Assembly (NCBI RefSeq): GCF_001618865.1 | Contig: NZ_CP015136.1 | Span: 3,941,001 to 4,005,000, forward strand | Reading direction: 5' to 3' | DNA: 64,000 bases | Origin: Luteitalea pratensis | GTDB taxonomy: Bacteria > Acidobacteriota > Vicinamibacteria > Vicinamibacterales > Vicinamibacteraceae | Part shown: piece by piece, positions 1 through 64,000 of the stretch | Numbering within the stretch: position 1 is the first letter of the stretch | Layout: the number at the start of each line of letters is the position of its first letter | Position numbers and translations under genes: made by a program | The notes under the pieces: model-generated | Databases searched by the model: none | Told to the model about the DNA's origin: nothing | The model's input: only the letters and a program-made list of their open reading frames with translations

Positions 1-938
1 GCAATCACGATTGGTACGACGCCCTGGAAGCGTTTGTCGCGACCTTCCTCGAGCCGCAAGCAGCCAGGCTCGCGATGCGCGCGCGCGTCGAAGCCGACGA
101 GCGCATCACGAGCACGACAGATGCCCACATCGACGCACTCATCGCCCGAGCCGCGAGTTATGGTGGGGAGTACGGCGTGTCGGTCGCGCATCAACGGGCG
201 CCGTTCTTCCAGGTCCAGACCGATCGCTTCGCGCTCGTTGCCGTCGACACTGGCGTGGCCCGACGCGTCGACGATGCCGAGTGGGCATGGCTGGAGTCAG
301 CCCTCGAGGCTGCCCGTGGCAAGTTCGTCATGGCGATACTGGGTCATCCGCTGTATGCGGGCGGCGCCTACCTGGCCGACCCGGCCGACGACGACCCACG
401 AGGGTTCGCGGCGATTCACGCGCTGTTGCGCCGGCACGGCGCCACCATCGTCATGGCCGGCGACACGCACGATCTCGAGTACTACGCGGAGCGTCCCGGG
501 CCTGGGGCCGCGCCGACCATGCACCACTGGGTCAATGGCGGCGGTGGGGCGTACCTCAGTTTCGGCACGGCACTCGCGTGGCCACGACAGCCGGCCGCGA
601 CCACCTGGGCGCACTATCCCGGACATGCCGACGTGGCCCGGAAGATCGACGCGTCGACGCCCTGGTGGAAACGTCCGGCCTGGTGGTGGACACGCGATCT
701 CGGGGGATGGCCGTTCACCGCCGAATGGCTGTCGGCGCTGTTCGACTCCAACGAGGCCCCGTTCTTCCAGAGCTTCGTCGAGGTTCGCGTCGAGCCGTCG
801 GTGCACCGCGTCCGGGTACTGCCCTGGGGCGTACACGGCCGACTCCGATGGCGCGATCTCGATACTTCAGGCGACTTACGTGACGCAGGCGCGAATCCGA
901 ATGACCTGGTCGAGTGGGTGGTGCCCTGGGCGCAGTGA
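1..938 (+). CDS. Metallophosphoesterase family protein, C-terminal part (cut by window edge)
   Basis: The reading frame is open from base 3 at the left edge to the TGA at 936-938, so the true start lies outside the window. The first visible codons read NHDWYD, the end of the GNHD block of calcineurin-like phosphoesterases. Two later metal-site blocks follow in family order: GHP near fragment residue 115 and GDTHD near residue 156. The tail has a Trp-rich stretch (PWWKRPAWWW) with no obvious function. Enzymes of this fold hydrolyse phosphoesters with two metal ions; the substrate cannot be read here. The class is fairly sure, the specificity unknown. Confidence 0.8.
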   Translation, partial: NHDWYDALEAFVATFLEPQAARLAMRARVEADERITSTTDAHIDALIARAASYGGEYGVSVAHQRAPFFQVQTDRFALVAVDTGVARRVDDAEWAWLESALEAARGKFVMAILGHPLYAGGAYLADPADDDPRGFAAIHALLRRHGATIVMAGDTHDLEYYAERPGPGAAPTMHHWVNGGGGAYLSFGTALAWPRQPAATTWAHYPGHADVARKIDASTPWWKRPAWWWTRDLGGWPFTAEWLSALFDSNEAPFFQSFVEVRVEPSVHRVRVLPWGVHGRLRWRDLDTSGDLRDAGANPNDLVEWVVPWAQ

Positions 939-1030
939 GTCGCGGTCGCGCAGGGCTCGCAGCGAGGCCGCGTTCGGAGAACCCGCCGCGCGCCGCAGGC
1001 GCACATCGGCGGATCTATACCGCGCCTTAC

Positions 1031-1065
1031 CTAAGACTTGAGACCTGAGACCTGAGACCTGAGAC
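1031..1065. repeat. Heptanucleotide tandem repeat (CTGAGAC type)
   Basis: Five head-to-tail 7-bp units (CTAAGAC, TTGAGAC, then CTGAGAC three times) lie in the 179-bp spacer between the phosphoesterase and the ABC permease. This is one of about ten loci in the window with 7-bp-period repeats of unrelated sequence. Confidence 0.85.
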
Positions 1066-1117
1066 TCTAGAAGTGAGAACCGTCGTCGCACTCGCGCTGT
1101 CCTGGATGGCGCCTGGA

Positions 1118-1858
1118 TCACTCCCAGCGAAAGACGCGCGAGGAAATGAACGTGGCCACGACGAACAGCGCCGTCAGCGCCGCGACGTCGGCGCCGTGTG
1201 CGAGCCATCCCTCGCCCTTCCAGATCCCCCGCAACAGCGACACGGCATGCGACATCGGCAGCACGCGGGCGACCACCTGCATCGCTGGGGGCAGCCGATC
1301 GACGGCCACGAAGAGCCCGGAGAATCCCAGCATCGTGTAGACGATCAGCGTCGCGAGTGGCTGCGCGAATCGCGCCGTCGGCACGACGCTCGCGATGATG
1401 AAGCCGATCGACAGCAGGCACAGCGTCGTGAACAGGAGGGCGGCGGCGAACGAGACGACCGGGACGCTGCCGGCCGGACCGAACGAGCGCGCTCCAACGA
1501 GAATGAGCGCCGCAAGCGACAACGCGGTGAAGCCGAGCTTCACGATGACGTGGGCCAGCAGGATGGTGATCGGTTGCAGCGGCGTGGCCCGCAGGCGCTT
1601 CAGGATGCCGCCTTCGCGGTAGATCGCGATGATGGCCACCAGTGACACCACCGCGCTGACGGCCACCATCACGGCAGCAAGGATCGGCAAGTCGATGGCC
1701 AGTAGCGGCGGCAACGCCGCCCGTGGCGCGCCGCGACCGATCCGCCGCAGCAGCACGAACAGCAGGATCGGAAAGCCGATGGTGCCGATCACGCCCAGCG
1801 GTTCGCGCAGGAAGATCTTCGTCTCGAGCCAGGTGAGTTTCCAGAGTCCGCGCAGCAT
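1118..1858 (-). CDS. ABC-2 type transporter permease
   Basis: This 246-residue protein begins MLRGLWKLTWLETKIFLREP, the short cytoplasmic N-terminus of ABC-2 permeases. About six hydrophobic segments follow, starting near residue 22 and ending near residue 240. It lies 4 bp downstream of the ATPase gene on the same strand, so the two form an exporter operon. The cargo is unknown; family members export drugs, lipids or polysaccharides, or act in gliding or spore functions. Length and topology match the family. Confidence 0.85.
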   Translation of the reverse strand: MLRGLWKLTWLETKIFLREPLGVIGTIGFPILLFVLLRRIGRGAPRAALPPLLAIDLPILAAVMVAVSAVVSLVAIIAIYREGGILKRLRATPLQPITILLAHVIVKLGFTALSLAALILVGARSFGPAGSVPVVSFAAALLFTTLCLLSIGFIIASVVPTARFAQPLATLIVYTMLGFSGLFVAVDRLPPAMQVVARVLPMSHAVSLLRGIWKGEGWLAHGADVAALTALFVVATFISSRVFRWE

Positions 1859-1862
1859 GGTC

Positions 1863-2777
1863 CTAGTTCCGGACGGAATGGCCGGTGAGACGGAGGAACA
1901 CGTCCTCGAGCGTCGACGCCTGCGACTGTACGCCGGTGACGTGTACGCGATTCGTCGACAGGCACTCGAGCACGTCGTCGAGCACGCCCTCGCCGCTACC
2001 GTGGACGAGCAACGTTCCTGACGCGGTGTCGACGCGGGCGACGGATCGGCAGGCCGTCAGCAGGGCGGGGGCCCGTTTGTCATCGGTCGTGACGGCCACC
2101 AGCCGCTCCGGGCAATGGCGTGCCACGAGTGCGGCGGGTGTGCCGATGTCCACCACGCGACCGTTGTCGACGATGGCGACGCGATCGCAGAGGCGTTCGG
2201 CTTCCTCCATCAGGTGCGTGGTCAGCACCACGGTCTTGCCGCGGCTGCGGATGCCCCGCACCAGCTCCCAGATCGTGCGGCGAGCCTGCGGATCGAGGCC
2301 GGTCGTCAGCTCGTCGAGAAAGACGACTTCGGGGTCGTGGATCAGTGCCAGTGCGATGAACAGGCGCTGTTTCTGGCCGCCAGAGAGCGTCATGAACCAG
2401 GCGTTGCGCTTCTCGTGCAACCCGAGTTGCTCGAGGAGGTGGGCGCCGTCGAGCGTCTGACGATAGAGCGAGGCCCAGAGATCGACAGCCTCCCGGACGG
2501 TGATCCGTTTCTGCAAGTGCGACTCCTGCAGCTGCACACCAACGCGCATCTGCAACGCCCCGGCATCGCGCACGGGATCGAGCCCGAACAGGTGGATGCG
2601 ACCGGCGTCGGGTACGCGCAGTCCCTCCACGCACTCGAGCGTCGTCGTCTTGCCGGCGCCATTGGGCCCGATCAATCCGAAGATCTCACCCTGATGCACG
2701 TCGAAGGACACATCCTCGACCGCTCTGACCTGGCCATAGTGCTTGCGCAGCCCTTCGACCTCGATTACCGGTGACAT
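1863..2777 (-). CDS. ABC transporter ATP-binding protein
   Basis: The 304-residue ATPase has Walker A GPNGAGKTT at residues 38-46, a Q-loop near VQLQES, signature LSGGQKQR at 131-138, Walker B VVFLDE near 151-156 and the switch His in TTHLMEEAE. After Walker B the usual LDEPTTGLD reads LDELTTGLD, a Pro-to-Leu change. The start is the ATG at 2777 (MSPVIEVEGLRKHYG); a longer frame to 2840 adds 21 residues unlike the family. It heads a two-gene operon with the ABC-2 permease. The C-terminal 80 residues resemble the accessory region of DrrA-like exporters. Confidence 0.88.
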   Translation of the reverse strand: MSPVIEVEGLRKHYGQVRAVEDVSFDVHQGEIFGLIGPNGAGKTTTLECVEGLRVPDAGRIHLFGLDPVRDAGALQMRVGVQLQESHLQKRITVREAVDLWASLYRQTLDGAHLLEQLGLHEKRNAWFMTLSGGQKQRLFIALALIHDPEVVFLDELTTGLDPQARRTIWELVRGIRSRGKTVVLTTHLMEEAERLCDRVAIVDNGRVVDIGTPAALVARHCPERLVAVTTDDKRAPALLTACRSVARVDTASGTLLVHGSGEGVLDDVLECLSTNRVHVTGVQSQASTLEDVFLRLTGHSVRN

Positions 2778-2809
2778 CGACTCAAGCGTACCCCGCCCCG
2801 GCCGCCGTG

Positions 2810-4090
2810 ATGCAGGCCGGGGTACGATGCCCGGGATCACCGGAGGCTGCCATCTCGCGCGATCCTGCTCCTCGTCTCAAAGCCATCGACGCCCTGCGCG
2901 GGCTCGTGATCGTGCTGATGGCGCTGGACCACGCGCGCGATTTCTTTCACGCCGGCGCGATGACTTTCTCGCCGACCGACCTCGCCCGGACGACGCCGTT
3001 GCTGTTCGCGACGCGCTGGGTGACCCACCTGTGCGCGCCGCTCTTTTCGCTGCTCGCCGGCGTCGGCGCCTGGCTGCGGTTGCAGCGCCCGGGTGAGACG
3101 CGTGCGTCGCTTTCGCGCTACCTCGTTTCCCGTGGCCTCTGGCTCATCGTCCTGGAACTCGTCGTCATGCGCGTGGCGATGAACTTCTCGCTGTCGATGG
3201 CCTACCCACCGCTGCTGCTGGTGCTGTGGGTGCTCGGACTGTCGATGTTGATCCTTGCAGCGCTCGTGTGGCTGCCGCTGTCGGTCGTCCTCGCCGGAAG
3301 CCTGGTCGTCATCGTCGGCCACAACCTCCTGGATCCCATCCGCGCGGCGGACCTCGGCCAGTTCGCCGGTGTGTGGAGGGTCCTGCACGAGCCCGGCGTA
3401 CTGCCCGTCGGCGGGATCGTCGCCGTGGTGGGCTACCCGCTGGTGCCGTGGTGCGCGGTGATGGCCGCGGGGTACGGCCTGGGCCCGCTGTTCGGCGCAC
3501 TGGCTGACGTCCGCCAGCGCCGACTCGTGACGATGGGAATCGCCTGTTGTGTGGCGTTTCTGGGGCTACGGCTGATGAACGGCTACGGCGATCCCGCGCC
3601 CTGGTCTGTCCAGCCGTCAGCCGTGTTGACGGTGCTGTCGTTCCTCAACACGACCAAGTATCCGCCCTCGCTGGCGTTTCTGCTGATGACCCTGGGCCCT
3701 GGCCTGCTCCTGCTCGCGTGGATGGACCGGCGGGCCTGGCCGGCAGGGCAACCGCTGGTGGTGTTCGGTCGGGTGCCGCTGTTCTTTTTCGTCAGCCACT
3801 TCTTTGTGCTGCACGGGCTGGCGGCCGTCGCGGCGCTGGCCACTTATGGACGGGCGGCGGCCGCGTTCCTGTGGATGCCGCTGCCATCGATGGGCGGCCC
3901 GGCCGCGGCATTTCCTCCCGGCTTCGGCTATCCGCTGTGGGGGGTGTACGCCGCGTGGTTGGCCGTGCTGGTGCTGTTGTGGCCGGCTTGCCGCCGACTG
4001 GCCGCCAGGCGACTGGCGCGAACGTGGACGAGCGAGAGTGGCAGGGTCGCTACGCGTGCGCTCGGCGGAGGATCGAGAGCAGGGAGGTGA
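2810..4090 (+). CDS. DUF1624 / HGSNAT-like multi-pass membrane protein
   Basis: The protein of 426 residues opens with RLKAIDALRGLVIVLMALDH near residue 22, the hallmark of the DUF1624 (heparan-alpha-glucosaminide acetyltransferase catalytic-like) family. A conserved Asp-His pair follows it, then about ten hydrophobic helices. It is probably an inner-membrane acyltransferase-like protein; no substrate can be inferred. It is divergent from the ABC exporter operon, with starts only 33 bp apart. Its last 41 bp overlap the convergent MarR gene. A start at 2771 would overlap the ATPase start, so the ATG at 2810 was chosen. Confidence 0.75.
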   Translation: MQAGVRCPGSPEAAISRDPAPRLKAIDALRGLVIVLMALDHARDFFHAGAMTFSPTDLARTTPLLFATRWVTHLCAPLFSLLAGVGAWLRLQRPGETRASLSRYLVSRGLWLIVLELVVMRVAMNFSLSMAYPPLLLVLWVLGLSMLILAALVWLPLSVVLAGSLVVIVGHNLLDPIRAADLGQFAGVWRVLHEPGVLPVGGIVAVVGYPLVPWCAVMAAGYGLGPLFGALADVRQRRLVTMGIACCVAFLGLRLMNGYGDPAPWSVQPSAVLTVLSFLNTTKYPPSLAFLLMTLGPGLLLLAWMDRRAWPAGQPLVVFGRVPLFFFVSHFFVLHGLAAVAALATYGRAAAAFLWMPLPSMGGPAAAFPPGFGYPLWGVYAAWLAVLVLLWPACRRLAARRLARTWTSESGRVATRALGGGSRAGR

Positions 4091-4520
4091 GCGACTGCAG
4101 TTGCTCGGCGTCCAGCGCGCCCATGTGCTGTTCCAGGAACGGCGGAATGACTTCATCGATGGCGGCCAGCGTCTCGAGTCCCTTCGGCGTGATCGTCGTG
4201 CTGACATACCGCCGATCCTCGCCGCCACGCGTGCGCGCGATGAGGCCGGTCTCCTCGAGGCGGTCGAGCAGGCGGGTGACGTCGGGGACGCGCCGCACCA
4301 TACGCTGCCCGACTTCGCTGCGGCAGAGCCCCTGCTCGCCGGCGCCACGCAGGATCCGCAGCACGTTGTACTGGGTCGCGGTGACGCCCGAGGGCTTCAG
4401 CAGGGTCTCGATCGCGTGTTCCAGCAAGGCGGCGGTGCGCTGCAGGCCGACGAAGGCTTCTTCGTGTGGCGACTTGAACGGCCGCGTCTGCTTGAGTTCC
4501 TGCTCCAGGTCAGTCGGCAT
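4050..4520 (-). CDS. MarR family transcriptional regulator
   Basis: A 156-residue protein with the MarR winged helix: dimerisation helix (EEAFVGLQRTAALLEHAIE), the LKPSGVTATQYNVLRIL block, recognition helix around RMVRRVPDVTRLLDRLEETG and the wing GGEDRRYVSTTITPKG near residues 95-115. The start is the ATG at 4520 (MPTDLEQELKQ); the 19 codons upstream in frame contain the putative operator and are unlikely to be coding. MarR proteins are ligand-responsive repressors, often of their own gene. Its target may be itself or the convergent membrane protein; this is inference. Confidence 0.88.
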   Translation of the reverse strand: MPTDLEQELKQTRPFKSPHEEAFVGLQRTAALLEHAIETLLKPSGVTATQYNVLRILRGAGEQGLCRSEVGQRMVRRVPDVTRLLDRLEETGLIARTRGGEDRRYVSTTITPKGLETLAAIDEVIPPFLEQHMGALDAEQLQSLTSLLSILRRAHA

Positions 4521-4530
4521 GTGGCGACGA

Positions 4531-4550
4531 GATATGTTTAAACACGTAAT
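4531..4550 (-). promoter_or_regulatory. Candidate MarR autoregulatory operator
   Basis: An AT-rich patch in otherwise GC-rich DNA carries the perfect 10-bp palindrome TGTTTAAACA at 4535-4544, 15 bp upstream of the MarR start. Short AT-rich palindromes just upstream of marR-type genes are commonly the repressor's own site. No binding evidence is available. Confidence 0.4.
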
Positions 4551-4598
4551 GTCCACGAGAAAAGGAGGCGCCGGCATCCAGCGCCTCCAATCCCTATC

Positions 4599-5126
4599 TT
4601 ACAGCCCCGGGGGCCGTGGCGGCTGTCCCTGTGGCGCCGCCGCCGGCGCGCCCGTGCGAGGAGGGCCGTCCGGCTTCTTCGTCGGTGGCTCACGCTGCCC
4701 CTGGTGGCAGGTGTAGCACGTCACGCGCAGTTCACCCGCCTTCGGCTCCTCGCCGACACCTTTCGGGAAGGCCTCGTTGACGGCCTCGGTGTACTTGAGC
4801 ATCGCCCGGGTCGTCTCCTTGTGCTCCTTGCGGTCGCTCTCGAAGTTGTACGAGCTCATGTCCGAGGGATCGGGCCCGGCGACGTGGCAATACACGCAGC
4901 GCACGCCCATGGCCTGCGTGAAGCCGCGCATCACCACCAGCAACTGCTTGGGTTCGATGTCCTTGGGGAGGACCTTCAGATTCTTCAGCTCTTTCGGTAG
5001 CCATTCCGGCGCCGCGTCGTCGGCGGGTGTCGCAGCCGGTGGCTGCGTCGGGGCCTGGCCGGCAGCGGTGACGATGGCGCCACAGAGGACCACGCCGGCC
5101 GCAAAAGGAACGAGACCTCGCATCAT
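4599..5126 (-). CDS. Exported two-haem c-type cytochrome (photosynthetic reaction-centre cytochrome c-like)
   Basis: This 175-residue protein has a signal peptide ending near AGQA (residue 25), then the block LKVLPKDIEPKQLLVVMRGF and two haem motifs, CVYCH near 79 and CYTCH near 138. The short region with a methionine-containing helix before the first haem matches the small 'cytochrome c subunit of photosynthetic reaction centre' family that is widespread in non-phototrophic Acidobacteria. The tail is Pro/Gly-rich (TGAPAAAPQGQPPRPPG). It probably acts as a periplasmic electron carrier. It is paralogous to the next gene upstream, 141 bp away. The ATG at 5126 follows a GGGAG ribosome site; the second ATG is equally possible. 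Confidence 0.85.
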   Translation of the reverse strand: MMRGLVPFAAGVVLCGAIVTAAGQAPTQPPAATPADDAAPEWLPKELKNLKVLPKDIEPKQLLVVMRGFTQAMGVRCVYCHVAGPDPSDMSSYNFESDRKEHKETTRAMLKYTEAVNEAFPKGVGEEPKAGELRVTCYTCHQGQREPPTKKPDGPPRTGAPAAAPQGQPPRPPGL

Positions 5127-5267
5127 TCACTCTCCCGGGAAGGGCAGCATTCTGCTGGAGGGCAGATGCTAGCGCACTTTCGTGCGCTCCGCAGATGCGT
5201 TCCCTGCTGCGGCGGCAGCGGACCGTCGACCCCGGCCGACGGTCCAACGTCAGCTAACTCTGCTGCC

Positions 5268-5888
5268 TCAAATCGCTGGCGGTCGAGGCGGCTGCCCCTG
5301 TGGGGGCTGCCCCTGCGCAGGCGGGGCCTGCGGTTGTGCGCCCTGTGCGCCGGGTGCTCCCGGTGCGCCGGGGCCGCCAGGCGCCCCTGGTGGCCCACCA
5401 GGTCCGCCAGGACCATCCGGCCGACGCGTCTGGGGTTCCTTGTCACCGCGGTGGCAGGTCCAGCATGTGACGCGCATCTGGCCTGGTTCGGGCTCGTCCC
5501 CGACGTCCATCGGAAAGTCCTTGTTCAGCGACTCCGTGAACCTGAGCATCGAGCGAGCGGCCTTCTTGTGGTCCTTCTCGTCGCTCGCGAAGTCGAACGT
5601 GTTGAGGTCCTGCTCGTTCGCGCCAGGGACATGGCAGAACACGCATCGAACGCCCAGCGCCTGTGTAAAGCCGCGCATCACGCCCATCAACTGGCGCCCC
5701 TCGATGTCCTTGGGCAAGACCTTCAGGTTCTTGGGTGTCGGCGGGACAAAGGCCGGACGGCCTCCCGGGGGGCCACCCTGAGGACCAGGCGGCGGCCCCT
5801 GTGGCGGCGCCTGTGGCGCCTGCCCGGCGACGGTGATGACAGCGCTGCACAACAGGGCAGCGGCAAGGGACGCAGCGCCTCGGAACAT
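5268..5888 (-). CDS. Exported two-haem c-type cytochrome, paralogue of the neighbouring gene
   Basis: A 206-residue paralogue of the protein at 4599-5126. It shares the signal peptide ending AGQAP, the LKVLPKDIEGRQLMGVMRGF block and two haem motifs, CVFCH and CWTCH. It has a longer low-complexity tail of collagen-like Gly-Gly-Pro and Pro-Gln repeats (about 50 residues). A second Pro/Gly stretch sits between the signal peptide and the cytochrome core. It is probably periplasmic. The tandem arrangement indicates a local duplication; the role of the tails, such as a flexible tether, is not known. Confidence 0.85.
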   Translation of the reverse strand: MFRGAASLAAALLCSAVITVAGQAPQAPPQGPPPGPQGGPPGGRPAFVPPTPKNLKVLPKDIEGRQLMGVMRGFTQALGVRCVFCHVPGANEQDLNTFDFASDEKDHKKAARSMLRFTESLNKDFPMDVGDEPEPGQMRVTCWTCHRGDKEPQTRRPDGPGGPGGPPGAPGGPGAPGAPGAQGAQPQAPPAQGQPPQGQPPRPPAI

Positions 5889-6036
5889 GCGGCTCTCCTC
5901 GATCAGGTCAACGGCTGGTCACGGACGATTGTGCTGCTTACGACGCACCGCCATCCGCCGTTGCGCGCGTCAGGTGCCCTGTTCGGCCCACGTCCGGGCC
6001 GCCTGGTCGTCCTCGAACACCGCGGATATGAGCCGT

Positions 6037-8196
6037 TCAATCGTCGCGACCCTTGTCGCTGCTGCCGCCGACGGGGAAGCCGCGGTTCTGCAGCAACGCG
6101 TTGACGTCCGGCTCGCGACCGCGAAAGCGTCGGTAGGCCTCGGCCCGATCGATGCTGTTGCCGGTGGCCAGGATGATGGTCTTGAACTTCTGCGCGACCG
6201 CCGGGTCCCACGGGCTGCCGGCTTCCTCGAACGCGGCCCACGCATCGGAAGCCATCACGTCCGACCAGAGGTAGCTGTAGTAGCCCGCCGAGTAGGAGTC
6301 CGACGTGAACAGGTGGTTGAACTGCGGCAGTCGGTGCCGCATCGCCACCTCCTTCGGCGCACCAATCTCCGCCAGTGTCTTGCGCTCGAACGCATCCGGA
6401 TCGACCACGCCATCCGGCAACAGGTGCAGGCGCATGTCGACGATGGCCGAAGCCAGGTACTCGACCGTGGCGTAACCCTGGTTGAACTTGGACGCGTTGT
6501 TCACCTTGTCCACCAACGCTTGCGGCATCGGCGCCTTCGTCTGGTAATGACGGAAGTACGTATCCAGCAGGTCGCGCGTGAGCACCCAGTTCTCGTGCAC
6601 CTGGCTCGGGAACTCCACGAAGTCGCGCGGCGTCCCTGCCAGCCCGGGGTACGTGACGTCCATCAGCAGGCCATGCAGCGCGTGCCCGAACTCGTGGAAC
6701 AGCGTCTCGGCATCGTCGAGGCTGATGAGCACCGGCTCCCCGGCGGCGGCCTTGACGAAGTTGTTGTTGTTGGACGTGATCGGGGTGACGGGCCCGTCGA
6801 ACCGGCGCTGTCCCCGGTATCCGGAGGCCCATGCGCCGGACCGCTTGTACTGGCGCGCGAAATCGTCGCGATAGTACACGCCGACGTGACGGCCGGTGGC
6901 CTTGTCCTTGACCTCGAAGACGCGGACGTCCGGATGGAAGACGGGCACCGTCCCGGTGATCTCCGTGAACGTCAAGCCGTACAGCTTCTCGGCCATCGCG
7001 TACGACGCCGCGATCACGTTGTTCAACTCGAAGTAGGGCTTCAGCTCGTTCGTGTCGAGGTCGTACTTCGCCTTGCGGACCTTCTCGGCGTAGTACAGGT
7101 AGTCCCATGGCTCGATGGTGATCGCCTGGCCTTCCCTGGCGGCGATCGCCTGCATGTCGGCGACCTCCTCCTTGACGCGCGCCACGGCTGGCGTCCACAC
7201 GCGCATCATCAGCTCGGTGGCCTTCTGAGGGTCGCGGGCCATGGTGTCGTCCATGCGCCAGTGCGCGTGCGAGGCAAAGCCGAGCAACCTGGCGCGATCG
7301 GCACGCAGCTTGACAATCCGGGCAATGACCGCATGGGTGTCGTTGGCGTTGCCGTTGTCGCCGCGGCTCTTGAAGGTCGTCCACACCTTCTCGCGCAGGT
7401 CCCGGCGCGACGCAAACGTGAGAAACGGGTCGACCGAGGATCGGGTGTTGACGACAGCCCACTTGCCGGGAACCTTGTGCTCGGCGGCCGCGGCCTTGTA
7501 GGCCGAGACGAGCGCCGTCGGCAGCCCCGCGAGGTCGGCCTCACTGTCCAGCGTGATCCACGTGTCCTCGTCGGCCAGGATCTTGGTGGCGAAGTCCGAG
7601 AACGCGCCTGCGAGCTCCTGGTTGATCTTCGAGAGCTGCTGCTTGTCCGCGGCACTCAGCTTCGCGCCCTGTCGCACGAAGCCGTCGTAGGTCCGCTGCG
7701 TGAGGCGCTGCTGCTCGGCCGTGAGATCCCCGCGTGCCATCGAGTCCCGGACAGCCGCGACGCGGGCGAACAGCCGCTCGTTGAACGTGATCTCGTCGTC
7801 GGCGGCAGCGAAGATCGGCGAGAGCTCGCGGTCGAGCGCCTGGTACTCCGGCGCGTTCCGGTTGCTGGTCATGACGCCGAACAACACGTCCAGCCGTCCC
7901 AGCGGGCGACCCGCACGCTGCAGGGCCTCGATCGTGTTGGCGAACGTGGCCGGCGCCGTGATCTTGGTGATCGCCTCGATGTCCTGGCGTTGGAGGTCGA
8001 TCGCGGCCAGGAATGCCGGTTTGAAGAGCTCGGGCAACACCTTGTCCCACGGGGGCACACCGCCGTAGGGGCCCGTCCATTCCTGGAGCAGCGGATTGGT
8101 GGCGGCGGTGGCGGCAGGCTGGGCGGGGCTGTTCACAGGGTTTACGAGGAGGCCCAGCACGGCGAAACCGGCAGGCATGAATGACTCGAGTGGCAC
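6037..8196 (-). CDS. dcp: M3 family metallopeptidase, dipeptidyl carboxypeptidase type (exported)
   Basis: The 719-residue protein matches the M3 oligopeptidase family along its whole length. The zinc site HEFGHALHG lies near residues 501-509, with the downstream Glu-containing helix. C-terminal blocks of Dcp/OpdA are present, such as SAGYYSYLWSDVMASDAW. The GTG at 8196 is chosen because GGAGG lies 4 nt upstream; the ATG at 8178 lies too far from it. The N-terminus (FAVLGLLVNPVNSPAQPA) looks like a signal peptide, so the enzyme probably acts in the periplasm, removing dipeptides or cutting short peptides. It starts 82 bp from the divergent yaeQ gene. Confidence 0.88.
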   Translation of the reverse strand: MPLESFMPAGFAVLGLLVNPVNSPAQPAATAATNPLLQEWTGPYGGVPPWDKVLPELFKPAFLAAIDLQRQDIEAITKITAPATFANTIEALQRAGRPLGRLDVLFGVMTSNRNAPEYQALDRELSPIFAAADDEITFNERLFARVAAVRDSMARGDLTAEQQRLTQRTYDGFVRQGAKLSAADKQQLSKINQELAGAFSDFATKILADEDTWITLDSEADLAGLPTALVSAYKAAAAEHKVPGKWAVVNTRSSVDPFLTFASRRDLREKVWTTFKSRGDNGNANDTHAVIARIVKLRADRARLLGFASHAHWRMDDTMARDPQKATELMMRVWTPAVARVKEEVADMQAIAAREGQAITIEPWDYLYYAEKVRKAKYDLDTNELKPYFELNNVIAASYAMAEKLYGLTFTEITGTVPVFHPDVRVFEVKDKATGRHVGVYYRDDFARQYKRSGAWASGYRGQRRFDGPVTPITSNNNNFVKAAAGEPVLISLDDAETLFHEFGHALHGLLMDVTYPGLAGTPRDFVEFPSQVHENWVLTRDLLDTYFRHYQTKAPMPQALVDKVNNASKFNQGYATVEYLASAIVDMRLHLLPDGVVDPDAFERKTLAEIGAPKEVAMRHRLPQFNHLFTSDSYSAGYYSYLWSDVMASDAWAAFEEAGSPWDPAVAQKFKTIILATGNSIDRAEAYRRFRGREPDVNALLQNRGFPVGGSSDKGRDD

Positions 8197-8277
8197 ACGT
8201 CCTCCAGAAACTCCACCATGACGAGGGAACCCCCTTGCCGTCAAGTGGTCCTGCTGGCGACGTGCGACGATGCGCGG

Positions 8278-8820
8278 GTGGCCCTGACCGCGACGATCTA
8301 CACCGCCGACATCGACATGGCCGATCACGACCGTGGCGTATACGAGACGCTGGCCCTCCGCGTTGCACGCCACCCATCCGAGTCGGACGACTACTTGGTG
8401 ACGCGCCTGCTGGCCTATGCGCTCGAATACACCGAAGGTTTGGAGTTCTCGACCGGGGGCCTGTCCTCGCCCGATGACCCCGCCCTGGCCGTCCGGGATC
8501 TGACCGGGGCGCTGCGCTCGTGGATCGAGATCGGGTGGCCCGACCCGGCGCGGCTGCACAAGGCCGCGAAAGCCTCCCCCCGCGTGGCGGTCTACCCGCA
8601 CCGGGACGCGGGGCAATGGCTCAAGCGCCTGGAAGGGGAGCGGATTCACCGGGCGGCGGACATCCACGTCCGGGCCATCGACCTCGGGTTGATCGGCGCG
8701 CTTGCGGCTCGCCTCGATCGACGGTTGGCGTTTGCGCTCGCCGTCTCGGACGGTGAACTGTTCGTGTCGCTCGGCGCCGACACGTTCACGGGTGTCGTTC
8801 GGGCGCACGTACTCCGGTGA
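8278..8820 (+). CDS. yaeQ: YaeQ family protein
   Basis: Starting at the GTG at 8278 the product is 180 residues and begins MALTATIYTADIDMADHDRG, as YaeQ proteins do; E. coli YaeQ is about the same size. Conserved family blocks follow: LALRVARHPSESDDYLVTRL near 24-43, GLSSPDDPAL, and the VYPHRDAGQWLKRLEG region. YaeQ has a PD-(D/E)XK nuclease-like fold with no established enzymatic role. An in-frame ATG at 8218 would add 20 residues with no family match. No strong ribosome site is visible, so the start is judged by homology. Confidence 0.85.
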   Translation: MALTATIYTADIDMADHDRGVYETLALRVARHPSESDDYLVTRLLAYALEYTEGLEFSTGGLSSPDDPALAVRDLTGALRSWIEIGWPDPARLHKAAKASPRVAVYPHRDAGQWLKRLEGERIHRAADIHVRAIDLGLIGALAARLDRRLAFALAVSDGELFVSLGADTFTGVVRAHVLR

Positions 8821-8900
8821 CCTGGACGACCATTCTCCGCGACGTCCGCTGACCGCTGCCCTCGGTTCCCGGACGGACGGCCCGGGTATAGTGAAACCGA

Positions 8901-11255
8901 ATGCCGCAGAAGATCTGCGCGATGACCGTCGCGCTTGCGCTGACCGGCTTGGTCGGGGCCATCGGATGCCGGCGGGAAGAGGCGCCGTCGACGCCAGCCA
9001 GCGTGCCCGGGGCGGTCGCACCGGCGGTCATGGCCAACGCCACGTACGTTGGCCGGGCCCAGTGTGCGCGTTGTCACCAGCCCGAGGAGAAACTCTGGCA
9101 GGGGTCGCACCACGACCTGGCGATGCAGGAGGCCACACCGGCCACCGTGCTCGGCAACTTCGCCGACGCCACCTTCAGCTACGCTGGCACCACGACCCGC
9201 TTCAGCCGGCGCGACGGCCGGTACGTCGTGCGAACAGACGGTCCCGACGGACAGCTCCGCGACTACGACGTGGCGTATGTGTTCGGCGTGTACCCGCTGC
9301 AGCAGTACCTGATCGGGTTTCCCGACGGCCGGTATCAGGCGCTCGGTATCGCCTGGGATAGCCGCACGAAGGCCGAGGGCGGGCAGCGCTGGTACCACTT
9401 GTATCCGGACGAGGCCGTCACGCACTCCGACGTACTGCACTGGACGAAATTCAGCCAGAACTGGAACGCCCAGTGCGCGGTGTGCCATTCCACGAACCTG
9501 CGCAAGGGGTTCGATCGCGCGACCAACACTTACAAGACGACGTGGTCCGAGATGGACGTGTCGTGCGAGACCTGCCATGGGCCGGCGTCCGCGCATGTGG
9601 CATGGGCCAACACGCGCGCGAACGGCGCCGCCGTGACGTCGCCGAGCGCGGCGGACATAGGACTGACCGTGTCGCTCCGTGAGCGGCGTGACGTCCAGTG
9701 GACGATGCAGATGGCCAACGGCATCGCGAAGCGGAGCCCGGCGCTCGGTACGCGGCGCGCAGAAGTGGAGATCTGCGCCCCGTGCCATGCCCGTCGATCG
9801 GAACGATTCGACGCGCACGTGCCCGGCCAGCCGTTCCTTATGTCATACCGGCCGGCGTTCCTCTCCGAAGGGCTGTATCGCGCTGACGGGCAGATGCAGG
9901 ACGAGGTCTACAACTACGGCTCGTTCCTCCAGAGCAAGATGCAAGCAGCCGGCGTGACCTGCTCGGACTGTCACGACCCGCACAGCCTAAAGCAGAAGGC
10001 CGACGGCAACGCGGTCTGCTCACAGTGCCATCTGCCGACGACCTTCGATGGGCCCACCCATCACGGGCACAAGGCAGGAACCGCCGGTGCGTCGTGCGTG
10101 GCCTGCCACATGCCGACCGAGGCGTACATGGGCGTGGATCGCCGGCACGATCACAGCTTCCGCGTGCCGCGGCCGGACTTCAGCGAGCGGTTCGGCACGC
10201 CCAACGCGTGCACTGCCTGTCACGCGAACAAGCCCGCGGCGTGGGCCTCGGCCGCTCTGGACACGTGGCGGACACCGGCGTGGCGGCAGCGACCGCATTT
10301 TGCCGAGACGTTCGCAAAGTCGCGGCAGGGCAGGGCAGACGCCGTCGGCGGGCTGACGACGATTGCCTCGGATGCCCGTCAGCCGGGCATCGTGCGCGCC
10401 TCGGCCCTGGAACTGTTGCAGGACGCCGGGCCGGCCCAACTCGAATTCTCGCTCGACGCACTCGCCGGCGATCCCGACCCGCTGGTCCGACTGGCCGTCG
10501 CGCAGGGCCTGCAACGGCTGGAACCAGCAGCGCGCGCTCGCATCGGCGGCCGCCTCCTCGAGGATCCGCTCAGGTCCATTCGCATCGATGCGGCGTCGGC
10601 CCTGGCCGGCGAGCCCGCCGCGTGGCTGCCCGCGGGGCAGCGAGAGGCGCTCGTGCGGAACCTCGGTGACGTGCGCGTGTCGGAGGCGTTCAACGGCGAT
10701 CGCCCGGAGTCCTTCGTCAACCTGGCATTGCTCGAGGAACGGCGCGGAAATGTCGCGGCGGCCGCAGCCGAGTACGAAGCCGCCACGAAGTACGCGCCCT
10801 GGTTCCTGCCGGCTTATGTGAACCTCGCGGAACTCCAGCGGCAGGGGGGCAACGAGGTTGTCGCCGAGCAGACGCTGCGCCGCGCGCTGGCGGAGGTGCC
10901 CGGCGATGCCGGCGTGCTCTATGCCCTGGGGCTGTCGGTGTACCGCCAGCAGCGGGCTGCGGAGGCCGTGACCTTGCTGGCCCAGGCCGCGAGGGCCGCG
11001 CCCGAGGTGCCGCGCTATCCCTTTGCGTATGCCCTGGCGCTCGAATCGCAGGGAAGACTGCCAGAAGCGCTGCAGGTCATCGACGCTGCGCTCCTCCGTC
11101 ACCCTGATAATCGGGATCTGCTCGACGCCGGCCTGGGCGCCGCCCAGAAGTCCGGCGACGTCGACCGCGCCCGCGCGTATGTCCGCCGCCTGCTGGTCGT
11201 CGCACCAGGGGATCCTGCATTGGTCCAGTTGGCACGCGGGCTCGGCGTGAGGTGA
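8901..11255 (+). CDS. Multihaem c-type cytochrome with HEAT-like and TPR repeats
   Basis: A 784-residue exported protein with eight CXXCH motifs: CARCH 55, CAVCH 192, CETCH 222, CAPCH 292, CSDCH 354, CSQCH 373, CVACH 399 and CTACH 437. The haem part resembles the cytochrome c554/doubled-CXXCH families. From about 470 to 580 there are HEAT-like Ala/Leu repeats, and from about 600 to the end TPR units (such as YAPWFLPAYVNLAELQRQGG). The signal peptide ends GAIGC at residue 23, a weak lipobox, so it may be a lipoprotein. It probably carries out periplasmic electron transfer on a TPR scaffold; the partner is unknown. An 80-bp gap separates it from yaeQ. Confidence 0.85.
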   Translation: MPQKICAMTVALALTGLVGAIGCRREEAPSTPASVPGAVAPAVMANATYVGRAQCARCHQPEEKLWQGSHHDLAMQEATPATVLGNFADATFSYAGTTTRFSRRDGRYVVRTDGPDGQLRDYDVAYVFGVYPLQQYLIGFPDGRYQALGIAWDSRTKAEGGQRWYHLYPDEAVTHSDVLHWTKFSQNWNAQCAVCHSTNLRKGFDRATNTYKTTWSEMDVSCETCHGPASAHVAWANTRANGAAVTSPSAADIGLTVSLRERRDVQWTMQMANGIAKRSPALGTRRAEVEICAPCHARRSERFDAHVPGQPFLMSYRPAFLSEGLYRADGQMQDEVYNYGSFLQSKMQAAGVTCSDCHDPHSLKQKADGNAVCSQCHLPTTFDGPTHHGHKAGTAGASCVACHMPTEAYMGVDRRHDHSFRVPRPDFSERFGTPNACTACHANKPAAWASAALDTWRTPAWRQRPHFAETFAKSRQGRADAVGGLTTIASDARQPGIVRASALELLQDAGPAQLEFSLDALAGDPDPLVRLAVAQGLQRLEPAARARIGGRLLEDPLRSIRIDAASALAGEPAAWLPAGQREALVRNLGDVRVSEAFNGDRPESFVNLALLEERRGNVAAAAAEYEAATKYAPWFLPAYVNLAELQRQGGNEVVAEQTLRRALAEVPGDAGVLYALGLSVYRQQRAAEAVTLLAQAARAAPEVPRYPFAYALALESQGRLPEALQVIDAALLRHPDNRDLLDAGLGAAQKSGDVDRARAYVRRLLVVAPGDPALVQLARGLGVR

Positions 11256-11541
11256 TCTGTGTAGCTCACGCTGCAGCCGCGCCACGAGTACGACGGGTTC
11301 GGCGTCGGCGCCGACACGGACTTCGGCATGGGAGCGCTCGTCGACTGGAAGGCCGTTCGACCATTTCTGATTATCGGCCGCCTACAGCCTGATCAGCTTC
11401 AAGTTCAAGAAGGAGATCGGGTGCGGACGCCTGACGTGCCGCTGAAGGCCTCTCGGCCGACGTCACGGTACGGCTCCGGGAAAGCAGGCCTACAAAGAGC
11501 GAGTCTGGCCTCGGCCGACCGTCGTCTGGGATACTGCCCCG
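11256..11541 (+). pseudogene. Decayed fragment, possibly of an outer-membrane beta-barrel protein
   Basis: The spacer between the cytochrome and the amidase holds coding-like sequence with no intact frame. One frame reads PRHEYDGFGVGADTDFGMG then LVDWKAVRPFLII; it continues only after a frame change as AYSLISFKFKKEI. The alternating aromatic, Gly and polar pattern looks like beta-barrel strands. No start or stop can be assigned. It is probably the tail of a lost gene; the family is not identified. Confidence 0.35.
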
Positions 11542-12330
11542 GTGAGGGGCATCCGCATTGCACTGGCCAACCTGCCGTTTCCCGAGTCGCCGGCCGCCGC
11601 GGTCTCTGGCGCGTGTGAGGCGATCGCGGCAGCGGCGCGTGAGAGGGTGCAGATCATCTGCTTCCCGGAGTGCTACGTGCCCGGGTACCGCGCCGTGGAC
11701 AAGGCCGTGCCTCCACCCGATGCCGCCTGGCTCGCCGCCGCCACCACGACCATTGCGTCAGCGGCTGCGCGCGCACGCCTGACGGTCGTGTTGGGCACCG
11801 AGCGCCTCGACTCGGGCCGTCTGCTCGCGTCGGCCGTGGTCATCGGCCCGGACGGCGTCATCGGCGTGCAGGACAAGGTGCAGATCGATCCGTCGGAAGA
11901 GGGCCTGTACGCTGCGGGTGAGGGCAGGCGGGTCTTCGACGCCGACGGGATGACCTTCGGAGTGACGATCTGCCACGAAGGCTGGCGGTACCCGGAAACC
12001 GTGCGCTGGGCGGCGCGACGGGGCGCACAGGTCGTCTTCCATCAGGCCTTCCACGAAGCGGAGCCGGGCGGGTACCGGCCCGGCAGCTTTGCCGATCCGG
12101 CCAACACATTTCACGAGAAAGCGGTCCTTTGCCGCGCGGCGGAGAACACGTGTTACGTGGCGACGGTCAACTACGCCTGCGAGGGATCGCCGACGACATC
12201 AGCCGTGGCGCGCCCCGACGGGACGCTCCAGTGCTATCAGCCGTACGGTGTGGCCGGCGTGCTCGTCGCCGATCTCGATCTCGATCTCGCCACCGGGTTG
12301 CTGGCGAGCCGATGCCGCTACGAGTACTGA
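11542..12330 (+). CDS. Carbon-nitrogen hydrolase (nitrilase superfamily)
   Basis: This 262-residue protein has the catalytic triad of the nitrilase/amidase superfamily: Glu in FPECYVPGY (near 43), Lys in QDKVQIDPSE (near 113) and Cys in VTICHEGWRYPE (near 146). Such enzymes hydrolyse amide or nitrile C-N bonds through a Cys thioester. The sequence after the Lys (PSEEGLYAAGEGRRVF) is typical of the omega-amidase-like or N-carbamoyl amidase branches, but the substrate cannot be assigned. The GTG at 11542 gives a start directly before the first beta strand (IRIALANLPF). Confidence 0.85.
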   Translation: MRGIRIALANLPFPESPAAAVSGACEAIAAAARERVQIICFPECYVPGYRAVDKAVPPPDAAWLAAATTTIASAAARARLTVVLGTERLDSGRLLASAVVIGPDGVIGVQDKVQIDPSEEGLYAAGEGRRVFDADGMTFGVTICHEGWRYPETVRWAARRGAQVVFHQAFHEAEPGGYRPGSFADPANTFHEKAVLCRAAENTCYVATVNYACEGSPTTSAVARPDGTLQCYQPYGVAGVLVADLDLDLATGLLASRCRYEY

Positions 12331-12389
12331 ACAACACGAACACGCGTCAGGCGTGGCGCCTGACGCAGCCATTGTCCCAAGGAGCCTGA

Positions 12390-13007
12390 ATGATCCGCAC
12401 TCTCACTCGCGTGGCGCTGCTCGCCGCGGCGCTGCCGGTGGTCCTGCTGGCCGACACCAAGTTCACGTCCACCTGGGCCGCGCCCGAGGCAAAGCAGGTG
12501 AGTTTCACCGGCAAGAAGGTGGCGACACTGGTGATGTCGAGCGACGACAGTCTCCGCATGTCCGGTGAAGAAGGGCTCGTCACGGAACTGAAGGCGCGCG
12601 GCATCAATGCCGTCGCCGCCTATCGCCTGATCCCGAAGGAAGAACTCACCGATCCCGACAAGGCCCGCGGCTGGTTCGAGCGCACCAGCGTCGAGGGGGT
12701 GATCGTGATGCGGCCGGTCAGCATGGGCAAGCGCACCGTGTACACGCCGCCGGTCTGGACGTCGACGTACTACAACTCGCTGTGGGGATACTACGGCTAC
12801 GGGTGGGGCGCCATGTACGATCCCGGCTCGATCCGTGAGGACATGGTGGTCGCCATCGAGACGCTGATCTACAGCGTGCCGACCAACGCCCTCCTGTGGG
12901 CCGGCTCCAGCGAGACCACCAACCCGAAGGACTCGCGCAAGCTCCTCGCCGATCTCGTCAAGGAGGCGGCAAAGGAGATGAAAAAGCAGGGACTGGCGGT
13001 CAAGTAA
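12390..13007 (+). CDS. Exported protein of unknown function (DUF4136-like)
   Basis: A 205-residue protein with a clear signal peptide (MIRTLTRVALLAAALPVVLLA, cut near residue 21). Its mature start TKFTSTWAAPEAKQVSFTGKKVATLVM resembles DUF4136 and related periplasmic proteins. Residues 105-135 are Tyr/Gly-rich (YYNSLWGYYGYGWGAMYDPG). The ATG follows the spacing motif AAGGAGCCTG. No catalytic motif is seen, so no function is proposed. Confidence 0.75.
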   Translation: MIRTLTRVALLAAALPVVLLADTKFTSTWAAPEAKQVSFTGKKVATLVMSSDDSLRMSGEEGLVTELKARGINAVAAYRLIPKEELTDPDKARGWFERTSVEGVIVMRPVSMGKRTVYTPPVWTSTYYNSLWGYYGYGWGAMYDPGSIREDMVVAIETLIYSVPTNALLWAGSSETTNPKDSRKLLADLVKEAAKEMKKQGLAVK

Positions 13008-13013
13008 CGCGAC

Positions 13014-13034
13014 GAACGCCGAACGCCGAACGCC
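13014..13034. repeat. Heptanucleotide tandem repeat (GAACGCC x3)
   Basis: Three exact GAACGCC units begin 7 bp after the stop codon of the preceding gene. The same unit recurs at 31481-31508 and 46560-46587. Confidence 0.85.
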
Positions 13035-13106
13035 CTGACGAGGAGCTCGTCGCTAATCCCAAGTGCGTCGCGTCCAGTCCGCGGCTTGCATGTGCACTCT
13101 TGCATG

Positions 13107-13126
13107 TGTACTAATGTACTAGTACA
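13107..13126. promoter_or_regulatory. Candidate operator palindrome upstream of a small exported protein
   Basis: The perfect 12-bp palindrome TGTACTAGTACA (13115-13126) is preceded by another TGTACTA half-site at 13106-13112. It lies 27 bp before the start of the next gene, where a repressor could block transcription. Spaced TGTACTA or AGTACA half-sites are typical of dimeric winged-helix repressors; the regulator is unknown. Confidence 0.35.
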
Positions 13127-13152
13127 CTGTGGCACGACAAAGAGAGGGACAC

Positions 13153-13581
13153 ATGCGAACGCTTCTCGTGGCAACCGTCTTCAGTGTCTGTGCTCTGGTG
13201 AGTATGGACGCGCACCCCAACACCAACAGCAGCGACGTGGTCGGCACGTGGACCGGTCCCGCGCGGTGTCAGCACGGCGATGGCGAAACGATCACGCTGA
13301 TCATCAAGCGCGACTCCGCCGGCAAGCTGCAGGGAGCGACAGACTGGGCGCGCTCCACCTCTGACGGGCGCCATGGCCCGGCGATGGCGTTCACGACGAT
13401 GACCGTCGAGGGTGGACGCATCAGCGGCAGCACGACCGCGGACGGCCGAACGGCGCGCCTGAGCGCCGTTGTGCGCGGAGACACGATCGAAGGAAGCTGG
13501 CAGATTGATGAAGGCGATGACAAATGGACCTTTACCGGCGAGCGTCAGCGGGAGCCGGCCGGAAGCACGCGGCCACGCTGA
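13153..13581 (+). CDS. Small exported protein, lipocalin-like fold suspected
   Basis: The start at the ATG at 13153 has AGAGAGGGA just upstream and gives 142 residues: a signal peptide (MRTLLVATVFSVCALVSMDA), then VVGTWTGPARC and beta-rich repeats (TVEGGRISGSTTADGR, VRGDTIEGSWQIDEGDDKWTFTG). The alternation of G-x-W and short strands resembles small lipocalin-like or avidin-like barrels found in acidobacterial genomes. No ligand site can be identified. The protein is probably periplasmic. Confidence 0.65.
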   Translation: MRTLLVATVFSVCALVSMDAHPNTNSSDVVGTWTGPARCQHGDGETITLIIKRDSAGKLQGATDWARSTSDGRHGPAMAFTTMTVEGGRISGSTTADGRTARLSAVVRGDTIEGSWQIDEGDDKWTFTGERQREPAGSTRPR

Positions 13582-13641
13582 GACCGCCTCGTCAGATCAC
13601 GTGACGGCGCGGGGTGACCGCCGCGCCGTCTCCGTGGCAGG

Positions 13642-13884
13642 ATGGACGGCATGACTCCCGAAGCGCAGCAGCATCGGGCCGCCAGCGCCGCCGACGTGCT
13701 CGACCGGATTGGCGCGAGCCTGATCGAACTGAACGGTCAACTGCAGGCCGCCGGCGACGATGTCAAGGGACAGCAGGCAGTGCTGGCCCTGTTCAGCCAG
13801 TTCGTGGAGACGACGCTTCCAGAGCTCACGGATTTGTCGATGCAGCTTCGGCCCACGCGCATCGTGCGGCCAGGCGAGCCCTGA
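13642..13884 (+). CDS. Small hypothetical protein
   Basis: An 80-residue frame with coding character: Ala/Leu/Gln-rich helices (AADVLDRIGASLIELNGQLQ and QQAVLALFSQFVETTLPELT), no membrane segment and no recognised domain. The start could be the ATG at 13642 or the one at 13651. It lies at the border between ordinary genes and the accessory region. It is not recognised; it is kept because its composition is clearly protein-like. Confidence 0.45.
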   Translation: MDGMTPEAQQHRAASAADVLDRIGASLIELNGQLQAAGDDVKGQQAVLALFSQFVETTLPELTDLSMQLRPTRIVRPGEP

Positions 13885-13929
13885 TCGACCCGCGCGTCAA
13901 CGCGCCCAGCCGCCGACCAGCGCCCGCTG

Positions 13930-14225
13930 GTCATCACTCGGCCGGTATGCCGAGAAAGCTCTGGTCGTGGGTGGCGGCGGCGCCGAGGGTCAGCGAGCCG
14001 CGGATGTCGGCGCGCGTGCCGTCCAGCACGGTGAACCAAGTACGTCGCTGTGCTCTGCAGGTGCATCACATCGATCAGTTCATGTACGCCGACCCGATCA
14101 GCCAGGAACTTCGTGTACGAGAGTGCGCAGGAGTAGGCGGTGGGCGCGACCGTGACGCGATCGGTGGTCAGGGCCGGGGCGACCCGCACGACATGAGCGC
14201 GCCACGACTTCTGCGGGGCAGTGGC
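13930..14225 (-). pseudogene. Frameshifted gene remnant of unknown family
   Basis: The minus strand encodes RVAPALTTDRVTVAPTAYSC and FLADRVGVHELIDVMHLQST, then switches frame to FTVLDGTRADIRGSLTLGAA and DQSFLGIPAE before a stop. Both pieces are protein-like but need a frame change near 14035. The family is not recognised. It belongs to a 1.1-kb stretch without intact genes that ends at the PEP-CTERM gene. Confidence 0.35.
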
Positions 14226-14329
14226 CCGCCAAGGACACGCCGGACGACCCCTCGCACCGATACTTGACGGCTGAAGTTTGTTACTCCCATGTCTCTTGAC
14301 CTCGGGCCGTCCGGTCCCGACGTCACGCC

Positions 14330-14455
14330 CGCCTGGGTGCGCCTGGGGACCCTCACCAACACGGCCGGACAGCCGTCTGCGACGCCCATGCCCACGCGCT
14401 CGGCCTTGAACTGCTGCTGATGGTGGACGCCGACGTCAAGCGGGCCGTCAGGCCT
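14330..14455 (+). pseudogene. Decayed copy of a small mobile-element protein
   Basis: Read with one frameshift near 14360, the strand gives VRLGTLTN then HGRTAVCDAHAHALGLELL. This aligns with LRLWTLHKDGRTATCDAQAH followed by TLGLELL at 20661-20735 inside the tRNA-Val island. The two are copies of one small protein family, both broken soon after the LGLEL block. A copy here, left of the integrase remnant, supports the view that 13.9-16.5 kb is an older relative of the island. Confidence 0.5.
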
Positions 14456-15046
14456 CGTGCGTGTCCAGCACCGTGCGCGATGCCCGCTGTGTGGCCCGGC
14501 CAGTGCATCGGCGCCGGGCCACCTTGCAGGGCGGAGAGGACGACGAACATGGCGAAACGACGACGCGGGACAACGATGGTGCGAGCGTCACGACGAACGG
14601 GCCCGCAGACCAAGGCGATGATCCACGAGGTCGAAGTCGCGGGGATGTCGCGCATGACGCGGCCGTTCCTCGGATTGACTACGGACGATGAGCGATCCCC
14701 ATTCGGGCCAGGCTCGAACTAGGGATTGACGCATTGATGCTCAATTGGATCTAAGTCCCGGCTTGGCGCGTCTAAGCCCGCAAGACGAACCCTGCCCTTT
14801 GGAGAAACTTTCGTCTGTCAACGCAGGGTGGTTGACAAACAACGAACGGGTTCTGAGCACAGAGGTCGCTGAACCGGACGGGTCTTGGTCGTCTGCGGTT
14901 GTTGTAGAGAATTTCCGGCAACACCCTCCTACTGGATCAGGCTGGCCGCCGGTGATCGCCTTGCTCGGGTGCAGCGTGGTGTTCAGCTGCTGCCTGAACC
15001 GGGTAGCGGCGAAGAGCGCCTCGTAAGGGCGACGAAGGAGATCGAT
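14456..15046. other. Gene-poor stretch before the PEP-CTERM gene
   Basis: No frame with convincing protein character was found. A perfect TTGACA stands at 14832-14837 but lacks a matching -10 element. No known riboswitch or sigma-54 motif could be recognised. The last 300 bp presumably contain the promoter and leader of the PEP-CTERM gene; a GAAGGAG ribosome site lies at 15034-15040. Confidence 0.4.
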
Positions 15047-15802
15047 ATGAGGAAGACAATCTCAGGAGTGCTCGTGGGTGCTGTCGCACTAGCGTGCGTG
15101 ATTGGCACGAGCACGAAGGCAGATGCGGCGCTTTTTGCGGCGATTTGCGACGACCTGGCCTGCGCCGGCGGGAACGATTTCATCGTTCTCGACAACAACG
15201 GCAACACCAGCGGGGGTGGCGCTGCGACCGATACGATCGGGGCGGTAGGGGCGATCAGTTTCGGAACCTCCGCCTTCGGTTATTCGCTCGTGGTGAACAC
15301 CACGCAGAGTAAGCCGATGCTTGGTAGCGCGGCTTCGCCACAGCTGGACGTGACGTTCACGGCGACGACGAGCAACTCCAACAGCAACAGCGTCTTCCTG
15401 TATGCGAGCGACACGGATTTCCTCGGAGCGACCGTGCATCCGTTCCTGTTGACGTTCGGCGGAACAAACTCGGGCGGGAGCGGAACAGCCACGGGGCGGG
15501 CCTGGGGTGGCACGTCGAACACGGCGCTACAGTTCAGCGGCGCGAACTTGTTCGGCACGGTCGGGCCGCTGTCCAATCCGGCGTTCGCCGGATCGGTTGG
15601 GGGAACCTTTACGTCGGTCGTCAGCCCGTTTTCGCTGACGATCGGCGTTGCGATAAACCGCACGAGTGCCGGCACGACGACCGGCGACCTAAACCTGTCG
15701 CCTTCAACGATTCCCGAACCCGCCTCGATGGCACTCCTCGGCTTGGGGCTCATGGGCTTCGGCGCCGTCAAACGCATTCACAAGGGCAAGCAGGTCAAGT
15801 AA
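15047..15802 (+). CDS. PEP-CTERM sorting domain protein
   Basis: A 251-residue secreted protein with a signal peptide (MRKTISGVLVGAVALACVIG, cut near ADA). The beta-rich body is high in Ser, Thr, Gly and Asn. The C-terminal signal IPEPASMALLGLGLMGFG is followed by basic residues (KRIHKGK), the PEP-CTERM architecture. An exosortase should cleave at the PEP motif and hand the protein to the outer envelope or extracellular matrix; none is encoded in this window. The ATG at 15047 has GAAGGAG 7 nt upstream. The body resembles exported PEP-CTERM proteins of unknown function with internal repeats. Confidence 0.88.
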   Translation: MRKTISGVLVGAVALACVIGTSTKADAALFAAICDDLACAGGNDFIVLDNNGNTSGGGAATDTIGAVGAISFGTSAFGYSLVVNTTQSKPMLGSAASPQLDVTFTATTSNSNSNSVFLYASDTDFLGATVHPFLLTFGGTNSGGSGTATGRAWGGTSNTALQFSGANLFGTVGPLSNPAFAGSVGGTFTSVVSPFSLTIGVAINRTSAGTTTGDLNLSPSTIPEPASMALLGLGLMGFGAVKRIHKGKQVK

Positions 15803-15851
15803 CACACGCCGTCATCCTGTCAAGGTCGGAGGCGTCGGCCCTCACAAGCAG

Positions 15852-16518
15852 GTCGAGTGGAAGAAGTTGGTCGAGTCGCCGGCCCGTGGCGTGCCGCCGG
15901 TTGAAGGTCGCCAACTCGCGCACGCGCGCCATCACGCTCGACGATCAGGGCCGCCTCCTGGCCGAACTGCCGACGCAGGTGCGGCGCATTGCCCAGGTCG
16001 CGCTCCTGACCGGCGCCCGCATCGGGGAGGTGCTCGACCTGACCTGGGACGAACTCACCGAGACGGACCTCACGTTTCGCCGCACGAAGAACGGCGGGGC
16101 GCGCACCCTGCCGATGTCCGAGGCGCTCAAGACGGTCTTCGGGGAGGTCAAGCGCCGGGGGGCCTACGTCGTCATGACCCGGAAGGGGACGGGGCTGCAC
16201 GGCAAGGGGAAGGCCGAGGCGACCCGGTACACTGCCAACGGCTTCCGGCACACGTTCCGCCGGGCCGTCGAGCGGGCCGGACTGGACGGCGCGAAGGTGA
16301 CGCCGCACACGATGCGGCACACCGTCCTGAGCCGGAGGGTCGCCGCCGGCCACGACGATCACACGGTCATGGAAATCAGCGGCCATCGGTCGACGCGGAT
16401 GCTCCAGCGGTACACACATCCCCAGCGGGCACACTGCGTCGCGGCGCTCCAGAGCGTGGCCTTCTCGGTCACAAACAGGGCACAACCACCTGAAACAGCC
16501 CAAGGCGGCGAAGGGTGA
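15852..16518 (+). pseudogene. Tyrosine recombinase (phage-type integrase) remnant, N-terminus lost and frameshifted
   Basis: From 15886 one frame encodes a complete catalytic domain: Arg in LLTGARIGEVLDL, Lys in FRRTKNGG, HTMRH, GHRS and the nucleophile Tyr in QRYTHP. Upstream sequence in a different frame reads VEWKKLVESPAR, which belongs directly before LKVANSRTRAITLDD in such integrases, so a frameshift lies near 15895. The N-terminal arm-binding and core-binding domains are missing. It ends 22 bp before the left 53-bp attachment repeat, so it probably belonged to an earlier element at the same tRNA site. Confidence 0.75.
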
Positions 16519-16539
16519 AACTTGCGAAATTGCTTAGGA

Positions 16540-16592
16540 TTTGTGGTGCGCAGTACTGGATTCGAACCAGTGACCCCCGCCGTGTGAAGGCG
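16540..16592. repeat. Left attachment repeat: duplicated 3' end of tRNA-Val (att site)
   Basis: This 53-bp sequence is identical to 21488-21540. It contains, in minus orientation, the anticodon-arm 3' half, variable loop, T-arm, acceptor 3' strand and CCA of tRNA-Val. Right of 16592 the sequence departs from the tRNA, so it is not a functional tRNA. It is the boundary left by site-specific integration into the tRNA 3' end. Confidence 0.92.
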
Positions 16593-16709
16593 AATCCGCC
16601 TGCACCCCAGGCACACCGATAGACACGTCAAAAACACGGAATTCATTGAGGTAATCGGCTCAGAATGAGTGGCCCATTGTGTACCGCGGTGCACCTCGGT
16701 ACACTAGTA

Positions 16710-16730
16710 CTGCACCCCTAATGCACCCCC
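16710..16730. repeat. Inner 21-bp direct repeat, left copy (two TGCACCCC boxes)
   Basis: This 21-bp sequence contains TGCACCCC twice, 11 bp apart, and recurs exactly at 21404-21424 near the other end of the island. A further TGCACCCC lies at 16600-16607. Its position about 130 bp inside the left att repeat and upstream of the integrase fits arm-type integrase binding sites; this is inference. Confidence 0.6.
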
Positions 16731-16791
16731 AGAACCGGCGCGGTCCACACCCCCACGTCTATCAGGGTGCTCCATTCAAGGGCTGATCCGC

Positions 16792-18027
16792 ATGCAGGCG
16801 ACCATCAACGCCACTCTCGTCAAGACCCTGACGGCTCAACCGCTCGCGGCTGATCAGGACGTGCGCGACAACAAGCTACGCGGCTTCGTCCTCCGCTGCC
16901 GGCGTTCCGGAATCCACACCTACCGCGCACAAGTCGGGCGCGGGCAGTGGGTGACGATCGGCACCACGGACAAACTCACCACGCAGCAAGCCCGCGACGA
17001 GGCGACGCGTGTGCTGTCGGCCGTGGCGCTGGGCGCGAATCCCGTTGAAGAGCGCCGCGCGAAGCGGCAAGCGCACGACCTCGCCGGCTTCTTGAACGAC
17101 GTTTACGAGCCGTGGGCGACCGTGCATCTCACGACGGGCACCGAGACGATCGCGCGACTCAGGGCCAGCTTCGCCGAACTCCTCGAGACGAAGCTCAGCG
17201 CGTTGTCGGCGTGGCACCTTGAGCGTTGGCGGACGAACCGTCGCAAGGCCGGCGTCCGTCCCTCCACCATCAACCGGGACCTGAACGATCTTCGGGCGCT
17301 GCTGGGGCGAGCGGTGCAGTGGAAGCACTTGAAGGGCAATCCTCTCGACGACGTCAAGCCCGAGCGCGTGGATCGCCGGGCCAACGTGCGATATCTCTCC
17401 CGGGACGAGGAGGGACGGCTTCTAACGGCGCTCGCGGCTCGGGACGAGCGGCTCCGTGATGGGCGTGCATCGGCGAACGTCTGGCGTGATGCGCGAGGCT
17501 ACGAGCCCCTCCCGACCCTTGAAACCTACGCCGACCACCTCACACCGCTCGTTCTCCTGGCAATGCATACGGGCTTGCGCCGCGGCGAACTGTTCTCGCT
17601 CGAGTGGCCCGACATCAACCTTGCTGCAGCGCGTCTCACGGTGCGTGGGCAAACCGCGAAGAGCGGGCAGACTCGCCATTTGCCGCTCAACGGCGCTGCC
17701 ATTGGTGTGTTGACAGCGTGGGGGCCGCGGCCGGCCGGCTACGTGTTCCCGTCACCCAACGACAGTTCGCGCCCGCTGGCTGATGTGAAGACCGCATGGC
17801 TCGAGCTGCTGAAGCGCGCGAGCATCGCCGGCTTCCGCTTTCACGACCTGCGGCACACGTTCGCGAGCAACTTGGTGCAGGCCGGCGTCGATCTCGCCGT
17901 CGTGCGCGACCTCTTGGGCCACAGCACGATCCTCATGACCGAAAAGTACGCGCACTTGAGCCCTAACCAGGCGGTAGACGCGGTGGCCCGGCTGGTTCGC
18001 TCGTGGCTAGTGGACTGTATCAGCTGA
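16792..18027 (+). CDS. int: Tyrosine-type site-specific integrase (3' end altered by IS insertion)
   Basis: The 411-residue product has an N-terminal arm-binding domain of the DUF4102 type (DVRDNKLRGFVLRCRRSG), a core-binding helix domain at 110-200 and the catalytic domain at 220-400: Arg in LAMHTGLRRGE, Lys in RGQTAKSGQ, HDLRH, GHSTI and Tyr in EKYAHL. It catalyses recombination between the tRNA 3' end and the element. The last six residues before the stop are read from the terminal repeat of the IS630-type element; the original tail resumes after the IS at 19122. The catalytic domain is complete, so activity may persist. Confidence 0.88.
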   Translation: MQATINATLVKTLTAQPLAADQDVRDNKLRGFVLRCRRSGIHTYRAQVGRGQWVTIGTTDKLTTQQARDEATRVLSAVALGANPVEERRAKRQAHDLAGFLNDVYEPWATVHLTTGTETIARLRASFAELLETKLSALSAWHLERWRTNRRKAGVRPSTINRDLNDLRALLGRAVQWKHLKGNPLDDVKPERVDRRANVRYLSRDEEGRLLTALAARDERLRDGRASANVWRDARGYEPLPTLETYADHLTPLVLLAMHTGLRRGELFSLEWPDINLAAARLTVRGQTAKSGQTRHLPLNGAAIGVLTAWGPRPAGYVFPSPNDSSRPLADVKTAWLELLKRASIAGFRFHDLRHTFASNLVQAGVDLAVVRDLLGHSTILMTEKYAHLSPNQAVDAVARLVRSWLVDCIS

Positions 18028-19121
18028 ACGTGAAGTATCACGCGATGCGGCGCGTCGGGTCGCGATACGTCCAGCGCACCGGCTTCGCGGCGCGATTGTA
18101 GCGGTCGATATACCGCCTGATCTTGCGCGCGAGGTCAGTGGTCGACGTGAAGATGCCGCGGGCGAGCAGGTCGCGTGCGATCTTGCTGAACCACAGCTCG
18201 ACCTGGTTCAACCACGAGCTGTAGGTCGGGGTGAAGTGGATCTGCACCGACGGATGCGCCTCGAGGAACGCGGCCACCTGCTTGGTCTCATGCGCCGAGA
18301 GATTGTCCGCGATGATGTGGATCTCCCGGTCAGCCGGCTGCGTCGCCACCACCGTGCTGAGGAAGGCGACGAACTCCGCGCTGGTGTGTCGCTCTGCGGT
18401 CTTGCCGATCACCTCGCCGGTGTCGGTGTTGAGGGCGGCGTACAGCGAGAGGGTGCCGTGTCGGACGTACTCGAAGCCGTGTCGCTCCGCGCGCCCAGGC
18501 GACAACGGCAGGATCGGATCACGGCGGTCCAGCGCCTGAATCGCGGTTTTCTCATCAACACAGAACACGACGGCGTGCTGCGGCGGCTGCAGGTACAACC
18601 CGATGACGTCGGCGGCCTTGGACTCGAAATCGGGATCGGTCGAACGCATGTAGCGCTCCAGCCGATGCGGTTGCAGGCCCGCGCGCTTCCAAATCCGCGC
18701 CACCATCGTGTGCGAGAGCTTGAGCCGAGTGGCCAGCGTCCGCGTCGACCAGTGCGTGGCGCCATGCGGCGGCGTCTTGCGCGTCCACGCGAGCACGCGT
18801 GCCTCGACGGCCGGCGTCAGGACGGTCGGGCGCGAGCCCTGATGGCGCCCCCACAGGCCACGCAAGCGGTCAGTCAGGAAGCGTGCCTTCCACTTGGCGA
18901 TCGTCGCGGAGCTCCAGCCGACGGCGGCGGTCACCTCGGCGTACGAGTGACGGTCGGCCAGGAGCAGCAGCGCGCGGGCACGGCGCGCAAGGTCGGCTCG
19001 GCCGCTGCCGGCACGGGCGTAGCGCTCCAGCTCGGCGCGCTCATCGGCGGTGAGCATGACGTCGTCCAAGGACTGCGGCATGCCCCAGTGTACATGTTTA
19101 TGAATGGCTAATACAGTTCAC
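18010..19121 (-). mobile_element. IS630-type insertion sequence
   Basis: The element carries one transposase gene and near-perfect terminal inverted repeats: GTGGACTGTATCAGC at the left end and, read inward, GTGAACTGTATTAGC at the right (two mismatches in 15). TA dinucleotides flank both ends (18008-18009 and 19122-19123), the target duplication expected of the IS630/Tc1-mariner superfamily. Removing the IS and one TA restores the integrase frame. Confidence 0.88.
18038..19081 (-). CDS. IS630 family transposase
   Basis: An intact 347-residue transposase. The N-terminus has two helix-turn-helix units (HSYAEVTAAVGWSSATIAKWKARF and the THWSTRTLATRLKLSHTMVARIW region). The DDE catalytic core comprises Asp in VVFCVDEKT, Asp in IHIIADNLSAH and Glu in NQVELWFSKI, as expected for IS630 members. 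The gene opposes the integrase and ends 10 bp from its stop. With both ends and the frame intact, the element may still be able to move. Confidence 0.92.
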   Translation of the reverse strand: MPQSLDDVMLTADERAELERYARAGSGRADLARRARALLLLADRHSYAEVTAAVGWSSATIAKWKARFLTDRLRGLWGRHQGSRPTVLTPAVEARVLAWTRKTPPHGATHWSTRTLATRLKLSHTMVARIWKRAGLQPHRLERYMRSTDPDFESKAADVIGLYLQPPQHAVVFCVDEKTAIQALDRRDPILPLSPGRAERHGFEYVRHGTLSLYAALNTDTGEVIGKTAERHTSAEFVAFLSTVVATQPADREIHIIADNLSAHETKQVAAFLEAHPSVQIHFTPTYSSWLNQVELWFSKIARDLLARGIFTSTTDLARKIRRYIDRYNRAAKPVRWTYRDPTRRIA

Positions 19122-19171
19122 TAGGAACAGACGGCGTCGGCTGGCAGCCAGCGCCCACGAGACGAGGCTGA
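19122..19171 (+). pseudogene. Displaced 3' end of the island integrase gene
   Basis: After the IS, the TA at 19122-19123 completes the codon begun by C18007. The frame continues for 15 residues (GTDGVGWQPAPTRRG) to the TGA at 19169-19171. This is the original C-terminus of the integrase before the IS630 insertion. It lies beyond the catalytic Tyr, in a region that varies among integrases. Confidence 0.75.
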
Positions 19172-19392
19172 TTCGACACGCTCGACTGGTATCAGCAGTG
19201 CACGCCGATGACCCTCGCGAGCAGGGCCTCGTGCTTCAGGAGATTGAGGCAGATCTCCCTGGGTTTCGCCAGTCGTTCGGTCTAGTCGAGGAACTCGAAG
19301 ATGTCTTCAAAGCGACAGGGAATGGCGGTGTCCCGGCCGGCCGCATGGGCCGGTCGGGCTCCGTGCCCGGTGCCCAAAGTGCCGGATTCTGT
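19172..19392. other. Island stretch without an assignable gene
   Basis: A frame from 19198 reads VHADDPREQGLVLQEIEADL and FRQSFGLVEELEDVFKATG, which is protein-like, before becoming low quality. No start signal, domain or homologous family was recognised. It may be a remnant of lost cargo. Confidence 0.3.
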
Positions 19393-19839
19393 TTAGCGTG
19401 GGGCTGACGTGCCGGTCACTCGCCTCCATTGCTCGTTGATCTTTATGCCCTGGTTTTCACCGACGTTATGCCAGATGTCACCGTTGAGTCGGCATTGGTA
19501 CGTCCCGGACGCACCCCGGTACTTCTCGAACACTGGACCAAACCCGTGCTCTATCGACGTTGTGTGGGTTCCATTTGCGAATGTCTGCGGTCCGCCATGC
19601 CCAGCCTGAACGACACCGTTGCCTCCGAGCCACACGACAAAGTAGTGGGTCGGTGTGACGTGTTTCAGCACGCTGGTGACACCGGGTATCGCGGGCACAT
19701 CGATAATCTGCCAAGTGCCGACGAGCTCGCGCGCAGTGCAGGCTTGCCCCTTGACCTCGGGCTGGGCAGGTGTTGCCGGTTGCGGAGGCGTGGACGGCTG
19801 CAAGGCGGTAAGCAGTGCGACGAGGGCAACGTTGAGCAT
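19393..19839 (-). CDS. Small exported protein of unknown function (lipocalin-like LVGTW motif)
   Basis: From the ATG at 19839 the product is 148 residues: a signal peptide (MLNVALVALLTALQP), a Pro/Thr/Gln linker (TPPQPATPAQPE), then a domain starting ARELVGTWQIIDVPAIPG with Trp- and His-containing strands (HYFVVWLGGNG, GDIWHNVGENQG). LVGTW is the opening of many lipocalin-like small proteins. Two Cys residues flank the domain and may form a disulfide. It is island cargo, intact, of unknown role. Confidence 0.6.
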   Translation of the reverse strand: MLNVALVALLTALQPSTPPQPATPAQPEVKGQACTARELVGTWQIIDVPAIPGVTSVLKHVTPTHYFVVWLGGNGVVQAGHGGPQTFANGTHTTSIEHGFGPVFEKYRGASGTYQCRLNGDIWHNVGENQGIKINEQWRRVTGTSAPR

Positions 19840-19996
19840 GGCTGTTTTCCTCACGTTCTGGGTGGCGACGCGCCAACCGCGCGCGCAGGGTAGCACAGTG
19901 GCTCGAAAAATCGCTGCCACCCCTCGACTGACGCCCCCCGCAGGAGCCAAGTACGCACGGACAACGAACTACAGCATTCACACGGAGCCCAGATCG

Positions 19997-20485
19997 ATGC
20001 CTCAGAACTCACCACGACCGACCGGAGGGCGCCGGAAGCGCCTCCGGCCCACCGAGATTGACCTCGAGCCATCAGTGCAGGTGACGGCCCCGACCTCTCT
20101 GTCGAGCGCGGAACTGGCCGTGTGGGACCGGCTCGCGCCCTCCGCTCTGCGGATGGGCACGCTGACGCCAGAGACGGTCCCCGGTTTCATCCTGCTCGTG
20201 CAGACGATGATGGCGCGCGACGAGGCGGCCGCGGTGCTGGCGCGCGATGGGCTCGTCGTGAATCGCACCGTGCACCAGGTGAGCACGCACGTGCGCCAGA
20301 TGACACAACGGCTCGAGTCGCTGCTGTCGCGGTTCTCGCTGCTGCCGACAGGCCGGCCCGTCGAGCGGCCCCGTCCGGCCCGTGTCGACGACGTCGACGA
20401 GTGGGAGTCAGGGCACGACTTCTACGGGGTAGTGCGGAAGCCGCAGCCCACCCGGGAACGCGGGATGTCGCGGCCCACCGCTTGA
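19997..20485 (+). CDS. Phage terminase small subunit, P27-like
   Basis: A 162-residue protein from the ATG at 19997. It begins with a basic segment (GGRRKRLRPTEIDLE), followed by the pattern SLSSAELAVWDRLAP, then GTLTPETVPGFILLVQTMMA, RDGLVVN and THVRQMTQRLESLLSRFSLLPTGR. This order of 'lsaeE..W..l.p.l...g.Lt..d' and a C-terminal helical 'R.l..ll..fGLtP..R' block is that of P27-type small terminases, which recognise phage DNA for packaging. No large terminase, portal or capsid gene is nearby, so it is either relic cargo or a satellite-type component. Confidence 0.6.
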   Translation: MPQNSPRPTGGRRKRLRPTEIDLEPSVQVTAPTSLSSAELAVWDRLAPSALRMGTLTPETVPGFILLVQTMMARDEAAAVLARDGLVVNRTVHQVSTHVRQMTQRLESLLSRFSLLPTGRPVERPRPARVDDVDEWESGHDFYGVVRKPQPTRERGMSRPTA

Positions 20486-20624
20486 CAGTGAGGAGCGACG
20501 CCAGATTAGTTGGCAGACTCATCAAAGCCACGTCGGTGGTCGCTATGGAGTTTTGTGTGGATCTCGAATGCTGCGCGCTCACCATTCGTGACTACGAAGC
20601 GCGACGGCTAGCCGGCTGACGCGG
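20486..20624. other. Short island stretch, remnant coding possible
   Basis: A frame reads FCVDLECCALTIRDYEARRL up to 20615 without a convincing start. It may be the tail of a small protein. Nothing else was recognised. Confidence 0.25.
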
Positions 20625-20739
20625 ATGACGTTCCACGAACCCCTGCCCGGCCCTACGGCGGGCAGGTTGCGGCTCTGGACGTTGCACAAGGACGGCCGCA
20701 CGGCGACTTGCGACGCGCAGGCGCACACGCTCGGCCTCG
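20625..20739 (+). pseudogene. Truncated small mobile-element protein
   Basis: The ATG at 20634 (GATGACGTTC) opens MTFHEPLPGPTAGRLRLWTL, then HKDGRTATCDAQAHTLGLEL; beyond about 20735 the frame turns into non-protein-like Arg/Ala sequence. A related broken copy lies at 14330-14455. The family is small, has no known function and appears tied to these elements; the original protein was presumably longer. Confidence 0.5.
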
Positions 20740-20949
20740 AACTCCTCTCCGGCGCGGCGCGTTCCTGGCGAAGGGCTGGACGGCCTGCCGGCCGCGGCGA
20801 GCGGGATGCGGCCGCCTGTCGCGCTCGCCGATCCCCACAGGACAACGTCGCTCCCGATCGCGCGCGCCGGCCCCGTCGGTGTTCGGTAGCGCCGGCGTGC
20901 TGCCGGTCGCGATGTCCTGGGCGCCGGGTGTCGAGGCCGTGACGGCGGC

Positions 20950-21146
20950 CGCGGCGTCTTCGCGGCGCCACTCTTCGATGATCAGACGCCCGACCACATC
21001 ATCGGCGATCCACCACGCCTGTTCGATGCAGTTCAGTGGCGCGCGGAAGAATTCCGACCCACTGAAGTGGATCACCCGCCAGCCAAGCAGCGCAAGATCG
21101 CGATCGCGTTGATTGCGCCGCGTCACTTGTTCCTTGGTGCGTTCTC
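20950..21146 (-). pseudogene. DUF559 / Vsr-like endonuclease domain fragment
   Basis: The minus strand encodes RERTKEQVTRRNQRDRDLAL followed by LGWRVIHFSGSEFFRAPLNC and a helix IEQAWWIADDVVGRLIIEEW. This is the C-terminal half of DUF559-type nuclease domains (restriction-endonuclease fold, related to very-short-patch repair enzymes). The N-terminal half with most of the active site is absent. It is joined out of frame to the TIR fragment, so a deletion probably fused two genes. Confidence 0.6.
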
Positions 21147-21148
21147 GC

Positions 21149-21388
21149 CAAGGCTCCCGCATCGAAGTTGAGCCAAGGGCTCTTCACGTTCTCTGCGGTG
21201 AGGCACGCTATACCGACCGTCGATTCCGCGAGTTCAGAACGAATCTCGTGCCACCAACTGGCGCCTGCGACGATGCTTACCTTTGACAGCCAAGGCTTGG
21301 TATTCGGCAGGACGAGTTGAAGGAGTTCATGGAGCGCCTTGGCGACGGCTCCGCTATCGTTCCCGCTCCAACTGATGAAAATCTTCAA
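21149..21388 (-). pseudogene. Truncated TIR-domain protein, probable defence gene remnant
   Basis: Starting at a TTG (21388) with GAGG 7 nt upstream, the frame encodes 80 residues of a bacterial TIR domain: MKIFISWSGNDSGAVAKALH, PWLSKVSIVAGASWWHEIR, then GIACLTAENVKSPWLNFDAG. This layout (KIFISWSG, WW..I...L, CLT..N..SPWL.F.AGA) is that of TIR proteins found in bacterial anti-phage systems, where TIR domains consume NAD+. The expected second half and effector or sensor domain are missing; after AGAL the frame breaks into DUF559 sequence. It starts 16 bp from the right inner repeat. Confidence 0.65.
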
Positions 21389-21403
21389 GCATCCACCTCG
21401 CGG

Positions 21404-21424
21404 CTGCACCCCTAATGCACCCCC
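21404..21424. repeat. Inner 21-bp direct repeat, right copy
   Basis: An exact copy of 16710-16730 with two TGCACCCC boxes. It lies 64 bp inside the right attachment repeat. The pair near both island ends suggests a role in integrase binding or as a second recombination pair. Confidence 0.6.
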
Positions 21425-21429
21425 CGAAC

Positions 21430-21460
21430 AAAAACGCCCGTGAGCTTGGCTCGCGGGCGT
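21430..21460 (-). terminator. Rho-independent terminator for tRNA-Val
   Basis: On the minus strand a near-perfect 11-bp stem (CGCCCGCGAGC pairing with GCTCACGGGCG, one G-T wobble) with a 4-nt loop is followed by a run of five T. It lies 32 bp past the CCA end of the tRNA, in the right position to end its transcript. Because it is inside the island, the element brought the terminator along with the tRNA 3' end. Confidence 0.75.
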
Positions 21461-21487
21461 CGGTGTAAGTTATTATCCTGCAACCAC

Positions 21488-21540
21488 TTTGTGGTGCGCA
21501 GTACTGGATTCGAACCAGTGACCCCCGCCGTGTGAAGGCG
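21488..21540. repeat. Right attachment repeat within tRNA-Val (att site)
   Basis: 53 bp identical to 16540-16592. It forms the 3' half of the functional tRNA-Val gene plus six flanking bases beyond CCA, and marks the right boundary of the island. Confidence 0.92.
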
Positions 21541-21566
21541 GTGCTCTACCGCTGAGCCAACTGCGC
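21492..21566 (-). tRNA. tRNA-Val (anticodon CAC)
   Basis: The cloverleaf is complete: acceptor stem GCGCAGT/ACTGCGC, D-arm GCTC-AGCGGTA-GAGC, anticodon stem CCGCC/GGCGG with loop TTCACAC (anticodon CAC, reading GUG), short variable loop, T-arm ACTGG-TTCGAAT-CCAGT, discriminator A and an encoded CCA. It serves as the integration site of the neighbouring island, which supplies its 3' half. Confidence 0.97.
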
Positions 21567-21626
21567 ACACTGAGGTGGGGTGTGCCTCGTAGCAGCCGCG
21601 CCTCGCGCGCCCGCCACGAACTTCAA

Positions 21627-21656
21627 ACTATAACGCAGGGCTGAGCGCAGTGGCAA
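21627..21656 (-). promoter_or_regulatory. Promoter of tRNA-Val
   Basis: On the minus strand TTGCCA (-35, 21651-21656) and TATAGT (-10, 21627-21632) are separated by 18 bp. This gives a transcription start near 21619, about 50 nt before the mature tRNA 5' end. It is a good match to the sigma-70-type consensus in GC-rich DNA. Confidence 0.65.
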
Positions 21657-21732
21657 GACGGCTCATGTATCACCACTTCGCCCGCATGCATCAGATGCTC
21701 CGCGTGACGCCGGCAATGGGAATGGGGTCCGC

Positions 21733-22571
21733 TACCGCGCGGCGCCCGTCACGATCCACCACCAGCCGGCGGCGACAGCGGCACCCGCAACCGTGTCCAC
21801 CAGGAAATGGTAGCGGCCGACCACGGTCGCGACGCAGATGGCGAACGCGACGACGCCGAAGATCGGCGCCGTCGGCGCCTGCAGTGACCACAGCGCGAGC
21901 GCGACGGCCACGGCCCCGGCCGCGTGGCCGCTCGGGATCGTGTTCATGTGATGGCTGCCATGCGCCAGCACGGCTTCGTTGGCATGCCGGAACTTCGATC
22001 TCGCGCGAAGCGAGCCAGCCCACGGCTCGAGCGCTCGCGGTGGGCGCGTCTGCAGCCAGGCCAGCGCGATATAGCACGACGCCTCCGAGAGGAACACCAC
22101 CGTCCAGTAGACGTCCACGCTCACGGAGCCGCCCCGCGACCACGCCGCCCATGCCCCGAGCGGCAGTAGCGCATAGACCGAGAAGTACGCGCTTTCCAGG
22201 ACCTCCAGCGCCCACGACGATCCGGACGTGAGACGCGCCTCGAGGCGCAGTGGCGCAAGCAGCCTCCGATCGACCGACAGGAGTCGTTGCTCGAGGCGCG
22301 GCTGCGGCTCGACGAAGTAGCCGCCAGCAAGCCAATGCGCCCCTAGAACGAGGAGCGCCGGCGCAACGTTGCGCGCAACACCGGTGACTCCGCGGTCAGG
22401 CAACTGCGTCGTTGCGAGTGCCGCCATGCCGAGCACGAAGGCACCGCCGATCACGCGCCAGCGCCCGCGTGCATCGAGCGGTCGTACCAGGGCGACGACT
22501 GCTGCCACGACGCACCAACACACGACCGCCAACTCGGAAGCCCGCGCACCCATCAGCAGCGAATGTGTCAT
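21733..22571 (-). CDS. PAP2 superfamily membrane phosphatase
   Basis: A 279-residue protein with about eight hydrophobic segments. The C-terminal half carries the PAP2 signature: KFRHANEAVL, NTIPSGHAAG and GRYHFLVDTVAG with the catalytic His residues. Such enzymes remove phosphate from lipid phosphates (phosphatidate, undecaprenyl diphosphate) or act in inositol-lipid synthesis. The substrate is not determined. The first motif is weak (no clear KxxxxxxRP), so activity is likely but not certain. It is the first intact chromosomal gene right of the island. Confidence 0.8.
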
Positions 22572-22607
22572 CTGCCTGCGGAACAGCTCATGGCGCTATG
22601 CTCCTGA

Positions 22608-22691
22608 GGCCCGAAGGCCGACGGCCGAATGACGAAGGCCGACCGGTTGCCCGAGCCCTGAGGCTTGAGACCTGAGACTCGAGCCCTGAGA
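22608..22691. repeat. Heptanucleotide-period repeats upstream of yciH
   Basis: Two adjacent blocks with 7-bp period: GGCCGAC/GGCCGAA-type units at about 22608-22644, and CCTGAGA/CTTGAGA/CTCGAGC units at 22650-22691. They fill most of the spacer between the divergent PAP2 and SUI1 genes. The second block resembles the repeat at 1031-1065. Confidence 0.75.
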
Positions 22692-22709
22692 CCTTTGTAT
22701 GATCGCCCC

Positions 22710-23066
22710 GTGACCGACCGCGGTGCCCGTCTCGTGTATTCGACCGATCAGGGACGCACCTGCCCGAAGTGCGGCTGGCCTGCGAAGAACTGCCAGTGCA
22801 GTACACGCGCGTCGGTCGAGGAGCCAGTACCCGCGCGGGTTACGGCGAAGCTGAGGATGGAGAAGAAAGGACGTGGTGGCAAGACCATGACCGTGGTCGA
22901 CGGCCTGCCGCGCAATTCGGCATTCCTCAAGGATCTCTGCGCGGAGTTGAGGCGCCTCTGCGGCACCGGCGGCGCTGTCGAGGATGGAGCCATCGAACTC
23001 CAGGGCGACTTGCGCGAGCGGCTGCGTCCTCACCTCACGACCAGGGGCTTCATCGTCAAGGGCTAG
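22710..23066 (+). CDS. yciH: SUI1/YciH family translation initiation factor-like protein
   Basis: The 118-residue product from the GTG at 22710 begins VTDRGARLVYSTDQGRTCPK with a CPKCGWPAKNCQC zinc-ribbon-like segment (residues 17-29), as in YciH. The eIF1/SUI1 fold follows: RMEKKGRGGKTMTVVDGLPR, GTGGAVEDGAIELQGD and LRPHLTTRGFIVKG. Bacterial YciH proteins influence start-codon selection but are not essential. Length and motifs match the family well. Confidence 0.9.
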   Translation: MTDRGARLVYSTDQGRTCPKCGWPAKNCQCSTRASVEEPVPARVTAKLRMEKKGRGGKTMTVVDGLPRNSAFLKDLCAELRRLCGTGGAVEDGAIELQGDLRERLRPHLTTRGFIVKG

Positions 23067-23112
23067 ATCGGGCAGATGAAGCCGCGCGCGTGGCTCTGCT
23101 AGACTGCGCCGC

Positions 23113-24510
23113 GTGCCGACATTCCACTCGCTGCGCCTCCGCCGCATGCTCGCGCCGACGCTCCTGCTGCCTCTTGCCGGCGGGCTCCTGCAGCCGGCCA
23201 GGGCAGGCGCGCAGGACCTGTGGACGGGCACGCCCGAAGTGCTCGTCACGCCGGTGAGTCCCACGTGGACCTACCGGGTCGGCGCGCCAGCCACCTTCAC
23301 GGTCGCCGTCCGACGCGATGGCCATCCGCTGTCGGGCGTGGCGGTCACCGTGCGATGTGGCCCCGAGATGCTGCCGCCGACCCTCATGAAGGAGGTCACG
23401 AGCGGTGCCACGCCTGTCGTCGTCGAAGCCGGGACAATGAACAGCCCCGGTTTCCTGCGATGCATCGGCACCGCGCAGCACGAGGGGCGCAGCTATCGTG
23501 GCCTCGGAACGGCCGGTTTCGATCCGCTGACGATCGCGCCGACCGTGACCGATCCCGCGGACTTCGATGCGTTCTGGTCGGAGGGCAAGGCCCAGCTCGC
23601 GAAGATCCCGATCGAGATGACGCGTGAGCTGCTGCCTTCCTATGGCGGCCCCGGCATCATCGTCTCGCACGTCAGCTTCCAGACCGTGGGGCTGGACCCG
23701 AACGGGACCGCGACGAGCCGCATCTACGGCATCCTGTGCGAGCCGTCTGCGCCGGGCAAGTATCCGGCGTTGCTCTCGGTACCAGGGGCCGGCGTACGTC
23801 CCTATCGTGGCCTGCTTGCGCCGTGTCAGCACGGGTTGATCACGCTGCAGATCGGCATTCACGGGTTGCCGGTCACCCTCGATCCGCTCGTGTACACGAG
23901 CCTCGGCGCTGGCAGCCTCTCGCGCTACTTCATGACCAACCTCGAGGACCGCGATCGGTTCTTCTATCGGCGTGTGTACCTGTCGACGGTGCGGTCCAAC
24001 GACGTGCTCACGAGCCTGCCGAACTACGATGGCGTCAACCTCGGCGTCATTGGTGGCAGCCAGGGCGGCGCGCTCGCGATCGTCACGGCGGCGCTCGACC
24101 CGCGCGTGAAGGTGCTTTCGTCGACCTATCCCGCGCTGGCGGACCTGACCGGATACCTGAACAACCGTGCCGGCGGCTGGCCGCATTTCTTCCACCCGAC
24201 GCGCCCCGGACCCAAGCCCACGCCTGAGGCGCTGCGCACCCTGCCGTACTACGACGTCGTGAAATTCGCGCGTCGCGTGAAGGCTCCCGGCATCTACACG
24301 TGGGGCTACAACGACGAAACGGTGCCGCCGACGTCCATCTTCTCGGCCTACAACGTCATCACCGCCCCCAAGGTGTGGATGCTGGCCGTGACGACAGGGC
24401 ACAACACGACGCCGGAGCAGGCGACGCGCACCGACGCATGGATGGAAGAGGCGCTGAAGACGGGCCACATGCCGTCGACGATTCCGGTGCCGCCGCCACC
24501 GACACCGTAG
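23113..24510 (+). CDS. Exported acetylxylan-esterase-like alpha/beta hydrolase
   Basis: A 465-residue exported protein: signal peptide (LAPTLLLPLAGGLLQPARAGA), an N-terminal beta-sandwich domain to about 150, then an AXE1-type esterase. The catalytic Ser lies in GVIGGSQGGALA near 318, Asp in YNDETVPPTS near 401 and His in TTGHNTT near 428. This family deacetylates sugar esters such as acetylated xylan and cephalosporin C. The start is the GTG at 23113 or the ATG at 23146. It is probably a secreted or periplasmic enzyme of carbohydrate use. Confidence 0.85.
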   Translation: MPTFHSLRLRRMLAPTLLLPLAGGLLQPARAGAQDLWTGTPEVLVTPVSPTWTYRVGAPATFTVAVRRDGHPLSGVAVTVRCGPEMLPPTLMKEVTSGATPVVVEAGTMNSPGFLRCIGTAQHEGRSYRGLGTAGFDPLTIAPTVTDPADFDAFWSEGKAQLAKIPIEMTRELLPSYGGPGIIVSHVSFQTVGLDPNGTATSRIYGILCEPSAPGKYPALLSVPGAGVRPYRGLLAPCQHGLITLQIGIHGLPVTLDPLVYTSLGAGSLSRYFMTNLEDRDRFFYRRVYLSTVRSNDVLTSLPNYDGVNLGVIGGSQGGALAIVTAALDPRVKVLSSTYPALADLTGYLNNRAGGWPHFFHPTRPGPKPTPEALRTLPYYDVVKFARRVKAPGIYTWGYNDETVPPTSIFSAYNVITAPKVWMLAVTTGHNTTPEQATRTDAWMEEALKTGHMPSTIPVPPPPTP

Positions 24511-24519
24511 CGCGAGCGG

Positions 24520-25143
24520 TCACATCGTGCCGTAGAGCCGATCGCCGAAGTCGCCGAGCCCGGGCACGATGAACTTGTGTGCGTTGAGGTGACTGTCGAT
24601 CGCCGGCGTGTAGATCTCCACGTCGGGGAAGTGCGCCTCGACCTCCTGAATGCCTTCGGGCGCCGCGACGATGCAGAGCAGGCGCATCCGCTGCGCGCCG
24701 CGTGACGCGAGCAGTTGCAGCGACGCGACGGCACTCCCACCGGTCGCCAGCATCGGATCCACGAGCACGACCAGGCTGGCGTCGAGCCCCGCCGGGAACT
24801 TCGCGTAGTACTGCGACGCGACCGCGGTGGTCTCGTCGCGCTGCAGTCCGATGTGCCCGACACGCGCGTGCGGCACCACGCTCAGCACGGCATCCAGCAT
24901 GCCCAGCCCGGCGCGCAGAACGGGAACCACGATGACGCTGGCCGAGACCTTGACGCCGTTGGCCGGGCCGAGGGGTGTGTCCACCACGACGGCTTCCGTC
25001 GGCAGGTCGCGCATCGCTTCGGTCGCGATGAGGACGCTGAGGCGTTGCGCGTACTGTCGAAACAGCGGCGAAGGCGTCCTCGTGTCACGCAGGTGCGTCA
25101 GCAGTTCCTGTGCAACGGGATGGGAGATGACGTGGACAGGCAC
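24520..25143 (-). CDS. upp: Uracil phosphoribosyltransferase
   Basis: The 207-residue enzyme converts uracil and PRPP to UMP in pyrimidine salvage. Family blocks: VPVHVISHPVAQELLTHLRD at the start, VVVPVLRAGLGMLDAVL near 75-90, the PRPP loop LVDPMLATGGSAVASLQLL near 130-148, and the C-terminal uracil-binding VPGLGDFGDRLYGT. The GTG at 25143 gives the typical length. It ends 10 bp from the convergent esterase gene. Confidence 0.93.
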   Translation of the reverse strand: MPVHVISHPVAQELLTHLRDTRTPSPLFRQYAQRLSVLIATEAMRDLPTEAVVVDTPLGPANGVKVSASVIVVPVLRAGLGMLDAVLSVVPHARVGHIGLQRDETTAVASQYYAKFPAGLDASLVVLVDPMLATGGSAVASLQLLASRGAQRMRLLCIVAAPEGIQEVEAHFPDVEIYTPAIDSHLNAHKFIVPGLGDFGDRLYGTM

Positions 25144-25205
25144 GGGCCGCACTGTATCTGAAGCGGTACCGGTTCGGAAGGCAGGGCCCACTCTCCTTGG
25201 CGAAT

Positions 25206-25338
25206 GGTAGGGACGCCTCTCCGAGGCGTCCATCAGCCTCGCCGCACGGAGAAGACGGACCCAGCCTCGCGGAACGGAGAAGATGGACCCAGCCTCGCCG
25301 CATCGAGGAGATGGACCGCTCGGAGAGCGGTCCCTACC
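25206..25338. repeat. REPIN: inverted pair of REP sequences
   Basis: The left REP begins GGTAGGGACGCCTCTCCGAG; the right one is inverted and ends GAGCGGTCCCTACC. Each forms its own hairpin, and the spacer contains two imperfect repeats of a CCTCGC/GGAGAAGA motif. The right REP tail is followed by a duplicated 21-bp unit (25329-25371). Family 1, related to the RAYT-linked array at 58438. Confidence 0.85.
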
Positions 25339-25406
25339 GTCAAGCCTACGGTCCCTACCGTCAAGGCTACGTGAGCCGCTTCTTCGTCTCGTCGAAGCCC
25401 ACCTGA

Positions 25407-25429
25407 TGGCAAATTGGGCCAATTTGCCA
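25407..25429. promoter_or_regulatory. 23-bp palindrome upstream of ychF
   Basis: TGGCAAATTGG and CCAATTTGCCA form perfect 11-bp arms around one central base. The low GC content and distance (103 bp from the ychF start, 264 bp from the upp start) suit an operator. A transcript hairpin is also possible, but no T-run follows. No regulator is known. Confidence 0.35.
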
Positions 25430-25531
25430 GTTTGCACGTGTCAGGCGGTGTCTGCTCCGAAACCAGCGATACACTAAATGGTTCGCACGCAAGCAGATGG
25501 GCTGCCTGTCGTGCGTAGATCGCCACACTCC

Positions 25532-26629
25532 ATGCTTCGACTCGGTATCGTCGGCCTGCCCAACGTCGGCAAGTCCACCCTCTTCAACGCGCTCACGTCC
25601 GCGGGTGCGCTCGTGGCCAACTACCCGTTTGCGACGATCGAGCCCAACACCGGCATCGTGATGGTCCCCGACTCCCGTCTTGCCGTTCTCGAAAAGCTGG
25701 TCTCGCCGGAGCGTGTCGTGCCCGCCTCGGTGGAGTTCGTCGATATCGCCGGACTGGTGAAGGGCGCGAGCCAGGGTGAAGGCCTTGGCAACCAGTTCCT
25801 CCACAACATCCGCGAGGTCGACGCCATCGTCCACGTGGTTCGCTGCTTTGAGGACGAGAACATCCAGCACGTGATGGGTGCCCCCGACCCGGTGCGGGAT
25901 CGCGAGATCATCAACATCGAACTCGGACTGGCCGACCTCTCGACGATGGAGAAGCGGCTCGAGAAGTCGATCAAGATGGCACGTTCAGGTGACGCCGCCG
26001 CCAGGGCAGAGGTCGCCATGGTGGAAGCGGTGAAGACACTGCTCGAGGCCGGCAAGCCAGCCCGCCTGTACGAACCGTCGGACGAACTGCGGCCCGCCTT
26101 CAAGGGACTGAACCTGCTCACGTCCAAGCCGGTGCTCTACGCGGCAAACGTGCGCGAGGAGGAAGCGGCCGAGGGCAACACGTTCGTCGAGCAACTCCGC
26201 GCGCGCATCACCGCGGAGCACGAGAACGCCGGCGTGGTCGTGTTCTCGGCGAAGGTCGAGGCGGAACTCGCGGAACTCGAGCCCGACGAGCGGCAGGAGT
26301 TCCTCGGATCGCTGGGGCTGACCGAGTCCGGTCTCGACCGGCTCGCTCGCGCGGCGTACACGCTGCTCGGGCTGCGCAGTTATTTCACGGCGGGCGAGAA
26401 GGAAGTGCGCGCCTGGACGATCCACGCTGGCGACAAGGCACCCGCAGCAGCCGGCGTGATCCACACGGACTTCGAGAAGGGGTTCATCCGGGCCGAGACG
26501 GTGGCCTACGACGATTTCATCCGCGTCGGTGGCTGGAAGCCCGCGCGCGAGCAGGGCCTCGCCCGCTCGGAAGGCAAGGAATACGTCGTCCAGGACGGCG
26601 ACGTCCTGTTGTTCCGCTTCAACGTCTAG
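25532..26629 (+). CDS. ychF: Redox-regulated ribosome-binding ATPase YchF (EngD)
   Basis: The start ATG at 25532 yields 365 residues beginning MLRLGIVGLPNVGKSTLFNA with the P-loop GLPNVGKS. Switch and YchF-specific blocks follow (NYPFATIEPNTG, VDIAGLVKGASQGEGLGNQF) and a C-terminal TGS domain (RAWTIHAGDKAPAAAGVIHT, with FEKGFIRAE). YchF is an OBG-family protein that prefers ATP and binds ribosomes in stress responses. Its stop codon overlaps that of the convergent histidine kinase in a shared CTAG. Confidence 0.95.
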   Translation: MLRLGIVGLPNVGKSTLFNALTSAGALVANYPFATIEPNTGIVMVPDSRLAVLEKLVSPERVVPASVEFVDIAGLVKGASQGEGLGNQFLHNIREVDAIVHVVRCFEDENIQHVMGAPDPVRDREIINIELGLADLSTMEKRLEKSIKMARSGDAAARAEVAMVEAVKTLLEAGKPARLYEPSDELRPAFKGLNLLTSKPVLYAANVREEEAAEGNTFVEQLRARITAEHENAGVVVFSAKVEAELAELEPDERQEFLGSLGLTESGLDRLARAAYTLLGLRSYFTAGEKEVRAWTIHAGDKAPAAAGVIHTDFEKGFIRAETVAYDDFIRVGGWKPAREQGLARSEGKEYVVQDGDVLLFRFNV

Positions 26630-27741
26630 GCTGTTCCAGCAGCGCCGGCGCAGGGCAGGCGCACTTCGAACTCCGCGCCCTGTCCCGGACCGTCGCTCCG
26701 CGCCTGCACCTTGCCGCCGTGCCGGGTGACGATGGACTGGACCAACGCCAGTCCGACGCCCAGGTGAGCGGAGTCGGCCGGCCCATCCTGGACGAACAAC
26801 GAGAACATCTCCGGGAGCCGTTCGGGCCTGATGCCCACTCCGGTGTCACGGACCCGGATCACGGCCTCGTGCGCGTCGCGCTCGGCCCGCATGTCGACGG
26901 TTCCTCCGGCAGGTGTCGCCTGTGCCGCGTTGCGCAGCAGGTTCGAAAAGACTTGTTGAAGGCGGGCGGGATCGCCGAGAACCGGGAGCGGCGCCTCGGC
27001 CACGCTCACCAGGAATCGGACCCGGCGCTCGGCCAGCATCTCGCGATGCGTTTCGGCAGCCGCATCGAGCGCGTCCCTGACATCGAACGCTTCCTGCTCG
27101 AAATGCAGGCGTCCTTCCTTGATGCGCGTCAAGTCGTTCAGGTCGCTTACCAGCCTGGTCAGCTGTTGAACCTGCCGATCGATCAGGCCGCTGATCTGCG
27201 TCGGGTTGGCGGCCGATTCGCGCAAGGACCGTGAGGCCATCCCGATCGCCTGCAGGGGCTGCCGCAATTCGTGCGCGAGCACCGCCAGGAAGCGATCCTT
27301 GTAGACGTCACGGCTGGCGAGCCGGGCCTCGCTCTCGACGAGGGCGGCGCGTGCCGCTTCCGCCTCGGCCCGTGATCGCCGCAGTCGGTCGCTCCCCACC
27401 GCCGCCAACACGCCGACGAGCGCGAAGATCCCGAGCGCCCATGCGTCGTTGCGATTGGTAATCGTCAGGCTCCCTGCCGGTGGCAGGAGGACGAACAGGG
27501 CGAACAGGACCGATATCTTCACGGCGAGCAGACCCACCCCCAGCCCTCCCGCCAGGCTCGAGACGATGATCGCCGGGAAGAGCAGCAGGAAAGGGAAGCG
27601 GCCGCGCAACGCCGGCATCAGCAGGAATTGCACGCTGCCGAGCGCGAGCGTCAACGCGGCGGCAAGGACGTACCGCCTCGGACCACGCAGGTACTGACGC
27701 ATTTCTGGCATGAGGATGGACGGGAACGGGGTCCGACCCAT
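26626..27741 (-). CDS. Sensor histidine kinase with DUF4118-like membrane domain
   Basis: A 371-residue kinase. Residues 20-120 form four hydrophobic helices of the DUF4118 type (as in KdpD), 120-150 a coiled coil, then HisKA with the phospho-acceptor His in VLAHELRQPLQAIG. The HATPase domain follows: N-box FSNLLRNAAQ, G1 DTGVGI, and G2 HLGVGLALVQ. No periplasmic sensor or response regulator is adjacent. The ATG at 27711 (MPEMRQYLRG) is an alternative start; neither has a clear ribosome site. Confidence 0.88.
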   Translation of the reverse strand: MGRTPFPSILMPEMRQYLRGPRRYVLAAALTLALGSVQFLLMPALRGRFPFLLLFPAIIVSSLAGGLGVGLLAVKISVLFALFVLLPPAGSLTITNRNDAWALGIFALVGVLAAVGSDRLRRSRAEAEAARAALVESEARLASRDVYKDRFLAVLAHELRQPLQAIGMASRSLRESAANPTQISGLIDRQVQQLTRLVSDLNDLTRIKEGRLHFEQEAFDVRDALDAAAETHREMLAERRVRFLVSVAEAPLPVLGDPARLQQVFSNLLRNAAQATPAGGTVDMRAERDAHEAVIRVRDTGVGIRPERLPEMFSLFVQDGPADSAHLGVGLALVQSIVTRHGGKVQARSDGPGQGAEFEVRLPCAGAAGTA

Positions 27742-27822
27742 ACTAAAGATAGGCCCACGGCCACGTCAACGATCACGCACCAATGCCCCATGTCTGAGGC
27801 GCTCGCGTACCATCGACACACG

Positions 27823-29244
27823 ATGAGGGCGCGCCTGATGTGGAGATGGGTCGTGGTGGCGGGCATCGCTGCCGCCTGGCTGTATGTGGGTGGGAGAAAC
27901 GCCGATCTTCGAGCCCAGGCGCGCCAACCCGCGACGCTCGTGATCACGGGCGGAACGGTGATCACGATGGACGACGCCCGTCGTGTCCTGGCACCGGGGG
28001 CCGTCGCGGTGGCCGGCACCGATATCGTGGGGGTCGGGACGCCCGCGGACGTCGCCGCGCGGTTCAGCGCCGCCGAGACCATCGACGCGACAGGCCAGGT
28101 CGTGCTGCCCGGCCTGATCAACACGCACACGCACGCGCCGATGGTCCTGTACCGCGGACTGGGTAACGACCTCAACCTCCAGGACTGGCTCACGAAGTAC
28201 ATCTTCCCGGCCGAGGGCAAGACCGTGTCACCGGAGTTCGTGCGGGCCGGGACACGCCTGGCGGCGCTGGAGATGATCCTCGGCGGCACGACGACGTTCG
28301 TCGACATGTACTACTTCGAGGAGGAGGTCGCGGAGGCGACCAGGGAAGCGGGATTGCGTGGCGTCCTCGGACAGACCCTGATCCAGTTCCCGGTGGCCGA
28401 TGCCAAGACACCCGAGGAGGGTCTCGCCCGCACGCGCGCGTTCGTCGCAAGGTACAAGAGCGACACGCTGGTCACGCCGGCCGTGGCTCCGCATTCGACG
28501 TACACGCTGAGCGCCGCGACCCTTCAGGCGGCTGACCGCCTCGCCCGCGAACAGCACGTGCCGTTGCTGATCCATCTCGAGGAGACCAGGACCGAGCGGG
28601 AGGACTCACTCAAGGCGCGTGGGCTGACGCCCACGGCATACCTCGCCAAACTCGGGCTGCTCGGTCGGCACCTGCTCGGCGCGCATGGGGTGTGGCTCGG
28701 ACCCGACGACATCCGCCTCGTCGCCGAGGCTCACGCATCGATCTCGCACAACCCGGAAAGCAACATGAAGCTTGCAAGCGGCGTGGCGCCGGTCGGGGAG
28801 TACGTGGCGGCCGGGGTCGCGATCGGGCTCGGCACCGACGGCGCGGCGAGCAACAACGATCTCGACATGTTCGAGGCGATGCGACAAGCCGCCTTCCTGC
28901 AGAAGGTGACGCGTGGCGATCCGACGACGGCGCCCGCGACCCTGGTCCTGGAGATGGCCACACGCCGCGGTGCCGAGGCCATCGGCATGGGCGACCGCCT
29001 CGGACAGTTGACGCCCGGCCGGCGCGCCGACGTCATCGTCGTCGACACCAGGGCACCACACCTGCAGCCGATGTTCGATCCGATCGCTCAATTGGTGTAC
29101 GCCGCGAAGGGCAGTGACGTGCGCACGACCATCGTCAACGGTCGGGTGCTGATGCACGATCGCGTGGTGAAGACGCTGCAGGCGCCAGCCGTCCTCGGCG
29201 ATGCGCAGAAGATGGCCGAACGGGTACGAGCGGCGGTCAGGTAA
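27823..29244 (+). CDS. Exported amidohydrolase (5-methylthioadenosine/S-adenosylhomocysteine deaminase-like)
   Basis: A 473-residue protein with an N-terminal signal or anchor (MWRWVVVAGIAAAWLYVGG), then a metal-dependent amidohydrolase of the MtaD/TrzN/AtzB branch. Metal ligands are seen in LINTHTHAPM (near 106), PHSTYT, LLIHLEET and AHGVWLG, with Asp in GLGTDGAASNN. The C-terminal small beta domain carries RRGAEAIGMGDRLGQLTPGRRADVIV (broken here: GMGDRLGQL then TPGRRAD). Cytoplasmic relatives deaminate adenosine derivatives; the signal peptide points to an envelope location and another substrate. Confidence 0.85.
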   Translation: MRARLMWRWVVVAGIAAAWLYVGGRNADLRAQARQPATLVITGGTVITMDDARRVLAPGAVAVAGTDIVGVGTPADVAARFSAAETIDATGQVVLPGLINTHTHAPMVLYRGLGNDLNLQDWLTKYIFPAEGKTVSPEFVRAGTRLAALEMILGGTTTFVDMYYFEEEVAEATREAGLRGVLGQTLIQFPVADAKTPEEGLARTRAFVARYKSDTLVTPAVAPHSTYTLSAATLQAADRLAREQHVPLLIHLEETRTEREDSLKARGLTPTAYLAKLGLLGRHLLGAHGVWLGPDDIRLVAEAHASISHNPESNMKLASGVAPVGEYVAAGVAIGLGTDGAASNNDLDMFEAMRQAAFLQKVTRGDPTTAPATLVLEMATRRGAEAIGMGDRLGQLTPGRRADVIVVDTRAPHLQPMFDPIAQLVYAAKGSDVRTTIVNGRVLMHDRVVKTLQAPAVLGDAQKMAERVRAAVR

Positions 29245-29268
29245 TTTGAAATTCGAAATTCGAAACGG
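29241..29268. repeat. Heptanucleotide repeat (GAAATTC type)
   Basis: Four 7-bp units GTAATTT, GAAATTC, GAAATTC and GAAACGG start at the stop codon of the amidohydrolase gene and fill the gap to the convergent hpt gene. The unit is AT-rich, unlike those at other loci; only the 7-bp period is shared. Confidence 0.75.
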
Positions 29269-29281
29269 CAACTACAGCGTT

Positions 29282-29827
29282 CTATTCGCCCAGCACGCCG
29301 ATGTACGGCAGGTTGCGGTAGCGCTCGGCGTAATCGAGCCCGTAGCCAATGACGAAACGGTCTTCGATCGTGAACCCGACGTACTCGACAGGCACGTCGA
29401 CCTGCCGCCGCGACGGCTTGCTGAGGAGGCACGCGGTCCGCAGCGTCTTGGGTCGCCGTGCCCTGAACATCTCCTGCAGGTATGTCAGGGTCAGCCCGGT
29501 GTCGACGATGTCCTCGACGATCATGACGTCGCGCCCCTCGATGCCGGTATCGAGATCCTTGATCAGCCGCACTTCGCCTGATGACCGTATCGCCTTGTGA
29601 TAGCTGGAGACCACGATGAAGTCGAGCGTGACGTGGCGATCGAGCTGACGGACGAGGTCGGAGAAGAAGACGAAGGCGCCTTTGAGCACGCAGACCATGT
29701 GCAGGCCCCGGGTGCTGGCATAATCAGCGCGGATCTGTGCGGCGAGGTCGGCCACCCGTCCGGCAATGGCCTCCTGCGTCAGCAGCGGGGTGGGGTGGTC
29801 TGGCAGGGACTCGGGATCGAGGGCCAT
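29282..29827 (-). CDS. hpt: Hypoxanthine (guanine) phosphoribosyltransferase
   Basis: The 181-residue enzyme salvages hypoxanthine or guanine with PRPP. It shows the PRPP loop VMIVEDIVDTGLTLTYL near 100-116, LKGAFVFFSDLVRQL near 50-64, the flexible-loop SSY and the purine site IEDRFVIGYGLDYAERYRNL. The start chosen (MALDPESLP, 29827) gives the usual length; an upstream ATG at 29857 would overlap the divergent rpiB start. Spacing to rpiB is 23 bp, so the promoters overlap. Confidence 0.93.
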   Translation of the reverse strand: MALDPESLPDHPTPLLTQEAIAGRVADLAAQIRADYASTRGLHMVCVLKGAFVFFSDLVRQLDRHVTLDFIVVSSYHKAIRSSGEVRLIKDLDTGIEGRDVMIVEDIVDTGLTLTYLQEMFRARRPKTLRTACLLSKPSRRQVDVPVEYVGFTIEDRFVIGYGLDYAERYRNLPYIGVLGE

Positions 29828-29850
29828 TCGACCGGCGCAGGCTAGCACAC

Positions 29851-30498
29851 ATGGCACGTTTCGCGATGATCACGGAGGCCGACGCCCGTACGCTGCCCGA
29901 GGGCAGCACCGTGGAGCTGTTGCCCAAGGGCCACATCACGCCCCTGGCGGCAGACACGTTGCGTGACCGCCGCATCACCGTGATCCGTGCCGATCAGGTC
30001 GTCGACGGCGACGGCGCGGACCTCGTGCCGGTGGCCGACGTGCGGCGGGTGGTGATCGGCAGCGATCACACCGGCGTGGCGCTGAGGACGTACCTGCTGA
30101 CCTCGCTGCGGGGTCGCGGCCTGGCCGTGGCATCGGTCGGACCCGAGGGTGCCACACCGCCGCCGGTCGACTATCCCGACATCGCCGAGCAGGTCGGCCT
30201 GGCGGTCGTCCGGCGGGAGGCCGACGCGGGCATCGTCATCGACGGCGCGGGCCTGGGGTCTACCATTGCCGCGAACAAGGTCGCCGGCGTGCGCGCGGCA
30301 CTCTGCCTCAACGAGACGCTGGCGCGTTATGCCCGCCAGCACAATGGCGCGAACGTGCTCGCGCTCGGCGCCACGCTGCTGTCGCCCGGCGACGCCCTGG
30401 CCATCGTCGAGACGTTCATGAAAACCCCGATGACCGAGCCGAGGTACATCCGTCGGCTCGCCAAGCTGCAACGCCTGGACAAGACACGCGCAGGGTGA
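29851..30498 (+). CDS. rpiB: Ribose-5-phosphate isomerase B family protein with N-terminal extension
   Basis: The C-terminal 150 residues are an RpiB/LacAB domain: [17 protein letters not shown] near 67-83, [30 protein letters not shown] and the [13 protein letters not shown] block. Such enzymes interconvert ribose- and ribulose-5-phosphate or related sugars. The family's usual GTGIG loop reads GAGLG. The first 55 residues ([20 protein letters not shown], then [19 protein letters not shown]) are an extra segment like the N-terminus of the microcompartment protein EutT. The next gene, deoC, also carries an extension, so the pair may derive from a microcompartment pathway. Confidence 0.85.
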
Positions 30499-30503
30499 CA
30501 GTT

Positions 30504-30586
30504 GGTAGGGCCGGCTTTCCGAGCCGGCCGTCACCAAGATGTCACGGCCACCTGCTCGACGGCCCGTTCGGAGAACGGGCCCTACC
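30504..30586. repeat. REPIN between rpiB and deoC
   Basis: An inverted REP pair: GGTAGGGCCGGCTTTCCGAG at the left, and the right half ends GAACGGGCCCTACC. It begins 5 nt after the rpiB stop codon and ends 13 nt before the deoC start, so it fills the spacer of a likely two-gene operon. Confidence 0.85.
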
Positions 30587-30599
30587 AATCGACGCCCCC

Positions 30600-31484
30600 A
30601 TGTCCTACACAGCCCTCGACGTCGAACGTCTCGTCCAGATCATCACGGAGGAAGTGCTGCGTGCCACAGACGGTGTCGCCGCGGGTGGACGCTGCACCTG
30701 CCACAGCGTGCACGTCGAGTGCTGCCCTGACCGGTTGCGCGGTGTGCTGGACGCCGGCGCGAGCCGGCTGGGCCTGCAGGCCTCCGGAGCCCCTGCGGGC
30801 ACGGTGGCCGGACTGATCGATCACACCTTGCTGAAGCCCGATGCGACGCAACCGGAGATCGAGACTTTGTGCCGTGAAGCTCGCGAGTACTCGTTCGCGA
30901 CTGTCTGCCTGAACCCCACATGGGTGCCGCTCGCGGCGCGCCTGCTGCGAGGTAGTCCGGTGGGCGTCTGCACGGTCGTGGGCTTCCCGCTCGGGGCGAC
31001 GACGGCGGATGTCAAGCAGTACGAGACGCGCCGGGTCATTTTCGATGGCGCCACGGAAGTGGACATGGTGATCAACATCGGCGCCCTGAAGTCGGGCGAC
31101 GTTCGCACCGTGCAGCTGGACATCGAAGCTGTTGCCGACGCCTGTCGGGCCGCCCAGGTCGTAAGCAAGGTCATCATCGAGACGGCCTTGCTCACCGACG
31201 AGGAGAAGGTCACGGCGTGCACGCTCGCCAAGGCCGCTGGCGCGACGTTCGTGAAGACGTCGACCGGCTTTGCCCGGCACGGCGCGACGCCCGCCGACGT
31301 GGCATTGATGCGTCGCGTGGTGGGCGCCGAGATGGGCGTGAAGGCCGCGGGCGGGGTTCGCGACCTGAGCGGCGCGCAGGAGATGGTGCGCGCCGGGGCG
31401 ACACGGATCGGGGCGAGCGCCGGCGTGAAGATCGTGCAGGAATCGAAGGGAGCGCCGGTCAGCGCCGCGAGCAGCGGTTACTGA
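30600..31484 (+). CDS. deoC: Deoxyribose-phosphate aldolase with Cys-rich N-terminal extension
   Basis: A 294-residue protein. From about residue 68 it is a [45 protein letters not shown], the Schiff-base Lys in [10 protein letters not shown] and the second Lys in [11 protein letters not shown]. It cleaves 2-deoxyribose-5-phosphate to glyceraldehyde-3-phosphate and acetaldehyde. The first 65 residues are extra: an amphipathic helix ([16 protein letters not shown]), like microcompartment encapsulation peptides, then [20 protein letters not shown], a possible metal site. With rpiB upstream this matches the enzyme set of sugar-phosphate-utilising microcompartments, but no shell gene is nearby. 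Confidence 0.88.
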
Positions 31485-31508
31485 CGAACGCTGAACGCCG
31501 AACGCCGA
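31481..31508. repeat. Heptanucleotide repeat (ACGCCGA type)
   Basis: Units CTGACGA, ACGCTGA, ACGCCGA and ACGCCGA overlap the deoC stop codon (TGA at 31482-31484). The unit is a rotation of the GAACGCC repeat at 13014 and 46560. Confidence 0.8.
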
Positions 31509-31516
31509 CGGTCTCC

Positions 31517-31551
31517 TGAGGTGTGCGGCCGGACTTGTCCGGCCGTAGCCC
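31517..31551. repeat. REP-like palindrome, family 2
   Basis: The hairpin CGGCCGGACTTGTCCGGCCG (nearly perfect arms with a short loop), followed by TAGCC, lies between the convergent deoC and hemQ-like genes. The palindrome with TTG-type loop and TAG end resembles the GTCGAGCTTGCTCGAC elements elsewhere. It may also serve as a bidirectional transcript end. Confidence 0.5.
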
Positions 31552-31565
31552 TGCCCGATTCCCGG

Positions 31566-32405
31566 TCAGCTCGACAGCGACGAGGCCTCCAGCGCGGGCG
31601 TCTGGCCTTCGATCCAGTTGGTGACCTGTGAGGGCGAGAACTGCACGCCGGTGTAGAACGGCCCGAACTCACCGTAGTCGGAGCTCGCTTCGTCGAAGCG
31701 CATCTCGTAAATGAGTTTCTTGAACACGAGCGGATCGTCGGCAAAAAGATCGACCCCCCACTCCCAGTCGTCGAATCCGATCGATCCCGAGATGATCTGC
31801 GAGACCTCGCCCGAGTAGAGTCGGCCAATGTGTCCGTGGTCACGCATCATGGCGGCACGCTTCTCGAACGGCGCGCTGTACCAGTTCTTGATCTCGCCGC
31901 GGCGCTTGTCCATCGGATAGAAGCACGCATACCGTCGGGCCGGGAAGGCCGTGAAGAGCCGGCCCGTCATGCGTGGCTCCTGCGCCTGCATCGCGTCCTT
32001 CATCGCGGTCCGGTACTCGGCCGTTCCGAGCTCGAGCCCTTTGGCCATGAGCTGCTCGTGGATCTTGGCCGTCATCTCGTACATGCCGAGTTCGATCACC
32101 GACACATACGACGTCGTCGATTCGAATGCCTCGGCGATGGCCAGGCGCGACACGTCGAGTTGCGCCTGCACGAGCGCGTCGAACGACTTGCGGGCATGCA
32201 CGAGCATCAGGTCGGCCTTGTGCCCCAGCATGGCGACCGCGATCGACGAACCGCCATCGGCAGGCGCCTGCGCCAGCAATTCCTGCAGGCCCGCGGCCAG
32301 TTCGGCACGTTCGTCGTTGGTGGCCTGCACGAGCGCGGGCCAGGAGACGCGGAACATCTGGTGCAGGAGGCACCAGCCCTCGAGGGACTCGGGTACGGTC
32401 AACAC
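31566..32405 (-). CDS. hemQ: Chlorite dismutase family haem protein, ChdC/HemQ-like
   Basis: A 279-residue member of the chlorite dismutase family. Catalytic-site blocks of coproheme decarboxylases are visible: FYPMDKRRGEIKNWYSAPFE with the redox-active Tyr near 172 and a conserved Lys, MMRDHGHIGRLYSGEVSQII with the haem-ligand His, and GFDDWEWGVDLFADDP. ChdC converts coproheme III to haem b in the coproporphyrin-dependent haem pathway, consistent with the many cytochromes here. The start is the GTG at 32405. Whether it acts as ChdC rather than another family function is likely, not proven. Confidence 0.85.
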   Translation of the reverse strand: MLTVPESLEGWCLLHQMFRVSWPALVQATNDERAELAAGLQELLAQAPADGGSSIAVAMLGHKADLMLVHARKSFDALVQAQLDVSRLAIAEAFESTTSYVSVIELGMYEMTAKIHEQLMAKGLELGTAEYRTAMKDAMQAQEPRMTGRLFTAFPARRYACFYPMDKRRGEIKNWYSAPFEKRAAMMRDHGHIGRLYSGEVSQIISGSIGFDDWEWGVDLFADDPLVFKKLIYEMRFDEASSDYGEFGPFYTGVQFSPSQVTNWIEGQTPALEASSLSS

Positions 32406-32414
32406 CCGTGTAGG

Positions 32415-32565
32415 CTACAGCCTCCGGACCGCGCCCTGCCAGCGGAATGCGGCCAAGGGTTGGCTCCACGTATCGGTCCATGGCGCCGAGCGGCTGACAT
32501 GGGCCACGCCGAACGGCCGCAGGATCTCCGGGTCGCGCGACAGCAGCATCCAGCGGGTCGCCTGC
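32415..32565 (-). pseudogene. Duplicated 3' end of the spermidine-synthase-like gene
   Basis: The minus strand encodes ATRWMLLSRDPEILRPFGVA, then SAPWTDTWSQPLAAFRWQGA before a stop. This parallels the C-terminus of the next gene (STWMLLARDPDALASFGLQW, then IAPWTDASSNLLQAVRW). No further homologous sequence with an intact frame is seen between 32566 and 32649. It is the leftover 3' end of a second copy; the divergence suggests an old duplication. Confidence 0.6.
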
Positions 32566-32649
32566 ACGTGGCCCGGAGCCTGATTGGCCTGCCCGCGCAC
32601 GGCAGCGCAGCCATTGGCTGCCGCGGCCGTGCGACCGATCACCGGCCGA

Positions 32650-34740
32650 TTACCAGCGGACCGCCTGCAGCAGGTTGCTCGACGCGTCCGTCCAGGGCGC
32701 GATCGCGGGCGTGCTCCACTGCAGGCCGAAGCTTGCCAACGCATCCGGGTCACGGGCCAGCAGCATCCAGGTGCTTCGCTCGTGGTCGTTGGTCACGAGG
32801 TCGTCCACGACCTCGACGCTGGTGAACCCCGCCGTCGCGCCACCGGCCTGCACGATGCCTGCGAGTTCGAGGTAGCGATTGGACACGTGCACGGCGAGCA
32901 CACTTCGAGGCCCGCGCAGGTGCCGCGCGTACAGCGTGAACGCCTCGCGCGTCAGCAGGTGCACGGGCACCGAGTCGCTGCTGAACGCGTCCACGGCGAG
33001 CACGTCGAATCCATATGCCGCGTCCCGCTCCAGACTGAGTCGGGCGTCGCCGCCTTCGATGGTGATGGTGGCGGGCGAGTCGCGGAGGTACCGGAACAAT
33101 GGCGTGGGGGCGACAGAAAGGGCCACGACCTGTGGATCGATCTCGAAGAACGTGAACGCATCACCCTTCCGGCCGTAAGCGGCCAGCGTACCGGTGCCGA
33201 GTCCGATGATGCCGACACGCGCGGGGCGTTCCAGTGTCGACAGCGCACCCAAGGCCAGGCCGACACCGCTGCTCGTCGTGTAGTACGTCGTCGCGAGGGT
33301 CGTCTTGGCGCCCTGGAGGTATTGCAGTCCGTGCAGCGTCGTGCCGTGCTGCAGGCGGCGATAGCGCTCGCCCGTGTCGAACTGTTGCTCCCTCACGCGC
33401 AGCGCCCCGAAGAAGTTGCGCGACGTGAACACGGAGTCAGAGGTGAGGTCGGCCCAGCCCAGGGCGGTCTTGGCGGCCACCATGCCGCCAAGGAGCGCAC
33501 ACATCACGCCGGCGACGCGAGCAACCCGGGCCCTGCGCAGTTCCATGAGTTCAGCCCGGACGACATGGACGACGCCGAGGAGGAGCGCGGCGGCGACGAG
33601 CGTGAGCGGATATTCGACGAGTCCATCGAACAGGACCGGTGCGCCGAGGGCGACGATGGCACTTCCCGACGCTCCACCCGCCGACACGAGCAGGAAGTAC
33701 CGAGTCAGCCACGCCGGCGTTGGCGCGCGCGAGGCGAGTTCGCCGTGGAAGCACCAGCCGATGGCGGCGAGCAGGCCGAGCATCGTGGCCAACGTGACGC
33801 GGGCGCTCCATTCCGGGAGTGCGGCAGCGATGCCGAGGGCCACGGCGAGGGTGAGCAACTCGCGCTGGAACAGCCGCGGCAGTTCGAAGGCGACGATGAA
33901 CGTGAGCAGGTAGATGGCCAGTGGCACCATCCACAGGAACGGCACGGCCGCGACATCCTGCGTGATTTTCGTCGTCGTCGCCTGCAGCATTGCGGCAGGC
34001 ACCGCGGCGAGCAGGAGCCAGATGATCTGGTCGACGCGTGTCGGCGGGGCTCCGCCTTCCGCCGCCGGCCCGGTCTCGGCCATCACGGGCGCGGCGGGTG
34101 CGTCGCCATGCGGACCGTGCGCGTCGTCGACGCCGCGCATCGAGCACAGGCACGTGATCGTGGCAAGGGCATAGACGACGTAACCCACCGTCCACCAGCG
34201 GCCCTGCTGGAACACGTCCAGGTAAGGCTCGACGAGCCACGGATACGACAGGAGGCCCGCAAGCGAGCCCAGGTTCGACAGCGCGTAGAGCCGGTAGGGC
34301 GAGCGATCCGGGTAGCAATCGGCATACCAGCGCTGCAGCAGCGGACTGGTGCTGGCCAGGAGCACGAAGGGCAGGCCGATGGCGCCGGTCAGAAGCACCA
34401 GGATCTGCGTGACGGGCGATGCGTCAGGAGCCGGCTTCCAACCATCGCCGGGCGTCACGGGCGAGGGCCAGGCCACGGCACGCCACGCGAGCAGCACCAG
34501 GACGATGGCGATGACCGTGCCGTGACGCAGCGCTTGCGCGCGGCGCGGCAGCGCGGCGATGGCGTGCGCGTAGGCGTAGCCGGCCAGGAGCAACACCTGG
34601 AAAACCACGAGGCTGGTCGACCACACCGAGGGTGATCCGCCGAACCACGGCAGGATCAGCTTGGCGAGCAGGAACTGGATCTGGAAGAGGAGGCAGGCGC
34701 CGAGCCCGATGGCCAGCCCGAACGCGGCCGCCCCGTTCAT
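32650..34740 (-). CDS. Membrane-fused spermidine synthase-like protein
   Basis: A 696-residue fusion. Residues 1-420 hold about 11-12 hydrophobic helices; the C-terminal 270 residues are a Rossmann methyltransferase/aminopropyltransferase-like domain with RVGIIGLGTGTLAAYG, FFEIDPQVV and GDARLSLERD plus DVLAVDAFSSDSVPVHLLT. Such fused proteins are annotated as spermidine synthases, but most lack proof of activity. The start ATG (34740) overlaps the stop of the upstream mscS-type gene by 4 bp (ATGA), indicating translational coupling. Confidence 0.8.
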   Translation of the reverse strand: MNGAAAFGLAIGLGACLLFQIQFLLAKLILPWFGGSPSVWSTSLVVFQVLLLAGYAYAHAIAALPRRAQALRHGTVIAIVLVLLAWRAVAWPSPVTPGDGWKPAPDASPVTQILVLLTGAIGLPFVLLASTSPLLQRWYADCYPDRSPYRLYALSNLGSLAGLLSYPWLVEPYLDVFQQGRWWTVGYVVYALATITCLCSMRGVDDAHGPHGDAPAAPVMAETGPAAEGGAPPTRVDQIIWLLLAAVPAAMLQATTTKITQDVAAVPFLWMVPLAIYLLTFIVAFELPRLFQRELLTLAVALGIAAALPEWSARVTLATMLGLLAAIGWCFHGELASRAPTPAWLTRYFLLVSAGGASGSAIVALGAPVLFDGLVEYPLTLVAAALLLGVVHVVRAELMELRRARVARVAGVMCALLGGMVAAKTALGWADLTSDSVFTSRNFFGALRVREQQFDTGERYRRLQHGTTLHGLQYLQGAKTTLATTYYTTSSGVGLALGALSTLERPARVGIIGLGTGTLAAYGRKGDAFTFFEIDPQVVALSVAPTPLFRYLRDSPATITIEGGDARLSLERDAAYGFDVLAVDAFSSDSVPVHLLTREAFTLYARHLRGPRSVLAVHVSNRYLELAGIVQAGGATAGFTSVEVVDDLVTNDHERSTWMLLARDPDALASFGLQWSTPAIAPWTDASSNLLQAVRW

Positions 34741-35918
34741 GCCTGCGGTGGGCCGGGCTTGCCGGTATCGTCTGGCAGCAGGGCGGGCGTGCCCTCGATC
34801 ACGAGCGTGCGGTTGGTGGCGGGCAGGGCGACCTTCTGCGTCTCGAACGCGCGCTTGACGCGGCGGAGGAACTCGCGGCCGACGACCCACTGCTTGCTGG
34901 GCACCGCCTTCAGCCGGACCTTCACGTCAGCGCTGGTGTCGTTGAACCGATCGACGCCCAGGACCTCGAGCGGCCCGAGCATGTACGGCGAGAAGGCCGG
35001 GTCCTGCAGCAGTTCATCGGCGACCTCGGTGAGCACGCGGGCAACACGGTCCGTGTCCTCCCTGACGCTGACGCTGATCGACGACACGTAGTACGAGAAG
35101 TCCTTGGTCAGGTTCGACAGCCGCTGGATGCTGCCATTCGGGATGACGTGCACGGCGCCGGTCTCGTCGCGCAGGATGATCGTCCGCAACGTGATCCGCT
35201 CCACCAGCCCGCCGGTCCCGTCGATGTTGGCCACGTCGCCGACGCGGATCTGGTCCTCGAGAATCAGGAAGAAGCCGCTGATGATGTCCTTGACCAGCGA
35301 TTGTGCGCCGAAGCCCACCGCCAGGCCGACGATGCCGGCGCCGGTGAGGATGGGTGTGATGTCGACATTGAGTTCGCGCAGGATCATCAGCAGCGCGATC
35401 GTGGACACCATCACGTAGACCGTGTTCTGGACGAGGGTGCCGAGCGTGCGTGCGCGCTTGGCGCGCTCGATGACGTCGACCGTCGTGGCCGTGCCGATGG
35501 ACGACTCGAGCCGGCCCGCGACGATCCCGACCACGTGGATCACCAGCCACGACAGGAGGGCGATGAGCGCGATCCGCAGGCCGGAGCCCGTCAACCATTC
35601 GCCCAGTCTCTCGGGGGTGAGGCCAACCCGGGGACGGATGCCGACCAGCGACACGGCGGGGAAGATCAGGACGGCCCCGACGAGGAGCGTGACGATGCCC
35701 CTCACGACACGCAGGCCGGTGCGTGTCGTGCGCCCGTGCGTGACGTCGCCCGGGACGCGCTGGTGAGCGCGGTTCACGAGGCCCGCGACCACCCGTGTCA
35801 CCAGTTCGGCGAACAGGTAGGCCACGGCCAGCGCGGTCACCGCGGCGAGCGTCATCCGCGCCCAGTACGGGTAGCCTGAAAACAACCCGTCCACTGCCGC
35901 CTGTGTCGCGCTGTTCAC
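34737..35918 (-). CDS. mscS: MscS family mechanosensitive ion channel
   Basis: A 393-residue channel protein with N-terminal transmembrane helices at about 20-40, 70-95, 110-130 and 155-175. The pore-lining TM3 region ILTGAGIVGLAVGFGAQSLVKD is followed by IISGFFLILEDQIRVGD and the cytoplasmic beta domain (ERITLRTIILRDETGAVHVIPNG). It opens under membrane tension to release solutes in osmotic downshock. It is the first gene of a coupled pair and starts 9 bp after the ppa stop on the same strand, so the three may form one operon. Confidence 0.9.
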   Translation of the reverse strand: MNSATQAAVDGLFSGYPYWARMTLAAVTALAVAYLFAELVTRVVAGLVNRAHQRVPGDVTHGRTTRTGLRVVRGIVTLLVGAVLIFPAVSLVGIRPRVGLTPERLGEWLTGSGLRIALIALLSWLVIHVVGIVAGRLESSIGTATTVDVIERAKRARTLGTLVQNTVYVMVSTIALLMILRELNVDITPILTGAGIVGLAVGFGAQSLVKDIISGFFLILEDQIRVGDVANIDGTGGLVERITLRTIILRDETGAVHVIPNGSIQRLSNLTKDFSYYVSSISVSVREDTDRVARVLTEVADELLQDPAFSPYMLGPLEVLGVDRFNDTSADVKVRLKAVPSKQWVVGREFLRRVKRAFETQKVALPATNRTLVIEGTPALLPDDTGKPGPPQA

Positions 35919-35927
35919 GGTCCGTTC

Positions 35928-36476
35928 CTACTTGCCGTAGAGTTCGCCGCGACGCAGCCGCCGATACATGTCCAGGGCATCCTTCAGGATCGTCACTGCG
36001 GCGTCAGGACCGAGGAAGTCGGTGACCTCGACCAGCTTGTTCTCGAGCGTCTTGTAGTCTTCGAAGAACCGCCTGATCTCGCGCAGCGTGTGCCCTGGCA
36101 GCTGCGTATGGTCGCTGTAGTCGTTGAACGCAGGATCGAGGGTGCTGACGGCGATGATCTTGTCGTCGAGCCCCTTCTCGTCGCGCATCCGCATGACGCC
36201 GATGGCCCGTGCCTGGACGACCGTCAGAGGGTGGACCGGCTCCTGGCCCAGGACCAGGGCGTCCAGCGGGTCTCCATCGTCACAGAACGACCGGGGGACG
36301 AAGCCGTAGTTGGCCGGATAGTACACGGCGCTGTAGAGCACCCGGTCCAACCGCATCAATCCCGATTCCTTGTCGAGCTCGTACTTGTTCTTGCTGCCCA
36401 TCGGCACTTCGATGACGACGGGGAAGGTCTTGGCGATCAGGTGGTCGTCGACGTAGATGTCGTGCCAGGGGTGCAT
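35928..36476 (-). CDS. ppa: Inorganic pyrophosphatase (family I)
   Basis: The 182-residue enzyme has all family I markers: EVPMGSKNKYELDKESG near 24-40, VYYPANYGFVPRS near 51-63, the active-site DDGDPLDALVL near 66-76 and FFEDYKTLENKLVEV near 137-151. It hydrolyses pyrophosphate released by biosynthesis. It is divergent from the RND efflux operon and followed 9 bp on by the mscS-type gene. Confidence 0.95.
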   Translation of the reverse strand: MHPWHDIYVDDHLIAKTFPVVIEVPMGSKNKYELDKESGLMRLDRVLYSAVYYPANYGFVPRSFCDDGDPLDALVLGQEPVHPLTVVQARAIGVMRMRDEKGLDDKIIAVSTLDPAFNDYSDHTQLPGHTLREIRRFFEDYKTLENKLVEVTDFLGPDAAVTILKDALDMYRRLRRGELYGK

Positions 36477-36648
36477 ACGCGGACGATTGTACCGGGTCGG
36501 CCTTGCTCAATCGGGCTTGGGCCTTCGCCGGACTGCCATCCTCGGCGACGCGCCGCGCTGGAAACGCCCGGAAGGCCCATGGCGACGGTCGATGGCCGGC
36601 GAGCCGCTAAGCGAGCGAGCCCGGTCCGTCGTACTCTTGTCTGGATAA

Positions 36649-37926
36649 ATGTTCCGCCTGGCTTGCCTTCAATTGATGCCCGTCCTCGTGCGTTTCGCCC
36701 GTTCGTCTGGTTGGTCGGCCCCAATGGCCACGCTGGGAGTCGCCCTGGCGCTCATCGTCGCCGGTTGCGGCGGGGAGGCGTCGAGCGGAGGAGCGAAGGA
36801 GGGCGGCAGCAAGGCGGGCGGCAAGGCCGGTGAACCGCTTTCGGTGAGGGTGCAGGCGGCGCGTGAGGCGGCGCTGGTGCGTGCAGTCACCGTGACCGGC
36901 ACGCTGGCCGCCGAGGACCAGGTCGCCATGGGCTTCAAGGTGGCAGGTCGCATCCAGACGATCAACGTGGACCTGGGCAGCCGGGTCGCACCCGGGCAGA
37001 CCATCGCCCGCCTGGCACCGGTGGACTTCCAACTCCGGGTGCAACAGGCCGAAGCCGCGCTGCAGCAGGCCAGGGCGCGGCTCGGACTCGACCCGGCAGG
37101 CCAGGGCGAGCAGGTGGACCCGGAGAAGACACCAGTGGTCCGGCAGGCACGGGCCGTGCTCGACGAGGCCCGGCTGAGCCACAGTCGGGTGCAGACGTTC
37201 GTCGAGCGCGGCATCTCGTCCAAGGCAGAGCTGGATTCGGCCGACGCGGCCCTGAAGGTGGCGGACGGCCGCTATCAAGACGCGATCGAAGAGGTCCGCA
37301 ACCGTCAGGCCCTGCTCACGCAACGCAAGACCGAGCTCGACCAGGCGCGGCAGGAGATGGTCGACTCCATCCTGCTCGCTCCGTTCCCCGGCATCATCCG
37401 TGAGCGGGCCGTCTCGCCGGGGCAGTACGTCAACGCCGGCGCGCCCATCGCCACCCTCGTTCGGATGCACCCCTTGCGCCTGCAGGCCGACGTGCCAGAA
37501 CGCGAGGCGAGCAACGTCAAGGTGGGCCAGGAGGTCAAGGTGCGCGTCGAGGGTGACGCCACCGTCTACCCCGGGCGCGTGGTTCGCGTGAGCCCGGCGA
37601 TCGACGAACAGAGCCGGTCGCTGCGCATCGAGGCGCAGGTCGGCAACCAAGCCGCCACCATCCGCCCTGGTTCCTTCGCCACCGGCGAGATCATCGTCGC
37701 CTCGTCCGCACCTGCCATCGTCGTGCCGACGACCGCGATCGTCACGTTCGCGGGCGTGGAAAAAGTGCTCACCGTCGCCGACGGAAAGGTCGTCGAGCGC
37801 CGCGTGGAACTCGGGCGGCGCGAAGGGCAGTCGGTCGAGATCCTGAAGGGGCTGACCACGGGCGAGCGCGTCATCGTCGAACCCGGCAACCTCGTGGACG
37901 GGGAAACCGTGCGGGTGACGCCCTGA
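36649..37926 (+). CDS. RND efflux periplasmic adaptor (membrane fusion) lipoprotein
   Basis: A 425-residue adaptor of the HlyD/AcrA family. If translation starts at the ATG at 36724, the product begins MATLGVALALIVAGC with a clear lipobox; the longer start at 36649 would place 25 residues before it. After a Gly/Ser/Lys linker come the barrel-sandwich lipoyl halves (GFKVAGRIQTINVDLGSRVA; FPGIIRERAVSPGQYVNAGA), a long helical hairpin (residues 125-250) and beta-barrel domains. It links the inner-membrane pump encoded next with an outer-membrane channel, whose gene is not in the window. Confidence 0.88.
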   Translation: MFRLACLQLMPVLVRFARSSGWSAPMATLGVALALIVAGCGGEASSGGAKEGGSKAGGKAGEPLSVRVQAAREAALVRAVTVTGTLAAEDQVAMGFKVAGRIQTINVDLGSRVAPGQTIARLAPVDFQLRVQQAEAALQQARARLGLDPAGQGEQVDPEKTPVVRQARAVLDEARLSHSRVQTFVERGISSKAELDSADAALKVADGRYQDAIEEVRNRQALLTQRKTELDQARQEMVDSILLAPFPGIIRERAVSPGQYVNAGAPIATLVRMHPLRLQADVPEREASNVKVGQEVKVRVEGDATVYPGRVVRVSPAIDEQSRSLRIEAQVGNQAATIRPGSFATGEIIVASSAPAIVVPTTAIVTFAGVEKVLTVADGKVVERRVELGRREGQSVEILKGLTTGERVIVEPGNLVDGETVRVTP

Positions 37927-37930
37927 AGAA

Positions 37931-38044
37931 TGCCTGATGCCTAATGCCTAATGCCTAATGCTGAAGGTGGAAGCTGGAAGCTGGAAGCTGGAAGGACGAC
38001 GACGTTAGAACGACGAAGGCCCAAAGCCGAATGCCGAAGGCCGT
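37931..38044. repeat. Long heptanucleotide-period repeat tract
   Basis: Nine consecutive 7-bp units run from 37931 to 37993: TGCCTGA, TGCCTAA three times, TGCTGAA, GGTGGAA, then GCTGGAA three times. A second set (AAGGCCC, AAAGCCG, AATGCCG, AAGGCCG) follows at about 38017-38044. The tract fills the spacer between the adaptor and pump genes of one operon and drifts from one heptamer to another. Confidence 0.88.
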
Positions 38045-38053
38045 TTGATCCCA

Positions 38054-41000
38054 ATGCACTCACTCGCTGACATCTGCATCCGCCGTCCGGTCTTCGCCAG
38101 CATGATCGTGCTGTCGCTGGTCGTGGTCGGCGCGGCCGCGTATCTCGGGCTGGGCGTGGACCGGTTCCCGTCGGTCGACCTGCCGACGGTGCGGGTCCAG
38201 ACGGTGCTGCCCGGCGCCTCGCCCGAAGAGGTCGAGGTGCTGGTCAGCCAGCGTCTCGAGGAAGTGATCAACACCGTCGAGGGCATCTCGGAGCTGCGCA
38301 GCGTCTCCGGCCAGGGCATCTCGCTCGTGCTGATCACGTTCGACCTGAACCGCAACGTGGACGTCGCGGCCCAGGATGTGCGCGACCGCGTGGCCACAGC
38401 GCTGAACCGGCTCCCGCGCGACGCCCGTCCGCCGGTCATCGCCAAGTTCGACAACGACTCGACTCCGGTCATGTCCATCGCGCTGTCGGGCAACCGTTCG
38501 GTGCGCGAACTGACCGAACTGGCCGACAAGGTCGCGAAGGTCCAGTTCGAGCGCCGTCCGGGCGTCGGCGAGGTGCTCATCGTCGGCGGCCAGGAGCGCG
38601 CCATCAGCGTGTGGCTCGAGGCCAACCGGCTCGCGGCCTACGGCATCCCCGTCAGTGCCGTGCGCGACGCGCTGGTCCGCCAGAACGCCGACCTGCCGGG
38701 AGGCAACGTCACGACCGACGTCCAGGAGCGCGTGCTGCGGACGATGGGCCGCGTCCAGACGCCGGCCGACTTCGCCAACATCATGATCACCAACCGGGGC
38801 GGCGTGCCGCTGCGGATCAGCGATGTCGGTCGGGTCGAGGACGGCACCAAGGAGCAGCGAAGCCTGGCCAGGCTCAACGGCAAGCCGACAGTGATCATGG
38901 AGGTGCGCCGGCAGTCCGGCTCGAACACCGTGGCCGTCATCGACGGCATCAAGGACGTGATGCCGCGCGTCCAGGCGCAGTTGCCTGGCGACGTCAAGCT
39001 CGACATCATCCGCGACCAGTCGATCTACATCTACAACGCCCTGCACGAGATCAACACCCATCTCGTGCTCGGCAGCATCCTGGCGTGCCTCGTCGTGATG
39101 CTGTTCATGCGCAGCTGGCGCTCGACGATCATCGCCGGCGTCGCGATTCCGGCCTCGGTGATCTCGACGTTCGGCATGATGCGGGCGCTCGATTTCACGC
39201 TCAACAGCGTGACCATGCTCGCGCTGGTGCTGATGGTCGGCATCGTCATCGACGACGCGATCGTGGTGCTCGAGAACATCTTCCGGTGGGTGGAAGAGAA
39301 GAAGATGGACAGCTTTGCCGCCGCCAAAGCGGCGACCGAGGAGATCGCGCTGCCGGTCATGGCGACGACGCTCAGCCTGGCCATCATCTTCATCCCGGTC
39401 TCGTTCATGTCGAGCATCTCGGGACGGTTCCTGTACCAGTTCGGCATCACTGCGGCGGTCGCCATCCTGGTGAGTCTCCTCGTGAGCTTCACGCTGACGC
39501 CGATGATGAGCGCCAGACTGCTGCGTGGAGAGATGGCCAAACACCAGGACGGCCACGCCAGCCACTCGCGTGCAGGCTTCTATCGGCACATCGACGGGTT
39601 CTACACCAGGGCCCTGGGCTGGTCGATGGGCCACCGCTCGACCATCATGGGCGTCGGTCTCCTGGTGGCGCTCTCGTCGATCCCGCTCTATAGCCTCGTC
39701 AGGCAGGAATACGTCCCCACCGACGTCGACGAAGCCGAATTCGAAGTGAGCATCAACGCGCCCGAGGGAACGAGCGTCGCAGCGATGGACGACGCGATGC
39801 GACGGATCGAGCACGGCGTACGAGCGATTCGGGGCGTCCGCACCGTGCTGGCCACTGTGGGTGGGAGCTTCCTCGGCGCCGTGAACCAGGCCCAGATGTA
39901 CATCCGCATCGCGCCGCACGAGGAACGGCTGTTCTCGCTCGGTCGGCTCTTCAAGGAGACCCTGAAGCTGCAGCCGATGAAGGCGTTCGAGGGCAATTAC
40001 AACCAGCGGCAGGTGATGGGCCAGGTGCGGCAGGTCGTGCGCAAGTTCCCGGACTTGCGCGGCGGGCCACGAAATGTGCAAACCTTCAACTTCGGCGGCG
40101 GGCCGTCCGATATCGACGTCTCCATCCAGGGGCCGGTGCTGGAAGACCTCGCGCGGTTCACCGAGGAACTGCGCAAGAAGACGCCGGACATCGGGATCAT
40201 CGACGCCGACACTACACTCAAGCTGGATCGCCCGGAGCTGCGCGTCCAGATCGACCGCGAGCGCTCCGCCGATCTCGACGTCGACACGCAGGATGTGGCA
40301 ACCGCGTTGCGCCTGCTCGTGGGTGGCGACGACGAGGTGACGCGCTATCGCGACGTCTCGATCAACGACGACTACGACGTGCAGCTCCGCCTGAGTGATT
40401 CTGATCGTCAGGACGTCTCGACGATCGGCCGGCTCCTGGTGCCCTCACGGGATGGTCGATTGATCCGGCTTGACAACCTGGTGAACATCGAGCAGTCCAC
40501 CAGTCCGTCCCGTGTGGATCGGCTGGACCGGCAGCGCGACGCGCGCGTCCGCGGCAACGTCGCGCCAGGCTTCGCCCTGGCCGACCGCCTGGCGGCGATT
40601 CGAGGAGCGGCTTCCGACATGAAGCTGCCGGCCGGTTACACCGTGACCATTGGCGGCCGCGGCAAGGAACTCGAAAAGACGTTCGTCGAATTCCTGTGGG
40701 CGTTCTCGCTGTCGGTGATCTTCATGTACATGATCCTGGCGGCGCAGTTCGAGAGCGTGATCCACCCGTTCACGATCCTGCTATCGCTGCCGCTGGCGGT
40801 ACCGTTCGCACTCCTGTCGCTCTGGGCGACCGGCAACACGCTGAACCTGTTCTCGGCCCTGGGACTGCTGGTGCTGTTCGGCGTCGTGAAGAAGAACTCG
40901 ATCCTGCAGATCGACCACATGAACAACCTGCGGGCGCAGGGCATGCCGCGCTACCAGGCGATCATCCAGGCCAACCGTGATCGCCTGCGCCCGATCCTGA

Positions 41001-41242
41001 TGACCACGCTGGCGCTGGTCGGGGGCATGCTGCCGCTTGCGCTCGGCACCGGACCGGGGGCCGAGGAGCGCCGGACGATCGCCGTGGTCGTCATCGGCGG
41101 CCAGACGCTGTCACTGCTGCTCACGCTGCTGGTTACGCCCGTGGCCTACTCGGTATTCGAGGACCTCGCCGCCACCGAGGGATGGCATCGCCTGCGCATG
41201 AAGCTCAGCGGCCTCAAGCCGACGCCACGGACAGCAGCATAA
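38054..41242 (+). CDS. RND superfamily efflux pump, inner-membrane permease
   Basis: The 1062-residue pump starts MHSLADICIRRPVFASMIVL with TM1 and has twelve transmembrane segments with two large periplasmic loops. The proton-relay helix TM4 reads VLMVGIVIDDAIVVLENIFR with the Asp pair. Its HAE1-type length and the block FVEFLWAFSLSVIFMYMILA indicate a drug or hydrophobic-substrate exporter (MdtB/AcrB-like) rather than a metal pump. It is co-transcribed with the adaptor upstream, despite a 127-bp repeat-filled gap. A REPIN starts 2 nt after the stop codon. Confidence 0.92.
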   Translation: MHSLADICIRRPVFASMIVLSLVVVGAAAYLGLGVDRFPSVDLPTVRVQTVLPGASPEEVEVLVSQRLEEVINTVEGISELRSVSGQGISLVLITFDLNRNVDVAAQDVRDRVATALNRLPRDARPPVIAKFDNDSTPVMSIALSGNRSVRELTELADKVAKVQFERRPGVGEVLIVGGQERAISVWLEANRLAAYGIPVSAVRDALVRQNADLPGGNVTTDVQERVLRTMGRVQTPADFANIMITNRGGVPLRISDVGRVEDGTKEQRSLARLNGKPTVIMEVRRQSGSNTVAVIDGIKDVMPRVQAQLPGDVKLDIIRDQSIYIYNALHEINTHLVLGSILACLVVMLFMRSWRSTIIAGVAIPASVISTFGMMRALDFTLNSVTMLALVLMVGIVIDDAIVVLENIFRWVEEKKMDSFAAAKAATEEIALPVMATTLSLAIIFIPVSFMSSISGRFLYQFGITAAVAILVSLLVSFTLTPMMSARLLRGEMAKHQDGHASHSRAGFYRHIDGFYTRALGWSMGHRSTIMGVGLLVALSSIPLYSLVRQEYVPTDVDEAEFEVSINAPEGTSVAAMDDAMRRIEHGVRAIRGVRTVLATVGGSFLGAVNQAQMYIRIAPHEERLFSLGRLFKETLKLQPMKAFEGNYNQRQVMGQVRQVVRKFPDLRGGPRNVQTFNFGGGPSDIDVSIQGPVLEDLARFTEELRKKTPDIGIIDADTTLKLDRPELRVQIDRERSADLDVDTQDVATALRLLVGGDDEVTRYRDVSINDDYDVQLRLSDSDRQDVSTIGRLLVPSRDGRLIRLDNLVNIEQSTSPSRVDRLDRQRDARVRGNVAPGFALADRLAAIRGAASDMKLPAGYTVTIGGRGKELEKTFVEFLWAFSLSVIFMYMILAAQFESVIHPFTILLSLPLAVPFALLSLWATGNTLNLFSALGLLVLFGVVKKNSILQIDHMNNLRAQGMPRYQAIIQANRDRLRPILMTTLALVGGMLPLALGTGPGAEERRTIAVVVIGGQTLSLLLTLLVTPVAYSVFEDLAATEGWHRLRMKLSGLKPTPRTAA

Positions 41243-41244
41243 CT

Positions 41245-41351
41245 GGTAGGGACGCCTCTCCGAGGCGTCCATCTCCGAAGCGTCCATGACCGTTGCGGGC
41301 GTACACCAAGGGACGGCGCGGAGATGGACCGGTCGGAGAGCGGTCCCTACC
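41245..41351. repeat. REPIN after the RND pump gene
   Basis: An inverted REP pair, left GGTAGGGACGCCTCTCCGAG and right ending GAGAGCGGTCCCTACC, with a 50-bp middle. It begins 2 nt after the TAA of the pump gene. The right end lies 31 nt before the MFS gene start. Confidence 0.88.
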
Positions 41352-41382
41352 TGCCGAGCCTTCGTGGAATAATCCCGCACTC

Positions 41383-42627
41383 ATGCTTACGTCCCCAAGC
41401 GCGCCGGGCGGGCGCGGCGGCCAACGCGCGATCACGCTGTCGGTTGTGGTTGCCGCACTCGGCTACTTCGTCGACATCTACGATCTGCTCCTCTTCAGCA
41501 TCGTCCGCGTCCCGAGCTTGCGGAGCCTCGGAGTGCAGGGTGACGACCTGCTGCACGCGGGCGAACGCCTCCTGAACATGCAGATGACCGGCATGCTGCT
41601 CGGCGGCCTGCTGTGGGGCGTGCTCGGCGACCGCAAGGGCAGGCTGAGCGTGCTGTTCGGGTCGATCGTCATGTATTCGGCCGCCAACATCGCCAACGCG
41701 TGGGTACAGTCAGTGGATACCTACGCATGGCTGCGCTTCATCGCCGGCATCGGGCTGGCAGGCGAACTGGGTGCGGGCATCACGCTGGTCAGCGAGATCA
41801 TGCCGAAGGAGACGCGCGGGTACGGCACGACGATCGTCGCGGCGACCGGCATCCTCGGCGCCGTCGTCGCGGCCCTCGTCGGCGACTACTTCGACTGGCG
41901 CATCTCCTACATCGTCGGCGGCGTCATGGGCTTTGCGCTGCTCGCGCTGCGGATCGGCGTCTACGAATCGGGAATGTTCGAGAGCGTGAAGCAGGTCGGC
42001 ACGAGCCGTGGCAACGTGCTGCAGCTGTTCAACACCTGGGAGCGGGCCAGGAAGTACGTGGCCGTGATCCTCATCGGCGTGCCCATCTGGTACGTCATCG
42101 GCATCCTGATCACCTTCTCGCCGGAGATCGGCCGCGCGCTCGGCATGACCGAAGCGCCGACGGCGGGCAACGCGGTGATGTTTGCCTACCTCGGGCTGGC
42201 GGGCGGCGACTTCGGCAGTGGCTTCCTCAGCCAGTTCCTGGGCAGCCGGCGGCGGGTGGTGTTGCTGTTCCAGGCGCTGACGGTGGTCTTCGTCGCTGCC
42301 TATTTCTTCCTGGCCCCGTTCACGATCACGGCGTTCTACGCGCTTTGTGTCGCGCTCGGTTTCGGTGTCGGCTATTGGGCGGTGTTTGTGACCGTCGCGT
42401 CCGAACAGTTCGGCACCAACATCCGTGCGACGGCCACGACCACGGTCCCGAACGTGGTGCGCGGCTCGGTAGTTCTCCTCACGTCGTCGGTGGCCTGGTT
42501 GCGGCCACATGTCGGCGTCGTGAACAGCGCCATGATTGTCGGCGCCGTCGCGCTGACGATTGGCATCATGGCGCTGTGGGGCATCGAGGAGACGTTCGGG
42601 AAGGACCTCGACTATGTCGAGGAGTAG
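41383..42627 (+). CDS. Major facilitator superfamily transporter
   Basis: A 414-residue transporter with twelve predicted helices. The first helix reads VVVAALGYFVDIYDLLLFSI, and the cytoplasmic loop 2-3 has GVLGDRKGRLSVLFGS, the sugar/aromatic-acid (SP/AAHS-like) MFS signature. The loop after TM4 has the acidic/Arg motif GAGITLVSEIMPKETRGYG. The substrate is probably an organic acid or other small anion; this is inference. The TAG stop merges with the start of a family 2 repeat. Confidence 0.85.
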   Translation: MLTSPSAPGGRGGQRAITLSVVVAALGYFVDIYDLLLFSIVRVPSLRSLGVQGDDLLHAGERLLNMQMTGMLLGGLLWGVLGDRKGRLSVLFGSIVMYSAANIANAWVQSVDTYAWLRFIAGIGLAGELGAGITLVSEIMPKETRGYGTTIVAATGILGAVVAALVGDYFDWRISYIVGGVMGFALLALRIGVYESGMFESVKQVGTSRGNVLQLFNTWERARKYVAVILIGVPIWYVIGILITFSPEIGRALGMTEAPTAGNAVMFAYLGLAGGDFGSGFLSQFLGSRRRVVLLFQALTVVFVAAYFFLAPFTITAFYALCVALGFGVGYWAVFVTVASEQFGTNIRATATTTVPNVVRGSVVLLTSSVAWLRPHVGVVNSAMIVGAVALTIGIMALWGIEETFGKDLDYVEE

Positions 42628-42737
42628 AGCCGTGTCGAGCAAGCTCGACACCTACACCCCTTCGATTCGTAGCCGTCGACTTCCACCTTCGCCAAGGCTA
42701 CGGTGGACAAGTCAGGTCGACGGAATTCGACGCGTCG
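42625..42737. repeat. Family 2 dispersed repeat cluster
   Basis: It contains the hairpin GTCGAGCAAGCTCGAC at 42640-42655. It also has a 40-bp segment with CCACCTTCGCCAAGGCTACG (42688-42707) closed by TCCACC/GGTGGA arms, then GTCAGGTCGACGGA. The same segment recurs at about 54884-54931; a shorter relative lies at 47700-47765. The cluster lies between convergent genes and touches both stop codons. Confidence 0.7.
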
Positions 42738-43940
42738 CTACGCCGGCGGGCGTTCCATCGGCGGCAGCACGGCGAGGAAATCCTCCTCGAACCGCCGCGC
42801 ATACTCTCCGAGCAGGTACTGCACGCGGTCATAGTCGGGCGAAGCGACTACGAGCGCCGCATGGTGACGCTTGACCGGGCGCAGCACCACCTCCGAATCG
42901 GCATAGGTGCTGGTGTCCGGCCACTCCTGTCTCGCCAGGGCGAGCACGACGCCTGCGTAGTCGGCTCGCTGGGCCGGGAGGTCGTACGCTGCCTCACCGC
43001 GCCCGATCTCGAGATTGGCCCACTCGCGCCACACATTCACGCCGGTCGCGGCCTCCAGTGAATCGGAGATGAAGGCGCCTCCCACCCGGCCGGCAACCTC
43101 CAGGAAATAGAACTCGCCGTCGGCGCTGCGGATGAACTCCGCGTGCGTGGCGCCGCGGACGAACCCCAATGTCTTGAGCAGGGACTGGTTCATCTCGAGC
43201 AGTTGCCGCTCTTCCTCGCAGCCGCGCCTGACGGTGTTCGTGAGGAACACGCCGCCCTTGTGCGCGACCTCCATGGGCGGCCGCCAGTAGCGGTTCACAC
43301 CGGTGAAGATCACCTCGCCGTTCTCCACCAGCGAGTCGACGTGGAAGACGTCACCCGGTACGAAGCGCTCGAGCAGGTAGTGCGTGGACCGCTCGGTGAC
43401 GACGGGCCGGGCGTCCAGCGCGTCGATCGCCCGCCAGACCAGTTCGGAATCGTGCAGCTTCTGGATGCCCACCGCCGAGACGTCCGACCGTGGCTTGAGG
43501 ACCCATGGTGCCGGCACCGTTTCCATGTAGCGGCGAATCTCGTCGTAGTTCAGCACGTGGACGAAGTCGGGCACGCGGATGCCGGCCTCGAACGCCTTGA
43601 CGCGCATGGCGAGCTTGTCGCGGAACAGCCGCGCCGTCGTCGTGCCCATCCCCGGGATGCGCAGGTGCTCGCGGATCATCGCCGCGTGCATCACGTCGTA
43701 TTCCTCGAGGGCGACGATGCGATCGACGCGGTTGTGGCGGGCAAACTCCGAGACGACTTCCACGAAGACGTCGGCGTTGGACCCGTTGGGAACGGTCAGC
43801 GTCTCGTCGATGCTGTCGCGCGCCCACTCCTCGTCGCGCAACTTCTCCTTGATCACGAGCACCACGCGGCACCCGCGGCAACGGAGCTGGCGGAGGAACT
43901 CGTTGCCCTTGAAGTAACTGGCAAGACAGACGACGGTCAT
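42738..43940 (-). CDS. ATP-grasp domain protein
   Basis: The 400-residue product starts MTVVCLASYFKGNEFLRQLR, a PreATP-grasp Rossmann domain. It continues with the ATP-grasp fold: PAPWVLKPRSDVSAVGIQKL near 148-167 (phosphate-binding Lys), YLLERFVPGDVFHVDSLVEN, and the Mg-binding Glu in GEFYFLEVAGRVGGAFISD. ATP-grasp enzymes ligate a carboxylate to an amine or thiol. It resembles carbamoyl-phosphate-synthase-like or biotin-carboxylase-like members of unknown substrate. No partner genes indicate the pathway. Confidence 0.82.
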   Translation of the reverse strand: MTVVCLASYFKGNEFLRQLRCRGCRVVLVIKEKLRDEEWARDSIDETLTVPNGSNADVFVEVVSEFARHNRVDRIVALEEYDVMHAAMIREHLRIPGMGTTTARLFRDKLAMRVKAFEAGIRVPDFVHVLNYDEIRRYMETVPAPWVLKPRSDVSAVGIQKLHDSELVWRAIDALDARPVVTERSTHYLLERFVPGDVFHVDSLVENGEVIFTGVNRYWRPPMEVAHKGGVFLTNTVRRGCEEERQLLEMNQSLLKTLGFVRGATHAEFIRSADGEFYFLEVAGRVGGAFISDSLEAATGVNVWREWANLEIGRGEAAYDLPAQRADYAGVVLALARQEWPDTSTYADSEVVLRPVKRHHAALVVASPDYDRVQYLLGEYARRFEEDFLAVLPPMERPPA

Positions 43941-44013
43941 GAAGCCACCGGGCAGGACAGCCGCAGAAGGAGACGAACAGGAAAGCGCGGGAAGCCGGAC
44001 ACAGGATGAGCAG

Positions 44014-44062
44014 TCGGGATTCGGGGTTCGGGACTCGGAATTCGGGACCAGGGACTCGGTGC
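44014..44062. repeat. Heptanucleotide repeat (TCGGGAC type)
   Basis: Seven adjacent units: TCGGGAT, TCGGGGT, TCGGGAC, TCGGAAT, TCGGGAC, CAGGGAC and TCGGTGC. They lie upstream of the ATP-grasp gene in the 270-bp spacer to the DCC gene. A degenerate REP (GGTGGGGCCCATTCTCCGAA) follows at about 44171-44190. Confidence 0.85.
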
Positions 44063-44210
44063 GGCAACAGCACGGGCGACCGGCTGAGCGCTCACACTGT
44101 GCGCGAAAATCGTGAATTCTGCAATTTGGTACCCGCAGTTCACGCAAGGTGCGCCGACTGACATATCGAAGGTGGGGCCCATTCTCCGAACGCAGCCCGT
44201 GGACGTTCGT

Positions 44211-44603
44211 CTAGTCGAGAATCTTGGCGCGCAGCGCCGCATCGGGTAACTCGCAGGCCGGCAGGAACCTCGCCAATCGGTGGCGAACACGAGCCACGAT
44301 GCGGTAGACGCCGTCGCGCAGCGGGCGAGGCACCCCGAGCAGGATCCGGGCGACTGACCAGGGCGCACCCAGCCGGCCGGCGATGCGCAGGACCGCATCC
44401 GACCGCAGCCAGATCCCCTCGTCGTCGATCAGCACCATCGAGTTGGGCGCAAGGCCGACACCGACGTCGCCGAGCAGGCGCGTGCCCACGGACGTCTGGC
44501 GCGCCGCGAACCGGTACGCGTTGGCCCGGTCGTGGCGGTGGATGAACCGCACCGACCGCTGGCAGAACAGGCAGTCGCCGTCGAAGATGATCACGGGCGT
44601 CAT
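44211..44603 (-). CDS. DCC family thiol-disulfide oxidoreductase-like protein (DUF393)
   Basis: A 130-residue protein with the DCC motif IIFDGDCLFCQRSVRFIHRH at residues 5-24, including the CxxC pair (CLFC). The pattern NSMVLIDDEGIWLRSDAVLR follows near 53-72. The family has a thioredoxin-like fold predicted from sequence; its role is not established. Length is typical. Confidence 0.88.
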   Translation of the reverse strand: MTPVIIFDGDCLFCQRSVRFIHRHDRANAYRFAARQTSVGTRLLGDVGVGLAPNSMVLIDDEGIWLRSDAVLRIAGRLGAPWSVARILLGVPRPLRDGVYRIVARVRHRLARFLPACELPDAALRAKILD

Positions 44604-44643
44604 CGAGAATTGCAGAATTACACAATTTCAAAATCTGAAATTC
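44603..44643. repeat. AT-rich heptanucleotide-period tract
   Basis: GAGAATT, GCAGAAT, TACACAA, TTTCAAA and ATCTGAA units fill the spacer between truA and the DCC gene. The 7-bp period is weaker than at other loci. Confidence 0.45.
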
Positions 44644-45426
44644 CTAGAGGAGCCGCATCGGCCCCCGGAAGTCATCGCGAAACGACTCGCCCGGATAGAT
44701 GACCTGCTCGAGGAACAACCCCGCCGATGGTGCCGTCAGGCGCGCGACGTCCTCGCCGTCGCTGCGCAGGAGTCGCCCCACGTCGGCTTCCCGCAAGTCG
44801 CCCGTTCCGACGCGCACCAATACGCCGACCATCCGCCGCACCATCCGCCACAGGAAATGCGACCCGGTGACGCGGATGAGGACGAGCGCCCCGTCCTCGA
44901 TCACGTCAACGGCGTCCACCTGCACCTTCGTGCTCTTCTCGTCAGCGTCGTCATCAGAGAACGACTCGAAATCCAACCGGCCCACGAAGCTCGCCGCGCC
45001 GCGGCGCATGGCCTCGACGTCGAGTCGCTCGCGGACCCACCACACGAAGGGCTTGGAGAAGGCGGTCCGCCTGCGGCTGACCTGGTAGACATAGCGGCGC
45101 GCGACGGCGTCGTGTCGCGCGTGAAACCGATGACCGACGGTCCGCACGTCGAGCACGTTGATGTCGGCAGGCAAGGCCTCGTTCAGCCGCGTCAGCAGCG
45201 TCGCCGGCGGCAGTGTGGTTGCCACGTCCAGATGCGCGACCTGTCCCAGGGCATGGACGCCAGCGTCGGTGCGCCCGGCACCGTAGACCTCGAGGCGATC
45301 GCGCCTGCCCGTGACTGTCTGAACCGCCTCGATGAGATCGCCCTGCACCGTGCGGGCGTTACGCTGCACCTGCCAGCCCGAATACCGGGTGCCGTTGTAC
45401 TCGAGCAGGAGGCGGAAGCGAGGCAT
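44644..45426 (-). CDS. truA: tRNA pseudouridine(38-40) synthase TruA
   Basis: The 260-residue enzyme isomerises uridines 38-40 in the tRNA anticodon arm. The catalytic Asp lies in VYGAGRTDAGVHALGQVAHL (near 55). Other blocks are FRLLLEYNGTRYSGWQVQRN at the start and SHFLWRMVRRMVGVLVRVG near 190-208. Length is standard. It lies 8 bp downstream of the DUF5924 gene, probably in one operon with it. Confidence 0.95.
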   Translation of the reverse strand: MPRFRLLLEYNGTRYSGWQVQRNARTVQGDLIEAVQTVTGRRDRLEVYGAGRTDAGVHALGQVAHLDVATTLPPATLLTRLNEALPADINVLDVRTVGHRFHARHDAVARRYVYQVSRRRTAFSKPFVWWVRERLDVEAMRRGAASFVGRLDFESFSDDDADEKSTKVQVDAVDVIEDGALVLIRVTGSHFLWRMVRRMVGVLVRVGTGDLREADVGRLLRSDGEDVARLTAPSAGLFLEQVIYPGESFRDDFRGPMRLL

Positions 45427-45434
45427 GGCAACGC

Positions 45435-46505
45435 TTATGAGTGAGGCGCGCCGAGCCAGGCCCGGCCGATCAGTTGACCACTCTCCGTCTCGACGTCGAC
45501 GTGCAAGGGCTTACCGGCGAGGTCTGGCGAGAGCGACAACGACGTCCAGAGCCGGTAGCCCTCCTTGCGGCCCCCGTCGAGGTCGTACCACCGCGAGCGT
45601 GTCAGTCGCTGGGCGCCCTGATACCAGACATGGCGCACCCGATCGTGCAGGCCCCGTGGCGCGTAGATGGCCGTCACCACGTACACCTGGCCGCGCGGAT
45701 CGCCGGGCGTCGCGCCGATCTTCCTGGTGATGCGCGGGCCGTCCCGCATTTCCATCTGGGTGCCGAAGTCCGCGTACTGGATGCGCAGGGGAGTCGGCGG
45801 AATGAACGGCCGTCCGTACTCCACCATCAGGAACAGGCCGAGGACGATGAGGCCGCCCGCAAACCATGTGCGCTGCCAGTCGATGCGGCGCTCGCTTATG
45901 ATCAGCGTCGTGGCGCCGACGGCTGCCACGACGGCCGCGAGCCACAGAGCATAGGCCGTCTCGATCTGCCACAGGATCGGCAGCGCTGCCGCCGCGCCCG
46001 CGAAGACAGAGAACGAGAAGAACAGCGCCGTCAACACGCGCCGCATCGCGACGTGCCGGTCGTAGACCAGGTCCATCGTCGACAACAGGGCCGCGGTCGC
46101 CAGCAGCACGACAAACAGGACGTTGCGGCTCCCTGGCGTCGTACTGAGCCAGTACACCGGGAGGATGAAGAACAGCAGCTGCTGATAGAAATTCTTGTTG
46201 AGGTAATTGATCAGCAGCTGCGCACGGCTGCGCCACGGCTTCGACAGCGCGCCGCCGCGGATGATGAACGGCAGCGCCATGCTGGTGATCCAGATGAACG
46301 CGACGTGGATGAGGGCGATGCGCAGATAGGCGAAGTTGCGTGCCCCCAGCCACATCACGCCGATGCCGAACGCGAGCGCCCAGAGGCTATGCAGCCACCA
46401 GAGCTTGGTTTCGTGCTGCGCAAACCACACGCCGAGGCCCGACCACAGCGCACGCGGTGACCATCGCGACGCGGCCTGTTCCTGGGGTTCGTCGAGGGTC
46501 TCCAC
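45435..46505 (-). CDS. DUF5924/DUF2914 membrane protein
   Basis: A 356-residue protein with seven or eight hydrophobic segments between about 38 and 235. A C-terminal soluble domain (EMRDGPRITRKIGATPGDPR, then WYQGAQRLTRSRWYDLDGGR and GYRLWTSLSL) matches the DUF2914 pattern. The function is unknown; DUF2914 domains occur in membrane-anchored regulators and envelope proteins. It is probably co-transcribed with truA. Confidence 0.78.
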   Translation of the reverse strand: METLDEPQEQAASRWSPRALWSGLGVWFAQHETKLWWLHSLWALAFGIGVMWLGARNFAYLRIALIHVAFIWITSMALPFIIRGGALSKPWRSRAQLLINYLNKNFYQQLLFFILPVYWLSTTPGSRNVLFVVLLATAALLSTMDLVYDRHVAMRRVLTALFFSFSVFAGAAAALPILWQIETAYALWLAAVVAAVGATTLIISERRIDWQRTWFAGGLIVLGLFLMVEYGRPFIPPTPLRIQYADFGTQMEMRDGPRITRKIGATPGDPRGQVYVVTAIYAPRGLHDRVRHVWYQGAQRLTRSRWYDLDGGRKEGYRLWTSLSLSPDLAGKPLHVDVETESGQLIGRAWLGAPHS

Positions 46506-46559
46506 GAGATGATCTTACGGTAGAGCCGCGCAGGATCTGACGAAGATATGGGCGCCGAC

Positions 46560-46587
46560 GAACGCAGAACGCGGAACGCCGAACGCA
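46560..46587. repeat. Heptanucleotide repeat (GAACGC[A/G/C])
   Basis: Four units GAACGCA, GAACGCG, GAACGCC and GAACGCA, about 55 bp upstream of the DUF5924 gene. Same unit type as at 13014-13034. Confidence 0.85.
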
Positions 46588-46602
46588 GGGTGATCGCCAT
46601 GC

Positions 46603-46663
46603 GTAGGCGTCGAGCTTGCTCGACGCTCCCCTCGTGAGGCCCGGCTGCACTCCGGCGCTACCA
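46603..46663. repeat. Family 2 REP-like pair
   Basis: GTAGGCGTCGAGCTTGCTCG at 46605 opens a perfect hairpin (GTCGAGC-TTG-CTCGAC type). A degenerate inverted partner, GAGGCCCGGCTGCACTCCGG, follows and ends CGCTACC. The layout GTAG...CTAC mirrors family 1 REPINs. It lies between the divergent ends of the DUF5924 and RluA-type genes. Confidence 0.6.
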
Positions 46664-46721
46664 TCAAATGCCCGGCGCCGGCCATCAAATGCCTGGCCTC
46701 TCGCCATCTGCCAGTGCGCGG

Positions 46722-47681
46722 CTACGCTCCCTGGCGAGCCTGCCGCCGCAACTTGTCGAGGAACTCGCGCAGGTCGGCGGGTGTCGGCGCCGTGAACTCC
46801 ACCCGACGGTCATCGGACGGGTGGTCGAACGCCAGCCGCTGCGCGTGCAGCGCCTGCCTGGGAAATCGCAAGTCGTGGCCTGGCGCACCCTCGCGCGGTC
46901 GGTAGCGGCGATCGCCGACCAGCGAATGCCCGTGCAACTGCGCTTGCGCGCGGATCTGTCCCTGCCGGCCGGTGCGCAGGCGGACTTCGAGCAGTGAGGC
47001 CTCGGCGAACGTGGAGACGATGCGGTACGCGCATTCCGCGTCCCTGGCCTCCGGGTCGTCCGCACGGGACCGTCGCTGGACGAAGGCGTCCTCGTCCCAG
47101 GTGAGCCGGTCCTGCCACGTGCCCTCGGCGGGATCGGGGTGGCCATTCACGAGCGCCAGGTAGACGCGGTCCGGTGTGCGATGCGCGAACTGCGCCACGA
47201 GCGCGGCGCGGGCGGTCTCGTGCAGCGCGAAGAGGACGAGTCCCGAGGTGTCCTTGTCGATGCGATGGACGACCAGTGGCTCGCGGGTCCGATGCGAGCG
47301 GAAGCGGTCCCAGAGCAGGGCGAGCACCGACGGCGCAGAGCTGTCGCCATCGAGCGGGACGGTGAGCAGGCCTGCCGCCTTGTTGACAACGACAAGATCC
47401 GCGTCTTCATGAACGATTTCGAGGCCGTCGCGGACCGGTGGGCGAGGGGTCCTCGAGGCCGAGCCGGGACGGTCCATCCAGAGCCGGACCTGTTCTCCGT
47501 GCCGCATCACGCGGGCGCCGCCGGCGGCATCGACCTCTTCGCCATCCACGAAGACACGGCCGCGTGCGATCGCATCGGCGGCGCGGCTGCGCGATCCCGC
47601 GCGACCCGGTGCCGCGAGGAACTTGTCGAGACGCTGCCCCTCTTCGTCGCCCGACACGCCCCAGGTCTGGTCGCTCTTCAC
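46722..47681 (-). CDS. RluA family pseudouridine synthase
   Basis: From the GTG at 47681 the product is 319 residues. The N-terminal S4 RNA-binding domain (RLDKFLAAPGRAGSRSRAAD, ARGRVFVDG) is followed by the RluA catalytic domain, with the Asp in VVHRIDKDTSGLVLFALHET near 135, a Tyr-containing VYLALVNGHP, and RTGRQGQIRAQAQLHGHSLV near 235-255. It makes pseudouridine in rRNA or tRNA (RluC/RluD-like); the target site is not determined. Upstream in-frame sequence belongs to a repeat, so the later start was chosen. Confidence 0.88.
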   Translation of the reverse strand: MKSDQTWGVSGDEEGQRLDKFLAAPGRAGSRSRAADAIARGRVFVDGEEVDAAGGARVMRHGEQVRLWMDRPGSASRTPRPPVRDGLEIVHEDADLVVVNKAAGLLTVPLDGDSSAPSVLALLWDRFRSHRTREPLVVHRIDKDTSGLVLFALHETARAALVAQFAHRTPDRVYLALVNGHPDPAEGTWQDRLTWDEDAFVQRRSRADDPEARDAECAYRIVSTFAEASLLEVRLRTGRQGQIRAQAQLHGHSLVGDRRYRPREGAPGHDLRFPRQALHAQRLAFDHPSDDRRVEFTAPTPADLREFLDKLRRQARQGA

Positions 47682-47692
47682 GATCCGATAGG

Positions 47693-47770
47693 GTAGCGCG
47701 AAGGCCAAGCGCGGGCGGCGTGTCCGCCGAAGCCTTGGCGAAGGCGGAGGCTTCGCGCTACATTGCCGCC
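47693..47770. repeat. Family 2 related inverted repeat
   Basis: TAGCGCGAAGGCC near the left and GGCTTCGCGCTA at the right form long inverted arms. The centre has GCCGAAGCCTTGGCGAAGGC, the reverse-complement-like form of the CACCTTCGCCAAGGCT box at 42688 and 54888. It lies between the divergent RluA-type and mak genes. The GAAGCCTTGGCGGAGGCGGC at 50477 inside the ABC permease gene is a related copy. Confidence 0.6.
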
Positions 47771-47775
47771 CGACC

Positions 47776-48681
47776 ATGCGCATCGGCATCGATCTCGGCG
47801 GCACGAAAATCGAGGCGCTCGCCCTCGGAGACGACGGGCAACAACTGCACCGCGAGCGGGTACCAACGCCACGGCACGACTACGAGGGGACGCTGGCGGC
47901 GATCGGCGACCTGGTCCGGCGGTGTGAGCAGGCGACGGGCGCCACGGGGACGGTTGGCGTGGGGATGCCTGGAGCCATCTCACCGGCGACGGGCCTGGTC
48001 AAGAATGCCAACTCCACCTGGTTGAACCGGCAGCCCTTCGCCGAGGATCTGCAGCGCGTCCTGGCGCGCCCGGTGCGCTTTGCCAACGACGCGAATTGCC
48101 TGGCACTGTCGGAGGCGACCGATGGCGCGGCAGCAGGCGCGGAAGTCGTCTTCGGCGTCATTCTCGGCACCGGCGTCGGCGGTGGGCTGGTGGTGCACGG
48201 CAACGTGGTGATCGGCGCCAACGCCGTCGGCGGCGAGTGGGGGCACAACATGCTGCCGTGGCCCGAGGGCGACGAACACCCGGGACCGGCCTGCTATTGC
48301 GGCCTGTCGGGATGCATCGAGACCTGGCTCTCCGGCCCTGCGTTCGCGCGGGAGTACCGCGTGCGTACGGGCCTGGAGGTCACGGCATCGGAGGTGCTCG
48401 CGTCGGCCCGTGCTGGCGATGCGGAGGCAGAGGATGCCTGGCGGCGCTACGAGCGACGGCTGGCGCGCGCACTGGCAAGCCTGATCAACATCGTCGATCC
48501 CGACGTGATCGTCGCCGGCGGCGGCCTGTCCAACGTGTCGCGGATCTACGAGCGGGTGCCGGCATTGTGGGAGAAGTGGGTGTTCTCCGACCGCGTCGAT
48601 ACGCGGTTCGTGCCCGCGAAGTTCGGCGACTCGAGCGGCGTCCGCGGCGCGGCGTGGCTGTGGGGGACCGAACGCGCGTAG
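47776..48681 (+). CDS. mak: Fructokinase (ROK family, Mak-like)
   Basis: The 301-residue kinase begins MRIGIDLGGTKIEALALGDD with the ROK phosphate-binding motif. It continues VGVGMPGAISPATGLVKNAN, then STWLNRQPF, NDANCLALSEATDGAAAGA with the catalytic Asp, GEWGHNMLPWP and the zinc motif CYCGLSGCIETW. These blocks match E. coli Mak (manno-/fructokinase) more closely than glucokinase or NagK. It phosphorylates fructose to fructose-6-phosphate with ATP. Confidence 0.9.
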   Translation: MRIGIDLGGTKIEALALGDDGQQLHRERVPTPRHDYEGTLAAIGDLVRRCEQATGATGTVGVGMPGAISPATGLVKNANSTWLNRQPFAEDLQRVLARPVRFANDANCLALSEATDGAAAGAEVVFGVILGTGVGGGLVVHGNVVIGANAVGGEWGHNMLPWPEGDEHPGPACYCGLSGCIETWLSGPAFAREYRVRTGLEVTASEVLASARAGDAEAEDAWRRYERRLARALASLINIVDPDVIVAGGGLSNVSRIYERVPALWEKWVFSDRVDTRFVPAKFGDSSGVRGAAWLWGTERA

Positions 48682-48684
48682 TCG

Positions 48685-49569
48685 TCAGCGGTCCTGCTTC
48701 AGGAAGTCCGCGACGTAGGCCGAGGCCGGGGCGTTCCGGATCTCGTCGGGCGTCCCGACCTGCACGATGCGTCCCTCCTGCATGACCGCGATGCGGTCGC
48801 CAAGGCGGACGGCCTCGTCGATGTCATGCGTGACAAACAGGATGGTCTTGCGCACCTGCGCCTGCAGCGCGCGCAACTCGTCCTGCAGTTTGCGCCGAAT
48901 CACCGCGTCGAGCGCCGAGAAGGGCTCGTCCATCAGCAGGATGTCGGCATCGGTGGCGAGCGCGCGCGCCAGGCCGACGCGCTGCTGCATCCCGCCCGAC
49001 AACTCGCCGATGTGACGATCGGCCCAGTCCGAGAGTCCCACCAGGGCCAGTTTCTCGTCGGCGACGCGGTTGCGTGTGTCGAGTGTTTCGCCGCGGAACT
49101 CGAGCCCGAGCCCGACGTTCTGGCGCACCGTTCGTGACGGGATCAGCGCGAACTGCTGGAAGACCATCGCGATCCGCGTCAGGCGCAGCTGGCGCAGGGT
49201 CGCAGGATCGCACGTGGCAACGTCGATCGACGTACCTTCGTGTGGCACCCAGACGTGGCCACGCGTGACCGGCGTCAGGCGGTTCGCGGTCCGCAGCAGC
49301 GTCGACTTGCCCGACCCGGACAATCCCATGACGACGACGAACTCGCCACGCCCGACGGTGAGACTCGCGTGACGGACGGCCACGGTCACCTGGTGCTGCC
49401 TGGCGACCTCATCACGCTCCGCGCCCGCATCGCACGCGGCGATCGCGGCCTGAACTCGCGAGCGGCGGTTGCCGGGACGGAGGCTCTTCGAGAGTCGCCG
49501 CATCGACCGGTCCGCGGTCCGCGGGTAGAGCACGTCCACGTCCTCGAAGCGCAGCGCATCGTCGTTCAT
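48685..49569 (-). CDS. Glycine betaine/choline-type ABC transporter ATP-binding protein
   Basis: A 294-residue ProV/ChoV-like ATPase. After the opening RFEDVDVLYP and a charged linker that includes DEVARQHQVTVAVRHASLTV, it shows Walker A MGLSGSGKSTLLR near 81-93, Q-loop AMVFQQFALIPSRTV, signature LSGGMQQRVGLARAL near 190 and Walker B ILLMDEPFSALD. The helix inserted between the first strand and the Walker A region is characteristic of quaternary-amine transporters. Its ATG overlaps the upstream permease stop by 4 bp. Confidence 0.9.
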   Translation of the reverse strand: MNDDALRFEDVDVLYPRTADRSMRRLSKSLRPGNRRSRVQAAIAACDAGAERDEVARQHQVTVAVRHASLTVGRGEFVVVMGLSGSGKSTLLRTANRLTPVTRGHVWVPHEGTSIDVATCDPATLRQLRLTRIAMVFQQFALIPSRTVRQNVGLGLEFRGETLDTRNRVADEKLALVGLSDWADRHIGELSGGMQQRVGLARALATDADILLMDEPFSALDAVIRRKLQDELRALQAQVRKTILFVTHDIDEAVRLGDRIAVMQEGRIVQVGTPDEIRNAPASAYVADFLKQDR

Positions 49570-51566
49570 CGCCGTGTGCCGGTCCGTTCCGACGGTCGTG
49601 CGAGGCGGTCGAGGATGATCGCGACGAGCACGATCGCGAGGCCGGCTTCGATGCCCATGCCGACCTGCACCGTGTTGAGCGCGCGTACGACCGGCACCCC
49701 GAGTCCACCCGCGCCGACCAGGGCCGCGATGACGACCATCGAGAGGCTCAACATGATGCATTGGCTCACGCCAGTGAGGATGGCGGAGGCCGCGCTCGGC
49801 AGCTCGATCTTCATGAGGAGCTGCGATGGCGTCGCGCCGAAGGCCTGGCCGGCCTCGATGAGCGGACGCGGGACCGAGGCGATGCCGAGTTGCGTGAGAC
49901 GGATCGGGGCGGGCAGCGCGAAGATGATCGTGGAGACGAGACCCGGCACCACGCCCAGACCGAACAACACGAGCGTCGGCGTCAGGTAGACGAAGGTCGG
50001 GAGCGTTTGCATCAGGTCGAGGACCGGGCGCAGCAGCGCGTCCACGGCAGGGCGCCGCGCCGCCAGGACGCCGACGGGGACGCCGATCACGGTGCTCGTG
50101 CCTGCCGCGACGACCACCAGTCCGAGCGTCTCGATCGTGGCCGCCCAGTACCCCAGGTTCATGATCAGCAGGAGCGCCGCCGGGACGAACACCGCGAGCG
50201 CGATCGAGCGCCGACGCAGCCACGCCGCGCCTGTGAGGATGACCATCAGCAGTGGCGCTGGAATCATGGCAAGCGCGGACTGCGTGAGGCGGACGACCAG
50301 GCCGATGCCTCGCGAGGCGCCGTCGAAGACGCCGCGCGCGTGCTGCTTCGCGAAGTCGACGAGCCGTGTCGCTGCCTCGCCCACGGGCAGCTTGTGCCGC
50401 GTCATGACCGTCTCGAACCGCGAGCGCCGGCCGACGTCTGTGTCGTAGGTAGCGCCGGGCTGTCCCTTGGGCGCCGAAGCCTTGGCGGAGGCGGCCAGCC
50501 CGGCGTCCCCCACGGTGTTGCCGATCGTCGAGGCTGGCCGGCCGTCGCGCAGCGTCACGCCGGAAAGCCAGGCCCGGACCCGATCGCCGTGCGCCGCGCT
50601 CCACGCGTTCGCCGCGTCCGCCGCAGGCATCCGCTGCGTCAGCATGGCGTCCATCAACGCATTCTCATCGTCCACCGTGAAAGTCACGTTGCGCAGCAGG
50701 CGCGCCACGTTTGGACACGCGTCGGCGTACCGAGGGCGGGTAAGCGTGCGTACGGTCGCGCCGCCGAAGTCGGGGCCGAACCAGACGTCGCCGCCGGACA
50801 GGTAGCGCAGCCCAAACCGGCTGTTCATCGGGTGCGGCGACCAGCCGAGGAACACGATGGGACGCTGCGCCCGCACGGCCCGTTCGACTTCGGCCAGCAT
50901 GCCTTGCTCGCTCGACTCGACCAGACGGAATCCGCGCAGGCCTGCCGCGTCGTTGCGGATCATCGACAGCAGTGTTTCGTTGGCTTCATTGCCTGCTTCG
51001 ATGCCGTGAATGACACCTCCCAGCGCCACCCGGAAGCGGGCGATGTCGCGGAAGTCGCGCAGGCCGGCGTCATGGAGGTACGTCGGCACGGCGAGGGTGT
51101 AGCGGGCGCCGCGCAGATTGGTGGCGACGACCTCAATCGATCGGTCCGCGAGGTACGGCGCGATCATCTCCTGCTGCGAGGGCATCCAGTTGCCCAGGAA
51201 CGCGTCGATGTCGCCATTGCGCAGCGACGCGAACGTCACGGGCACCGAGAGCACGGTCACCCGTGGCTCGTACCCGAGTGAACCGAGTACGTGTGCGAGG
51301 ACGGCGGTGGTGGCAGTGACATCGGTCCAGCCGACGTCGGACAGACGTACGATGCGACAGGCGAGCGGGTCGGCAGGCGTTGCAGGCTGCGCATACGCAC
51401 TCCCGGTCGCGATGAGGATGGTAGGGACCGCTGTCCCAGCGGCAATGAGGATGGTAGGGACCGCTGTCCCAGCGGTCCATCTCCAACATGAACGCCATGG
51501 ACCCCTCTGAGAGGCGTCCCTACCTTCGAGGAGGGTCACGCGCGCGTCAGCGGCAGGAGGCGACAC
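49566..51566 (-). CDS. Glycine betaine/choline ABC transporter: fused substrate-binding and permease protein
   Basis: One polypeptide joins two functions. Residues about 70-350 are an OpuAC/ChoX-type binding protein (CRIVRLSDVGWTDVTATTAV; FLGNWMPSQQEMIAPYL; RPIVFLGWSPHPMN). Residues 430-660 are a ProW-type permease with the EAA loop (LIEAGQAFGATPSQLLMKIE). The binding domain is N-terminal and must face the periplasm. The N-terminus is odd: from the GTG at 51566 the first 60 residues are read through a REPIN, which encodes TAVPTILIAAG and TAVPTILIATG just before SAYAQPA. The true start is uncertain; no ATG in frame precedes the mature domain. Confidence 0.85.
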   Translation of the reverse strand: MSPPAADARVTLLEGRDASQRGPWRSCWRWTAGTAVPTILIAAGTAVPTILIATGSAYAQPATPADPLACRIVRLSDVGWTDVTATTAVLAHVLGSLGYEPRVTVLSVPVTFASLRNGDIDAFLGNWMPSQQEMIAPYLADRSIEVVATNLRGARYTLAVPTYLHDAGLRDFRDIARFRVALGGVIHGIEAGNEANETLLSMIRNDAAGLRGFRLVESSEQGMLAEVERAVRAQRPIVFLGWSPHPMNSRFGLRYLSGGDVWFGPDFGGATVRTLTRPRYADACPNVARLLRNVTFTVDDENALMDAMLTQRMPAADAANAWSAAHGDRVRAWLSGVTLRDGRPASTIGNTVGDAGLAASAKASAPKGQPGATYDTDVGRRSRFETVMTRHKLPVGEAATRLVDFAKQHARGVFDGASRGIGLVVRLTQSALAMIPAPLLMVILTGAAWLRRRSIALAVFVPAALLLIMNLGYWAATIETLGLVVVAAGTSTVIGVPVGVLAARRPAVDALLRPVLDLMQTLPTFVYLTPTLVLFGLGVVPGLVSTIIFALPAPIRLTQLGIASVPRPLIEAGQAFGATPSQLLMKIELPSAASAILTGVSQCIMLSLSMVVIAALVGAGGLGVPVVRALNTVQVGMGIEAGLAIVLVAIILDRLARPSERTGTRR
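51420..51524. repeat. REPIN overlapping the 5' end of the ABC transporter gene
   Basis: A REP head (GGTAGGGACCGCTGTCCCAG) is present twice in tandem at 51420 and 51453, with inverted partner ending GAGGCGTCCCTACC at 51524. It is read in the sense frame of the downstream gene on the minus strand and lies 22 nt past the stop of the GH10-like gene. Confidence 0.85.
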
Positions 51567-53244
51567 CGGCCCGCGATGCGTCGACGGTCAACGTGATGCG
51601 CGTCACGTTCTGCGCGCTGACCTCGATCGTGCAGTCGCTCGTATAGGCCCCGCCCGCGGGAGAGACCAGGTGGACGCGATACGAACCCGGCGCCACGGCC
51701 GGGGTGGCGAACACTCCCGAGCCGTCGCTGACGACGTCGTCGGGACCCGTGGACCGGCCGGCAGCATCGAGGTGGACCTGGGCGCCGTCCACCGGCATGC
51801 CGGTGCCGTCCTCGAGGCGTCCGAGCACGTGACCGACGCTGCCTTTCCACGGCGTCGCCGGCCGCGGGACGCTGACCGCAAACAGTGGCGGCTGGATGGG
51901 ATCGACAACCTGCCCACCCGTTGTCCGACCCGTGCGCAAGCCGGCGGCCACGTCTTCGACTGCCCGCTGCGGCGTGTCCCGGCCGGCTGGCAGTGACAGG
52001 GGGTTGTCGACAACGGGGGCGTTGGTCGCGGCAAGGGAGAAGATGCTGACGCCGCCCTGCTGGCCGGCAGCCGCGAGCCCGACGCGCGCCTGCCGCAGGA
52101 GGCCCTCGAGGGAATTCTGGTACGCACCGAGTCCGATCACGAACGGCCGCGCGCCCGGGTTGTTGGCGAGCCAGGCGGTCCAGGCGCTGAATTCATCGGC
52201 GGTGTCGGCCACATGCTCCTGCCGGTAGACCTGCGGCACGATCACGTCCACGCTGCCATCGCCTGCCCAGCGGAACCAGTCCTGGAACGTTCGCGAGAAG
52301 GCGACAGTGCCACGGGGATCGCCGGGCGCCGCGCCGGCGGCGACCGCGGACACGCTCACGACGAGTGAGGGGCGTACGGCGTAGGCCGAGATCGCGAGCC
52401 GGCGGGTCAGCGCGGTGATCTGTTCGCGACGCCATTCGCTCCATCGCCCATCGTCCTGGCCCGGCACTCCAGGTTGCCCGGTGCGGGCCTGGAACCGCGC
52501 GACGGAGACCGCGTTGTACCCGATACTCGCGCTGCCGGACGGTGCCTCGGGGTAGTGGAGCGCGTCGAGACGGACACCATCCACCGGATAGCGTTCGACG
52601 AGGCGCGTGACGAGGTCGACCACGTAGTTGGCAGCGGCCGGATGGCCGAAATCGAGCCAGTAGTCGCTGCCGAAGCGGTACCCCTCCATCGAAGTGCCGT
52701 TGCCGTCGGGCTGAAGCGTTCGCGTCAGCCAGTTCTCGGCGCCCTCGACGGCCCGTCCGCCCTGCAGTCCGTGTCGCGTGAACACGTGACGCGGGTCCTG
52801 GGGGGCAGTATTCAGGTGCCACACGGGACCGAGGGTCAGCAGGGCGTGCACCTCGAGGCCGGCCGCTCGCGCCTTCGAGAGGAGATCGCCGAGCGGGTCG
52901 AAGCCGCCGTCGATCGTCACCCCTTCCGGGGCGGGCTCGCTGCCATCGAGGTAGAACGCGTCGCCGCGGCGCCGGACCTGCACATAGAGGACGTTGACGT
53001 TCCACGCGACAGCCCGCGCGACGACGGTCGCGACTTCGTCGGCGTTGCCGACGCGGCTGTTGAACGTGTCGACGAAGCCGGCGCGCCAGCGGGGAGCCGT
53101 GTCCTGGGCAGCCGACTCCGCTGCGACCGCACAGACCAGCAACAGGCACGCGGCGAAGCGGCGGATGAGCTGCTGGAGTCGGTTGTGGCCGTCCCAGGGA
53201 GAGGTTGCTTGCACACGCACGCTGATGCGATGGTAAAGGGCCAT
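51547..53244 (-). CDS. Exported glycoside-hydrolase-like protein (GHL10/DUF4015 type) with C-terminal Ig-like domain
   Basis: A 565-residue exported protein with a signal peptide (FAACLLLVCAVAAESAAQ) and a GHL10-type TIM barrel from about 50 to 400: WRAGFVDTFNSRVGNADEV, VDGVRLDALHYPEAPSGSAS with an Asp, and YRQEHVADTADEFSAWTAWL. The final 90 residues are a carboxypeptidase-regulatory-like beta domain (GHVLGRLEDGTGMPVDGAQV). The family is related to glycoside hydrolases of clan A; its substrate is unknown. It lies just upstream of the ABC transporter gene on the same strand, overlapping by 20 bp if the GTG at 51566 is used. Confidence 0.82.
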   Translation of the reverse strand: MALYHRISVRVQATSPWDGHNRLQQLIRRFAACLLLVCAVAAESAAQDTAPRWRAGFVDTFNSRVGNADEVATVVARAVAWNVNVLYVQVRRRGDAFYLDGSEPAPEGVTIDGGFDPLGDLLSKARAAGLEVHALLTLGPVWHLNTAPQDPRHVFTRHGLQGGRAVEGAENWLTRTLQPDGNGTSMEGYRFGSDYWLDFGHPAAANYVVDLVTRLVERYPVDGVRLDALHYPEAPSGSASIGYNAVSVARFQARTGQPGVPGQDDGRWSEWRREQITALTRRLAISAYAVRPSLVVSVSAVAAGAAPGDPRGTVAFSRTFQDWFRWAGDGSVDVIVPQVYRQEHVADTADEFSAWTAWLANNPGARPFVIGLGAYQNSLEGLLRQARVGLAAAGQQGGVSIFSLAATNAPVVDNPLSLPAGRDTPQRAVEDVAAGLRTGRTTGGQVVDPIQPPLFAVSVPRPATPWKGSVGHVLGRLEDGTGMPVDGAQVHLDAAGRSTGPDDVVSDGSGVFATPAVAPGSYRVHLVSPAGGAYTSDCTIEVSAQNVTRITLTVDASRAGVASCR

Positions 53245-53312
53245 CTGTCCGGTTGTCCACGGCAGCGGTCGTGGGGGCCGGCTTGCGGGCTGGCACCAAT
53301 CGGACTGCTGGC

Positions 53313-54728
53313 GTGAACTTCGTCTCCTACGCCTTCGCGGCGCTGCTCCTGATCGTGTGCCTCGCCCGGCTGACTGTCGGGCGGTGCAAGGTCGAACCGG
53401 CCTACAACGGAGTGCTGCTCGTCGCCAGCCTCGTCTTCTACGGCTGGCATATCCCGTCGTATCTCTGGGTGCTGCTGGTGTCGGCCACGATCGACTTCTA
53501 CGCCGCCATGGCCCTCGAGCGTCCCGATCGATCCCCGCCGACGCGGAAGGCCATCCTCGCCATCTCGCTCGGCACCAATCTCGGACTGCTGGGTTTCTTC
53601 AAGTATTTCGGCTTCGCCCTCGACAACCTGCAGTGGGTGTCGGAGCACGTCGGCCTCGGCTTCAGCCGGCCGGCGTGGCAGGTGGTGCTCCCGATGGGCA
53701 TCAGCTTCTACACGTTCCAGTCGATGAGCTACACCATCGACGTCTACCGGGGCCACCTGCGGGCGCTGCCGCGTTTCCGGGACTTCATCCTGTTCATCGC
53801 CTTCTTCCCGCAACTCGTGGCCGGGCCGATCGTGCGCGCCACCGAGTTCCTGCCGCAGATGCCCCGCGTGCGCCACATCCGGTGGCCGGTAGCCGCGACG
53901 GGCCTGGCCTTCATCATCGAAGGCTACTTCCTGAAGATGGTGTGCGCCGACACACTGGCCACGTACGTGAACAAGTACTGGGAGCATGGCTATCGCGCCG
54001 ATGGCAACAGCACGGTGACACTCTGGCTCGCGCTGCTGTTCAGCGGCCAGATTTTCTGCGACTTCGCCGGTTACTCGCAGATTGCGCGGGGTTGTGCATA
54101 CCTGCTCGGTTACACGTTGCCGATCAACTTTCGTAGTCCCTACATCGCCGGATCGTTCAAGAACTTCTGGGAGCGCTGGCACATCACGCTGTCGCGCTGG
54201 CTGCGCGATTACCTGTACGTGCCGCTCGGCGGCAACCGCGTCTCGGCGAGGCGGACGTACGTCAACCTGCTGCTGGTGATGCTGCTCGGCGGCCTCTGGC
54301 ACGGGGCCGCGTGGACGTATGTCACATGGGGCGGGCTGCACGGTGCGGCGCTGGCCGTGGAGCGCATGCTCGGCCTGCACCGGGGGCTCGAGCAGCGCCC
54401 CTGGTGGCTGCGCCTCGGCTGGGGACTGGTGGTCCAGGGCGTGGTGCTCGTCGCGTGGGTGTTCTTTCGCAGCGCCTCGTTTGCAGACGCCTTGCAGTTC
54501 CTGCGCAACATCGCGAAGTTCGAGACCGTGCCGATGAACTGGGAGATGTGGACGGCGCTCGTCTTCCTCGCGCCGGTCGCCATCGGCCACGCCTGGACGT
54601 GGTTGGTCGAGCACAGATGGGTCAAGCCGCTCACGCCCGCCCGCCGCGCCGTGCTGACGGGCGTCCTGCTGTACGCCATCCTCAGCGCCTACGGCTCGAG
54701 CAACGCGTTCATCTATTTCCAGTTCTGA
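53313..54728 (+). CDS. MBOAT family O-acyltransferase (AlgI/DltB-like)
   Basis: From the GTG at 53313 the product is 471 residues with about 10-12 hydrophobic segments. MBOAT markers are present: MGISFYTFQSMSYTIDVYRG near 130-149, FFPQLVAGPIVRATEFLPQM, FWERWHITLSRWLRDYLYVP near 283-302 and the catalytic His in LLGGLWHGAAWTYVTWGGLH near 325-344. Such enzymes move acetyl groups across the membrane onto an exported polymer, with a periplasmic SGNH partner. The next gene encodes such a partner candidate. It is divergent from the GHL10 gene. Confidence 0.9.
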   Translation: MNFVSYAFAALLLIVCLARLTVGRCKVEPAYNGVLLVASLVFYGWHIPSYLWVLLVSATIDFYAAMALERPDRSPPTRKAILAISLGTNLGLLGFFKYFGFALDNLQWVSEHVGLGFSRPAWQVVLPMGISFYTFQSMSYTIDVYRGHLRALPRFRDFILFIAFFPQLVAGPIVRATEFLPQMPRVRHIRWPVAATGLAFIIEGYFLKMVCADTLATYVNKYWEHGYRADGNSTVTLWLALLFSGQIFCDFAGYSQIARGCAYLLGYTLPINFRSPYIAGSFKNFWERWHITLSRWLRDYLYVPLGGNRVSARRTYVNLLLVMLLGGLWHGAAWTYVTWGGLHGAALAVERMLGLHRGLEQRPWWLRLGWGLVVQGVVLVAWVFFRSASFADALQFLRNIAKFETVPMNWEMWTALVFLAPVAIGHAWTWLVEHRWVKPLTPARRAVLTGVLLYAILSAYGSSNAFIYFQF

Positions 54729-54740
54729 CGCGGCCAGTTA

Positions 54741-54935
54741 GGTAGCGTCGGGCTGTCCCAGCCCGACATCGCGGCCACGCGTCGAGCAAGCTCGACGCCT
54801 ACGTCGTCCGGGCGCCGTCGCCTGCTTGTGTGTAGCCGTCGAGCTTGCTCGACGGACGAGTTTGCTCATGAATCGTATCCGTCGACCTTCCACCTTCGCC
54901 AAGGCTACGGTGGACAGGTCAGGTCAACGGAGGGG
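54741..54935. repeat. Family 2 repeat cluster
   Basis: Three palindromes occur here: GTCGGGCTGTCCCAGCCCGA (54748), GTCGAGCAAGCTCGACGCCT (54781) and GTCGAGCTTGCTCGACGG (54838). The 50-bp segment shared with 42684-42723 follows (CCACCTTCGCCAAGGCTACG at 54888). It fills the 210-bp gap between the MBOAT gene and its partner. Confidence 0.7.
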
Positions 54936-54940
54936 TTGCT

Positions 54941-55936
54941 ATGCTGGGAGCCATGCGAGGGCTTCGCAGTCGCGACCGGCGCGCGGTGGGGGCAATCCTG
55001 CTCGGCGTGACCACCTTCGCCTTCTGCGCGTTGGAGGGTTGGGGGATCTGGAAGCTGACGACGCTGCGGCGCTTTACGCTGGACATCGCGACGGCGGCCG
55101 ATCCGCCGGCCGGGCACTTCCTTGCACACGACCGCGGCGGGCATGTGGACCACCACGTGCTGCTGCACGGCATGGACGCCGAAACGCTCCGCAACCTGCA
55201 GCGGGCCGACGTCCTGCTGATGGGCAACTCGCGATTGATGTTCGCGCTCCGCGGCGAGGCGCTCCGGCAGTACTTCGTCACGCGTGGGCTGCGGCCGTTC
55301 GCACTCGGCTTCGGGCACGAGGAACAGCACCAGTTCCCGCTCGAAGTCATGCGCCGGCACCACCTGCGGCCCAGGCTCGTCATCGTCAATGTCGACAACT
55401 TCTTCGGAGGCGTCACCTCGTCGTGGGGCGAGCGGGTGCTACGTGATTCGCGGTTCAACGCCTGGAAAATCGAGGCGGAGGCGACCGTCGCCCATGTGAT
55501 TCGGCGGGAGATGCACCTGGTGGTGCCGCACGTGCCCGACCTCTGGGATGGCGAGCGCGAGTTCATCCTCTACCGCTCGGAGCGAGATGGGTCTTGGTTC
55601 GTCGCGACCCGCTTCGGTCGCGGTGCGACGCTCGAGCCGTTCTATCGCGGCCGCGACACGGTGCGGCCGCACAACCTCCAACTCGCCCGGGCCTTCAAGG
55701 AGTCCGTGGAAGCCACCGGCGCCAGGGTGGTTTTCGTACTGGTACCGGGACGTGACGTATCGCTGACCCACGCGCAGTTGCTGGCCGATGCCGTCGGCGT
55801 GCCCCTCGTCGCTCCGGACGTGCCGGACCTGCGCACGATGGACGGGTCGCATCTCACCGATGCGAGCGCCGCGGGCTACGCGTCCGCGTTCTTCCAGCAC
55901 CTGGATCCCGTCCTTGATGACCTTCTCCGCAGGTAG
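54941..55936 (+). CDS. SGNH-hydrolase-like exported protein, probable MBOAT partner
   Basis: A 331-residue protein with an N-terminal membrane anchor (RRAVGAILLGVTTFAFCALE) followed by a periplasmic domain. It contains DVLLMGNSRLMFALRGEALR near 85-104 (G-N-S-R in place of the GDS block), the GFGHEEQHQ region, and a C-terminal TMDGSHLTDASAAGYASAFF with an Asp-x-x-His pair. These are the signs of an SGNH/AlgX-like fold. Following an MBOAT gene, it probably transfers or handles acyl groups on an exported polymer. The TAG stop is the TAG of a REP (GGTAG at 55932-55936). Confidence 0.68.
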   Translation: MLGAMRGLRSRDRRAVGAILLGVTTFAFCALEGWGIWKLTTLRRFTLDIATAADPPAGHFLAHDRGGHVDHHVLLHGMDAETLRNLQRADVLLMGNSRLMFALRGEALRQYFVTRGLRPFALGFGHEEQHQFPLEVMRRHHLRPRLVIVNVDNFFGGVTSSWGERVLRDSRFNAWKIEAEATVAHVIRREMHLVVPHVPDLWDGEREFILYRSERDGSWFVATRFGRGATLEPFYRGRDTVRPHNLQLARAFKESVEATGARVVFVLVPGRDVSLTHAQLLADAVGVPLVAPDVPDLRTMDGSHLTDASAAGYASAFFQHLDPVLDDLLRR

Positions 55937-56007
55937 GGACCGCTCTCCGAGCGGTCCATCTCCGCAGGAGCCAGACGCGATGGACGCCTCGCAGAGGCGT
56001 CCCTACC
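55932..56007. repeat. REPIN supplying the stop codon of the SGNH-like gene
   Basis: The left REP GGTAGGGACCGCTCTCCGAG starts within the last codons of the gene and provides its TAG. The inverted right REP ends GAGGCGTCCCTACC, 21 nt before the P1 peptidase start. It is a compact pair of 76 bp. Confidence 0.9.
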
Positions 56008-56028
56008 AATTTAGGTAACATCTGTTGT

Positions 56029-57081
56029 GTGCGCACACCCCCCTGGGCCGCGCTGCTGCTCGCGGTGGGCACGGCTCTTCTCGGCGCGCAGGCGCCGGAC
56101 CCACCTCCACCCATGAATGGCACGCTCACCGACGTCGAAGGCCTGCTCGTCGGCCACGCAGTTCGCCGTGAGCGGCCGACCGGTTGCACCGTCATCCTGG
56201 CCCGCGAAGGTGCGGTGGCTGGAGTGGACGTCCGCGGAGCAGCCCCCGGCACCCGCGAGACCGACCTCCTGAATCCGCTGAACACGGTGCAGCAGGTGCA
56301 CGCGATTGTGCTCGCCGGCGGCAGTGCTTTCGGTCTCGACGCCGCCACCGGGGTGATGAGTTGGCTGGAATCGGAAGGCATCGGCTTCAAGGTCGGGCCG
56401 ACGCGCGTGCCGATCGTGCCCGCGGCCATCCTGTTCGACCTCGGCATCGGCGACGCGCGCATCCGCCCGGATGCTGCGTGTGGACGCGAGGCGGCGATGG
56501 CAGCCTCGGCCGCGGCCGTGCCGCAGGGGAGCGTTGGCGCCGGCGCCGGCGCAACGGTGGGGAAGTTGCACGGAATGGCGCGGGCCATGAAAGGCGGCGT
56601 CGGCAGCGCCTCGATCCGCTTGCCGAACGGCATCGTCGTCGCGGCACTCGTCGCCGTCAACGCGCGTGGAGACGTCATCGATCCCACCACCGGGAAGGTC
56701 GTGGCTGGCGTCCGCACCGCCGATGGACGACACCTGGCCGACGCGCGCGAACTGCTGCGCCAGGGCGTGCCGGCGCCGGCACCGGTCGCCGAGAACACGA
56801 CGCTGGGCGTCGTCGCGACAAATGCCACGCTGACCAAGAGCGAGGCGTCGCTGGTGGCGCGCATGGCCCACGACGGCTTCGCGCGTGCCATCGCGCCGGT
56901 CCACACGCCGTCGGATGGTGACGTCATCTTCGCGCTCGCCACCGGCAAGCAGGCAGGCGTCGCGGACGTCGGCCTGATTGGCGCGCTCGCTGCCGACGTG
57001 ACGGCCCAGGCCATCGTGAACGCCGTCCAACGAGCCGATCCCCTGCCGTCGCTGCCCTCGGCGCGCACCCTCGTTCCGTGA
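56029..57081 (+). CDS. P1 family peptidase (DmpA-like, exported)
   Basis: The 350-residue protein has a signal peptide (WAALLLAVGTALLGAQA) and the P1/DmpA fold: LLVGHAVRRERPTGCTVILA near 42-61, VLAGGSAFGLDAATGVMSWL near 94-113, GAGAGATVGKLHGMARAMKG and ENTTLGVVATNATLTKSEAS with the candidate nucleophile. P1 enzymes are self-processing N-terminal nucleophile aminopeptidases. The GTG start at 56029 lies 21 nt after a REPIN. Its stop overlaps the start of the symporter gene by 4 bp (GTGA), so peptide cleavage and uptake may be coupled. Confidence 0.87.
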   Translation: MRTPPWAALLLAVGTALLGAQAPDPPPPMNGTLTDVEGLLVGHAVRRERPTGCTVILAREGAVAGVDVRGAAPGTRETDLLNPLNTVQQVHAIVLAGGSAFGLDAATGVMSWLESEGIGFKVGPTRVPIVPAAILFDLGIGDARIRPDAACGREAAMAASAAAVPQGSVGAGAGATVGKLHGMARAMKGGVGSASIRLPNGIVVAALVAVNARGDVIDPTTGKVVAGVRTADGRHLADARELLRQGVPAPAPVAENTTLGVVATNATLTKSEASLVARMAHDGFARAIAPVHTPSDGDVIFALATGKQAGVADVGLIGALAADVTAQAIVNAVQRADPLPSLPSARTLVP

Positions 57082-58445
57082 CGCTCGCCCTGCTGCTTGC
57101 CTACGCGGCAGCCCTCATCTTCATCGGTTGGTGGTCGTCGCGCCGGGCCACGGCCGCCGACTTCTTCGTCGCAGGACGCCGCCTGTCGCCGGCCCTGCTC
57201 GCCGGCACGCTCATCGCCGCCAACATCGGGGCCGGGTCCACGGTCGGTGCCGCCGGCCTCGGCTACCGCGACGGGATCGCGGCCTGGTGGTGGGTCGGGT
57301 CGGCCGGGCTCGGCTCGATGGTGCTCGCGCTTGTCGTCGGCCCACGCATCTGGCGCATCGCTGCCGACCAGGACCATCGCACGCTCGGCGACTACCTCAA
57401 GAGCCGTTTCGGTGACGACGTGCGTGCGCTCATGGCCGTGCTCCTGTGGTGCGGGTCACTGGCCATTCTCTCGGCGCAACTGATCGCCCTCGCGGGACTG
57501 CTCGAGACCGTCGCTGGCGTGCCACGCACCTGGGGCTGTGTCATCGGCGGTGTCGTCGCGACGCTGTACTTCGCCGCCGGCGGGCTGCTGTCCTCCGCTG
57601 CTGTCAACGCGGTGCAGGCAATCGTGCTGGTTGCCGGGCTCGCACTCGCGCTGCCCGCCGCATGGCCGTCCAGCGGACTCCATGCCGCGTTGCCACCATC
57701 GGTGCCCTCCGACTATTGGCATCCGTTCTCTGGCGGCTCGTCTGGTGTGATGTACCTGGCGCTCCTCGGACCGTCGTTCATCGTCTCGCCGGGATTGCTG
57801 CAGAAGGTCTACGGCGCGCGAGACGCGCGAGCGGTGCGGATCGGCGTGCTGGTCAACGCAGGCGTCCTGCTCGCGTTCGCGGCGATTCCGCCCCTGCTCG
57901 GAATGCTGGCGCGGGTGTCACACCCGTCGCTGCCGAATCACGAACTGGCACTGCCGATGCTGCTGCGGGACGATTTGCCGCCGTGGCTCGGTGGCCTGGC
58001 GCTCGCGGCGCTGTTCTCGGCGGAAGTGAGCACTGCAGACGCGGTGCTCTTCATGTTGTCCACCTCGCTCGCACGTGATCTCTACGCCGGGCACCTGCGG
58101 CCGGCGGCGACGCAGGCCGAGCAACTCCGCGTCGTGCGCGTAGCGGCCGTCGTGTCCGGCACCATCGGCGTGGCCATCGCGATCTGGGCCGGCAGCATCG
58201 TCAGAACGATGGGGTTGTTCTACAGCGTGCTGAGCGCGGGCCTGTTCGTGCCGGTGGTGGCCGGCCTCTTCGCGCGGCGTGCCGGCCGCGTCCAGGCACT
58301 TGCCGCGATGATCGCTGGCGCTGTCACCACGGCGGTCCTGCAGATCGCCACCGTTGGGGCCGGCATTGCCGGCGTCGCCCCCGTGGTCTGGGGCCTGCTC
58401 GCCTCCGCCACCGCGCTCGGCGTCGCATTGCTGGTCCGTAGGTAG
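57078..58445 (+). CDS. Sodium:solute symporter family protein
   Basis: A 455-residue SSS-family transporter with about 12-13 helices. Family blocks: FFVAGRRLSPALLAGTLIAA, then NIGAGSTVGAAGLGYRDG near 47-64 (Na+ site region), LGDYLKSRFGDDVRALMAVL, and AALFSAEVSTADAVLFMLST near 308-327. The substrate is unknown; its coupling with the P1 peptidase suggests amino acids or peptides. The last two codons and the TAG stop come from the first unit of the REP array, so the original C-terminus may have been different. Confidence 0.88.
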   Translation: MTLALLLAYAAALIFIGWWSSRRATAADFFVAGRRLSPALLAGTLIAANIGAGSTVGAAGLGYRDGIAAWWWVGSAGLGSMVLALVVGPRIWRIAADQDHRTLGDYLKSRFGDDVRALMAVLLWCGSLAILSAQLIALAGLLETVAGVPRTWGCVIGGVVATLYFAAGGLLSSAAVNAVQAIVLVAGLALALPAAWPSSGLHAALPPSVPSDYWHPFSGGSSGVMYLALLGPSFIVSPGLLQKVYGARDARAVRIGVLVNAGVLLAFAAIPPLLGMLARVSHPSLPNHELALPMLLRDDLPPWLGGLALAALFSAEVSTADAVLFMLSTSLARDLYAGHLRPAATQAEQLRVVRVAAVVSGTIGVAIAIWAGSIVRTMGLFYSVLSAGLFVPVVAGLFARRAGRVQALAAMIAGAVTTAVLQIATVGAGIAGVAPVVWGLLASATALGVALLVRR

Positions 58446-59312
58446 GGACGGCTCTCCGAGCCGTCCATCTCCGCATGGTCGCTTCTCCGTCCCGTAGGTA
58501 GGGACGGCTCTCTGAGCCGTCCATCTCCGCACGGTCGCTTCTCCGTCCCGTAGGTAGGGACGGCTCTCTGAGCCGTCCATCTCCGCACGGTCGCTTCTCC
58601 GTCCCGTAGGTAGGGACGGCTCTCTGAGCCGTCCATCTCCGCATGGTCGCCTCTCCGTCCTAGGTAGGGACGGCTCTCTGAGCCGTCCATCTCCGCATGG
58701 TCGCCTCTCCGTCCCGTAGGTAGGGACGGCTCTCTGAGCCGTCCATCTCCGCATGGTCGCCTCTCCGTCCCGTAGGTAGGGATGGCTCTCTGAGCCGTCC
58801 ATCTCCGCATGGTCGCCTCTCCGTCCCGTAGGTAGGGACGGCTCTCTGAGCCGTCCATCTCCGCATGGTCGCCTCTCCGTCCCGTAGGTAGGGACGGCTC
58901 TCTGAGCCGTCCATCTCCGCATGGTCGCCTCTCCGTCCCGTAGGTAGGGACGGCTCTCTGAGCCGTCCATCTCCGCATGGTCGCTTCTCCGTCCCGTAGG
59001 TAGGGACGGCTCTCTGAGCCGTCCATCTCCGCATGGTCGCTTCTCCGTCCCGTAGGTAGGGACGGCTCTCTGAGCCGTCCATCTCCGCATGGTCGCCTCT
59101 CCGTCCCGTAGGTAGGGACGGCTCTCTGAGCCGTCCATCTCCGCACGGTCGCTTCTCCGTCCCGTAGGTAGGGACGGCTCTCTGAGCCGTCCATCTCCGC
59201 ATGGTCGCCTCTCCGTCCCGTAGGTAGGGATGGCTCTCTGAGCCGTCCATCTCCGCATGGTCGCCTCTCCGTCCGCCTGCGGCGATGGACGCCTCGGAGA
59301 GGCGTCCCTACC
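58438..59312. repeat. Tandem array of 15 REP units (56 bp each), closed by an inverted REP
   Basis: Units start at 58438, 58494, 58550, 58606, 58661, 58716, 58772, 58828, 58884, 58940, 58996, 59052, 59108, 59164 and 59220. Each has the hairpin GGACGGCTCTCTGAGCCGTCC, 21 bases split here as GGACGGCTC-TCT-GAGCCGTCC, followed by a GCATGGTCGCCTCTCCGTCC-type linker. Units differ by few bases (C/T at ACGGC or ATGGC, CATGG or CACGG, GCTTC or GCCTC). One junction (58660/58661) lacks 2 bp. The array ends in an inverted REP (59284-59312) that overlaps the RAYT stop codon. There are no unique spacers, so it is not a CRISPR. Confidence 0.93.
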
Positions 59313-59772
59313 AGGTCCAGAAGTATGGCCAGTCGTCTGCGTCCACGGCCAGGCCGGCGCGAACCGGATTCTGGCGAAGGTACTCGAGCTTGGCTTCGAA
59401 ATGTTCGTCGCGCCTGAGCCGATGCTCGAAGAAGTCTCGCTGCCATCGGATGCGCTCAGACCTGGCGAGGTATCGCTTGAGCGACGTGACTCTGCGCTGG
59501 AGATCGGTCGACGGCGGTACTCTCGCCAGGAGATGCACGTGGTCCGGCATCACGACGCACGCCAGCAGAAGCCACGCGCCCGCCTGCTGTTGAAACCTCA
59601 GCGAGTTCTTGATGGCGTTGGCAATCCGCGGATCGCACAACTGGTTGAGCCCGCGAGGCGTTCCGCACACGGTGAGGAGGAAGATGCCGTCAGCCGTCAG
59701 CCACGTCGGCCTGCCGTGAGGCAGGCACAGTCGGTCGTGCCAGTCATCCGGCTGCGTCGGCGCAGTGGGCAT
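59308..59772 (-). CDS. REP-associated tyrosine transposase (RAYT)
   Basis: A 154-residue Y1/HUH transposase of the RAYT type. It shows DGIFLLTVCGTPRGLNQLC, the HUH metal motif in VVMPDHVHLLARVP near 74-87, FEHRLRRDEHFEAK, and the nucleophile Tyr in KLEYLRQNPVRAGLA near 128-142 before WPYFWTW. RAYTs are single-copy genes thought to mobilise REP/REPIN sequences through single-stranded DNA. REPs flank it on both sides: the tandem array downstream (its TAG stop lies in the array's closing REP) and two REPINs upstream. Length and motifs suggest it is functional. Confidence 0.92.
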   Translation of the reverse strand: MPTAPTQPDDWHDRLCLPHGRPTWLTADGIFLLTVCGTPRGLNQLCDPRIANAIKNSLRFQQQAGAWLLLACVVMPDHVHLLARVPPSTDLQRRVTSLKRYLARSERIRWQRDFFEHRLRRDEHFEAKLEYLRQNPVRAGLAVDADDWPYFWTW

Positions 59773-59902
59773 GCCTTCCCCCTGGGGCAGATCCCATGCC
59801 GTCTGTTCTGACGCGGTTGGCTTGAAGAGTGTGATCCAGAGTGCGTAATCTTCGCCACGCGATTCGACGACCGCGCGCGCAGGAATCGATCACCGCATCG
59901 TT

Positions 59903-59992
59903 GGTAGGGACCGCTCTCCGAGCGGTCCATCACGTCACGATCAGCTCTCCGCCCGCCGCTGGCGATGGACGCCTCGGAGAGGCGTCCTTACC
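59903..59992. repeat. REPIN, first of a tandem pair
   Basis: Left REP GGTAGGGACCGCTCTCCGAG, spacer with CATCACGTCACGATCAGCTC, right inverted REP ending GAGGCGTCCTTACC (one C-to-T change in the closing CCCTACC). Confidence 0.88.
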
Positions 59993-60024
59993 GTCGATGC
60001 GGCGCGGAGATGGACCGCATCGTT

Positions 60025-60114
60025 GGTAGGGACCGCTCTCCGAGCGGTCCCTCACGTCACGATCAGTTCTCCGTCCGCCTCTGGCGATGGACGCCTCGGA
60101 GAGGCGTCCCTACC
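60025..60114. repeat. REPIN, second of a tandem pair
   Basis: Repeats 59903-59992 with few changes (GATCAGTTCTCCGTCCGCCT in the spacer) at a 122-bp period. The right REP ends GAGGCGTCCCTACC, 2 nt from the stop codon of the HD-GYP gene. Confidence 0.88.
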
Positions 60115-60116
60115 TA

Positions 60117-61163
60117 TCAGAACATGCGGTCGCGCCGGGCCACAGAAGCGAACGCCGCGACGACGTCCGGGTCGAGCGCGAGGCCCGACTCGCCGCGGAT
60201 GTAGTCGATGGCCTCGTCGCGGCGGTCGTGGGCCGTTTCCCCGTGCGGATGCGTCATCGCATCGAAGACGTCGGCGACATGCGTGATGCGACCGGCCAGC
60301 GGGATGTCTCCGCCCGCCAGGCCGCTCGGATAGCCGGTCCCGTCCCAGCGTTCGTGGTGCGTGAGCGCGATGTCTTCGGCCGTCCGCAGCAGCATGCCCT
60401 TGCTGCCGGAAAGGATGTCGGCGCCGATGACGGTGTGCCGCTTCATCTCGTCGAATTCAGCGGGAGAGAGCGGTCCAGGCTTCAGCAGGATCGCATCGCG
60501 GATGCCGATCTTGCCGACGTCGTGCAGCGGCGCGGCGCGCTCGATGGTCAGGGCGGTGTCGCCGGATAGTCCCATCTCGCGGGCGACCGCGCCCGCCAGG
60601 CGGCCGACCCGTCGCGTGTGCTCGCCGGTGTTGTCGTCGCGGAATTCCGCCGCGAGGGCGAGGCGCTCCAGGATCTCCAGGCGTGCGATTTCCAGCTTGC
60701 GCGTACGTTCCTGGACCGTCGCCTCGAGCCCGCGATTGTGTTTGTCCAGCTGCAGGTAGAGAAACCGCGTAGTCAGCAGGTTACGAATGCGGAGCAGCGC
60801 CTCCACCGCGTCGAACGGCTTGTTCAGGAAGTCTTTCGCGCCGGCGCCCAGCGCCCGCTGGCGAACCTCGACGCTGAGGTCGGCGGTGACCACGAGGATG
60901 GGGAGGTAGCGCTCGTCGTTGAGCCGACCCTGAAGTTGTTGCATCACGCCGAAGCCATCGAGGCCGGGCATGTGCAGGTCGAGGAGGATCAGGTCGGGGC
61001 TGACCTGGCCCACGAGGGCCGCCACCTGCTCGGGCGCGGTCGTCGAATAGAGGCGGTGATAGCCGGCAGACGTGAGGAGTCGTTCCAGCAGGCGGATGTT
61101 CGGGGCCTGATCGTCGACGATGAGAATCCGTGCCCTGGTGATGGGCTCGGTCAGGTTCGGCAC
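60117..61163 (-). CDS. Response regulator with HD-GYP c-di-GMP phosphodiesterase domain
   Basis: From the GTG at 61163 the product is 348 residues: a receiver domain (ARILIVDDQAPNIRLLERLL; phospho-Asp in LILLDLHMPGLDG near 58; Lys in AKDFLNKPFDAVE), a coiled-coil linker (residues 125-165), and an HD-GYP domain with EHTRRVGRLAGAV, LHDVGKIGI near 223 and HHERWDGTGYPSGLAGGDIP near 275. It should degrade c-di-GMP when phosphorylated. No ribosome site is present; TATACT lies 6 nt upstream of the GTG, so the mRNA may be leaderless. Confidence 0.9.
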   Translation of the reverse strand: MPNLTEPITRARILIVDDQAPNIRLLERLLTSAGYHRLYSTTAPEQVAALVGQVSPDLILLDLHMPGLDGFGVMQQLQGRLNDERYLPILVVTADLSVEVRQRALGAGAKDFLNKPFDAVEALLRIRNLLTTRFLYLQLDKHNRGLEATVQERTRKLEIARLEILERLALAAEFRDDNTGEHTRRVGRLAGAVAREMGLSGDTALTIERAAPLHDVGKIGIRDAILLKPGPLSPAEFDEMKRHTVIGADILSGSKGMLLRTAEDIALTHHERWDGTGYPSGLAGGDIPLAGRITHVADVFDAMTHPHGETAHDRRDEAIDYIRGESGLALDPDVVAAFASVARRDRMF

Positions 61164-61169
61164 GGCCGA

Positions 61170-61175
61170 AGTATA
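61170..61175 (-). promoter_or_regulatory. Candidate -10 element for a leaderless HD-GYP transcript
   Basis: TATACT on the minus strand ends 6 nt before the GTG start codon; the -35 region is weak (AACGGA at 17-bp spacing). With the start codon at the expected transcription start, the mRNA would lack a 5' leader. The absence of a ribosome site agrees. Confidence 0.4.
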
Positions 61176-61198
61176 GGGGAGGTAGTGGCCGCTCCGTT

Positions 61199-61307
61199 GG
61201 TAGGGACCGCTCTCCGAGCGGTCCATCTCCGCATGTCGGTAAACCGAGATCGTGGACGCCTCGGAGACTTGGAGATGAGATGGACGCCTCGGAGAGGCGT
61301 CCCTACC
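61199..61307. repeat. REPIN between HD-GYP and nucleotide-sugar dehydrogenase genes
   Basis: Left REP GGTAGGGACCGCTCTCCGAG, an imperfect extra REP half (GGACGCCTCGGAGACTTGGA) and a right inverted REP ending GAGGCGTCCCTACC. It ends 2 nt from the TAG stop of the dehydrogenase gene, which is read on the minus strand. Confidence 0.88.
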
Positions 61308-61309
61308 AA

Positions 61310-62623
61310 CTACGCGCGGACGACGGTGACGGGGCCCGCTGGTTCCGCCTTGACGATGTTCCGGGTGTCCACCACGAGCGACACGCCCGCATATAACGCC
61401 GGGTCCTTGAACTGCGCGTGCGCAGTCGAGACCAGCAGGAGGTCGTAGCCGCGAAACGTCGTGTTGTCGCACGGCACCGACGAGAGGTTCAGGGAATGTC
61501 GCCGGCCGTGGCGAGCCTTGGGGAAGTACGGGTCGCAGTAGTCGACGTCCGCGCCCTTGTCCTGCAGGTACTCGATCAGTTGGTACGACGGTGACTCGCG
61601 GTCGTCGTCGATGTTCTCCTTGTACGACAGCCCGAGGACCAGCACCCGCGACCCCTTCACGCTCTTCCGGGCATCATTCAGGGCGTCGGCGACCTTGCCC
61701 ACCACGTAGCGCGGCATCGATGTGTTGATCTCGCCCGCGAGCTCGATGAAGCGCGTCCACATCCCGAACTCCGACGCCTTCCAGGAGAGGTAGAACGGGT
61801 CGAGAGGAATGCAGTGGCCGCCCAGGCCCGGTCCCGGGTAGAACGCCGTGAAGCCGAACGGCTTCGTCTTGGCTGCCTCGATCACTTCCCAGACGTCGAT
61901 CCCCATCCGGTCGAACGTGATCTTCAGTTCGTTCACCAGGGCGATGTTGATCGACCGGAAGACGTTCTCGAGCAGCTTGCTCGACTCGGCCACGCGTGCC
62001 GATGACACCGCGACGACCTTGTCCACGCCAGCCCCGTAGAGGGCCACGGCCACCTCGGTGGACGCGGGGTTGACACCACCCACCACCTTGGGAATGGTCT
62101 TCGTGCTGAACCTGGCGTTGCCTGGATCCTCGCGCTCGGGTGAAAACGCGAGGAAGAAGTCATCCGGACACGACAGGCCGGACGACTCGAGAATCGGCAG
62201 CACCTCATCGTCCGTGGTCCCGGGGTAGGTCGTCGACTCGAGCACGACCAACTGGCCCTTGCGCAGACGCCTGGCGATGGCGTTGGCCGTGTCGTGGATG
62301 TACGAGAGGTCCGGCTCACGATGTGCGCCGAGCGGCGTCGGCACGCAGATCAGGATCGCGTCGCATTCCCTGAGTTGGTCGAAATCGGTCGTGACCCCGA
62401 ATCGGCCGCGGGCGATCGACGCGGCGACCCGCTCCGACCCGATATGTCGGATGTAGGAATGCCCTCGCGAGAGCGCCTCGATCTTCGTGGGGTCGACGTC
62501 GAAGCCCCGCACCTGAAAGCCGGCCTCTTCGAAGACGAGGGCGAGGGGCAGGCCGACGTAGCCCTGGCCGATGATGCCGACGACCGCGGAACGGTCGTGG
62601 ATCCGAGCAAGTGTCTGATTCAT
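61310..62623 (-). CDS. Nucleotide sugar dehydrogenase (UDP-GlcNAc 6-dehydrogenase-like)
   Basis: A 437-residue NAD-dependent enzyme: Rossmann motif [20 protein letters not shown] near 15-34, [26 protein letters not shown] and the catalytic Cys in [20 protein letters not shown] near 270. It oxidises the C6 alcohol of a UDP-sugar to the uronate. [10 protein letters not shown]-type spacing and the PEREDPGN block fit the WbpA/UDP-N-acetylglucosamine dehydrogenase group better than UDP-glucose dehydrogenase. The product would feed surface polysaccharide synthesis. No glycosyltransferases are adjacent. Confidence 0.88.
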
Positions 62624-62800
62624 GGCGGAACGCTGGCGACGCGGTGCCCGCGCGGCGTGGTCAGCCTAGCAGAGGCCAGGCGCCCGGCGGAATGCTCGGC
62701 GCACGGACTCTCCTTCGACCCGGCAGACCTTGTGGACTGGATGAGGGTGTGTGATGCTTATATCTTGATTAGTATTGGTTTTGGTCCAGAGGACGTGACG

Positions 62801-63889
62801 TTGCCCAACAATCCCCTACGTCTCAAGAGCATCCACCACGTCAAGTTCGTGGTCGGCAATGCCAAACAAGCGGCCTACTACTATCGCAAGGCCTTCGGGT
62901 TCTCGCAGTTCGCATACAGCGGACTCGAGACCGGCAGCCGGCATCTCGCCAGCTATGCGATGGAGCAGGGCAAGGCCCGCTTCGTGCTCGCCACGCCGTA
63001 CCGTACCAACTCGCCGGAAGCCGCCCACCTCCACACGCACGGCGACGGCATCGTCGACATCGCGTTCCATGTCGAGGATGCCGATGCGGCATACCACGCC
63101 GCGGTCGAGCGAGGCGCCGAGCCGGCCCTCCATCCGACGACCCTGAACGACGAGTACGGGTCGGTCCGCCACAGCGCCATCAAGACGTATGGCGACACGA
63201 TCCATTCGTTCTACTCGTTTCGCGATTACACCGGGCCGTTCCTGCCCGGATACGTCGCTCGCGAGGTCCCCGGGGAGGACGTCGGCATTCTGCGCGTCGA
63301 TCACATGGTCGGCAACGTGGAACTCGGCAAGATGGACGTCTGGGCCGACTGGTACAGCAAGGTTCTCGGCTTCGCCCGGTACATCAGCTTCGACGACAAG
63401 GACATCTCGACCGAGTACAGCGCGCTCATGAGCATCGTGATGAGCGACAACTCGTACGCCATCAAGTTCCCGCTCAACGAGCCAGCCGCCGGCAAGCGCA
63501 AGAGCCAGATCGACGAGTATCTGGACTTCTACAACGGGCCGGGCGTGCAGCACGTCGCGTTGCTGACGCAGGACATCGAGCAGACGGTCACCAGGCTTCG
63601 CGACAACGGCGTCGAGTTCCTGAGCGTGCCCGATTCCTACTACGACCTGCTGCCACAGCGTGTCGGCCAGATCGACGAAGCGCTGGACATGATCCGGTCC
63701 CTGCGCATTCTCGTCGACCGAGACGAAGAGGGCTACCTCCTGCAGCTGTTCTCGAGGCCCGTGGAGGATCGCCCGACGGTGTTCTACGAGATCATCCAGC
63801 GGAAGGGTAGCCGTGGGTTCGGGAAGGGGAATTTCCGGGCCCTCTTCGAAGCCATCGAGCGCGAACAGGCGCTCCGCGGAAACTTGTAG
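62801..63889 (+). CDS. hppD: 4-hydroxyphenylpyruvate dioxygenase
   Basis: A two-domain VOC protein that converts 4-hydroxyphenylpyruvate to homogentisate in tyrosine breakdown. Iron ligands: His in DIAFHVED (N-terminal domain context), His in [17 protein letters not shown], His in [14 protein letters not shown] and Glu in [18 protein letters not shown]. The TTG at 62801 is preferred because AGAGGA lies 7 nt upstream and the product (362 residues) then starts just before [13 protein letters not shown], as in relatives. The ATG at 62741 would add 20 residues encoded by an AT-rich, promoter-like stretch. Confidence 0.9.
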
Positions 63890-63899
63890 AATCGGCTCT

Positions 63900-64000
63900 G
63901 TGCCTCGCTCCCGCCCGTTGCTCGCTGGGCTGTTCGACTACGCCGGCCTCTTCCCCCCGGCCTCGTTGACGCTCGGGGAGACACTGACTCGTTACGCGTG
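63900..64000 (+). CDS. Hypothetical protein, N-terminal fragment (cut by window edge)
   Basis: A frame opens with GTG at 63900, 10 bp after the hppD stop, and runs to the edge: VPRSRPLLAGLFDYAGLFPP, then ASLTLGETLTRYA. The opening LLAGLFDYAGLFPPA resembles a family of uncharacterised proteins that often neighbour tyrosine-degradation genes in related genomes; this is from memory and is inference. It is probably co-transcribed with hppD. Confidence 0.55.
   Translation, partial: MPRSRPLLAGLFDYAGLFPPASLTLGETLTRYA

Follow-up and report, generated by a model that had tools for sequence, protein, structure and literature searches.

The window is the whole analyzed stretch of 64,000 nucleotides, bases 3941001-4005000 of the Luteitalea pratensis genome, which consists of one contig of 7,480,314 bases. 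Within it, a RAYT gene and a tandem array of repetitive extragenic palindromic (REP) sequences lie between two convergent genes. The features of the locus, in window coordinates, are as follows.

57078..58445, plus strand: SSF-family sodium:solute symporter gene (PF00474, E 8.3e-36).
58441..59274, plus strand: tandem REP array of 15 direct units (58436 is the start of the TRF period), each made up of the REP GGTAGGGACGGCTCTCYGAGCCGTCC and a spacer of ~30 nt.
59223..59312, plus strand: terminal REPIN of the array, consisting of the last left REP, the full spacer, and the inverted right REP.
59285..59312, minus strand: closing inverted REP, stem type GC, with the RAYT stop codon inside its GTAG.
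59308..59772, minus strand: RAYT (TnpA_REP) gene, 154 aa (NF047646, PF01797, 4er8).
59892..60114, plus strand: two REPINs in tandem with a 122-bp period, between the RAYT gene and the HD-domain gene.
60117..61472, minus strand: response regulator with an HD domain (HD_5), the convergent neighbor.

Analysis with TRF placed the array at 58436-59274 with a period of 56 bp, 15.0 copies, 97% matches, and a score of 1580, compared to 411 for the second-best tandem array in the window. The unit starts run from 58441 to 59223, and every unit is 56 bp long except unit 4, which is 54 bp. Over the 52 positions common to the units, the mean pairwise identity is 97.6%. These values bear out a preliminary description of this DNA, which had reported 15 nearly identical direct units of about 56 bp abutting a RAYT gene, and the single inverted REP that it had placed across the RAYT stop codon is also there. 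Identical variants recur at a distance: one is common to units 2, 3, and 13, and another to units 7 and 15, both of which have one C>T within the REP stem. The idea that neighboring units are clearly the most alike did not hold up, the difference from shuffled order being not significant (P = 0.07, or 0.12 without unit 1). By eye, the repeated segment consists of a few bases of the flank on the SSF side, the left REP, and part of the spacer; it reaches into the end of the SSF gene, its start not being at GTAG, and ends before the right REP. The SSF gene closes with a TAG stop codon that lies within GGTAG of the first REP. At the founding junction is GTCCG, a 5-base match between the upstream flank and the spacer, with one extra C. 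This match is not special, five 5-mers being common to flank and spacer, and it is not put forward as a founding microhomology. In the terminal REPIN, the left REP is of stem type GG, with the C>T giving a T-G pair, and the right REP is of type GC; this REPIN is 79% identical over 101 nt to the neighboring REPIN. Finally, a perfect unit has zero stop codons in any minus-strand frame, as had been stated for the unit, but in the array itself one of the three minus-strand frames is interrupted by a single stop codon.

Judged by its sequence, the RAYT is a member of the TnpA_REP proteins, an assignment that draws on a curated model, the HUH and Tyr positions, and the flanking GTAG REPs. The protein passes the NCBIfam model NF047646 (REP-associated tyrosine transposase) with 94.7 bits against a cut-off of 80, and it scores 27 bits with the IS200 model, which is under the cut-off of 55. 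Matches were also found to PF01797 (E 1.1e-7) and to the solved TnpA_REP protein 4er8 (E 2.2e-8). The HUH motif (H78/H80) and Y131 are invariant across 10 aligned sequences and are aligned to 4er8 as well; Y131 is presumably the catalytic tyrosine corresponding to Y115 in Escherichia coli. GTAG REPs flank the gene on both sides, which is the REPtron arrangement. Its relatives, of which the best 80 of 91 were analyzed, come mostly from genomes titled Verrucomicrobia or sub-groups, along with some Acidobacteria and others. As a separate observation, the GG and GC types of REP also occur, in identical form, in a Spartobacteria metagenome-assembled genome (MAG; L031, 4800-5500), where they surround a RAYT that is only 39% identical. 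A genome-wide Y1_Tnp search returned three places: the array RAYT, a second RAYT-like gene that is 51-52% identical (L108, G000:C1:1497499), and a broken Y1 gene (L109, G000:C1:2122613). No tagged hairpin was found in the stretches scanned at the latter two.

The GTAG REP has a GTAG tag 5′ of a short palindrome, and the changes in its stem are compensated. A genome-wide search with the REP pattern gave 213 matches, compared to 0 for the reversed control. The identities that the preliminary description had given to the REP and the RAYT are supported. Three self-complementary stem types, CG (81), GC (75), and GG (54), cover the 210 exact REPs, with 0 in the reversed control for each. At 200 bp, the exact REPs form 104 clusters; 40 of these have two members, 39 of them with GTAG outside, and 50 REPs are single. 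Of 60 genomes searched (own included), three contain the exact REP, and the same three are the ones whose RAYT is at least 55% identical. Identical arrays in genomes without the RAYT, a case that the preliminary description had raised, were thus not found as such. A slightly looser pattern gave 218 matches in the own genome, 18 in G004, and 3 in G001, all of the same genus. RAYT matches at E 0.001 or better were present in 25 of the 60 genomes, and those beyond the three at least 55% identical are weak. In G001 and G004, the hairpins on the flanks of the RAYT are likewise of the GTAG kind; they begin GTAGGG, and the loop is TCC in six of the seven. In a survey of 55 of the 80 RAYT loci (the other 25 being mostly weaker or partial matches), a GTAG or GTGG hairpin was found within 700 bp at 28 loci, compared to 43 of 537 control windows. 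Because hairpins occur at RAYT loci and the exact REP is confined, among the 60 genomes, to those with a RAYT at least 55% identical, the REP family and the RAYT belong together.

A special link between the array and the RAYT is not supported. Confinement of the array to the RAYT locus was considered and rejected, since four other tandem REP or REPIN arrays sit 63 kb to 3.2 Mb from the array RAYT. One of them, 1.5 Mb away, is a second array of ~15 copies (5517769-5518777), with 14 exact and one near-exact direct copies at steps of 65 to 67 bp, one of them irregular; it carries its own variants and ends in one inverted GC-type REP. By eye from translations, it lies between TonB-receptor-like and oxidoreductase-like ORFs (L112, 4770-5817). 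Another array has 5 copies of 55 bp (4063481), and the last two are tandem copies of a whole REPIN, one of 177 bp in 5.9 copies (4605353; L106) and one of 175 bp (832445; L107). In L111 (2500-2570) and L106 (2829-3752), half a REP (GGTAGGGACCGCTCCGTT) is repeated in tandem with 18 bp per copy, which looks as though copying had reversed at the hairpin loop. No RAYT was found by tblastn in the loci of these arrays (6 to 10.5 kb, with 10.5 kb for the 5517769 locus) or in any of the seven loci L105, L106, L107, L111, L112, L114, and L115, and none of the genome-wide Y1_Tnp matches falls at the four other arrays. Therefore, arrays do not need an adjoining RAYT, although the RAYT could still act from a distance. 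One of the two longest direct arrays of the genome does adjoin a RAYT, and this adjacency is the usual REPtron arrangement.

Some trends were apparent among these repeats. First, 10 of the 14 clusters with at least three exact REPs are made of direct REPs of the same type closed by one inverted REP of another type, the arrays at 4063481 and 5517769 being among them; this count rests on exact matches, and three of the 10 (1255902, 7155213, and 7353808) were counted without close inspection. At least one of the 10, cluster 4000903 (window 59892-60114), is two tandem REPINs in which the inner REP has one mismatch. Of the other four, 832445 and 4605353 alternate, and 581841 and 3535333 are of mixed make-up. 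Second, an extra REP half is present in 14 of 39 REPIN spacers compared to 0.1 expected from base-shuffled spacers. Third, some repeat breakpoints fall inside a hairpin (L106, L107, and L112, by eye). Both the extra REP halves and the breakpoints inside hairpins are signs that slippage at hairpins is widespread in this genome.

The array is probably a case in which, within a REPtron between convergent genes, the left half of a REPIN was amplified by slippage or unequal exchange, for which the RAYT would not be needed. The RAYT gene, with its cognate GTAG REPs on either side, is set between the two genes, and an ordinary REPIN (left REP, spacer, and inverted right REP) on its downstream side would have been the starting state. 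Head-to-tail duplication would have involved the left REP together with part of the spacer and a few upstream flanking bases, and this duplication may then have grown to 15 copies through replication slippage or unequal exchange, aided by the stable hairpin in each unit. The anatomy, the REP family, the RAYT membership, and the lack of a nearby RAYT at the other arrays are seen directly in the sequence, whereas the growth process and any activity of the RAYT are inferences. Multi-unit exchange probably took part besides single-step slippage, because variants recur at a distance and neighbors are not significantly more alike. The RAYT itself most likely dispersed REPINs over the genome, as the literature would suggest, and it would not be needed for local expansion. 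The preliminary description had proposed a recent expansion, either by slippage or by RAYT action on single-stranded DNA. Tandem duplication is supported, and "recent" is plausible from the 97.6% identity; of the two proposed processes, slippage (or exchange) is the better fit. A known type of repeat has expanded locally here, and the array is not a new system.

It is unlikely that the RAYT built the array by cutting single-stranded REPs, joining the excised units or circles head to tail, and reinserting them beside its own gene. The array does abut the RAYT, and REPIN clusters lie beside RAYTs in Pseudomonas fluorescens SBW25 (PMC3116915); tandem REPs or REPINs likewise flank RAYTs in other genomes (L019 and L026). 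Yet the loci of the distant arrays are without a RAYT, which counts against this explanation only in part, because a RAYT can act in trans. In vitro, TnpA_REP acts on REPs in single-stranded form (PMC8266576); it is capable of both cleaving and rejoining REPs (PMC6006769), and circular intermediates were proposed for complex arrays (PMC3733652), but the half-REP copies and the breakpoints inside hairpins speak against such an origin here, as does a repeated segment that includes end bases of the SSF gene and does not start at GTAG.

Related genomes bear on the history of the site. The SSF gene is beside the HD-domain gene in three of four other genomes of the same genus (G002, G003, and G004), and in these three the RAYT is absent between the two genes and the gap leaves no room for an array. 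The stretch of G001 examined around the SSF gene showed no HD gene. By eye, a single related REP sits at the extreme end of the SSF gene in G004, so that the REP at the SSF end may be older than the RAYT arrival and the array expansion here. As a side observation, the window also holds a second REP family of the GGTAGGGCC type, an inverted pair with two different stems (30504-30531 and 30559-30586), which resembles the REPs beside the RAYT of G004. It is quite improbable that the array is under selection for a role at the 3′ ends of the two convergent genes, in transcription ending, mRNA protection, or supercoiling: such roles of REPs are named in PMC3733652, and the array does lie between the genes with both stop codons inside, but in G002, G003, and G004 the same genes are neighbors across their short gap, with one REP at the SSF end in G004. 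Inflation of the copy number by the assembler is hardly credible, for although 15 near-identical units are difficult for short reads and the array is known from assembled sequence, the genome is in one contig, the units carry variants and include one of 54 bp, and the second long array has variants of its own. Amplification by slippage or unequal exchange is thus the reading that we prefer.

The two arms of the REPINs follow a further trend. The same stem type was found twice in 0 of 39 two-member inverted pairs (CG/GC 31, CG/GG 5, and GC/GG 3), compared to 15.8 same-stem pairs expected by shuffling and a minimum of 4 in 200,000 trials. Examples of REP pairs with differing stems within the window are at 25206-25338 and 61199-61307. 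In the RAYT loci of other genomes (those of the 80 relatives), 30 inverted pairs have their members less than 250 bp apart, and 29 of these differ in stem, at 18 of 19 loci; L022, with a matching pair, is the sole exception. Some of these loci are akin, L018 and L044 being from one genome and L005 from the same genus as the window. L130 has a GC/GC inverted pair whose members are not neighbors, a CG REP lying between them. A founder effect could account for 0 of 39 in one genome, but the 18 of 19 other loci argue against it as the whole reason.

Folding energies predicted for single-stranded DNA offer a simple, testable reason for this trend. In this genome, the long form, paired arm to arm, is favored over two hairpins by a mean of 2.1 kcal/mol (SD, 3.7), with two hairpins lower in energy for 11 of the 39 pairs; these are neighboring pairs from 40 regions, some in triple clusters, and thus a set that overlaps with but is unequal to the 39 two-member clusters of the stem counts. 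For 29 pairs of other genomes, the long form is favored by 0.9 kcal/mol, with two hairpins lower in 13. Natural pairs are thereby predicted to lie close to balance in the mean. When one arm was copied over the other, the long form was favored by ~15 kcal/mol in both sets, and two hairpins were never lower. The REPIN at 59901-59994 is predicted to fold as two hairpins. It is possible, although less likely than not, that selection keeps the arms different in this RAYT clade, where the RAYT would need both REPs individually folded, with two distinct ends. In the inner stem, the arms typically differ by one to three compensated base pairs (for L026, L045, and L055, 5 to 7 differing positions were counted, which is too many because the stems had been trimmed by one base); this difference would avoid a lock into the long hairpin and leave the own stem of each arm perfectly paired. 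Several observations run against this rule. Matching inverted REPs at wider spacing (>250 bp and hence uncounted) bracket the RAYT in L006 and L010, and the two REPs around the G001 RAYT have one and the same stem. Moreover, where the arms differ by a single base pair, the long form is still favored, by a predicted 5.7 to 9.1 kcal/mol in five pairs from other genomes, as it is in the terminal REPIN of the array, which is predicted to fold long at -35.6 kcal/mol.

The preliminary description had held that REPs normally occur singly or as inverted pairs, which is incomplete. For SBW25, tandem arrays of REPs and of REPINs have been published, as have REPIN clusters adjoining RAYTs (PMC3116915), and tandem reiteration of REPs with their flanks is described in PMC3733652; the locus is therefore a known structure in a new place. 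No published account of this array was found in a literature search that took in few subscription papers, nor, in the same literature, a paper with "Luteitalea" together with "repetitive extragenic palindromic." As a clean and countable REP expansion, the array could be of use as a variable-number marker for the species. The arm rule bears on RAYT recognition and on the movement of REPINs. If true, it would answer why REP dimers are so often heterodimers, a preference for which the consulted sections of PMC3733652 give "no obvious explanation."

The closest likeness is to SBW25, for which PMC3116915 describes direct REP arrays with even spacing, arrays with as many as 12 REPs, tandem REPINs with flanks, and a REPIN cluster beside each of three RAYTs. 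Unlike in SBW25, one arm is present 15 times in the array described here, the bacterial group is a different one, and the arms are of different stem types, whereas the doublets of SBW25 are typically identical REPs and rarely mixed (PMC3116915). The GGTAGGGACGGCTCTCYGAGCCGTCC REP is not named in the consulted sections of PMC3733652, which deals with GTAG REP families and clusters. The locus also resembles the E. coli REPtron and BIME, in which inverted REP pairs made of the related types Y and Z2 lie on the flanks of the TnpA_REP gene (PMC6006769 and PMC8266576). However, the E. coli REP in these accounts is an imperfect palindrome with a bulge, whereas here the stem is perfect and one arm has been amplified.
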